A stretch of DNA of 38,830 bases from Deltaproteobacteria bacterium (lineage in GTDB: Bacteria > Myxococcota_A > Polyangia > Polyangiales > Houyiibacteriaceae), in NCBI GenBank assembly GCA_013151775.1, contig JAADHO010000089.1, positions 1 to 38,830 on the forward strand, written 5' to 3'. Under the pieces are notes generated by a model, which saw only the letters and a list, made by a program, of their open reading frames with translations, made no database searches and was not told where the DNA came from. This document shows, piece by piece, positions 1 to 38,830 of the stretch (within the stretch, counting starts at the first letter, position 1; every line of letters starts with the position of its first letter). The translations under genes were made by a program, and so were the position numbers.

Positions 1-2706
1 TTCTTCCCGGTGCTACGCTGTGCGAACGAGACCCTCGGCTGCGAGCCCGGCGACGAGGACGCTCAAGCGCAGTACCTCACGGGTGAGAACATCCGCGGCT
101 ACTTCTCTCGACTCGGCAACACCGAGCATGCCACCGCCATTGCGCCCTCCGGTCGCGACGGCTTCACCACGGACGATCCTTCGCGTCCGTTCATCCCAGT
201 CGACCTCGGCGGTGCATTCCGGGATCGCATGATGCAGGCGCTGCCTCGCATCGAGGCTCTTCGCGGTCGTGACGGACGACTCAACACCATGTCGGATCGC
301 ATGCAGCGTCTCGCAGGCACCCACTTCGAGACCGATCTGCTCGACGCCATGGGCACCCAGGGCCGCGAGATGCTCCAGGCGGCATACCGTCCTCAGGACG
401 GTCTCACGACCGCCCCGGCGGGCGTCGACCTGAACAGCAACACAGTGCTCAACCAGGTCTCACCTTTCCGGAACAGCGGTCTGCTCAACGTCGCCCGGCG
501 CGATCGCGAGCGTGAAGACACCTTGGCCCGCCTGAACATGTACCCGACAGCCGACTCCCAGGCCCTCTACCGGTCGCGCTATTGGGAGTATTGGGCCGAG
601 GCCTTCCGCGGCGTCCCGCTGCCCGAGGCGTCGATCCGGACGCAGCAGCTCTACCTGCGCATGGTGATGGACCACGAGATGGGCCACAGCGTCGGTCTCC
701 GGCACAACTTCGCCGGGTCCTACGACCGCGACAACTACGGCGACGGCTACTTCAACGCCGTGATCGGTGACCCGGCCGATCCGAGCGACGACCTCGCCTT
801 GCCCGACGTGACGTCCTTCGATGACCCCGCGAACGGCGGAAACGGTGACAGTACGGTCGGTGCTCAAGAGCGTGGTCGCTACCGCGCCGAGCTTCGGCGT
901 GTGCGCAACGCTCGCGCCGCTCTCGGCACCTCGAACTACATGACCGGGTCCACGATGGACTACAACGGAGACACCTCCGACGCCCACGGTCTCGGTCGCT
1001 ACGACCGCGCCGCTGTCCTCTGGAGCTATTTCGACCTCAAGGAGGCCTACACCGGAGATCCCCGCTACAGCGCCAGCGGTACCCTCTCCAACTTGGAGCA
1101 GCCAAACCTCGTGGGACGCACCCTGCTGCACGACTACCGCGGCGGTGACAGTTGCACGCAAGACGCTCAATGCCCCTACGCACAGGGTTCCGAGTCGCTG
1201 TCCGCAGGCCAAGGCGTGTTCCAGCGCTGCGTACGCAACCCGCGCAATGTACGCCTGCCCGTGCCCTGTGACGGCGCGCAAAACTGCATCTGCTCGACCT
1301 TCGACGAGGACTTCAAGGACTACTTGGTCACTGGCGTCGGGCCTTACAACAACGATGTGGATGGAGACGGAAACGTCGACAACTATCCCGTCAGCTATCT
1401 GTTCTGCGGAGACGAGCGCACCAACGACATCTCGTGGTGCAACCGCTTCGACGCGGGTGAGTCCTTCCAGGAGCAGATCGACCACTATCGCCGCCGCTGG
1501 GAAGAGGGCTATCCGTCGGCCTACTACCGTCGCTTCCGGCGCGGTGGTGCACGGGGTGGTTCGTCCATCGGTTCGATCATCGACGCCGCCAAGATCTACC
1601 AGCACCTCTACTTCCGTTATTTCTACGAGCCAGGCTTCACAGCTCAGGCAGGGCCCCTAGGCTTCAACGACCAATACATGGCCTCTATCGACGCCATGAA
1701 CTGGTTCACCGAGCTCGTGAACCTGCCCGACGAGGGCTCGTACCGGCTCGATGCTCGAAGCAACACCTACGTCCACATGGGCGAAGACATGAACATGGCT
1801 GGCGCGGACTTCAGCCTCGCGCCTGGTCAGGGCTTCGGCATGTGGACGAAGTATCAGGACGGATACTTCGGATTCTATCGGCCCGAGCGCGCGGGTGTCT
1901 TCTTCGACAAGTTCTTCGCGATCTATGCCCTCGCTATTCGCGACTGGAACCTGTCGTTCAGTCTGGACGAGCGCTTCTTCATCAACTTCTACGATCTCTT
2001 CCCCGTAGAGATGACGGAGTTCTTCGGCGGGCTCGCGCTCGACAACCCGAGCTGGTTTGCGCCTCGTGTCGTGATGGACGGGAGCACCCCGCACATCATC
2101 AACACGACGTGGAACCGCGGTACGTGCATCGTCGGCGGCAAGCGTCTCCCCTGCCTCGACTCCCAGCCTGTGGAGTACCCACAGCCGGCTCTGCGCGGCA
2201 CGAGCAACACGGTGCTGCGCTCCTGGGCGACCATTCTGGCGTTGGCCCAGTTCCCCGTCTACTACGACACCTCCTTCGAGCAGCGCCTGATCATCTATCG
2301 CCTCGACAGCGGTGCAGGCTTCAGCATTCCTGCAACCCAGGCTGACGGGACCCAGACCTGCGCTTACGGCGACCTTCGGGTCAACCCGACGGATCTCCTC
2401 GTCAGCGACGGAAATCCTGGCTGCACCACCGAGGAAGATGCAGACTACGTGGTCTACCAGTCGCCTCGCTTCCACACTCCCTATGTGGCGAACAAGGTCC
2501 GCTCGCGTACGGACTACAACCTCGAGGTGGAGCAGCTTGGATTCCAGCTGCTTGCCCAGCTCTACAACATGCGTGAGGAGATCGCCGGCATGGCTCCAGG
2601 TCAGGAGCGTGACGATCTCGACCTACGCCATCAGCAGCATGAGTCCTTCCTCGAGTACCTGATCGATCTTCAGGCGCAGTACGGTATCTCGAACACCTTC
2701 TTCTGA
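1..2706 (+). CDS. Secreted zinc metalloprotease, metzincin type (5' end outside window)
   Basis: The reading frame is open from base 1, so the true start lies upstream; about 900 residues are visible. At 673-705 it encodes HEMGHSVGLRH, an HExxHxxGxxH zinc site in which three His bind zinc and the Glu is catalytic. About 85 residues later, STMDY in the stretch GSTMDYNGD fits the Met-turn of metzincins. The rest is rich in Tyr, Asp and Arg, with scattered Cys (around 1150-1310 and 2120-2430) that suggest an exported, disulphide-bonded protein. The long extension after the catalytic core recalls the large bacterial zinc-dependent metalloproteases with a DUF4953/DUF5117-like architecture; that family name is inference. 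It is alone on its strand and ends just before a hairpin. Substrate unknown. The peptidase call is firm; the subfamily is not. Confidence 0.85.
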   Translation, partial: FFPVLRCANETLGCEPGDEDAQAQYLTGENIRGYFSRLGNTEHATAIAPSGRDGFTTDDPSRPFIPVDLGGAFRDRMMQALPRIEALRGRDGRLNTMSDRMQRLAGTHFETDLLDAMGTQGREMLQAAYRPQDGLTTAPAGVDLNSNTVLNQVSPFRNSGLLNVARRDREREDTLARLNMYPTADSQALYRSRYWEYWAEAFRGVPLPEASIRTQQLYLRMVMDHEMGHSVGLRHNFAGSYDRDNYGDGYFNAVIGDPADPSDDLALPDVTSFDDPANGGNGDSTVGAQERGRYRAELRRVRNARAALGTSNYMTGSTMDYNGDTSDAHGLGRYDRAAVLWSYFDLKEAYTGDPRYSASGTLSNLEQPNLVGRTLLHDYRGGDSCTQDAQCPYAQGSESLSAGQGVFQRCVRNPRNVRLPVPCDGAQNCICSTFDEDFKDYLVTGVGPYNNDVDGDGNVDNYPVSYLFCGDERTNDISWCNRFDAGESFQEQIDHYRRRWEEGYPSAYYRRFRRGGARGGSSIGSIIDAAKIYQHLYFRYFYEPGFTAQAGPLGFNDQYMASIDAMNWFTELVNLPDEGSYRLDARSNTYVHMGEDMNMAGADFSLAPGQGFGMWTKYQDGYFGFYRPERAGVFFDKFFAIYALAIRDWNLSFSLDERFFINFYDLFPVEMTEFFGGLALDNPSWFAPRVVMDGSTPHIINTTWNRGTCIVGGKRLPCLDSQPVEYPQPALRGTSNTVLRSWATILALAQFPVYYDTSFEQRLIIYRLDSGAGFSIPATQADGTQTCAYGDLRVNPTDLLVSDGNPGCTTEEDADYVVYQSPRFHTPYVANKVRSRTDYNLEVEQLGFQLLAQLYNMREEIAGMAPGQERDDLDLRHQQHESFLEYLIDLQAQYGISNTFF

Positions 2707-2720
2707 GACACCACTGAAAC

Positions 2721-2762
2721 GAACGGCAGCCCAGGCTCTTGGAGTCTGGGCTGTTGTCGTTG
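2721..2762 (+). terminator. Hairpin after the metalloprotease gene
   Basis: CAGCCCAG at 2727-2734 pairs with CTGGGCTG at 2746-2753 around an 11-nt loop. The flanks AACGA and TCGTT extend the pairing imperfectly. The bases after the stem are T- and G-rich rather than a clean T run. It lies 15-20 bases after the stop codon and before a convergent gene, so it may act for both strands. Confidence 0.6.
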
Positions 2763-2802
2763 TGGGGGTGCTGGTATCTGAGCCTATGTCTGCGCAGTGA
2801 CG

Positions 2803-5115
2803 CTACTCGGCGATGGCGAACTCGGGGCAGACGGTGAAGCTCGCGAGGCAGGGGAAGCGTAGCCCACGCAGGGCGTCGCGGACGCAGGCCACCACGTCGG
2901 GCGCCGCCCCTCCGCGGCTGCGCACGTCGCGGACCCGCCCGCGGTCGTCGAGCACGATCTCAACTGAGGCGCTGCCATAGCCGAGGCAGCTCTCCGCCGC
3001 CGTCGACATGCGACTCATGTCCGCTTGCGCGTTACCCTCTACTCGCTCGGAGCCGGCGGCGCAGACCAAGTTGGCGTCGCTGATCGCTTGTTTCACGTCG
3101 GCGGCGATGCGCTCCCCGCGCGCCACTGAGTCCGAGTCGCTGTAGCAGATGTTCCAAGACGCGCTCCCGCCATACGTGCCCGGGGAGTAGGATACGCTGG
3201 GCTCCGCACCCGGCGAGGCGATGGAGACCTGGCCGCTGAAGCAGGCGTCGGCATGGGCGGCCACGACAGCCGCCTCGCCCATCTCCTCTCGCTGGCGTGC
3301 GTCCGTGCACACGACGGAGGCGTCACGCCGGCTCGCGTCACGTCGGCTCGCGTCCACAGCGCCATCACGCGTGGAGTCGAGACCATGGCTCTGATAGCAA
3401 CCGCTAGCGCTCATCATCACGAATGAGATGGCAGAGGCCGCTGCGCCCCGCACCGGTGCGAAGCGCTGGAGCTTGGTGTTCTTAGAGCGGAGCAACCTGG
3501 ACTCCACCACGCTCACGTCCTCTCCGAGGGCGTCTGCACGTTGGCGCAGTTCATGGGCGAGCTCGCGCGCCTCGGCGAAGCCACCGCCCGATAGGGCGAG
3601 CTCGAGCCCACGTCGGTAGCCATCGGCGTAGAGTCGGTTTACGGCGCGCCTCACGCGCTCGAGTCGACGCTCACTCCCTTGGTCCACCCGCTCCGGGTGC
3701 AGCCTTCGCGCCAAGCCCAAGGCGAGGTGGGTGTCGTGCGTGCGGTAGGCGAGGCTGTAGCTGTAGAAGGCCTCGCCGCGCAGCCGCGTGAAGATCTCTG
3801 CGAAGCGCTCCATGCGCGCGTCCTCGTAGCTGTAGCCATAGCGGAATGCGTTTCCCACGAGCCGGCCCGCGGCGGCCATCTCGTCGTGCAAGCGCGTGCC
3901 GTGGTAGACCATCATGCGCGTCGCCTCGAAGACTCCTGCCGGCAAGCGTTCGAGCAGCTCCACCCCGGCACGAATGGTCTCGGGCGTCGAATAGGGGTGC
4001 ACGAGCATCAGGTTCGAGACGGTGGCTACGCCTAGCTCGCCGAGTGTGCGCACGATCTCGAGCTCGGCCTCTCCCGGTGGACGTCGCGCGAAGCGATGGG
4101 CCTCCTCCGTGGTCGCGAGTTCGAGGCCGACGAAGCAGCGCACGAGGCCTGCGTCCCGGAAGGCCTCACACACCGCCGGCGTCAGGCGATCGGCGCGCAG
4201 CATGGCGCCGATGCCGAAGGCACCGAGCCCGCGATCGGTCAGGGCGGCGCTGAATTCCCCAAGCCAGTCGATGGCCGCCTGCTCCTCGTAGGGCAGCAGG
4301 TGTTCGTCGACGAAGTAGAAGTAGCGGACGTCGCGCTCGTGCCAGAGCGTCGCCATCTCGTCCGCGAGGGAATCCATCGCGCGCCGGCGCACGCCTCCTA
4401 CGCCCACATTCCGCAGCACGCCGAGGGAGTGCTGACCGCGCTTGCCCTCCTCGAGCTCGGCGTTCTGAAGTGCCGCCGGGCTGCAGTAGAAGCAGCGCCC
4501 TTTACAGCCCCGCGAAGCCATGATGTGACACGCCCGATGGCCAAGCAACTCGGGGAGCTCGTCGCGTCTCGGCACCAGACGCATGGGCGCCGTGTCCAGG
4601 ACGGACGCGGGCCTGCCGTCTCCGGCTCGAGTCGTCACGCCAGGCACGTCGGCCACGTCGAGCTGCGACGCGAGGCGTTGCGCCAGCTGCACGATGGGCA
4701 CCTCACCCGCGTGGCGCACGACGCTGTCGAGCCAGCCGTAGCGCTCGAGCAGCCAGCCTCGCGCCAACGTCGCGAACTGACCTCCGGCGGTGATATGCCC
4801 CTCGAAGCCCCGCTTGCGCAGCAGCTCCCCGAGGGCGAGGGGCCACAAGGCGGAGCCTCCGTCTGCCAAGGAGAGGCCGAGCACACTCGGCGGGTTCTCG
4901 GTCAAGGCCGCGGCCGCGCGCTCGAGCTCAGCCACGTCGTTGATGTAGTGCGTGACGCTCGCGATGCCCACCTCGTCGAGGGCTGCGCGCAGGTAGGCGA
5001 GGCCGAGGTTTTCGTTGTACGCGAGCCGCCGACCGACCAGCGCAACGGAAAAATCGTGGAGCATCATGTCCCCCATGTCAGCGTGAGCAGAAGAGCGCCG
5101 GTTGACGTCGCTCAA
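2803..5115 (-). CDS. B12-binding radical SAM protein, reading frame fused to a lipoprotein-like C-terminal domain
   Basis: 770 codons. Residues about 20-165 look like a cobalamin-binding Rossmann domain without the DxHxxG motif, as is common in B12-dependent radical SAM enzymes. Cys204, Cys208 and Cys211 form the CxxxCxxC [4Fe-4S] motif, followed by a radical SAM barrel to about residue 450 and a helical tail to about 535. The same frame then encodes a lipoprotein-like signal ending in SASGC (Cys573, bases 3399-3397), a DASRR repeat linker, and a Cys-containing domain whose end (SVEIVLDDRGRVRDVRSRGG and on to RFPC) resembles AgmX/PglI-type TonB-like C termini. A cytoplasmic enzyme joined to a lipid-anchored domain makes little sense as one polypeptide. 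A strong internal ribosome site (3518-3525) suggests a separate product from GTG 3510. The enzyme start could also be ATG 5076. Substrate unknown; methyl transfer or RiPP maturation is possible. Confidence 0.75.
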   Translation of the reverse strand: MSDVNRRSSAHADMGDMMLHDFSVALVGRRLAYNENLGLAYLRAALDEVGIASVTHYINDVAELERAAAALTENPPSVLGLSLADGGSALWPLALGELLRKRGFEGHITAGGQFATLARGWLLERYGWLDSVVRHAGEVPIVQLAQRLASQLDVADVPGVTTRAGDGRPASVLDTAPMRLVPRRDELPELLGHRACHIMASRGCKGRCFYCSPAALQNAELEEGKRGQHSLGVLRNVGVGGVRRRAMDSLADEMATLWHERDVRYFYFVDEHLLPYEEQAAIDWLGEFSAALTDRGLGAFGIGAMLRADRLTPAVCEAFRDAGLVRCFVGLELATTEEAHRFARRPPGEAELEIVRTLGELGVATVSNLMLVHPYSTPETIRAGVELLERLPAGVFEATRMMVYHGTRLHDEMAAAGRLVGNAFRYGYSYEDARMERFAEIFTRLRGEAFYSYSLAYRTHDTHLALGLARRLHPERVDQGSERRLERVRRAVNRLYADGYRRGLELALSGGGFAEARELAHELRQRADALGEDVSVVESRLLRSKNTKLQRFAPVRGAAASAISFVMMSASGCYQSHGLDSTRDGAVDASRRDASRRDASVVCTDARQREEMGEAAVVAAHADACFSGQVSIASPGAEPSVSYSPGTYGGSASWNICYSDSDSVARGERIAADVKQAISDANLVCAAGSERVEGNAQADMSRMSTAAESCLGYGSASVEIVLDDRGRVRDVRSRGGAAPDVVACVRDALRGLRFPCLASFTVCPEFAIAE
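3320..3349 (-). repeat. Two 15-bp tandem units behind a lipobox (DASRR)
   Basis: Units at 3320-3334 and 3335-3349 differ by one base and encode DASRRDASRR, followed by a partial third unit. They lie about 15 residues after the predicted lipidated Cys573 of the overlapping reading frame. Confidence 0.7.
3518..3525 (-). promoter_or_regulatory. Internal ribosome binding site for a lipoprotein start at GTG 3510
   Basis: Read on the minus strand this is GGAGAGGA, 7 bases before GTG at 3510-3508. Starting there gives a basic n-region, the hydrophobic stretch GAAASAISFVMMSA and the lipobox ASGC, a normal lipoprotein signal of about 37 residues. The lipoprotein product would run 3510-2803 (235 codons). 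The TGA at 3515-3513 in another frame would end the radical SAM frame here if one upstream base were miscalled. Confidence 0.5.
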
Positions 5116-5197
5116 TCGCCCCGTGGGGTCTTCAGAGGGTCATGGTTGACGTGGCAGGGCGTGAACGGCAGATTCACACCCCTTGGATGGGCGCAGC

Positions 5198-6169
5198 ATG
5201 TTGCAAGCCGGATTCAGGCGTTGGGCGCGGCGCGGTGTGCGCGTGCCCGGGGACGTCCTGCTCGCGTCTACTCGAGGGCGTGTCCTGCGGGAGCTGCAGG
5301 AGCGTCATCGAGCCGAGGCGACGCGCATCGGCGCGCGACTGAGGGCGGGCGAGCCCGCAGCTCGAGAGGAGCTGGCTTCACTCGCCACGCGGGCGCTCAT
5401 GGAGCTGCGGCGAGGCGTGGCGAGCGCGAACCTGCTCTCGCGTCTCTTCTCCACGGTGGACCGGCGATGGCTCGCACCTGGGGCCATCGAATTGATGGAT
5501 ATGCCCGAGCTCGACGAGACGCGGCGGACGCGCATCATCGAGGCGCTCGATCGTTGGAATGTGCTCAGCGGCAGCTACGACCTCTTCCTCGATGAGCTGC
5601 GCCCGCTGCTGCGCCCGGACGGTCCGACGCGTATCCTCGACCTGGCCTCGGGTCACGCGGGCTTCGCACTGCACTTGTCGCGAGTCGCGCGCAGCGAAGG
5701 CCTCGATCTGCGGGTCACGGCTACGGATCGCTCCGCCACATACCTCGAGGTTGGCCGCGCCCGCGCAGCCGCCGAGGGGCTCTGCCTCGAGCTGCGCGTG
5801 CAGGACGCCCTCGACCTCAGCAACCTCGAGCCCGGCGAATTCGACATCATCACCTGCACGCAGGCCCTTCATCACTTTCCCGCTGGACTCGTGGCCGTGA
5901 TGTTCGAGACGGCGGTGCGCGCGGCCGGACGTGGCGTGGTCTTCATTGACGGTTCACGCAGCGCCATGCACGCCGCCACCATGACGGCAGTGGGTCACCT
6001 CTGGTTCCGGCAGCCAGACTTCACACATGACAGCGTCGTCTCTCTGCGGCGCTTCTTCTATCCGGAAGAGCTAGAACTCTTGGCCCACCTCGGCGACTGG
6101 GGCGACGGCGTGGAAGCGCGTTGGATGCCTCCGAATCACTGCCTCCTGCGCCTCGACCGTAGCCGCTGA
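5198..6169 (+). CDS. SAM-dependent class I methyltransferase
   Basis: About 323 residues. Residues about 147-157 (ILDLASGHAGFA) match methyltransferase motif I for S-adenosylmethionine. ATDRS is the acidic residue region after strand 2, and DIITCTQALHHFP is the motif IV/post-IV region of small-molecule or lipid methyltransferases. The N-terminal 110 residues are basic and helical and unassigned. The frame also opens at TTG 5183; I prefer ATG 5198, though neither has a good ribosome site. It is divergent from the B12 radical SAM gene across fewer than 100 bases, so the two may share control and possibly a pathway. The substrate cannot be read from the sequence. Confidence 0.8.
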   Translation: MLQAGFRRWARRGVRVPGDVLLASTRGRVLRELQERHRAEATRIGARLRAGEPAAREELASLATRALMELRRGVASANLLSRLFSTVDRRWLAPGAIELMDMPELDETRRTRIIEALDRWNVLSGSYDLFLDELRPLLRPDGPTRILDLASGHAGFALHLSRVARSEGLDLRVTATDRSATYLEVGRARAAAEGLCLELRVQDALDLSNLEPGEFDIITCTQALHHFPAGLVAVMFETAVRAAGRGVVFIDGSRSAMHAATMTAVGHLWFRQPDFTHDSVVSLRRFFYPEELELLAHLGDWGDGVEARWMPPNHCLLRLDRSR

Positions 6170-6209
6170 CTCGAGCGCCAGAGGTCGGCATGCGCTGTGC
6201 GCCAGGGTC

Positions 6210-6578
6210 TCAGGGGGCTACGCAGGCGGCGAAGCTCGTGCAATCGGTCGCGGCCAACACGCAGCTCACGGTGGCGGCGTCGGTGCCCGTGTTGCAGTCG
6301 GTCAGGCAGGCCGTCATGTCGGGCGCGCCCGTGGGGCAGATGGAGATCGCGTGCGCACACAGGGCGTCGCAGTCGGCGGTGGAGCCGCTGTCCGTGGCCG
6401 TGCTGCTGTCCGTGGCCGTGCTGCTATCCGTGGCCGTGCTGCTGTCCGTGGCCGTGCTGCTATCCGTGGCCATGCTGCTATCCGTGGCCGTGCTGCCGTC
6501 CATCGGGGTGGAGGAGTCGTCGCCGCAACCGCTGAAGCAGAGGGCGAAGACCAAGGGGAGGCTGGCTAGATATTTCAT
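6210..6578 (-). CDS. Small lipoprotein with TATDSS tandem repeats
   Basis: 122 residues from ATG 6578. The frame is open further upstream, but only this Met gives a signal peptide: MKYLASLPLVFALCFSGCG, with lipobox FSGC and lipidation at Cys18. After GDDSSTPMDGS comes a spacer of about six TATDSS hexapeptides (one reads MATDSS), then a C-terminal domain of about 60 residues with seven Cys (STADCDALCAHAISICPTG and on), likely disulphide-bonded. The pattern of anchor, extensible spacer and small Cys-rich head fits a cell-surface lipoprotein. Function unknown. It converges on the methyltransferase gene with a 40-base gap. Confidence 0.8.
   Translation of the reverse strand: MKYLASLPLVFALCFSGCGDDSSTPMDGSTATDSSMATDSSTATDSSTATDSSTATDSSTATDSGSTADCDALCAHAISICPTGAPDMTACLTDCNTGTDAATVSCVLAATDCTSFAACVAP
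6391..6498 (-). repeat. Six 18-bp tandem repeats (coding VNTR)
   Basis: On the plus strand the unit is TCCGTGGCCGTGCTGCTG or a one- to two-base variant, starting at 6391, 6409, 6427, 6445, 6463 and 6481. The last base alternates G, A, G, A in the first four copies, which hints at duplication of 36-bp pairs. The unit is a multiple of three, so copy-number changes would lengthen or shorten the lipoprotein spacer without breaking the frame. Confidence 0.9.
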
Positions 6579-6962
6579 GGATGAACTCGTGATGTTGAAG
6601 GTAGACGCTGCTCGCCTCGCCGGCGGCTGAAGCAAATGACTCCGGCTGAGCGGGAGCGATCCGGCAGTATCGTGAAGAATCCATCGCGCGCAAGCGGACG
6701 AGTCGAAGCTGAAGCGCAGCCCCGCGACGGACGCTTCAAGAAGACCGATCGACGTGCTCGCCTTGTTCGGGCGGTCCGGAAGTGTGATACTGCCGCGGTG
6801 AGTTGGCGGAAGTGTGCGCGGGATGAGCACGCCATAGAGGTCCGATGCGGCGGGACTTCGCAGAGGCAAATAGGTGTGCATCGTGGAGCACATCGTCATG
6901 CTCGCGCGGATTCACGACTCTGGCGAATTGCACTCTAGGAGAGATGACATGAAGAGGACGAA
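6579..6962. other. 384-bp non-coding region between divergent lipoprotein genes
   Basis: No convincing gene; the open frames here have shadow-type composition. It contains the inverted pair CGGCAGTATC (6662-6671) and GATACTGCCG (6786-6795), and the direct repeat CGGAAGTGTG at 6777-6786 and 6807-6816, exactly 30 bp apart. It presumably holds promoters for both flanking lipoprotein genes; I see no clear -35/-10 pair. Confidence 0.5.
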
Positions 6963-7472
6963 ATGAAGCGATGGTCAGCCCTCTGGGCGCCGACGTTGTT
7001 CCTGCTTGCGGCCTTCGGCTGCGTTGGCGGCGGCGGCACTCCCTTTACGCCACCCGACCGCGTCCCCGTGACGATACCGCCGGAGCCCGATCTCTCTCAG
7101 CTGCCCCTCAACGCCGAGGGTAACCCTGTCGTTGTTCAGACGGATCAGGTGGAGATCGCTATCGACACGAGCCAGCGAGGTCCCACCAACGCCCTCGCCG
7201 CGTGCATGGCGGTCATCGAGCAATGCTGGGTGGACCAGAGGCGCTCGTCCGTGAATCGCATCGAGGTCATGGATCTGTGCGAGCGCTCGGCTCCGACCTG
7301 CGCCACGGACGAACCGTGGAACGAGACGGCTTGCTGTCCGGCTGCGTGCTGGCAGCGCTACGAGGCCGCGCGCTTCGCGGACCAGGATCCCACGGCGATC
7401 GAGGATGAAATCTACTTTGGCAGTGACCCCTGCATTCCAGGACTCGGCGCGGCCGTCGGAGGTACCCCATGA
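6963..7472 (+). CDS. Cys-rich lipoprotein, first gene of a coupled pair
   Basis: 169 residues. ATG 6963 follows GAAGAGGA at a good distance. The signal MKRWSALWAPTLFLLAAFGC has lipobox AFGC (lipidation at Cys20), then Gly residues and a Pro-rich linker to about residue 45. The mature domain has nine Cys within residues about 80-160 (motifs ACMAVIEQCW and ACCPAACW), likely disulphides. I do not recognise the family. The stop overlaps the next start in ATGA (7469-7472), so the two genes are probably translationally coupled and their products may act together at the cell surface. Confidence 0.75.
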   Translation: MKRWSALWAPTLFLLAAFGCVGGGGTPFTPPDRVPVTIPPEPDLSQLPLNAEGNPVVVQTDQVEIAIDTSQRGPTNALAACMAVIEQCWVDQRRSSVNRIEVMDLCERSAPTCATDEPWNETACCPAACWQRYEAARFADQDPTAIEDEIYFGSDPCIPGLGAAVGGTP

Positions 7473-9781
7473 ACACACGTAACAAAGCCGGCCTCGTCGC
7501 AGTGGCCTTGATCACGAGCGTGTGGGCCCAGCCTCACGTGCGTGCCTACGACTCCCTGTGTCGCGTGCCCAGCACGCCCACGTCCTCGACCGTCGCGGGC
7601 TTGGGGTTGGGAGCCGGGAACGAGGACAACTGTCCCCCCGGACCGGCCGCCGCACAGGCACGTTTTCGCATACAGCAGCAGGCCGCAGGTTCTGCGCCGG
7701 CGTTGGACGAGCATCGCCAGATCCTCGAGGACGCCATGAGGGCGGCCGGGCTGCCAGCAGCGGCCTTGGCCACGATTGAGCTCCCGGTGTACACCAGCTC
7801 CGATGACGTAGTCAGCGTGACCCACTGGTTCCGTGCTGATGAGACGGTTCCCTCCGTCATGCCCGTCACGGTGGACACTGCGACCCGCGTGCGGACGCGG
7901 CGCTACACGGTGGACGAGCTGGCTCAGCTGCCGGACTTCTCCTATTCGCTCTGGGATTGGGCGGGGGGCAACGAGACCTGCCCGCTGGGCAACGGCGCCG
8001 ATCCCATCGCCTGCCACACCTTCACCACACACACGGGCGCGGTCAATTCGAACCACTTCGTGCCCCAGGCGGATCACTTCTACGATCGACTGCATCTGAT
8101 GGCGCTGGCGCGAGCCGCCAAGTGCGCGGACATGCACGGGCGCATCGGCGCCGCCCACGCTCGGGAGTTCGAGGACTACATCAAGCAGTGCGAGTACGAG
8201 GCCTTGACCATCGAAGCCGAAGCTCAGCACTTTCTCCAGGACGCTTGGAGCGCCGGGCATATGTGGGAGCGTTGGGGCTCCACGGATCTCGAGGATTTTC
8301 CGACGTTCGACTTCTCCTACGCTCTACCTCCCGAAGACCAAAAGCTGATCATCGCGGACACGGTCGCGGCCATGTCGGGCTTGATTCACGGCGCAGAAGC
8401 TCTTGCGGGCACCTGTGATCGCATGTGCTGCCCGGATGGCAACACACGCTTCATCCTTGGTGGTGGTTCGTCCGAGCCCATGGCCGGAGACATCCACCTC
8501 CGCGCCACCGACGGTATCCCGGGCGTGCTCGACGGCTCCGACTACGCCGTCCAGGCCGACCACCTGACACGCTGCACAGCCTCTAGCGTGCGCGCGGTCT
8601 ACATGGCGCTGAGCCCCGCGGGCATGGATCCCATGCTCGGCGCCGCCAGCGCTCCTTCCTATACCGCAATCCCGGCCGACCAAGTGGCCGCCTTCTGTCA
8701 CGGTGGCCGAGCCACGAACAAGGCCATGCTCGACGCCATGGGCATCGACTTCAGCGCCTTCGGATCCCGCTTTCAGGTGAGCTTCGAGGGTGCCGTACGT
8801 GTCGGACGCTATCTGGTGCGTACGGCGACCCGCGGGGGCAGCGTGCTGCTGCCGGACACGGGCATCGACAGGATGTCGCGAGACCTCGTGCGCATCTATC
8901 ACGCGGCCAAGGCGTCCGCTCTGGATGACCCGAATGGCACCAACATCGCCGCGCTTCGCGACGCTGCCAATCAGCCGTTGCTGTTGCTCGGCGTGAGCCC
9001 CAACAGCGCCTACCCCCGCGCAGATCACACCGCCGGATACGAAGATCCACCCCTGCCCTGGGCCGAGGGCGGGGACCCGAAGGCGGCCGTCTTGGCGCGC
9101 GCGTACAACATGGCGCACGCGTCGGAGTGGTGCAGCACGATGACCGCCGAGATGCTCGATAGCCTGCGCTCTCGCGCTGTGCGGGCTCGCTCGCGGGAGT
9201 CTTTGTGTGACCGGCTTCCGGGGCCAGGCCGCGAGGGCTGTGACGAGCTCAGAATCTGCGTGGCCTTCGCCGTGCGGCATCTTCGCACGGGCAGCGACGC
9301 ATGCGATCCTGGACAGCAGCCCATCTGCAACTACTTGAAGCCAGAATCTGCGTTCATCTATCAGTCGGTCTCCGGCACGAGCCCCACGTCCGCGCAGCTG
9401 ATGACGGCTGCCAAGGACTGGTGCTTGCGCCCCATGAGCGACACCGCGGCCACGGCTAGCACAGAGATGTGCACCGCGGATCCATGCGCCGATCAGACCG
9501 CCTGCGACAGCTGCAACGCCACGTTGGGCTGTGGTTGGTGCGGTGGCACCGGCGAGTGCATGTCGGTGAGTCGGAGTGACTCCTGCTCCACGGGCTTCGA
9601 CTCCTCGTCCTCTGCCTGCGTCGACTGCAGCGGGTTCACGGACTGTGTCTCCTGCGCCGACCGAGGCTTCTGTGGCTGGTGTCCGGGCATGGGCTGCCTC
9701 AATGACGCGGCTAGCGGAAATGGCGCGACCTGCACGGGCGGCGGCTACATCTCCCCCACCGGCGCCGCCTGTGGCGGCTGA
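7469..9781 (+). CDS. Secreted zinc phospholipase C-like protein with two C-terminal PSI repeats
   Basis: 770 residues. A signal peptide (about residues 1-26, ending VRA) leads to a large domain with HFLQDAWSAGH (residues 254-264), the HxxxD...H signature of zinc-dependent phospholipase C/P1 nuclease-like helical proteins. Further His lie upstream in NSNHFVPQADHFYDRLH. Residues about 670-755 hold two Cys-rich PSI (plexin-semaphorin-integrin) like modules, recognisable by CNATLGCGWC and CADRGFCGWC spacing. The family link of the catalytic part rests on that motif alone, so the reaction (phospholipid hydrolysis or other) is inference. The start overlaps the preceding lipoprotein stop, and a strong hairpin follows. 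Confidence 0.7.
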   Translation: MNTRNKAGLVAVALITSVWAQPHVRAYDSLCRVPSTPTSSTVAGLGLGAGNEDNCPPGPAAAQARFRIQQQAAGSAPALDEHRQILEDAMRAAGLPAAALATIELPVYTSSDDVVSVTHWFRADETVPSVMPVTVDTATRVRTRRYTVDELAQLPDFSYSLWDWAGGNETCPLGNGADPIACHTFTTHTGAVNSNHFVPQADHFYDRLHLMALARAAKCADMHGRIGAAHAREFEDYIKQCEYEALTIEAEAQHFLQDAWSAGHMWERWGSTDLEDFPTFDFSYALPPEDQKLIIADTVAAMSGLIHGAEALAGTCDRMCCPDGNTRFILGGGSSEPMAGDIHLRATDGIPGVLDGSDYAVQADHLTRCTASSVRAVYMALSPAGMDPMLGAASAPSYTAIPADQVAAFCHGGRATNKAMLDAMGIDFSAFGSRFQVSFEGAVRVGRYLVRTATRGGSVLLPDTGIDRMSRDLVRIYHAAKASALDDPNGTNIAALRDAANQPLLLLGVSPNSAYPRADHTAGYEDPPLPWAEGGDPKAAVLARAYNMAHASEWCSTMTAEMLDSLRSRAVRARSRESLCDRLPGPGREGCDELRICVAFAVRHLRTGSDACDPGQQPICNYLKPESAFIYQSVSGTSPTSAQLMTAAKDWCLRPMSDTAATASTEMCTADPCADQTACDSCNATLGCGWCGGTGECMSVSRSDSCSTGFDSSSSACVDCSGFTDCVSCADRGFCGWCPGMGCLNDAASGNGATCTGGGYISPTGAACGG

Positions 9782-9805
9782 CAGCTAGGACGCTGTGAAT
9801 CGCGT

Positions 9806-9833
9806 GGCGGCGGTCCCTTCAGGGGCCGCCGTC
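9806..9833. terminator. Strong hairpin between convergent genes
   Basis: A 12-bp stem (two G-T wobbles) around the loop TTCA: CGGCGGTCCC at 9808-9817 pairs with GGGGCCGCCG at 9822-9831. There is no T run on either side. It lies between the PSI gene (+) and ybgC (-) and could stop transcription from both. Confidence 0.6.
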
Positions 9834-9884
9834 GACGCGTGGCAGCACATCCCGATTCTAGAGCGGAGCTCCAGGCCGGCAGGG

Positions 9885-10280
9885 TCAACCCTTGGCGAGT
9901 CGCGCGCACACGCTCTCGGGCACCTTCACGAGCTTCGTCGTGCCGTCCACGCAGACCATCTCCACGCGACCTTCCACGAGCAGCTCCTCGTCGCGGTAGA
10001 CGTCCTGCGCGAAGATCAGACGATACTCACTCTCGCTCGTCACACGCGTGCGGATCTCGATGTTGTCGCCAAAGACCGCGCCACGCTTGAAGGTCATGCC
10101 CGCCTTGTAGACCACGAAGCCCACGCCCTCCTCGTTCAGCAGTCGCACGAGTTCGTCCACACCGAGCAGGTGCTCCCGCGCGCGCTCGAAGTACTTCAGG
10201 TAGTTCGGGTGATAGACGAGACCCGAGTGGTCCGTGTCCTCGTAGTAGATCTGAACTCGATGGCGGTAGACGTCGGTCAT
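9885..10280 (-). CDS. ybgC: Acyl-CoA thioesterase, YbgC/4-hydroxybenzoyl-CoA thioesterase family
   Basis: 131 residues, the normal length for a single hot-dog domain. The N-terminal signature YYEDTDHSGLVYHPNYLKYF is nearly canonical, with Asp17 as the expected catalytic acid. It should hydrolyse short- or medium-chain acyl-CoA thioesters in the cytoplasm. In many Proteobacteria ybgC begins the tol-pal operon; here it is about 24 kb from tolQ, so the link is broken. The start at 10280 faces the ligase gene, whose frame opens at 10279. Confidence 0.9.
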   Translation of the reverse strand: MTDVYRHRVQIYYEDTDHSGLVYHPNYLKYFERAREHLLGVDELVRLLNEEGVGFVVYKAGMTFKRGAVFGDNIEIRTRVTSESEYRLIFAQDVYRDEELLVEGRVEMVCVDGTTKLVKVPESVCARLAKG

Positions 10281-10392
10281 GGCGGCGCACGCTAGTACAC
10301 TCGCTGGTGAAATCGATGCGACTTTTCCCCAAGCCGTGACGCTGCGTCATCTCGAGCTTTACGCCCACTCTCGCGTCGCTACCATCGCCGGC

Positions 10393-12494
<2,102 letters not shown>

Positions 12495-12525
12495 AGCTCC
12501 GAGCCACGTTCGCGGAGCTCTTGGT
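12495..12525 (+). terminator. Possible terminator after ligA
   Basis: AGCTCCG (12495-12501) pairs with CGGAGCT (12513-12519) around an 11-base loop, followed by CTTGGTTTG. It starts right after the TGA of the BRCT frame. This placement supports the view that the BRCT stop is the true gene end. Confidence 0.45.
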
Positions 12526-12655
12526 TTGCGCCGGCGCTCTCGCGCCGACCAGCGCCTGTATCACCTGCAAGTAGTTCGGCTGTGGCTCCATCAGCTCGGG
12601 CTCGGCGGCGCCCTCCCGCTTGCCGGCGCTCGCGGATAGGAGTACCAGCCAATGT

Positions 12656-13561
12656 ATGTATCGCGTCGCCTTGATCCCGCTGTTGAGCCTCGCCGCGGCC
12701 TGTGGCCCCTCCGATCGCAGTCGCAGACCCGTCCCATCCGACGCCGGCACGGACACGTCCGTGTCTGACATGGACAGCGGTCTGGACGTGGACGGCGGTC
12801 TGGACATGGACGCAGCCTCAGCAGACGCAGGACCACGTCTGGACGACGTGCTGATCTACTCCCACTCGCGGGACACGCTGTACTCGTTCAGCCCCTTCAC
12901 CAACACGGTGACCGAGATCGGCGTCTTTCAGCTACCGACCGGCGAGCAGGCGCCGTTCATGCTCGATCTGGCCGTGGACTCCAACGGAGTCGTCTTCACC
13001 TGCAGCGACGACACGCTCTTCAGCGTCGACCCCTTGAACGCGGAGGCTACGGCCATCGGCACCTTTGGGCTCGGAGCGGACAAGCTCTACGCGCTCAGCT
13101 TCCTCTCGCCGAGCGAGAGCCCCGACGGCACGGAGGCGCTGATAGGCGCGACCAACGCGGGCACCTACTATCAGATCGATCGTTCGAACGCCTCGACCCG
13201 AATGCTCGGAAGCTACCCCGACGGCTGGATGTCGAGCGGCGACATCGTCAGCGTGGACGGCGGCACCTACGCCACCCTGCGCAGCACGGACTTCACGGGT
13301 GACGTGCTCGCCCGCATCATCTTCGCGCGTGATGGCAGCAGCTCCGTCGTGGTGATCGGCCCCATCAAGAGCGCCACCGAGGATTTCAAGGATCTCTTCG
13401 GTCTCGCCTATTGGGGTCGCGACGTGTACGGATTCAGCAACACAGGTCAGCTGATCCGCATCGATCGTGCGACCGGCGCCGCTGAGGTCGTCACCACCGG
13501 CACGGGCGCCGACCAGTTCTGGGGTGCCGGCGTGACCACCATCGTGCCCGTTCTGATCTGA
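12656..13561 (+). CDS. Lipoprotein with a possible beta-propeller-like domain
   Basis: About 301 residues from ATG 12656 (the frame opens at 12620, but this Met gives the signal). MYRVALIPLLSLAAACG ends in lipobox AAAC. Residues about 20-60 form an Asp/Ser/Gly linker with two GLDVDG-type hexapeptides (18-bp units at 12779-12796 and 12797-12814). The rest has repeating segments such as DTLYSFSPFTNTVTEIG, DTLFSVDPLNAEATAIG and GTYYQIDRSNAS, spaced about 45-50 residues like propeller blades. No catalytic motif seen; a surface binding or sensing role is inference. An AGGAG lies about 13 bases before the start, rather far. Confidence 0.75.
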   Translation: MYRVALIPLLSLAAACGPSDRSRRPVPSDAGTDTSVSDMDSGLDVDGGLDMDAASADAGPRLDDVLIYSHSRDTLYSFSPFTNTVTEIGVFQLPTGEQAPFMLDLAVDSNGVVFTCSDDTLFSVDPLNAEATAIGTFGLGADKLYALSFLSPSESPDGTEALIGATNAGTYYQIDRSNASTRMLGSYPDGWMSSGDIVSVDGGTYATLRSTDFTGDVLARIIFARDGSSSVVVIGPIKSATEDFKDLFGLAYWGRDVYGFSNTGQLIRIDRATGAAEVVTTGTGADQFWGAGVTTIVPVLI

Positions 13562-13597
13562 CGGAACACGCTACGTACGAAATTCGCACCACTGAAA

Positions 13598-13658
13598 TTA
13601 ATCTAGTGTAAGCGGATGCGATTGCGCTAGGTCAACCAGGGCGGTTGTGCTAGATCAA
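13598..13658. promoter_or_regulatory. Three evenly spaced 14-bp palindromes before the OmpA/TSP3 gene
   Basis: TTAATCTAGTGTAA (13598-13611), TTGCGCTAGGTCAA (13622-13635) and TTGTGCTAGATCAA (13645-13658) share TTRnnCTAGnnYAA with dyad symmetry about CTAG. Their starts are 24 and 23 bp apart, about two helical turns. The first sits in an AT-rich patch that could be a promoter -10 area; the last ends 4 bases before ATG 13663. This looks like an operator array for a dimeric repressor or activator. The regulator is unknown. Confidence 0.55.
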
Positions 13659-13662
13659 TGGG

Positions 13663-15507
13663 ATGCTCGCATCCCTCGAACGGTGGTCCTTGGCTCTCGC
13701 CTTGGCGCTCCTCTTCCCATCCATCTCCTTCGCTCAGGCGACGCCGTTCCAGCTCGATCACTACCGGCCCGCCGCGACCGGCGACGATGGATTCGCCATC
13801 TCGAGGCCGGACGATCGAGGGCACCTCATGTTGGGTGTCCGGCTGGACCTCGACTACGCGCTGAATCCGCTGGTCGTGGAAGGGCGCCTGGGGAACGCCG
13901 GAAGCGAACTTCAGTCCGTCGTGAAGCATCAGCTCGTGGGCAATCTGGGCCTCTCACTCGGGCTCTTCGAGCGCCTGGTGGTGTACGCCACCTTGCCTGT
14001 GAACCTCATCAACACGGGGGACGCCTACATGGGCATCCGCGGCGGCGATGGCGCTGGCATCGGCGATCTTCGCCTGGGCGTGCGGGCTAGGATCTGGGGC
14101 GAGCCCGACGACGACTGGGCTCTCGCCGCGCAGCTCGACGTCGCGCTCCCTGTGGCGGACGCAGTTAGCGGAAGCCAGGCCTACACGGGCGAGAGCGGGG
14201 CGGTGTGGCACCCGCAGCTGCTCGCCGAATTCCGAGGCATCGAGCGCCTGCGCGCGACCGTCAACCTCGGCGCTCGCGTCCGTGGCGGGGGCGACGCACG
14301 GGTGGCGAACCTCGACCTCTCCCACGAGCTGACCTACGGACTCGGACTCACCTACGCGGCCGTCCCCCAGCAGCTCGATGTGTACCTCGAGGCCTACGGA
14401 GCGCAGTCCTTCGCGAACATCGGCGGCCGGGGCGCACGGGAGAGCGGGCCCCTCGAAGGCTTGCTCGGCGCGCGCTACGCGGCGACCCGGGAGGTCAAGG
14501 TCGGCCTCGCCGCGGGCATGGGCTTCACACGCGGCTATGGCAGCCCGGACTTCCGAGGCGTGCTCAACGTCGCCTACACCCAGGGACCCACCCGCAACGC
14601 CATCGTCGACACGGACGGTGACGGTCTCTTCGACGACGTCGACCAATGCATCGACGAGCCCGAAGACGTCGACTCCTTCGAGGATGAGGACGGTTGCCCC
14701 GATCCCGACAACGACGGCGACAGCATCCTCGACGTCTCGGACCAATGCCCCATGGAGCCCGAGACCGCCAACGACTTCGAAGACGAAGACGGCTGCCCCG
14801 ACGAGATCGGCGACGCCGACGGCGACGGCCTGCTCGACACCGTGGACCAATGCGTCGACCAGCCGGAGGACATGGACTCCTACCAAGACGAGGACGGCTG
14901 CCCCGATCCCGACAACGACTCCGACGGCGTGCTCGACGAGCCCGACCGCTGCCCCATGGAAGCCGGGCCCGCGGAGAACCACGGCTGCCCCGACACGGAC
15001 CGCGACACGGACACGGTCGTCGATCGCCTCGACGGCTGCCCAGACGTGCCGGGACCCGTGGAGTTCTCGGGCTGCCCCAACGATCTTCACATCCGCATGG
15101 AGGACGGGCGCATCGAGATCCTCGACCGCGTGCACTTCCGCACGGACCGCGCCGTGATCCAACGGCGCAGCTACGAGCTCTTGCGCAACATGGCGCAGGT
15201 GCTGAACAACCACCCGGAGATCCCCCGCATCGTGGTGGCCGGTCACACGGACGCGCGAGGTTCGGACGACCACAACATGGACCTCTCGCGGCGCCGCGCT
15301 GAGGCGGTGATGCAGTTCCTGATCGAGGCCGGCGTGAGCGCCGAGCGCCTAGATGCGCAGGGCTTCGGCAAGACTCAACCCATCGTCGAGAACGCGAGCA
15401 ATCGCGACGAGCGCGCCCAGAACCGCCGAGTGGAGTTCAGGCTCCCCTCCGTCGAGGGCATCGTGCAGCAGAACAGCGCCGCCGGCGCCGACACCGTGGA
15501 CCGCTGA
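13663..15507 (+). CDS. OmpA-family outer membrane protein with thrombospondin type 3 repeats
   Basis: 614 residues. The signal peptide (1-25) ends SFAQA. Residues about 30-300 have alternating strands typical of an outer membrane beta barrel. About 305-470 is a run of acidic TSP3 calcium-binding repeats (DTDGDGLFDDVDQC, EDEDGCPDPDNDGD and others). About 475-605 is an OmpA C-terminal peptidoglycan-binding domain with AGHTDARGSDDHNMDLSRRR. It should anchor the outer membrane to peptidoglycan, with a Ca-stabilised periplasmic or surface stalk. It is too long and multidomain to be Pal. It has no near partner except the downstream MYXO-CTERM gene, 25 bases on, which may be co-transcribed. Confidence 0.9.
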   Translation: MLASLERWSLALALALLFPSISFAQATPFQLDHYRPAATGDDGFAISRPDDRGHLMLGVRLDLDYALNPLVVEGRLGNAGSELQSVVKHQLVGNLGLSLGLFERLVVYATLPVNLINTGDAYMGIRGGDGAGIGDLRLGVRARIWGEPDDDWALAAQLDVALPVADAVSGSQAYTGESGAVWHPQLLAEFRGIERLRATVNLGARVRGGGDARVANLDLSHELTYGLGLTYAAVPQQLDVYLEAYGAQSFANIGGRGARESGPLEGLLGARYAATREVKVGLAAGMGFTRGYGSPDFRGVLNVAYTQGPTRNAIVDTDGDGLFDDVDQCIDEPEDVDSFEDEDGCPDPDNDGDSILDVSDQCPMEPETANDFEDEDGCPDEIGDADGDGLLDTVDQCVDQPEDMDSYQDEDGCPDPDNDSDGVLDEPDRCPMEAGPAENHGCPDTDRDTDTVVDRLDGCPDVPGPVEFSGCPNDLHIRMEDGRIEILDRVHFRTDRAVIQRRSYELLRNMAQVLNNHPEIPRIVVAGHTDARGSDDHNMDLSRRRAEAVMQFLIEAGVSAERLDAQGFGKTQPIVENASNRDERAQNRRVEFRLPSVEGIVQQNSAAGADTVDR

Positions 15508-15532
15508 AGTGAGGATCAACGTGGAGAAGAAT

Positions 15533-17247
15533 ATGAAGCAGCTAGCGATCCTCGCCCTCCTCGTCGCCCTGAACGCGAGCTCTCCCGGGGGAGCGCTGGC
15601 GCAGGTATGCGGTGACTCTTCCGTCGATTCGGCCGAGGCCTGCGACGACGGGAACATCGTGGCCGGCGACGGCTGCTCCGCCACCTGCAGCGTCGAGACG
15701 GGTTGGAGTTGCGGCTGTGGGGCGCCGAGCTTCAGCTACTCCATGGAGATGAGCGCCGGGCGCATCGGCGGCCCCGACGGCAGCGCCGGTCCACGGATGG
15801 GCTGCGGCGGCAACGACGTGCTGATCGGCCTCGCCATCGGCTGGAGCGACGCGCGGGGCGAGGGCGTCCGCACGCGGGCGCTCTGCGGCGCGGTCAGCGT
15901 CGACGCGGGTGGCGCCGTCACCACGACGCCCACGACCACGGAGGAGAGCGGCGGCAGCGGCTGCTTCGGCTGGGCTCCACCTGGTCTCCCGACGTGAGCT
16001 GCCCGACCGGCTGGGCCGTCGTCGGCCTCACGGGCAGCTTGCCCGTGGGCGGCACCACCCTGTTCACAGACCTGAACCTCGTGTGTCAGCAGATGGGCGT
16101 GGACGGCAAGCCCGCGGGTCCGACCATGTCCATGAACATCCCCGGCGGAGGCGGCGCCGCTGGCGTGGCGCAGGCGGTCTCTTGCCCGACCGACACGATC
16201 GCGCGCTTCTTCCAGACGCGCTCCGGCTGCGGACAGGACGCCCTCGATCTCTTCTGTGGCGTACCCGCCGTGAGCTGCTCGGGGAGCGGCTCGATCTGCG
16301 CGACGCAGTGCGGCGATGGCGTCATTGGGGCGCCGACGGAGCAATGCGACGACGGCAACGCCGTGGCCGGTGATGGCTGCGACGCGAGCTGCGCCATCGA
16401 GCCTGGTTGGACGTGCTCGGCAGCCGGTGCGGCCTGCGCCGAGGTCTGTGGAGACTCCATCGTGGTGGGCGCCGAGGTCTGCGACGACGGCGTGGAGACC
16501 GCCACCTGCGACGGAGACTGCAGCAGCGTCGTCTGCGGCGACGGACGACTGAACACGCTAGCCGGTGAGGGCTGCGACGAGGGCGCGCTGAACTCGGACA
16601 CGGAGCCCGACGCCTGCCGCACGACCTGCGCCGTCGCGAGCTGCGGCGACTCGGTCGTCGACACGGGCGAGAGCTGCGATGAGGGCTCGGCCAACTCCGA
16701 CGCGCCGGGCGCGACCTGCCGCACGAGCTGCGCGCTCGCGAGCTGCGGAGACGGCGTCGTCGACACGGGTGAGGAGTGCGACGACGGCGCGAGCAACTCC
16801 GACGTGGCGGACGCGTGCCGCACGAGCTGCACCAACCCGGCTTGCGGCGACGGCATCGTCGACACGGGCGAAGGCTGCGATGACGGCGCGAGCAATTCCG
16901 ACACCATGGCGGACGCCTGTCGCACGAGCTGCGCGGCGGCGACCTGTGGCGATGGCGTGGTCGACATGGGCGAAGCCTGTGACGACGGCGCCACCGGCTC
17001 GGCGACCTGCGACACGGCTTGCGCGATCATCACAGCGGGCGTGGACGCAGGCATGGACGCGGGCGTGGCTGATGCGGGAGCGGACGCCGGCGTGTCAGAC
17101 ACGGACGGTGGCGCGGATGGCGGCAGGAGCTATGGCCTGTCGGGTGGCGCCGGATGCAGCGCACCGGGCGGCGCTGGACGTGGCGGCTTCCCGCTGCTCT
17201 TCGCCTTGGCCTTCGGCCTGCTCGCTTGGCGTCGCCGACGCCGCTGA
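15533..17247 (+). CDS. MYXO-CTERM surface protein with DUF4215-type Cys repeats, frameshifted
   Basis: ATG 15533 follows GGAGAAGA. The signal MKQLAILALLVALNASS ends ALAQ. Eight Cys-rich repeats of the form CGDGxVDxGExCDDG are visible, two at or near the N-terminal part and six or so from 16309 to 17020, with DACRTSC between. The tail has Asp/Gly/Ala repeats, then GCSAPGG, a hydrophobic segment and RRRRR, a MYXO-CTERM sorting signal for the cell envelope. The first frame stops at 15997 (TGA), but the protein logic passes into another frame at about 15969: GCFGW joins to STWSPDVSCPTGW. One extra G in the run at 15968-15971 would heal it. It is either a sequencing error or a recent inactivation. 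It converges on a radical SAM gene with only 12 bases between. Confidence 0.8.
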
Positions 17248-17259
17248 CGACCCTTCGCC

Positions 17260-18174
17260 TCAACCCGTGAAGGGCTCGTAAGCGTCCCAGCCGTCGCGGG
17301 CCGGGTACTCGCGCCAGGGTCCTTCACAGCTCGCGTTCTTGGCGCAGTGCTCGCAGGGCGGGCCCTTGGCTTTGCCCTCGTCCTTGCGCCACTCGGAGAA
17401 GGCGAAGTTCTCCCCGTCCATGTCGACCACGGTCGTGTCGGGGATCATGTCCTCGACGATGGCCTCCTCGACGCCGCGCATCAGGCAGGGCGGCATGGCC
17501 TCGACCATCATGCGCATGCCGAGGTCCATTCCGCGTCGTGCGGCGCGCCGGATCGCCTCGGCCGCCTCTTCGATGGCCGGCACGACCTCCATCATGCGCT
17601 CCTCGGCCGTGCCCACGGGGTGCACCAAGGCGAGCTGTGACTCGCGCACGCCGAGGGAGTGGAGCAGCTCCACCGTCTCCACCAGGCAGTGCAGGTTCTG
17701 CTTGGTCACGACCGTATTCGTCACCACGATGGCGCCCGCCGCGACCACGTTGCGGATGCCCGCCTTGGAGTACTCGAAGCTGCCCGGCGCGCGCGTGAGT
17801 CCGTCGTGCACCTCCGCCGTGGAGCCGTGCAGGGAGGGCGAGAACTCTTCCGCGCCGGCGCGCATCAAGAGGGCGACCTTCTTCTCGTAGCTGAGCAGCT
17901 GCCCGTTGGTCTGGATCTGCACGGGCCGATAGCCGAGCTTGCGCGCCTCGTGGACGAGCTTCGGTAGGTCGGGATGCAGCGTGGGCTCTCCGCCCGTGAG
18001 CACGATGCCCGCGCCGGGGCGATAGGCCTGCTTCATGCGCGCCACGAGCTCATCGAAGTCGAAGCGGGCGTGCCCGCGACGCTTCTCTCCCTGCGCGCAG
18101 AAGACGCAGCGGTTGTTGCACGCGAAGCCGACCTTCAGATCCGTGCGCGGGACGCTCGAGCCGCTCTCAGTCAT
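17260..18174 (-). CDS. Radical SAM protein with Cys-rich C terminus, second gene of a maturase-like pair
   Basis: 304 residues. Cys19, Cys23 and Cys26 (CNNRCVFC) hold the [4Fe-4S] cluster, and VLTGGEPTLHPDL is the GGE motif for SAM binding. The end carries CEHCAKNASCEGPW, possible ligands for an auxiliary (SPASM/twitch-like) cluster. Its ATG overlaps the stop of the upstream radical SAM gene by 8 bases, so the two should be made together. It could be the HxsC-like partner of an Hxs-type pair, but the segment after the Cys motif (AQGEKRRG) is not what I expect of HxsC, so I leave it unnamed. Modification of a peptide or protein is inference; substrate unknown. Confidence 0.75.
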   Translation of the reverse strand: MTESGSSVPRTDLKVGFACNNRCVFCAQGEKRRGHARFDFDELVARMKQAYRPGAGIVLTGGEPTLHPDLPKLVHEARKLGYRPVQIQTNGQLLSYEKKVALLMRAGAEEFSPSLHGSTAEVHDGLTRAPGSFEYSKAGIRNVVAAGAIVVTNTVVTKQNLHCLVETVELLHSLGVRESQLALVHPVGTAEERMMEVVPAIEEAAEAIRRAARRGMDLGMRMMVEAMPPCLMRGVEEAIVEDMIPDTTVVDMDGENFAFSEWRKDEGKAKGPPCEHCAKNASCEGPWREYPARDGWDAYEPFTG

Positions 18175-19648
18175 CAGCGCGGTGCAGGTAGTGGTCGCGG
18201 GGGCGCACGGTGGTCCACTTGGCGAAGGCGTCCATCACCGCCGGATCGGCCTCGTCGAGCTTCTTGAAGAGGAAGTCCTGAATGCCCATGTGCACCTTGC
18301 AGAGCGTGCTCTCGGCGGTTCGTCCGAAGAGCGTGCCTTGGGTCTTGTGGTTGTGGACGGGGCAGACGCCGCAGTAAGGCTGATACGCGCAGCGGCTGCA
18401 CTGGGGCTGCCCGTCGAGGTTCGAGGCGACGGCCAAGGTGCGCACGGTCTCGTGCCCCATCAGCTCGCGGTAGCTGCTCGACTTCACGTCACCGATCAGG
18501 AAGGTGTCGTCCCCCTCCTCGCTCAGCATGCGGCCCTCGTCGCAGGTGAAGATGCGCCCGTCGTAACCGTAGGCGACCTGGCCGATGCCCGCGCCGCAGG
18601 GGCTGCGGATGTCGAGGTAGTTCGGGTCTTGGCCGCTGAGGATCTTGGTCAAGAAGATGCCGGCGAAGCGCTCGAGGATCTCTTCGCCCTCGCGGTTCTT
18701 CTCGAGCATGTACTCGACGGCGGTCTTGTAGAATTCGAGGAAGTCTTCGATCGGGTAGGCGAGCTGCGCGGCGGTCTTGCTGGCGAAACCGAAGGGGTCG
18801 AGGGGGCGCAAGAAGAGGGCACGGCAGCCGAGCTCGAGGTAGGTGTCCACCACCTCGCGCGGGTAGGCGAGGGTGCGCTTGGTGGTCGTGAGCAGCGCCT
18901 CCACGCGGTAGGTGTTGGGATCGAGGCCCGCCTCCTCGTAGGCGCCGTTGATGCGCTTGATCCACTTCACGGTCTCGGCGTGGGCGCTGCCGCTCACGAG
19001 CTTGCGCTGCGCGTCGTGCACCTCGGCGGGACCATCGACGCTGGTGCAGACCTGGATGCGATGCTCGCAGAGCCACTCGAGCTTCTCGTCGTCCATGGTG
19101 GCGAGGTTCGAGACGAGGGCGAACTCGAGGGTCTTCTTCGCCTGCTGATTCTTCTCGAGGGCGTAGTCGACGATGTGCTTCAAGAGGTCGAAGCGCAGCA
19201 GCGGCTCGCCGCCCTGGAACTCGATGGTGATGTCCGGGCTGGTCGAGGCGAGGGCGAGGTCGACGCTGCGCTCCGCCGTCTCGAAGGACATGTCGCTCGA
19301 GAGATCGCTCTCCGCTGCGCGCGAGGCGTGGCAGTAGGCGCAGGTCTCGTTGCAGCGCAGCGTGACGATCATGATGTGCAGGTTGGGCCCATAACTCAGG
19401 AAGGGCCGACGCTTGGAGAGCGCCGAGGCCGCGACGTCGGCGCGCTCCGGACGCTCGAGCAGGTTGGCCTCGAGCAGGCGCGCCTCGAGCTTGCCGAGCT
19501 CTCCGCGCTGAAGCGACGCGAACTCGTCCTGCGAGACCATCAGCCAAGAGCCCTCCTGGCTGGTCAGGAGGACCCGGTCGTCGAGCTGCCGGAAGCGATG
19601 AAAGCCGAGCGCCCGCGCGGCGCTCTCGGAGGAATCGGGTGAAGCCAT
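18167..19648 (-). CDS. HxsB-like radical SAM/SPASM maturase
   Basis: 493 residues from ATG 19648; the frame is open further upstream, but the Met is the natural start. The N-terminal 90 residues look like a peptide-recognition region. Cys99, Cys103 and Cys106 (CNETCAYC) are the radical SAM cluster, and ITIEFQGGEPLL is the GGE motif. The C terminus has SPCGAG, FTCDEGRML, CSRCAYQPYCGVCP and a late Cys, fitting a SPASM domain with auxiliary clusters. Length, IEFQGGEPLL, FLRPLDPFGFA and the C-terminal Cys layout match what I know of HxsB, the His-Xaa-Ser system maturase. However, no His-Xaa-Ser repeat precursor or HxsD is visible nearby. It is the first gene of the pair. A TATGAT box just upstream may be its promoter. 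Confidence 0.75.
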   Translation of the reverse strand: MASPDSSESAARALGFHRFRQLDDRVLLTSQEGSWLMVSQDEFASLQRGELGKLEARLLEANLLERPERADVAASALSKRRPFLSYGPNLHIMIVTLRCNETCAYCHASRAAESDLSSDMSFETAERSVDLALASTSPDITIEFQGGEPLLRFDLLKHIVDYALEKNQQAKKTLEFALVSNLATMDDEKLEWLCEHRIQVCTSVDGPAEVHDAQRKLVSGSAHAETVKWIKRINGAYEEAGLDPNTYRVEALLTTTKRTLAYPREVVDTYLELGCRALFLRPLDPFGFASKTAAQLAYPIEDFLEFYKTAVEYMLEKNREGEEILERFAGIFLTKILSGQDPNYLDIRSPCGAGIGQVAYGYDGRIFTCDEGRMLSEEGDDTFLIGDVKSSSYRELMGHETVRTLAVASNLDGQPQCSRCAYQPYCGVCPVHNHKTQGTLFGRTAESTLCKVHMGIQDFLFKKLDEADPAVMDAFAKWTTVRPRDHYLHRADD

Positions 19649-19654
19649 CGGGGC

Positions 19655-19660
19655 ATCATA
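19655..19660 (-). promoter_or_regulatory. Possible -10 box (TATGAT) of the radical SAM pair
   Basis: On the minus strand TATGAT ends 6 bases before ATG 19648. A start site at the usual distance would fall at or next to the ATG, giving a leaderless mRNA. No good -35 is seen, and no Shine-Dalgarno precedes the ATG, which agrees with leaderless initiation but does not prove it. Confidence 0.25.
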
Positions 19661-19713
19661 CAAGGTCTTGGCGCGATGTCGCGCGGGGCCGAGCGAGAGG
19701 GGTAGGCCGAGGC

Positions 19714-20391
19714 TCACCTGCGGCGCGTCGGGTCCTTGGGCTTGGGCGAATGTCGATAGCGGCGCTGGGCTTTCGGAGCCTCGGTTCGTCGCTTGGCCAG
19801 GTGTTTCAGTCCTCGGACCAGAGCGCGAAACGAGGGCGATCGACTCCGAGCAGCGCTGGTGGTCAGCGACTCTCCCATGCGCTCTGCCCACAGAACCTTG
19901 TTCCCACCGCCATCCCCGATGACCTCACCGAACAACTCCCACGTGCCGCAGACGGAGTCTGGGGCGTACGCGCGCGCCATCTCCATGTCAGCGTTCGGAT
20001 AGGCTCGCTCCAGCGCGGCGAGGTCGCCCAGGTAGAAGGCCTCGGTTTCTTCGACGGCGATGCACACCACTACGGGGAGGTCTGGGGCCACCGCGTCGGC
20101 GGCTCGCCTGATGCAAGCGGCGAGATCGATACAGTCGTCATCGTCCGCGTCTATCAACACGAGCACTCCCGGAGGCGGGGAGCCCGCATTTGCGAAGCCC
20201 CGCAGCTTCGCAGGCAGCTGATCCAGCAAGCCGCGCTGTTTTGGTGGCGGCGGCGAGGTGAGATTGGCTGGCAAGCTGCCCTTGCCCTGGTGCGGGTGAA
20301 CCTTCACGGCAACACTTCGCAGAAGGCGCTTCAGCCAGGGCTCCAGGAAGGCGCGCTCCGAAGGCCCTTCGACGAGCAGGTGGAGTGTCAC
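19714..20391 (-). CDS. DUF4276 family protein (TOPRIM-like), partner of the AAA ATPase
   Basis: 225 residues. LLVEGPSERAF at residues 5-15 and LVLIDADDDD around residue 80 give the Glu and DxD acidic positions of a TOPRIM-like fold, as described for DUF4276. Glu-rich EETEAFYLGD follows, and the C-terminal 30 residues are Arg/Lys/Pro-rich and may bind nucleic acid. Its ATG overlaps the ATPase stop by 4 bases (20388-20391). ATPase plus TOPRIM-like nuclease is the same logic as OLD and Gabija-type defence proteins, but split in two. Nuclease activity is inference. Confidence 0.75.
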   Translation of the reverse strand: MTLHLLVEGPSERAFLEPWLKRLLRSVAVKVHPHQGKGSLPANLTSPPPPKQRGLLDQLPAKLRGFANAGSPPPGVLVLIDADDDDCIDLAACIRRAADAVAPDLPVVVCIAVEETEAFYLGDLAALERAYPNADMEMARAYAPDSVCGTWELFGEVIGDGGGNKVLWAERMGESLTTSAARSRSPSFRALVRGLKHLAKRRTEAPKAQRRYRHSPKPKDPTRRR

Positions 20392-21617
20392 TCGGGTGCG
20401 CCATCGTCGAAATGATTGCTGTACCAGAGGGAGCCAAGTGGAATCCCCTGATCGAGCAAGGCTTGGATCTCCGGTTCTTCACTGGCTCGCCTGGCGACCG
20501 AACACCCTCGCTCCTTCTTGAGGATGAAGACCTGCTCGGCGCGCAGCGCATCTACGAAATATGGCGAGTGGGTCGTCAGGAGAAGTTGCGTGGGTGACGT
20601 GGTACTGCTCGCTCTGAGGCTAAACTGTGCCGCCAGGCGATCCACCAAACGCACGTAGAGGCCGTTCTCTGGCTCTTCGATCCCGATGAAGGGGCGCGGA
20701 GCAGGATCAGCCAATAGAATCGCATACGCGAGCATCTTGAGTGTCCCATCGGACATGCTCTGCTGATAGAATGGATCCGCGTATCCGTCCTCATCGAACT
20801 TCAGCAGGAGTCGGCCATCCTTGCTGATTTCCGTCGTAATGCGTTCGAGTCCAGGAACCGCCTTGGCGAGTCTTCGAAGGATCTGATCGTACTCCTGCGC
20901 GTATTGTCGTTCGAAGTACTGGAGAACGTTTCCGAGGTTTGAGCCGGTCCGGTCGAGCCAGCGCTGAGCGCCCGCCGCTGGCAGGGCTCGCGCGGCCTCG
21001 GGGACGAAGTACGACAGATACCATCGCTCGATATACTGTCGCAGGCGCACGATCCGCGGGTGTTCCGACAGGTTACCGAGCGTCGTGATGCCGAGCTTGT
21101 CGCGATCAGCCAGACGCACCTTCTGCTCGTCCTTCTTTCCCGCCTTGACTCCGACGGATTGACCTGCCCACACCTTCCCGGAACCTTCCTTCAGCTTGAG
21201 GAAGTAGTATGGTTTCCCACGCGTTTGGCCTTGCTGGCGTTGGCGGAGGGTTTCTTCGACCACGGCCGGAACCTCACCCACGAGACCGATACTGAGGCGG
21301 TATACGATCGGTCGGTCGACGTCCTCATCTTCGAAAAAGACCTCGAACTCGATGGGGCCCGTTGCGCCCTGCGAGCGCAGGCGCTCGAAGCCGCCGCGAC
21401 CTGGCTTGTCACACGCGTTCTCGACACCATCGAGGAGGCAGTCCGCGACGAACCCGAAAGCGTCCAACACGGACGACTTGCCTGCACCGTTCGGGCCGAT
21501 CAGGCAGGTGAGGCGGGACAACGACTCGTCCCGCCTCGTCGAGTACGACGTCTGGCCAAGGTGCAGATCGACGAGCGACCGGTAGTTCTGGATGCGAATT
21601 CCCAGCAGTCGCGCCAT
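20388..21617 (-). CDS. AAA family ATPase (AAA_21/SMC-like), first gene of a two-gene defence-type operon
   Basis: 409 residues. Walker A is GPNGAGKS at residues 41-48. The ABC-type signature region is SMSDGTLKMLAYAILL, Walker B is FIGIEEPENGLY, and the H-loop is LLLTTHSPYF. There is no long coiled coil, so it is of the short AAA_15/AAA_21 kind rather than a true SMC. ATG 21617 follows GGAGAAGA. Third codon positions look less G/C-saturated than in neighbouring genes, which would fit horizontal transfer; I judged this by eye. The likely role is an NTP-driven sensor controlling the downstream DUF4276 protein. Confidence 0.85.
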   Translation of the reverse strand: MARLLGIRIQNYRSLVDLHLGQTSYSTRRDESLSRLTCLIGPNGAGKSSVLDAFGFVADCLLDGVENACDKPGRGGFERLRSQGATGPIEFEVFFEDEDVDRPIVYRLSIGLVGEVPAVVEETLRQRQQGQTRGKPYYFLKLKEGSGKVWAGQSVGVKAGKKDEQKVRLADRDKLGITTLGNLSEHPRIVRLRQYIERWYLSYFVPEAARALPAAGAQRWLDRTGSNLGNVLQYFERQYAQEYDQILRRLAKAVPGLERITTEISKDGRLLLKFDEDGYADPFYQQSMSDGTLKMLAYAILLADPAPRPFIGIEEPENGLYVRLVDRLAAQFSLRASSTTSPTQLLLTTHSPYFVDALRAEQVFILKKERGCSVARRASEEPEIQALLDQGIPLGSLWYSNHFDDGAPE

Positions 21618-21710
21618 GCTCTTCTCCTCGCCAATGATGACACTAGAACAGGAGCAAGCGTGTCAGGAGCGACCGTGGCCAGCAAGAAAAATGGCAGCCC
21701 TGGGCTCTAC

Positions 21711-24191
21711 CTACCTGACGCTCATGGAGCGTGCCTCGTCCAGGATCTGCGCCCGCTGCGCCTCGAAGCGCTCGAGATCTGGCTGCCAGGCGCGCTCTAG
21801 AGCCTCGAGGGGTGCTCCTCCGCGCAGCATCTCGAGCAGGGCGTCATCGGCGACCAGGCCCGCGGTGGCGTCGAGGTCGAAGCGACGTGGCGCCTCGGCG
21901 CGAAGGGCGAGCAGCAGCGCGAAGCCGGTGCGGGCGGCCCGAAAGGCGTCCGCGTCGCTGAGCACGAGGCGCACGCCATGACAAGCGCGATTCCGATAGG
22001 GACGCGCCCTCGGCGTGAAGTGTGCGGGCTCGAATCGCACACCGGGGAGCTGCGCTGCGGATAGTCGGACGGCGAGCGCGTCGGCGTCGAGGTAAGGCGC
22101 GCCTACCAAAGCGAAGGGCGAGTCCGTGCCGCGGCCGACGCTGACGTTGGCGCCCTCGATCAGCGCCGTGGCGGGATAGAGCAGGGCGGACTCGGGCGTG
22201 GGCAGGTTCGGAGAGGGTGGCGACCACGCGAGGCCCGTGTCGGCGAAGCGAGCGCTGCGGCTCCAGCCCGCGGGAGCGACGACCTCGAGGCGCACGCTCA
22301 ACGACAGCTCGGAGACGAAGAGACGCGCGAGCTCGCCCAGAGTCAGGCCGTGGCGGATCGGCAGCGGGAAGGAGTTCACGAAGGAGGGCTCGGACGGACG
22401 AGAGACCGGACCTTGCACCAGGACGCCACCCAGCGGATTCGGGCGATCGAGAACGACCACGGCTACGTCCGCCTCGGCGGCGACGCGCAGCGCGGCGAGC
22501 AGCGTGGACGGATAGGTGTAGAAGCGCGTGCCCACGTCCACCAGGTCGACGACCAAGGCGTCCAAGCCGCGAAGATCTGCGACTCTAGGAGCGCGTCTTC
22601 GCCCGAAGAGGCTCGTCAAAGGCACGCCGCGGTAGCTGCCGCCGCGCACTCGTCCCTCGTGCTGCGCGTCGAGCCCGTGCTCGGGTGTGAAGACCCGCAC
22701 GACGTCGATCTCGGGTCTGTCGATCAATAGGTCGACCGTCTTCAGGCCGTCACGCGTGCGGGCGGCGCCGTGGGTCAAGAGTCCGACGCGGGGCGCGCGT
22801 GGTGGGCTCGCGCCAGCGTCGTCGAAGAGCCGCATGCCTCGCCGTCTGAGCACGTCCACTCCAGCGAGCACGGGCGTCGCCGGCTGCGAGCGAATGTCGG
22901 CGACCCGGGGCAGCGCGTCCAGCGCGATCCGCGCGACGTCACGCCGCAGCTCACCGAGAGTGCCCGCGCGTCCGCCATGCACCACGTTGGTCAGCAGCAC
23001 GATGAAGAGGTCTCGAGCCGGGTCGATGAAGATCCATGTGCCCGTGTAGCCGCCGTGTCCATAGGCCGCGTCCGAGAGCCCCGAGCTATGGGGTGGCTGC
23101 ATGTCCCAGCCGAGCCCCCGGCGGTGATGACCCGGAAGGTCGATCGCGCGCGTCATCTCCGCGACGCTCGCGGCCGAGAGCACACGCGTGCCATCGAGCT
23201 CGCCGTGGTTCAGCAACATGCGCGCGAAGCGAGCGAGGTCCGCGGCGCTGCTGAAGAGCCCCGCGTTGCCAGCGTAGCCGCCGAGGCGGTAGGCGCGCGG
23301 GTCGTCCACGGCGTTGCGAATGGGCGCGTCGTCGCGCTCCTCCGTGGGCGCCACGCGGGCGTCTTCGCCGGGCACGCCGCCCATGGCGCTCTCGCGCATC
23401 CCGAGGGGTGCGAAGATCTGGGCGTCCGCGTAGGCGCCGAGGCGTTGGCGGGAGACGCGCTCGATCAGGGCGCCGAGCACGATGTAGCCGAGGTCCGAGT
23501 AGACGTAGCGCGCGCCGGCGTCGGCCGCGGGCGCCAGGCGCAGGATGCGCGCGAGGTCCGCGTCGCGGTCGCCGAGGTAGGCGGAGAGGGGATCCACGGC
23601 GGGCAGGCCGCTCGTGTGCAGCAGGGCTTGGCGTAGCGTGGCGGTCTTTCGCTCGGCGGCAAAGGTTGGGAGGTAGTCAGCGATGGGCGCGTCCAGCGCG
23701 AGATCGCCACGCTCGACGAGCTGCATCACGGCCGTGGCGGTGACGATGGGCTTGGTCAGAGACGCCAGATCGAAGATCGTGTCCAGCGTCATGGGCTCCG
23801 CCGGCGGTCCCGCGTCGCGCGAACCATAGGCCCGCTGAAAGATCACCCCGTCCGCGCGCCCCAAGAGCAGCACCCCGCCGGGTATCAAATGCGAGTCGAT
23901 TGCTCTACGCATATGGGCGTCCAGCGCGTCCTGATCCTGCGGCGCCAGGCGCACGACCTCGACCGCGCCCGAAGCATGCGAGACGTCTTCGCCGCCCGAA
24001 GCATGCGAGACGTCTTCGCCGCCCGAAGCTTCCAGGACGTCTTCGCCGCCCGAAACTTCCAGGACGTTTTGCGCGATCGGCTGAGCACGACCGACGTCCT
24101 GATGGGTCGTCTCCGTCTGGGACTGTCCACAGGCGAGTGCGAGGCTCGAGACGCCGATCAGGGCCGCCCACAGCTGTCTGCGCCACGTCAT
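21711..24191 (-). CDS. Lipoprotein fusing a class C beta-lactamase-like domain to NamZ (DUF1343)
   Basis: About 826 residues from ATG 24191 (MTWRRQLWAALIGVSSLALAC, lipobox ALAC); ATG 24215 is an in-frame alternative. After an Asp/Glu/Gly/Ser repeat linker comes a serine hydrolase of the class C beta-lactamase/penicillin-binding fold: SLTK (catalytic Ser and Lys), YSD in the YxN position, and HGGYTG near the HxG position. The C-terminal half is DUF1343/NamZ, an exo-beta-N-acetylmuramidase that releases MurNAc from the non-reducing end: FTPEHGL, DVGTRFYTYP, VVLDRPNPLGG. The two activities in one lipid-anchored chain suggest peptidoglycan turnover or recycling at the envelope. It is divergent from a kinase operon. 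Confidence 0.85.
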   Translation of the reverse strand: MTWRRQLWAALIGVSSLALACGQSQTETTHQDVGRAQPIAQNVLEVSGGEDVLEASGGEDVSHASGGEDVSHASGAVEVVRLAPQDQDALDAHMRRAIDSHLIPGGVLLLGRADGVIFQRAYGSRDAGPPAEPMTLDTIFDLASLTKPIVTATAVMQLVERGDLALDAPIADYLPTFAAERKTATLRQALLHTSGLPAVDPLSAYLGDRDADLARILRLAPAADAGARYVYSDLGYIVLGALIERVSRQRLGAYADAQIFAPLGMRESAMGGVPGEDARVAPTEERDDAPIRNAVDDPRAYRLGGYAGNAGLFSSAADLARFARMLLNHGELDGTRVLSAASVAEMTRAIDLPGHHRRGLGWDMQPPHSSGLSDAAYGHGGYTGTWIFIDPARDLFIVLLTNVVHGGRAGTLGELRRDVARIALDALPRVADIRSQPATPVLAGVDVLRRRGMRLFDDAGASPPRAPRVGLLTHGAARTRDGLKTVDLLIDRPEIDVVRVFTPEHGLDAQHEGRVRGGSYRGVPLTSLFGRRRAPRVADLRGLDALVVDLVDVGTRFYTYPSTLLAALRVAAEADVAVVVLDRPNPLGGVLVQGPVSRPSEPSFVNSFPLPIRHGLTLGELARLFVSELSLSVRLEVVAPAGWSRSARFADTGLAWSPPSPNLPTPESALLYPATALIEGANVSVGRGTDSPFALVGAPYLDADALAVRLSAAQLPGVRFEPAHFTPRARPYRNRACHGVRLVLSDADAFRAARTGFALLLALRAEAPRRFDLDATAGLVADDALLEMLRGGAPLEALERAWQPDLERFEAQRAQILDEARSMSVR
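23970..24077 (-). repeat. Four 27-bp tandem repeats in the lipoprotein linker
   Basis: Units start at 23970, 23997, 24024 and 24051. The first two are identical; the third and fourth diverge. They encode repeats of the type SGGEDVSHA and SGGEDVLEA just behind the lipid anchor of the beta-lactamase/NamZ protein. Confidence 0.9.
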
Positions 24192-24303
24192 GCAGAAGAG
24201 CGTAACAGGCCTCATCGCCCCTCGGTTTCGAAGCGCCGAGTGGTTTCCCACACAAGTGCCCTCATTTGGGGACTGGTGGCCCGTGAGGCAAGAATTATAG
24301 AGT

Positions 24304-26481
24304 ATGGTGGTGGGTGACGAGAGCGAAATACGGGAGGAGTTCGTCCGCGCCATGGGACAGCAGCCCGAGCCGTTCGTAGAGGCCACGATCGCGAACACCG
24401 GGCAACACGTCCTAGACTGGCTCGTGACACATCTGGGTCAGATGCTCGAGGTCCACGAGGTCTTCGTCGGCGAGATCTCCGGCGCCGACTGGGACCGCGT
24501 ACACATGCTGGCGTTGGCCGTGGACGGCGCCAAGGCCGAGGTGATGGACTACGACCTGCGCGGAACACCGTGCTGTGCGGTGGTCCAGAAACAAGAGGTC
24601 TGCATTCACCGCAGCGACGTGGCGCGACTCTTCCCCGAGGACGAGCTGCTCGCCCAGACGGGCGCTCAGAGCTACGCGGGCGTGCCCTTGGTGGACACGG
24701 CCGGGCGTCCCCTCGGCCTGCTGGCCGTGATGCACACGCAGGCGTTTACCCCCGAGCAGGCCGAGCGAGTCGCTACCACGCTCGAGTTCTGGCGACCGCG
24801 CGTGCACGCCGAGCTGCGCATGCGGCGGGCTGAGCAAGACCTGCTCCGCGTCGTCTCGGTGCCGGCTCCCACGGGCACGCCCACCCTCGCGAGCCTCTGC
24901 ACCTCCCTGTCCCACGCCATGAACGTGCGCGCGGTCTTCGTGGCCGAACGCGAGATTCGCGACGGAGATTTCGTCACCAAGGCCTTCTCGATCGACGGCG
25001 AGGCGGCGCTGCCCGCGCGTCTGGCCAAGTCCGCAGAGATCTGCGCGCAGCTGACAACCGACGCCAGCGTCGTCTGCGATCAGGAGCCCCTGCGCCAGCT
25101 GCTTCGGTCCGGTCTGAGCGCCTCCCTGCCATTTTCCCCCGAGGGCTTCCTCGGGCTGCGCCTTCGGGGCAGCGCCAGCCGTTGTCATGCCTATCTGGGT
25201 CTGGTGCACGATCGCAGCATCGCTCTTGGGATGGCCACCTCTCCTGTGCTTCGCTCCTTCGCCCAGCGTCTACGCGGTGAGCTCGCGCGTCAGCACCTCG
25301 AAGAGGAGCGCATGCAGATGGAGCGCGAGCTGCTCCAGGCCAGCACCCGAGAGAGCTTGGGCACGCTCGCCAGCGGTATCGCACACGACTTCAACAACCT
25401 GCTGGTGAACATCCTCGGCAACACCGAGCTGCTGCGGGCCGAGCTGCCCCCGGGCACGGCCCACGACTACGCGGACGAGGCGCACCGCGCGGCGGAGCAG
25501 GCCGCGCTCTTGTGTCGGCGTATTCTCGACTACGCGAGCCATGGCAGCCGTGGCAGCGAGCCCGTCGATCTGGCTCGGCTCACCCACGACGTGGCGCAGC
25601 TGACCTGTTCGGGCCAGCCCGTCGCCGCCGATATTCAGCTCGACCCGAGCTCCGAGATCATGGTGGATGGCGATCCCGCGGGGCTCTCACACCTGATCAT
25701 GAATCTGGTGAAGAACGCCCTCGAGGCGGCCGCCATGACTCAGGGTGCCGTGCGCGTGAGCGTCCGATCGGAGCAGCTGGACCGTCCTCGAATCCGCGCC
25801 GCCGACGTGGGCGCCGAACGCGCGCCGGGGCTCTACGCTTGCGTGAACATCGAGGACGAAGGCCCTGGCATGGATCAGGACACACGCAGCCACATCTTCG
25901 ACGCCTTCTACACCACGAAGCCTGGTGGACATGGTCTCGGATTGGCGGCCCTCGAGGAGATCACCGAACGTCATCGGGCGGTCCTCATGCTCCGCACCGA
26001 GCCGGGCGAGGGCACGTGCTTCACCCTCGCCGTACCACTCTCGGAGGCGCGACGAGCCCAAGCCACACGCTCCACCCCCGTGCCCGCCCGCGGCGTAGAC
26101 CGAGGGCGCGCCCTAGTGGTCGACGATCAAGACATGGTGGCGCGAGTCGCCAAGCGTATGCTCGAGCGCCTGGGCTTCGAGGTCGTTGTGGCGAGCGATG
26201 GGGAGAGCGCGCTGGTAGAGACGGAGAGTCGAGACTTCGAGCTCGCCTTGATCGATCTGAGCATGCCGGGCATGCCCGGTGACACGCTCGCCATCGAGCT
26301 TCGACGTCGTTTCCCCAAGCTGCCCATCGTGCTCAGCAGCGGCTTCTCGGACGCAGCGGATCTACCCGACGAAGCGCGCACCTGCATCGACGCCGTCTTG
26401 CCCAAACCCTACGGCTACGCTGACATCGTCGGAGTGGTCGAGCGAGCGGTGACGTCGAACGAAACGTCTTCGGTCCCCTGA
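24304..26481 (+). CDS. Hybrid sensor histidine kinase with GAF domain(s) and C-terminal receiver
   Basis: 725 residues, no transmembrane segment, so cytoplasmic. Residues about 25-170 form a GAF-like sensor, with a second less clear sensor about 195-330. The dimerisation/phosphoacceptor helix has GIAHDFNNLL with His361, then an HATPase domain (NLVKNALEAA, DEGPGMD, GHGLGLAALEE). The receiver starts about residue 605 with acidic DD, phosphoacceptor Asp651 and Lys701. ATG 24304 has no Shine-Dalgarno and is preceded by AATTATAGAGT; Met 24352 is an alternative. It heads an operon with two envelope genes (14-base gap, then a 4-base overlap), so it may control them. The signal is unknown. Confidence 0.85.
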   Translation: MVVGDESEIREEFVRAMGQQPEPFVEATIANTGQHVLDWLVTHLGQMLEVHEVFVGEISGADWDRVHMLALAVDGAKAEVMDYDLRGTPCCAVVQKQEVCIHRSDVARLFPEDELLAQTGAQSYAGVPLVDTAGRPLGLLAVMHTQAFTPEQAERVATTLEFWRPRVHAELRMRRAEQDLLRVVSVPAPTGTPTLASLCTSLSHAMNVRAVFVAEREIRDGDFVTKAFSIDGEAALPARLAKSAEICAQLTTDASVVCDQEPLRQLLRSGLSASLPFSPEGFLGLRLRGSASRCHAYLGLVHDRSIALGMATSPVLRSFAQRLRGELARQHLEEERMQMERELLQASTRESLGTLASGIAHDFNNLLVNILGNTELLRAELPPGTAHDYADEAHRAAEQAALLCRRILDYASHGSRGSEPVDLARLTHDVAQLTCSGQPVAADIQLDPSSEIMVDGDPAGLSHLIMNLVKNALEAAAMTQGAVRVSVRSEQLDRPRIRAADVGAERAPGLYACVNIEDEGPGMDQDTRSHIFDAFYTTKPGGHGLGLAALEEITERHRAVLMLRTEPGEGTCFTLAVPLSEARRAQATRSTPVPARGVDRGRALVVDDQDMVARVAKRMLERLGFEVVVASDGESALVETESRDFELALIDLSMPGMPGDTLAIELRRRFPKLPIVLSSGFSDAADLPDEARTCIDAVLPKPYGYADIVGVVERAVTSNETSSVP

Positions 26482-26495
26482 CGTAGGTTGGGGCG

Positions 26496-27098
26496 ATGTC
26501 GGAAACACCCCATGCTAAGCCCGCCCTCGTGGCGCTGCTCGGACGCGTGCCCTGGATCCTGTGGGCGGCGCTCGTCCCGGCGCTGATCATCGGCGGATCC
26601 AAGCTCCTCAACGGCAGCGGGACGCGCGTGCCCGTGGTCGGCGCGGGGCCCATCGCGGCGCTGCGTGCGCAGGACGCGCCTCCGGAGAGTCGCCTCGCAA
26701 TCGACACGCGCGCGCATGAGCCGTCGGATCAGACGGCGGCTCGCGTGCGCGACGCGATCTCGCGCTGGCCGGATGTCGTGGTCCTCGCCTTCGATCCCGC
26801 GAATCTGGGACGAGATCCTGCGCAGCAGGTCGCCTTGCTCGGTCAGCTCGCCCGCGAAGCCCAGAACGCGACGGCGGTGCCGGTGATAGTTGGCTTCGGT
26901 CTGGATGAAACTGACGCAGCGCGCTCGGAGGCGGCGCGCCTGCTGCGTGAAGGACCCTGCCGCAGACCCGAGCGCCACATCTGCGTGGAGCTGAGCGCCC
27001 CGGACGATCCCAATGCCGTTCGTGCCGCCGTGCGTGCGGGTATCGCCGACGCCCTCGCGCTTCACCGAGACTGGCGCGCCAGCACCCAGAGCCATTGA
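26496..27098 (+). CDS. Membrane-anchored protein of unknown function
   Basis: 200 residues. One hydrophobic segment at about 17-37 (VPWILWAALVPALIIGG) follows a short cytoplasmic tail, so the rest is probably periplasmic. PDVVVLAFDPANLG and VPVIVGFG recall the strand/loop layout of SGNH-type hydrolases, but I see no catalytic Ser-His-Asp set, so I do not assign it. It lies 14 bases after the kinase, and its stop overlaps the TTG start of the next gene. By context it works with the GH113-like protein. Confidence 0.55.
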   Translation: MSETPHAKPALVALLGRVPWILWAALVPALIIGGSKLLNGSGTRVPVVGAGPIAALRAQDAPPESRLAIDTRAHEPSDQTAARVRDAISRWPDVVVLAFDPANLGRDPAQQVALLGQLAREAQNATAVPVIVGFGLDETDAARSEAARLLREGPCRRPERHICVELSAPDDPNAVRAAVRAGIADALALHRDWRASTQSH

Positions 27099-28120
27099 GT
27101 CGTTCAACACAGCTCGGCCTCGCGGCTCTGTTCGCCCTGCTGCTCCCGGCCACTCGCCCCGAACCACCGGCGCCAGATGTCGCGGGCTATTGGGGAGTCG
27201 CCATCGGCATGTACCCGGACGAGGCGCGTCGTCAGGGCTTCAGCTTCCCGCCGGACCTCGAGGAGGTGGCGCAGCTGGGCGCGAGCCACGTGACTCTGGC
27301 CGTACCCTGGCAGTCGCGTGATCTCCACGCCTCGACCATCGCGCCTGGAGAGGAGTCCATCGACGACGACACCTTCATCGAGGTCGCCGCCCGCGTTCGT
27401 CAGGCGGGTATGTCGCCGGTGGTGATGCCCTTCATCCGCCTGGAACAGGCCGCGCGCGACGAGTGGCGCGGCGTGCTCGAGCCCGACGATCGCGATCTTT
27501 GGTGGCGCGCCTACCGCCGCTTCATCCTGCACTACGCCCGCCTGGCGCAGCGCGCGCGCGCGCCTCTATTCGCCATCGGTAGCGAGCTCTCGTCCATGAC
27601 GGGTTCGCGAGACGCCGCACATTGGCGAGCGCTGGCAGCTGAGGTGCGCGAGGTCTTCCCGGGACGCATCGCCTACGTGACCAACCACGACGCACTCGAT
27701 CGACGCGCCGCCTTCGCGAGCGTCGACGTCGTGGGCGTTAGCGCCTACTTCGAGCTGACCCGGGATCCAGACGCCAGCCAGGAGGTGCTGCGGCAAGCCT
27801 GGCGCGAGGTCGCGGCACGCCTCGCAAGCTTCTCCCACGAGGTGCACCGGCCGATCGTGCTCTTCGAACTCGGCTACCCCAGTGTGGACTCGGGAGCCGT
27901 CCATCCCTGGGACTACACGCTGGGCAGCATGCTCGATCTGGAAGAGCAGCGGCGCGCCTATCACGCGGCGGTGGAGGCCATCTTGGAGACGCCCGCCATC
28001 GAGGGAGCGCTCTTCTGGACCTGGTTCGGACCCGGCGGCGCGGAGGACCGCTGGTACACGCCGCGGGCCAAACCCGCCGAAGCGGAGCTGCGCCGCCTGC
28101 TCTACGCGCGGGCCCGTTGA
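27095..28120 (+). CDS. Secreted TIM-barrel glycosidase, GH113-like
   Basis: 341 residues. The start is TTG 27095 inside TTGA, a 4-base overlap with the preceding stop. An N-terminal hydrophobic segment (TQLGLAALFALLLPA) is a signal peptide or anchor. GSELSS places Glu164 after strand 4 as the likely acid/base, and LFELGYPS places Glu258 after strand 7 as the likely nucleophile, the arrangement of clan GH-A barrels such as GH113. LASHVTLAVPWQ-like and LFWTWFGPGG segments fit strands 1 and 8. The substrate (mannan or an envelope glycan) is not readable. Confidence 0.75.
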   Translation: MSRSTQLGLAALFALLLPATRPEPPAPDVAGYWGVAIGMYPDEARRQGFSFPPDLEEVAQLGASHVTLAVPWQSRDLHASTIAPGEESIDDDTFIEVAARVRQAGMSPVVMPFIRLEQAARDEWRGVLEPDDRDLWWRAYRRFILHYARLAQRARAPLFAIGSELSSMTGSRDAAHWRALAAEVREVFPGRIAYVTNHDALDRRAAFASVDVVGVSAYFELTRDPDASQEVLRQAWREVAARLASFSHEVHRPIVLFELGYPSVDSGAVHPWDYTLGSMLDLEEQRRAYHAAVEAILETPAIEGALFWTWFGPGGAEDRWYTPRAKPAEAELRRLLYARAR

Positions 28121-28156
28121 CAGCCGCCCTCGAGGATCCTACACACTCGCTCCTTC

Positions 28157-28230
28157 GGCGATGTAGCTCAGGTGGTTAGAGCGGGCGTTTCATACGCGCT
28201 AGGTCCGTGGTTCGAGTCCACGCATCGCCA
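28157..28230 (+). tRNA. tRNA-Met (anticodon CAT), elongator type
   Basis: 74 nt fold into a full cloverleaf. Acceptor GGCGATG pairs with CATCGCC, the D stem is GCTC/GAGC, the anticodon stem is GGCGT/GCGCT with loop TTCATAC, the variable loop is AGGTC, the T stem is CGTGG/CCACG with loop TTCGAGT, and the discriminator is A. The acceptor starts with a G-C pair and the anticodon stem lacks three G-C pairs, so it is not the initiator. A CAT anticodon could also be tRNA-Ile modified with lysidine; I cannot exclude that. The terminal CCA is not encoded (ACCG follows). Confidence 0.93.
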
Positions 28231-28232
28231 CC

Positions 28233-28256
28233 GCGCCCATGCGGCGCTGGTTTTTT
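28233..28256 (+). terminator. Rho-independent terminator after the tRNA
   Basis: GCGCC (28233-28237) and GGCGC (28243-28247) pair around CATGC; TGG and six T (28251-28256) follow. It lies directly behind the tRNA and before the diguanylate cyclase gene. Confidence 0.75.
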
Positions 28257-28333
28257 CGCGCGACCAGGACGCGCTATCTTTTTCGCGCGGCCCCGAGCCA
28301 CCTCGGTCCACGCCCTCACGAGTCGCCCTCACC

Positions 28334-29803
28334 ATGTCGAAGCTGGCCGTTCGCACCGGCGCCCTCGCGCTCGTCAGCACGGTGGTGGGAGGCATCCTGC
28401 TGCAGCTGCTCTTGCCCGTGTTTGGCGCGGCGCCCCTGCCCTGGGGTCTCTGGAGCATGGCCATCATGCCGGCCTCCTTGGGTGCGGGCGGGCTGACGGC
28501 CGTGTTCGTGCACTGGGCCATCGGTCGACGCATGAATCAGGTGGCCGACTTCGTCGAAGGTCGGGTGAAGGGCGACGATCTGCGGCGCCTCCCGCGCATG
28601 GGCGCAGACGAGATCGGTCGAACGGCGGACGCGGTCAACAAGCTCTTCGCCAACATGACCTCGCTGCAGGTCGATGTGATCGACCAAAGCAGGGAGCTGA
28701 TGGCGACCCGGGAGGAGCTGCGACTCAAGGCGGAGCTGGCCGAGAAGAGCCTGGTGCTCGAGACTCGCCTCAAGGAGCGCGCCGTGCTCTTCGACGTGCT
28801 GCGAGCGAGCGTGCGTGATCGCGACGTGCACGAGCTGCTCGACGACCTGGCCGATCAGCTGGTGCCCGCGCTGGGGTTGCGCGAGCTCGCCATCTTGCTG
28901 GCGGAGGACGCGGACGGGGAGCCTCGCTTCGTGGTGCGGGCCGTTCGCGGATTCGCCGATCCCGACGCCGTGTTGGGTCGCGCCATCGCGCGCGGAGAAG
29001 GGGTGGCCGGCGAGGTCGCCGAGCTGCGACGCCCCATCCACGTGCCCGATGTGACGACCGATCCCGACTATCTCTCCTTCTGGGGACAGGCCCCGCGGGA
29101 AGGCTCCTTCACCGCCATTCCCATCGAGTCTGGCGATCAGCTGATTGGCTTGCTCGCCATGACGCGTGCGACCTCCGAGCGCCTGGCGGCCGAGACCATT
29201 CGTTACCTGGGCGCCATCGCCGACCAGGTGGCGCTGGCGATCGGTCGCGCGCGGATGCTCAGCGAGCTGGAGAACCTCGCCACACACGATGAGCTCACGG
29301 GGCTGCCCAATCGGCGCCTGTTGCTGCGTCAGCTCGAGCGTGAAGAGGCGCGCGCGGAGCGCTTCGAGACCGCCTTCTCGCTGATCGCCTTCGACATCGA
29401 TCACTTCAAGCAGCTCAACGATCGCGAAGGCCACCCCGTGGGAGACGCGGCCCTGCGTGAGCTGGCGCGCGTGCTGTCCGGCGAGCTGCGCAAGGTGGAC
29501 ACGCTCGCGCGAGTCGGCGGAGAGGAGTTCCTCGCCGTGCTGCCGAAGACGACCTCCCTCGAGGCCGCGTGCGTGGCGGAGAAGCTGCGCGCGGCCATCG
29601 CGGACGCGCTGATCCCTGGAGGTCGAGGTCAAGAGGGAGGACGCCTCACCATCAGCGTGGGCGTCACCCAACGGCGGCCCGGAGAGAGCTCAGCAGAGGC
29701 CTGGAAGCGCGCCGACGAGGCGCTCTACGCGGCGAAACGCAGCGGTCGGAATCGAGTCTTTCTCACGGACGACGCGGGGCCACGAGCCTTCGCGAGAAGT
29801 TGA
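28334..29803 (+). CDS. Diguanylate cyclase with HAMP, GAF and GGEEF domains
   Basis: 489 residues from ATG 28334; the frame runs back into the tRNA, but this is the first sensible Met. Two hydrophobic segments (about 7-30 and 33-62) make it a membrane protein, then a HAMP domain (MGADEIGRTADAVN), a short coiled coil, a GAF domain (about 150-305) and a GGDEF domain. The active site is GGEEF (395-399), and an intact RxxD inhibitory site (RKVD, 386-389) lies five residues before it. It should make c-di-GMP with product inhibition. The short loop between the hydrophobic segments leaves the GAF domain as the likely sensor. Confidence 0.9.
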   Translation: MSKLAVRTGALALVSTVVGGILLQLLLPVFGAAPLPWGLWSMAIMPASLGAGGLTAVFVHWAIGRRMNQVADFVEGRVKGDDLRRLPRMGADEIGRTADAVNKLFANMTSLQVDVIDQSRELMATREELRLKAELAEKSLVLETRLKERAVLFDVLRASVRDRDVHELLDDLADQLVPALGLRELAILLAEDADGEPRFVVRAVRGFADPDAVLGRAIARGEGVAGEVAELRRPIHVPDVTTDPDYLSFWGQAPREGSFTAIPIESGDQLIGLLAMTRATSERLAAETIRYLGAIADQVALAIGRARMLSELENLATHDELTGLPNRRLLLRQLEREEARAERFETAFSLIAFDIDHFKQLNDREGHPVGDAALRELARVLSGELRKVDTLARVGGEEFLAVLPKTTSLEAACVAEKLRAAIADALIPGGRGQEGGRLTISVGVTQRRPGESSAEAWKRADEALYAAKRSGRNRVFLTDDAGPRAFARS

Positions 29804-29809
29804 TCGAGC

Positions 29810-30529
29810 GTGCGTCTGCTGCTGATTCAGATTCGAGCGCTCGGCGATCCCATGATCGCCCACGAGCAGCAGTGCATCGCCCGACGACTCGGTCGGCGCC
29901 CCTATCTGCTGACGACTCGGAACGTGTTCGAGCAGCCGCCGCAGCCCGGCTGGCTAGACGGAGTCGACGCGCTCCTGGTCGGCGGTTCGGGAGCCTTCAG
30001 CGTGCATGACCCACGGAGCCAACCCTGGGTGAGCGGCCTGCGACGCATCTGCGAACGGGCGCTCACGCAGGCCGTGCCGAGCTTCGGCATCTGCTTCGGT
30101 CATCAGCTCCTCGGCTTGCACCTCGGCGGCGAGGTCGTGACGCGGGAGCGAGCGTCGGAGCGCGGGACGATCGAGCTTCGACTCACGGACGACGGCCTGG
30201 CGGATCCTATCTTCGGAAGCTTGCCTGCCCGCTTCCGCGCCCACACGGGTCACTCCGATTCCGTCCCGCACGCGCCGGAGTCCGTCGTCCTGCTCGCCAC
30301 CGCAGAGGCTTGCCCGACGCAGGCGTTCCGCGTCCGGGGCGCGCCCTTCTGGAGCGTTCAGTTTCATCCCGACCTGCGCGGCGAAGAAGCCAGAGAGCGC
30401 TACCGCGCCTTTGCTTCCGAGCTGCCGCCCGAGCAGGCGGCCCTCGCGCGAGCCCACGCCCGTCTCTTCGATCCGGAGGCCGATGACACGGCCGGGCTAC
30501 TCGGTGCCTTCCTCGATCACGTCCGCTGA
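29810..30529 (+). CDS. Class I glutamine amidotransferase (GMP synthase-like)
   Basis: 239 residues from GTG 29810, six bases after the diguanylate cyclase stop, so probably co-transcribed. ICFGHQLLG holds the nucleophile Cys95, and QFHPD holds His186. The usual triad Glu (HPE) is Asp188 here. Length and layout match stand-alone GMP synthase-like amidotransferases, which act on small substrates or as gamma-glutamyl hydrolases. Substrate unknown. Its last 33 bases overlap the end of the convergent kinase gene. Confidence 0.8.
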   Translation: MRLLLIQIRALGDPMIAHEQQCIARRLGRRPYLLTTRNVFEQPPQPGWLDGVDALLVGGSGAFSVHDPRSQPWVSGLRRICERALTQAVPSFGICFGHQLLGLHLGGEVVTRERASERGTIELRLTDDGLADPIFGSLPARFRAHTGHSDSVPHAPESVVLLATAEACPTQAFRVRGAPFWSVQFHPDLRGEEARERYRAFASELPPEQAALARAHARLFDPEADDTAGLLGAFLDHVR

Positions 30530-32434
30530 AGCGGAGTCAGCCTCTCGAGCGTCGGGCGAACGCTGCTGTACGATCTCGCGCACCAGGCGCAGATCGAAGG
30601 GCTTCTCCAAGGCTTCGTTCTCCGTGGTTTCGAGGAAACGGTGCGCCCGCGGTGTGAAGGCGCCACCGGTCATGAACACGAAGCGCTCGGCGATCTCAGG
30701 ATTCGCCTCCGACACGCGTTCGAAGACGTCCATTCCGCTCACCGTCGGCATCATCAGGTCGCAGAAGATCACGTCGAAAGGACGCCCCTCCAAGAGCAAT
30801 TCGATGGCGGCGGCGCCTCCGGACACGACCTCCACATCGTGACCCTTGAGGGCGCGTCGAATGGAGCGCCCGACCAAGGGCTCGTCGTCGACCACGAGCA
30901 CACGCGCTGAGACGAATTCTCCTCCCACGGCGCGCAACTTGCGGCTCGTCGCAGAGCGCGCAGGGACCTTGGGTGCTGGCGGCAAGGACACGCGAAAGCA
31001 GGTCCCTCGACCCGGTTCGGTCTCCACCTCGAGCCGTCCTCGCGCCGCGGTTACGATGTTGTGGCAGATGGACAGCCCCAAGCCCGTGCCCACGTCCTGG
31101 GCCTTGGTGGTGAAGAAGGGATCGAAGATGCGTCCCATGACCTCTGGCGGGATGCCCGGCCCGTTGTCCTCCACCTCGATCTGCGCCCATCCCCGATCGT
31201 CCGTGGAGGTGCGCACGTGGATCTCTGCGTCCCCGGTTCGGCCTTCGAGGGCTTGAGCCGCGTTCATCAAGAGCGCTACGAAGACCTGGCCCAAGCGAGA
31301 CTCGCTGACCCGCACCCTCGGGACCTCGGCGAGATCGCGCACGAGCCGCGCGCGGTGCCGGATCTCGTTGGAGCAGATGCTGATCGAGGAGTGCAGCACG
31401 GAGAGCACCTCGGCGTTGTCGCTGCGCTCGTCGTCGGACCTCGAGAAGGTCTTGAGGTCTCGGATGATCTGCCGCATGCGCTCTGCGCCGTGGGCCGCCT
31501 CGGTCGCGAGCGTCTCGAGCTCGGCCTTGTCAGCGGTTCCCCCGAGCGCCTCGCGGATCAGCTCGAGGTTGGTCACCACGTAGGCCAAGGGGTTGTTCAG
31601 CTCGTGCGCCACGCCCGCCGCGAGCGTGCCCACGGAGGCCATGCGATCGGTCATCACCAGATGCGCCTGCATCTCCTTGCGCTCCGTCAGATCGCGCAGG
31701 GTCTTCAGTGTGCAGGGTTCGCCCATGAACACCACGGGCATGCTCATGGCTTCGGCCGTGACCACGCTGCCGTCCCGACGCACGAGGCGCATCTCCGTGG
31801 GCGGCGCCGGCTCACCGCGCATGGCGTAGGACTCGAGGCGCTGCCGCCACAGGGGCCTGTCCGGTGCGTGCACGATCGCCTCCGCCGGCTGCGCGCAGAA
31901 GGCGTCCGCGTCGGTGTACCCGAGGTAGCTCAGGAGTCGCGGGTTGGCGTAGCGAATGTCCCCTCGGCGATGCACGAGCACCGCGTCGGGCGAAGACTCG
32001 ATCAGGCTCCGAAAGGCGTGCTCCGAGTCGCGCATGGCCTGCTCGAGCTGCCTGCGACGTGAGAGCTCACGAGCACGACTCTCGGCGACCATCAGCCGAG
32101 TGCGGAGCACCTCTGGCTCCAGCGGCTTGGCGACGTAGTCCGAGGCCCCTGCGTCGAGCACGGCCGTCAGATCCTCGACGCGAGTCCGACCGGTGACGAC
32201 CAAGATGATCACGTCGTCCCCGCCCGGCATGGAGCGGATCTCGCGACATAGATCGAGACCGCTCATGCCCGGCAGCGTCCAATCCACCAGCATGATCTCG
32301 AAGGGGCTCTCGAGATGGGCCGCCAGACCCACCTCGGCGCTCTCGGCAGCGACGCACTCGTGCCCTCGCTCCTCGAGCGAATCGCAGAGCAGGCGCCGCA
32401 TGGAGGCGGAGTCGTCGACTACTAACGTCCTCAT
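30497..32434 (-). CDS. Hybrid histidine kinase, REC-PAS-HK-REC
   Basis: 645 residues from ATG 32434 ([14 protein letters not shown]); the frame opens at 32467. Receiver 1 (about 1-120) has DD and phosphoacceptor Asp51. A PAS domain follows (about 145-260), then the phosphoacceptor helix [15 protein letters not shown], an HATPase domain ([32 protein letters not shown]), and receiver 2 (about 520-630) with LVVDDEP, FCDLMMP and KPFD. No membrane segment. It probably takes phosphate from another kinase at receiver 1 and passes a signal on through receiver 2. It lies 109 bases after tolB on the same strand and may be read from the tol operon. Confidence 0.85.
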
Positions 32435-32543
32435 CGATCCGCGCCCCCCGGGTGCTGCGTGCGCCACATGCGGCCGTACGATACCCGAGTCTCCGAAAAC
32501 CTTGAAGAGTGTCGGATGCCTCGCGATCTCTCGGATTCTCGCG

Positions 32544-33848
32544 TCAGCGCGACCAGCGGAGAGTCTCGGCGTGACCTGAGATCACGCGGTTCTGATTGAG
32601 CCCCTCGGGGTTCGAGATGTAGATGCCGCCGCGTGAAGAGTAGAAGGCGACCATGCGGCAGTCGCGAGAGAAGGCGGGATCCTTGTTGACGCCCTGACCT
32701 TGCGTCAGCCGTGTGTATTGCTGCGTCGCCACGTTCACCGTGAAGACGTCCATGCCGCCGCCGCGACCCGTGAAGGCGATCAGCGGCTGGCTAGCGTCGG
32801 GACAGAAGGCGGGCGTTTGGTTGTGGCTGCCGCGATAGGTCACGCGCCGAATGCCGCCGCCGCTGCCGTCCATGACGAAGATCTGCGGGCTGCCGTGACG
32901 CGTGGAGACAAAGGCGATGCGCCCACCAGGGCCGCAGGATGGGCTGACGTCGATGGCGGGGTGGTGGGTGATTCGACGCAGCTCCGTGCCATCTGTGCGC
33001 GCGCTGTAGATCTCGGAGTTGCCGTCGCGCGTGGAGGTGAAGTAGACACGCCCGTTGCAGATGGTCGGGCCCATGTTCAGGCCGTCGCCGTCGATGATGG
33101 GGCGACCCTCCGCGCCCGAGTTGGTGATGAACATGCCCAGGTCCGTCAGGCGCGAGTACCAGATGCCCCCGGGACCGAAGCTCGGCAGCATGGACACGCC
33201 GCTGCCGTCCGTGATGCGTCCGACGGAGTGACCGTCGAAGGACGCCACGTACACGTCCTTGTGTCCTGGTCCCGAGCGTCGCGCAAAAGCGATGCGCGTA
33301 CCGAAGGCGCCCAACTTTCCCGTCAGCACGCGCAACACCTCGTTGGCGAAGTCGTGCACGAAGCCGCGGATCTGTCCTGGCCTGCCGTGGTAACTGCGCG
33401 TCAAGGTGGCGGTGGATCCACGCGCTAGCTCGAAGAGTCGAAGCTCGAGCGTGAGGTTGCGGCCCGAGCCGCTGATCTCTCCCTTGATCACGCCCTGCGC
33501 GCCCACCGCGCTCCAGGCGCCGGGATCGATGCCGAGGCCCTCTTGCTCGAGGTTGGCGATGAAGGAGCGCGAGTCCAGCACCTGAAACAGCGAGACGAGC
33601 TTGAAGTCGTTGCGCAGCACCTCGGCCGCGCTGCTGCCCATGCTGCCGGAGCCGCGCAGGTTCGGCACGGCCATCTTGAAGAGGGCGCGCTCGGGCGAGT
33701 CGATCTCGATCACGACGCCGCGCTCGGGAAGCTCTTGCTCATGCTCGCTCGCGGTCTGACCGAAGGAGAGGTGGGGCGAGGCTGTCAGGAGGAGCGCGCT
33801 CGTCGCGAGCACGATGGCGAGGAGCATAGGCAGCCGGCGTGTCATCAT
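32544..33848 (-). CDS. tolB: Tol-Pal system protein TolB
   Basis: 434 residues from ATG 33848; GGAGA lies about 12 bases upstream. A signal peptide (about 1-30, MMTRRLPMLLAIVLATS onward) is followed by the N-terminal TolB domain (about 35-170; LVSLFQVLDSRSFI) and a six-bladed WD40-like propeller of repeats such as FTSTRDGNSEIY, FVSTRHGSPQIF and FYSSRGGIYI. The periplasmic protein links Pal to the TolQRA motor and helps constrict the outer membrane at division. No pal gene follows here. Confidence 0.92.
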   Translation of the reverse strand: MMTRRLPMLLAIVLATSALLLTASPHLSFGQTASEHEQELPERGVVIEIDSPERALFKMAVPNLRGSGSMGSSAAEVLRNDFKLVSLFQVLDSRSFIANLEQEGLGIDPGAWSAVGAQGVIKGEISGSGRNLTLELRLFELARGSTATLTRSYHGRPGQIRGFVHDFANEVLRVLTGKLGAFGTRIAFARRSGPGHKDVYVASFDGHSVGRITDGSGVSMLPSFGPGGIWYSRLTDLGMFITNSGAEGRPIIDGDGLNMGPTICNGRVYFTSTRDGNSEIYSARTDGTELRRITHHPAIDVSPSCGPGGRIAFVSTRHGSPQIFVMDGSGGGIRRVTYRGSHNQTPAFCPDASQPLIAFTGRGGGMDVFTVNVATQQYTRLTQGQGVNKDPAFSRDCRMVAFYSSRGGIYISNPEGLNQNRVISGHAETLRWSR

Positions 33849-33876
33849 GGGGTAGACGTCTCCAATCGGGAATCGT

Positions 33877-34680
33877 TCATCGTGCGTCACGACCCCGGAA
33901 GCGCAACGTGAACGTCTGCCCGACGAATCGGGCGGCCACCTCGGGCGGAGGCTCCGGTAGCGTGGTGTTCGAGTCCTTCACCTCTTGAATACGGTTCAGC
34001 ACGCTCTGGTCGAAGAGCGCGTTGCCGCTCGAGTGCACCAATTCGAAGCCCGTGATGTGGAGATCCTCGCTCAGGTCGATAGTGACGCTCGTGCGCAGAG
34101 ACTGCTTCTGCTCCTCGCTGATCGTCGCCGGTACTGTCCAGCCGCGTCGAAAGAGGCGGTAGAGCTGTCCGGCGTAGAGATCCCCCGCACGCGCGATGCG
34201 CTCCGTGCCTTCTTCGAGTCCGTCCGGATCTCCCTCGCGGTCTCGTTCCTCGGCGATCTCGGCGAAGATCTGTGCGCGGTCACCGAGCCGTCGCAAGAGA
34301 TCGTCGGTGGCGTTCGGCGGCGGTGGTCCAGCGTCGGGGCGCTCGCGATGCACCCTCGGCGCCTTCGAGACGTTCACCCCTGAGGGTGGAGCCGTCGACA
34401 GGCGTGGCACCTGCCGATTCGGCATCTCGTTGGGTCGAAAGACTCGCCCGCGCTGCACGAAGCGCGCCGTGATCACCTGCCTTGGAGGCGGTGCGCTAGC
34501 CGCTGCGCCGTCGTCTCCCGAGAAGACGGCGCCGCCGAGCAGCACGTCCAAGGCGACGGCGAAGGCCACGACGCCCGCAAAGGCGAAGAGGGCGCCGAAG
34601 CCACCCAAGAGCGCCTGAGTATCAAAGGCAGCGAAGTGAAGCAGCGAGGGCGGTCGCCAGTCCGTAGGGTCGACGTACAC
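33877..34680 (-). CDS. TolA/TonB-like energy transducer with TonB C-terminal domain
   Basis: 267 residues from GTG 34680, placed directly after the TAG of the upstream tolR-like gene with no gap. One membrane segment lies at about 25-52 (LGGFGALFAFAGVVAFAVAL). A Pro- and Arg-rich periplasmic stretch follows, then an acidic helix (about 125-160) and a TonB/TolA C-terminal fold (about 160-267; TVPATISEEQ, SVTIDLSEDLHITGF). By position between tolR and tolB it fills the TolA role, but it has a short linker compared with the long helical TolA of Escherichia coli. Confidence 0.8.
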   Translation of the reverse strand: MYVDPTDWRPPSLLHFAAFDTQALLGGFGALFAFAGVVAFAVALDVLLGGAVFSGDDGAAASAPPPRQVITARFVQRGRVFRPNEMPNRQVPRLSTAPPSGVNVSKAPRVHRERPDAGPPPPNATDDLLRRLGDRAQIFAEIAEERDREGDPDGLEEGTERIARAGDLYAGQLYRLFRRGWTVPATISEEQKQSLRTSVTIDLSEDLHITGFELVHSSGNALFDQSVLNRIQEVKDSNTTLPEPPPEVAARFVGQTFTLRFRGRDAR

Positions 34681-35130
<450 letters not shown>

Positions 35131-35136
35131 TCGCGA

Positions 35137-35901
35137 TCAGCCCTTGAGGAAGTGCCGGCGCACGATGTTCAGGTAGTCGTTGGAGAAGGATTCCATCTCA
35201 CTCTCCAATACGCGGATGCGCCGGATGAAGAAGTTATAGGCCATCACGGCCGGGATCGCCGCCATCAGCCCGATGGCCGTGGCGATCAAGGCCTCGGCGA
35301 TGCCCGGCGCGACCACGTCGAGGCTCGCGTTGTGGTTTCCGCTGATGGCGATGAAGGAGTTCATGATGCCGATCACGGTGCCAAAGAGCCCGATGAAGGG
35401 CGCGGTGGAGGCGGTGGTCGCGAGGAAGGGGAGCATGGTCTCGAGGGCCGTCAGCTCGTTGTTGGCCGTGCGCTTGAGCGCGCGCGCCACGTTCTCGATG
35501 TCGGCGGTGCCGGCCCAACTATCGCCTGCGGATTGGGCGCTGCCGATGCGGGCGAGCTCCACATAGCCGGCTCGGAAGACGGCGGCTACGGGCGACGCCG
35601 CGTAGGCCTTGATCTCCGCGTAGACGCCCTCGAGGCGTGCGTTGTTCCAATCGGGGCCCTGCTCTGCGCCCCAGAAGAGGTCGAGGAAGCGGCGGCTCGC
35701 GCGCGTGGCCGCGAACACGCGCAGCGCCTTGGCGCCCATGATGAAGATGCAGAAGAGCCCCATCAAGGTGAGGATGACGAGCACCCCCTGCACCACTGTC
35801 GAGGCGTGCAGGACGAGCTGGATAGGATCCATCTCTTCCGCGCCGGCGTTGGCGGAGGAGCTCGTCTGGAGGAGAAAATTCGCGAGGAGTGTTTGGTGCA
35901 T
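35137..35901 (-). CDS. tolQ: TolQ/ExbB/MotA-type proton channel
   Basis: 254 residues. Membrane segments lie at about 36-60 (VVQGVLVILTLMGLFCIFI), 155-180 and 190-215. TTASTAPFIGLFGTVIGIM and EALIATAIGLMAAIPAVMAYN are the conserved TolQ/ExbB helices lining the proton path. The start at 35901 gives an extra 23 residues before MDPIQLV; ATG 35832 is an alternative, closer to the family norm. It is the first gene of the tolQRAB operon. Confidence 0.9.
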   Translation of the reverse strand: MHQTLLANFLLQTSSSANAGAEEMDPIQLVLHASTVVQGVLVILTLMGLFCIFIMGAKALRVFAATRASRRFLDLFWGAEQGPDWNNARLEGVYAEIKAYAASPVAAVFRAGYVELARIGSAQSAGDSWAGTADIENVARALKRTANNELTALETMLPFLATTASTAPFIGLFGTVIGIMNSFIAISGNHNASLDVVAPGIAEALIATAIGLMAAIPAVMAYNFFIRRIRVLESEMESFSNDYLNIVRRHFLKG

Positions 35902-36139
35902 GCGTTCGGCTCGGGTTGAAGCACGCTCCGGGAAGCCTGGTCAAGCGGACCGCTGGGCGCTTCCACCCGATTCCCGGCCCGAAGCGGGTGCTGCGAAGGC
36001 GGCCCTGCGCGCTGCCCGAGGCTTCACTATCGGTCACGCCCTCTCGGGGCCACAAGAACTCGTTCAGTGCGTACACGCCGACGGCGTTGGTCGAGGCGCC
36101 CGAGGCCGTGCCACAGCTCGTCCCGTTCGGACGGCCGCA
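35902..36139. other. 238-bp region between a lipoprotein gene and tolQ
   Basis: No gene supported. It presumably holds the tol operon promoter. CACCCG (35964-35969) and CGGGTG (35985-35990) can pair, flanked by CTTC/GAAG with a bulge, giving a possible terminator or leader structure on the minus strand. A short minus-strand frame beginning MYALNEFLWP enters tolQ in another frame and has no support beyond being open. Confidence 0.4.
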
Positions 36140-36556
36140 TCATGCATCCGTCGCGGCGTCCGCTGTGGAGCTGTCGGGAGGCGCATCCGTCGCGGCGTCC
36201 GCTGTGGAGCCGTCGGGAGGCGCATCCACACCTGCGTCAGTCGGACAGGTCTCTCCGTCGCCAACACAGGTGTCCCCGCCGCAACGCGTGAAGATCATGC
36301 CCAGACTGTTGCACTCGGTATTGATCGGGTAGCTGCACGTGCTGATGACTCCACCCATGCAGCATTGGAAGGGGCAGCCCTCGGCGGATGCACACATGGA
36401 GCCGCCGGTGCCGTTGTCGACGCATATTCCCAAGTCGCGGCCAGAATCGACGCGGCCAGAATCGACGCGGCCAGAATCGACGCGGCCAGAACCGCCCCCA
36501 CCACCGCAAGCGGAGAAGAGGACGACTAGCCAAGCTGTGAGGATCGGGTAACGCAT
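36140..36556 (-). CDS. Cys-rich lipoprotein with RVDSG repeats and a repeated acidic tail
   Basis: 138 residues from ATG 36556, with AGGAG six bases before it (the frame opens at 36592). MRYPILTAWLVVLFSACGG has lipobox FSAC. Four RVDSG-type units follow, then a compact domain with about eight Cys (CVDNGTGGSMC, CPFQCCMGG, CGGDTC) and an acidic tail made of two copies of APPDxSTADAATD. No family recognised. It is probably surface-exposed. The repeats on both sides of the Cys-rich head are unusual. Confidence 0.75.
   Translation of the reverse strand: MRYPILTAWLVVLFSACGGGGGSGRVDSGRVDSGRVDSGRDLGICVDNGTGGSMCASAEGCPFQCCMGGVISTCSYPINTECNSLGMIFTRCGGDTCVGDGETCPTDAGVDAPPDGSTADAATDAPPDSSTADAATDA
36144..36221 (-). 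repeat. Two 39-bp tandem repeats in the lipoprotein tail
   Basis: 36144-36182 and 36183-36221 differ at one base. They encode the tail unit of 13 residues (APPDxSTADAATD). Confidence 0.9.
36436..36493 (-). repeat. Four 15-bp tandem repeats behind a lipobox
   Basis: Plus-strand unit CGCGGCCAGAATCGA starts at 36436, 36451 and 36466, with a diverged fourth at 36481. It encodes RVDSG units directly after the lipid anchor and the poly-Gly stretch. Confidence 0.9.
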
Positions 36557-36928
36557 GAGTGCTCCTGACGAAGAATGATTCCGACATCTCACCTTAGCGC
36601 CACGGCGTCAATGCGGAGCATGCCCAAGGATGCCCAAGGGTCTGCCGAGAACAGGGCGGAGCCGAGGTGATCGACATGGGACCATGCGAGCACGTCGGAA
36701 CATCGCAGGCATGCGGGTGCGGGTGGTCAGAAGCTTCATGTGTAGTCCTCGTTGCGGTTCGATGTGCCCAGCCGTGGCGTCGCGAGGTGTCGCGAGGGTC
36801 TGTCCCGAGGCACGGTCCTGGGACATCGCGTGGGCGCACGCGGGCGCACGGTCGGGCTTGAGCGCCTCGCGCCGCTCTGATAATCCGTTCGATTCCCGCT
36901 CCACTTGGAGCCATCGGAGGAACGCAAC
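36557..36928. other. 372-bp intergenic region with small repeats and a tRNA 3'-end-like stretch
   Basis: No gene supported. It holds the tandem duplication ATGCCCAAGG (36620-36629, 36630-36639), a dyad TGTCCC...GGGACA (36801-36806 and 36820-36825), and TTCGATTCCCGCTCCA (36888-36903), which looks like the T loop and acceptor 3' strand of a tRNA but has no matching 5' half. GGAGG at 36916-36920 is the ribosome site of the next gene. Confidence 0.45.
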
Positions 36929-37807
36929 ATGGCACGCAACGTCGTCGGTGGATTGATTCAGTGTAAAAACCCCCTCAACGACGAGGGCGCGACGGTCCCC
37001 GAGATCGCGCAAGCGGCGCTCGAGAAACACATCCCCATGATCGAGGAGGCCGCCAAGAAGGGCGTGCAGATCCTCTGCCTGCAGGAGATCTTCAACGGCC
37101 CCTACTTCTGTCCGAGCCAGGACGCGAAGTGGTGTGACATCGCCGAGGAGATCCCCAACGGACCCACTTGTCAGGTGATGAGCGAGCTCGCCAAGAAGCA
37201 CTCGATGGTCATCATCGTGCCCATCTACGAGCGCATCGAAGTGGCCGGCGTGTACTACAACTCGGCCGCCGTCTTCGACGCTGACGGCAGCTTCCTCGGC
37301 ACCTACCGCAAGAACCACATCCCCCACACCAACGGCTTCTGGGAGAAGTTCTTCTTCAAGCCCGGCAACCTCGGCTACCCCGTCTTCAAGACGGCCTACG
37401 GCACGATCGGCATCTACATCTGCTACGACCGCCACTTCCCCGAGGGCGCGCGCCTGCTCGGACTGCATGGCGCGGAGATCGTCTTCAACCCGAGCGCCAC
37501 CGTCGCGGGCTTGAGCGAGTACCTGTGGAAGCTCGAGCAGCCCGCCCACGCCGTCGCCAACGGCTACTTCCTCGGCGCCATCAACCGCATCGGCAACGAG
37601 CCGCCTTGGAACATCGGTGAGTTCTACGGTCAGAGCTACTTCGTCGACCCGCGCGGACAGTTCCTCGCGGAGGCCTCGCGCGACAAGGACGAGATCGTGA
37701 TCGCCACCATGGATCTCGAGCTGATCGAAGAGGTGCGACGCACCTGGCAGTTCTATCGCGACCGTCGGCCCGACACCTACGGCGACATGGTCAAGCAGCT
37801 TCCCTGA
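36929..37807 (+). CDS. N-carbamoyl-beta-alanine amidohydrolase (beta-ureidopropionase), nitrilase superfamily
   Basis: 292 residues from ATG 36929, seven or eight bases after GGAGG (the frame opens at TTG 36905). The Glu-Lys-Cys triad is complete: Glu53 (LQEIF), Lys128 (YRKNHIPH) and Cys165 (ICYDRHFPE). NGFWEKFFFKPG and NPSATVAGLSEYLW are typical of the beta-ureidopropionase/carbamoylputrescine hydrolase branch. With dihydropyrimidinase 11 bases downstream, the final step of reductive uracil/thymine breakdown is the best call: carbamoyl-beta-alanine to beta-alanine, CO2 and ammonia. Carbamoylputrescine hydrolase is the alternative. Confidence 0.9.
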   Translation: MARNVVGGLIQCKNPLNDEGATVPEIAQAALEKHIPMIEEAAKKGVQILCLQEIFNGPYFCPSQDAKWCDIAEEIPNGPTCQVMSELAKKHSMVIIVPIYERIEVAGVYYNSAAVFDADGSFLGTYRKNHIPHTNGFWEKFFFKPGNLGYPVFKTAYGTIGIYICYDRHFPEGARLLGLHGAEIVFNPSATVAGLSEYLWKLEQPAHAVANGYFLGAINRIGNEPPWNIGEFYGQSYFVDPRGQFLAEASRDKDEIVIATMDLELIEEVRRTWQFYRDRRPDTYGDMVKQLP

Positions 37808-37818
37808 GGAGAATCGTC

Positions 37819-38830
37819 ATGAGTATTCTGATCAAGAACGGACGCATCGTAACCGCCGTCGACGACTACTACGCCGACGTCTTCATTGCCGACGAGAAGG
37901 TGGCGCAGATCGGCAGGGACCTGAACGTCCAAGCCGACGAGACCCTCGACGCCAAGGGCATGCTCGTGCTGCCCGGCGGCATCGATCCTCACACCCACCT
38001 CGACATGCCCTTCGGCGGCACGACCAGCGCGGACAACTTCGAGACGGGCACCATCGCGGCGGCCCATGGCGGCACGACGACGCTGATCGATTTCGCCATT
38101 CAGACCAAGGGCAAGTCCACGATGGAGGGCCTCGACACCTGGCACGAGAAGGCCGCCGGCAAGGCCACCATCGACTACGGCTTCCACATGATCATCACGG
38201 ACATGGCCGTCGAGCGCCTGCCCGAGATGACCCGCCTGCGCGACGAGGGCATCAGCTCCTACAAGCTCTTCATGGCCTACCCCGGCGTGCTCTACGTCGA
38301 CGACGGCACGCTCTACCGTGCCTTCCGCCAAGCCGGCCAAGACGGCTCGCGCATCTGCATGCACGCCGAGAACGGCATCGTCATAGACGAGATCATCCGC
38401 GAGGCCGTGGCCGACGGAAAGGTCGAGCCCAAGTGGCATGGCCTGACGCGCCCGACGCGCATGGAGGCAGAGGGAGTGCATCGCTCCATCGCCATCGCCG
38501 AGGTGGCGAACGTGCCGCTCTACGTCGTGCACCTCAGCAGCCACGACGCCCTCGAAGAGGTGAAGCGCGGACGCGCGCGCGGTGTGGACGTGATCGCGGA
38601 GACCTGCCCGCAGTACCTCCTGCTCGACTCGAGCCTGTACGAGAAGGAGGGCTTCGAAGGCGCCAAGTGGGTGATGACGCCCGCCCTGCGCGAGAAGTGG
38701 AATCAGGAGTCCCTGTGGCAGGGCCTCGCCTTCCGCGATCTCGAGACCATCGGCACGGATCACTGCCCCTTCTGCTTCAAGGAGCAAAAAGAGCTCGGCC
38801 TTGAGAGCTTCACCAAGATCCCCAACGGCG
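37819..38830 (+). CDS. hydA: Dihydropyrimidinase (hydantoinase), 3' end outside window
   Basis: ATG 37819 follows GAGGAGA. 337 codons are visible of an expected 450-480, with no stop, so the window cuts it. Metal-site features of the amidohydrolase superfamily are intact: GGIDPHTHLDMPF (two His), Lys149 in SSYKLFMAY as the carboxylated Lys, CMHAENG, YVVHLSSHDA and IGTDHCPF. It opens dihydrouracil or dihydrothymine to the carbamoyl beta-amino acid. It is probably co-transcribed with the beta-ureidopropionase gene. The first enzyme of the path (dihydropyrimidine dehydrogenase) is not in view and may lie downstream. Confidence 0.93.
   Translation, partial: MSILIKNGRIVTAVDDYYADVFIADEKVAQIGRDLNVQADETLDAKGMLVLPGGIDPHTHLDMPFGGTTSADNFETGTIAAAHGGTTTLIDFAIQTKGKSTMEGLDTWHEKAAGKATIDYGFHMIITDMAVERLPEMTRLRDEGISSYKLFMAYPGVLYVDDGTLYRAFRQAGQDGSRICMHAENGIVIDEIIREAVADGKVEPKWHGLTRPTRMEAEGVHRSIAIAEVANVPLYVVHLSSHDALEEVKRGRARGVDVIAETCPQYLLLDSSLYEKEGFEGAKWVMTPALREKWNQESLWQGLAFRDLETIGTDHCPFCFKEQKELGLESFTKIPNG

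Follow-up and report, generated by a model that had tools for sequence, protein, structure and literature searches.

The locus considered here raises the question of what two adjoining radical SAM enzymes modify when no precursor peptide is encoded beside them. The window, meaning the whole stretch of DNA that was analysed, is 38,830 nucleotides long and comes from a deltaproteobacterium. A preliminary description had reported two overlapping radical SAM genes, the first resembling HxsB of the His-Xaa-Ser system, and had proposed a variant RiPP-like or protein-modification system without a visible precursor, the real substrate of which might be unlinked or might be a neighbouring protein with repeated cysteines. 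The features concerned are as follows.

15533..17247, (+): Cys-rich DUF4215/MYXO-CTERM gene (TIGR02232, TIGR03901, PF13948), a neighbour and not part of the system
17260..18174, (-): second radical SAM gene, HxsC4-like, 304 aa
18167..18174, (-): 8-base overlap between the end of hxsB and the beginning of the hxsC4-like gene
18167..19648, (-): HxsB gene, 493 aa, ATG at 19648
19714..21617, (-): DUF4276 and AAA_21 ATPase pair (PADLOC HEC-01B/HEC-01A), a candidate defence pair

This layout agrees with the preliminary description. Read directly from the sequence, the stop codon of hxsB is at 18167-18169 and the ATG of the HxsC4-like gene at 18172-18174, an overlap that probably couples their translation. 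Twelve bases separate the end of the HxsC4-like gene from the convergent MYXO-CTERM ORF ending at 17247, and the AAA_21 and DUF4276 genes lie on the other side. As had also been reported, the window yielded neither HxsD nor a His-Xaa-Ser repeat peptide, so that hxsA and hxsD do not adjoin the pair as they do in the His-Xaa-Ser system. Judged from their sequences, both genes are real and under purifying selection, because both match Pfam Radical_SAM (2.1e-11 and 1.1e-27) and because dN/dS relative to a congener is low, at 0.18 for HxsB and 0.07 for the HxsC4-like gene (93 comparable codons).

The first gene had been called HxsB-like, and a profile search against NCBIfam places it more firmly: the match to TIGR03978 (1.8e-161, 538 bits) is well above the equivalog cut-off of 370, and by family membership the protein is a true HxsB. 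All ten radical SAM and SPASM cysteines are kept, namely the radical SAM CxxxCxxC (C99/C103/C106) and seven SPASM cysteines (351, 369, 417, 420, 426, 429, and 450). In the AlphaFold2 model (pLDDT 86), residues of approximately 14-80 form an RRE-like domain of three strands and three helices. The top Foldseek match in the PDB was 5wgg, a thioether-forming sactipeptide maturase (484 aligned columns, E 1e-20). The whole-chain fold is shared with 5wgg, but identity is 19% and the precursor family is different, and the same bond is not claimed for HxsB.

The second gene is less typical. Its top NCBIfam match was NF038332 (HxsC4) at 151 bits, where the cut-off is 500, and its match to TIGR03977 (HxsC) reached 92 bits, where the cut-off is 267.9. 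The protein is therefore described here as a putative HxsC-type enzyme outside the formal membership of HxsC or HxsC4. The family conserves a CNN.C..C motif, which is C19/C23/C26 in this protein, and four more invariant cysteines (C230, C274, C277, and C283), which could provide room for one auxiliary cluster. With their catalytic motifs intact and their dN/dS low, both window enzymes look active. The position of the second gene relative to hxsB differed among loci, being upstream, downstream, or divergent, and in many genomes the HxsC4-like gene stood alone without an adjoining hxsB. At another locus (L049 4273-5769), which precedes an Hxs operon, one protein joins an HxsC4-like radical SAM domain to a PrxQ-type peroxiredoxin domain.

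The suggestion that the real substrate may be unlinked gained support from the rest of the genome. A search for His-Xaa-Ser repeat peptides identified an HxsA4-like peptide on another contig, C364, in a cluster of four genes encoded on one strand in the order radical SAM-methyltransferase fusion, HxsD, second HxsB, and HxsA4-like peptide. Three of these, with coordinates in locus L015, are listed here.

422-703, (-): HxsA4-like precursor, 93-aa ORF with the C-terminus (HGS)7-W
732-2243: second HxsB, 545 bits, 57% identical to the HxsB of the window
3064-4896: radical SAM-methyltransferase fusion, adjoining HxsD

The peptide has a leader of about 50 residues followed by QHC-(SHG)n-SW, so that it ends in QHCSHGS...HGSW, and its best profile match, HxsA4 (NF038313), scored 45.8 bits, just under the cut-off of 55. 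The HxsD of this contig passed its cut-off (TIGR03976, 52.2 bits against 50). A loose HxS-repeat pattern detected no second array in this 460-contig assembly, a search that a small, unusual precursor could escape. These results support a precursor that is unlinked, on another contig of the same genome, and not missing. Genes for the radical SAM-methyltransferase fusion were found in 74 of the 241 genomes surveyed, nearly all of them HxsB-positive; in about nine genomes the fusion was split to a methyltransferase-only protein, which lay beside HxsD where inspected. Another contig of the same genome (C55, L017) carried a run of five or more tandem radical SAM genes inside 14 kb.

Across the survey sample, which comprised 241 genomes of the class, the parts co-occurred very tightly. 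Exactly the same 81 genomes contained HxsB and HxsD (Fisher p 3e-66). DNA encoding HGS repeats was present in 75 of the 81 HxsB-positive genomes and in seven others, in at least two of which the repeat DNA reads as other amino acids. Six HxsB genomes had no HGS repeats: in four of them (G088, G158, G221, and G230) the HxsB belongs to a distant clade of its own, and the other two (G063 and G096) were incomplete. Strong HxsC4-like homologs were found in 28 genomes, every one of them HxsB-positive, and 27 of these 28 contained HGS repeats. The preliminary description had held that an ordinary hxsA elsewhere in the genome, always following the pair, would count against a new system. HGS repeats were present in all of these genomes but one, which is essentially that pattern, and the pair is therefore assigned to a dispersed known system instead of a new precursor-less one. 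The co-occurrence data indicate that the parts still belong together despite their scattering.

Analysis of related genomes showed that this scattering is real and is not an effect of assembly. The congener (G214) had the same two-locus layout, with a radical SAM-methyltransferase fusion, HxsD, HxsB, and an HxsA4 with more HGS repeats on one contig (C109) and HxsB with a truncated HxsC4-like gene on another (C251). On congener contig L120, the order of hxsB and the hxsC4-like gene was as in the window, and the second gene ran off the contig end. In G176, the HxsB/HxsC4-like pair and hxsA were on one contig but 209 kb apart (C50:140 kb and C50:349 kb), and hxsD was on contig C100 beside a stand-alone methyltransferase. 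G094, G111, and G176 each had a single HxsB, paired with an HxsC4-like protein, with hxsD and hxsA elsewhere; G094, G111, and G075 each carried the pair at one place, hxsA at a second, and hxsD at a third. The G111 assembly consists of about five contigs, and the one that contains the pair is more than 3 Mb long. Orphan hxsA genes (L129-L133) occupied a conserved place beside hemL/ppdK-type genes, named by eye from their protein sequences, far from the other hxs genes. Downstream of lone HxsB genes, nothing consistent was found that resembled a new small precursor. Around HxsD-less pairs, the only shared neighbors were those common to very close relatives (L066 and L070-L073); these include a cysteine-containing secreted protein that was not found at the other pair loci.

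Comparison of the HxsB proteins indicated that they are of two kinds. The C364 type does not have SPASM cysteines 351 and 429, both of which are present in the HxsB of the window and which, by analogy with anSME, are presumably ligands of auxiliary cluster I. About 65 HxsB copies were without the auxiliary-cluster-I cysteines, which the tree resolves into approximately four to five separate changes. Complete and deficient copies were found together in eight examined multi-copy genomes (G000, G214, G075, G161, G171, G177, G205, and G121). In two of these the HxsB on the hxsA/hxsD side had lost the radical SAM CxxxCxxC as well (L164 5318-6817 on G161:C199, and L111 4681-6144 on G205:C30), and these copies are predicted to be pseudo-enzymes; both genomes encode a complete HxsB and an HxsC4-like protein elsewhere. 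The association of SPASM-complete HxsB with HxsC4-like genes was 22 of 29 against 2 of 51 genomes (p 1e-11) with a weaker HxsC4 subgroup excluded and the truncated congener gene included, and 21 of 29 against 6 of 51 genomes (p 5e-8) in a first counting. A phylogenetic sign test of the same association, which had only four independent tree contrasts, was not significant. The genome-level link between SPASM-complete HxsB and HxsC4-like proteins is thus suggestive and not significant, because there have been too few independent evolutionary changes.

On the whole, it is probable that the pair supplies the HxsB/HxsC arm of an HxsA4-type His-Xaa-Ser system with dispersed genes and acts in trans on the HxsA4 encoded on C364. 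Under this interpretation, HxsB, with its RRE-like, radical SAM, and complete SPASM domains, and the HxsC4-like enzyme would be produced from one overlapping transcription unit, and the C364 HxsA4, HxsD, second HxsB without auxiliary-cluster-I cysteines, and radical SAM-methyltransferase fusion would cooperate with them in trans. The RRE-like domain of HxsB would recognize the leader, with HxsD as a partner, and the Cys/His/Ser repeat region would undergo a radical modification. HxsD itself was considered as an RRE. Its AlphaFold2 core is strand-strand-helix-strand-strand-helix, which is not the RRE topology, and a Foldseek search at E <= 0.001 gave no hits; the fold of HxsD is therefore not taken as grounds for a role in recognition. 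A broader model, offered tentatively and somewhat doubtful as it stands, is that His-Xaa-Ser systems in Myxococcota are trans-acting and scattered through the genome, with two specialized HxsB types that work successively on a single (HGS)n peptide. One type would be SPASM-complete and accompanied by an HxsC4-like enzyme; the other would be deficient in auxiliary cluster I, sometimes a pseudo-enzyme scaffold without the radical SAM cysteines, and located near HxsA/HxsD or with the radical SAM-methyltransferase.

It is unlikely, though less so than the other alternatives, that the pair has a different unlinked precursor of its own and that the C364 operon forms a separate system that needs no other parts. 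C364 does encode its own HxsB and radical SAM-methyltransferase fusion, and the HxsB and radical SAM enzyme there could suffice for the C364 peptide; the two HxsB copies differ in their SPASM cysteines; and two Hxs systems are kept in some genomes, such as G138, G157, and G121 with an HGQ-ending HxsA. However, in the three genomes in which the pair includes the sole HxsB (G094, G111, and G176), the only precursor-like gene found was an unlinked (HGS)n HxsA, HGS repeats are present in nearly every surveyed genome with an HxsC4-like gene, and in the window's own genome even the looser HxS pattern found nothing else that was array-like. It is very unlikely that the pair is a duplicate in decay that now lacks a function. 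There are two HxsB copies in the genome, and the upstream neighbors of the pair appear to be an insertion: the HEC-01A/B genes probably arrived later between the NamZ/beta-lactamase gene and hxsB, because they are missing at the same spot in the congener (L028), in which window blocks 17879-19610 and 21783-23957 align as contiguous. Yet dN/dS is low in both genes of the pair, and it is the window HxsB that has kept all ten cysteines while the C364 copy has lost two.

Least likely of all, and highly improbable, is the proposal that the adjacent DUF4215/MYXO-CTERM protein, which had been raised as a possible target of modification, is the substrate. The gene is rich in repeated cysteine codons and is only 12 bases away, but because it is convergent it is not co-transcribed with the pair. 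It also appears to be frameshifted near 15940-15997, with the signal peptide and the repeats in different frames, which is apparently either a pseudogene or an assembly error. DUF4215-type repeats are found on about nine contigs of the same genome, and co-occurrence with the pair did not emerge, for there were no such repeats near any of 25 further loci that carry the pair or HxsC4-like genes (in the congener, the contig stops within the second gene, short of this neighbor). Furthermore, it is HxsD that HxsB tracks across genomes.

The probable assignment to a dispersed HxsA4-type system has implications beyond this genome. Hunts for precursors usually end at the gene neighborhood, and here the neighborhood misleads; phylogenetic co-occurrence recovers the parts list of a precursor, two maturases, HxsD, and a methyltransferase. 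The product and chemistry of the pathway are uncharacterized in the literature searched, and the (HGS)n peptide and no more than five further proteins make up a concrete set for heterologous expression. The complete, cluster-deficient, and pseudo-enzyme copies of HxsB constitute a natural test of the role of the SPASM auxiliary cluster.

Among the closest known systems is the HxsA4/HxsC4 subtype (NF038313, NF038332), since the precursor is closest to HxsA4 and the second enzyme to HxsC4, but both are under the curated cut-offs (45.8 vs 55 and 151 vs 500 bits) and formal membership is not assigned. PMC9062424 credits the His-Xaa-Ser system as a whole (HxsA/HxsB/HxsC/HxsD; TIGR03976-TIGR03978) to Haft and Basu, and in the literature found, which included little from subscription sources, HxsB and HxsC were discussed as radical SAM maturases only there. 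As in that system, a His-Xaa-Ser repeat peptide and HxsD are encoded in this genome, as well as an HxsB equivalog and a partner of HxsC type. The present case differs in that the genes are distributed over two loci (three in relatives), in that the HxsC-type partner scores under the HxsC cut-off, and in the addition of another HxsB and of a radical SAM-methyltransferase.
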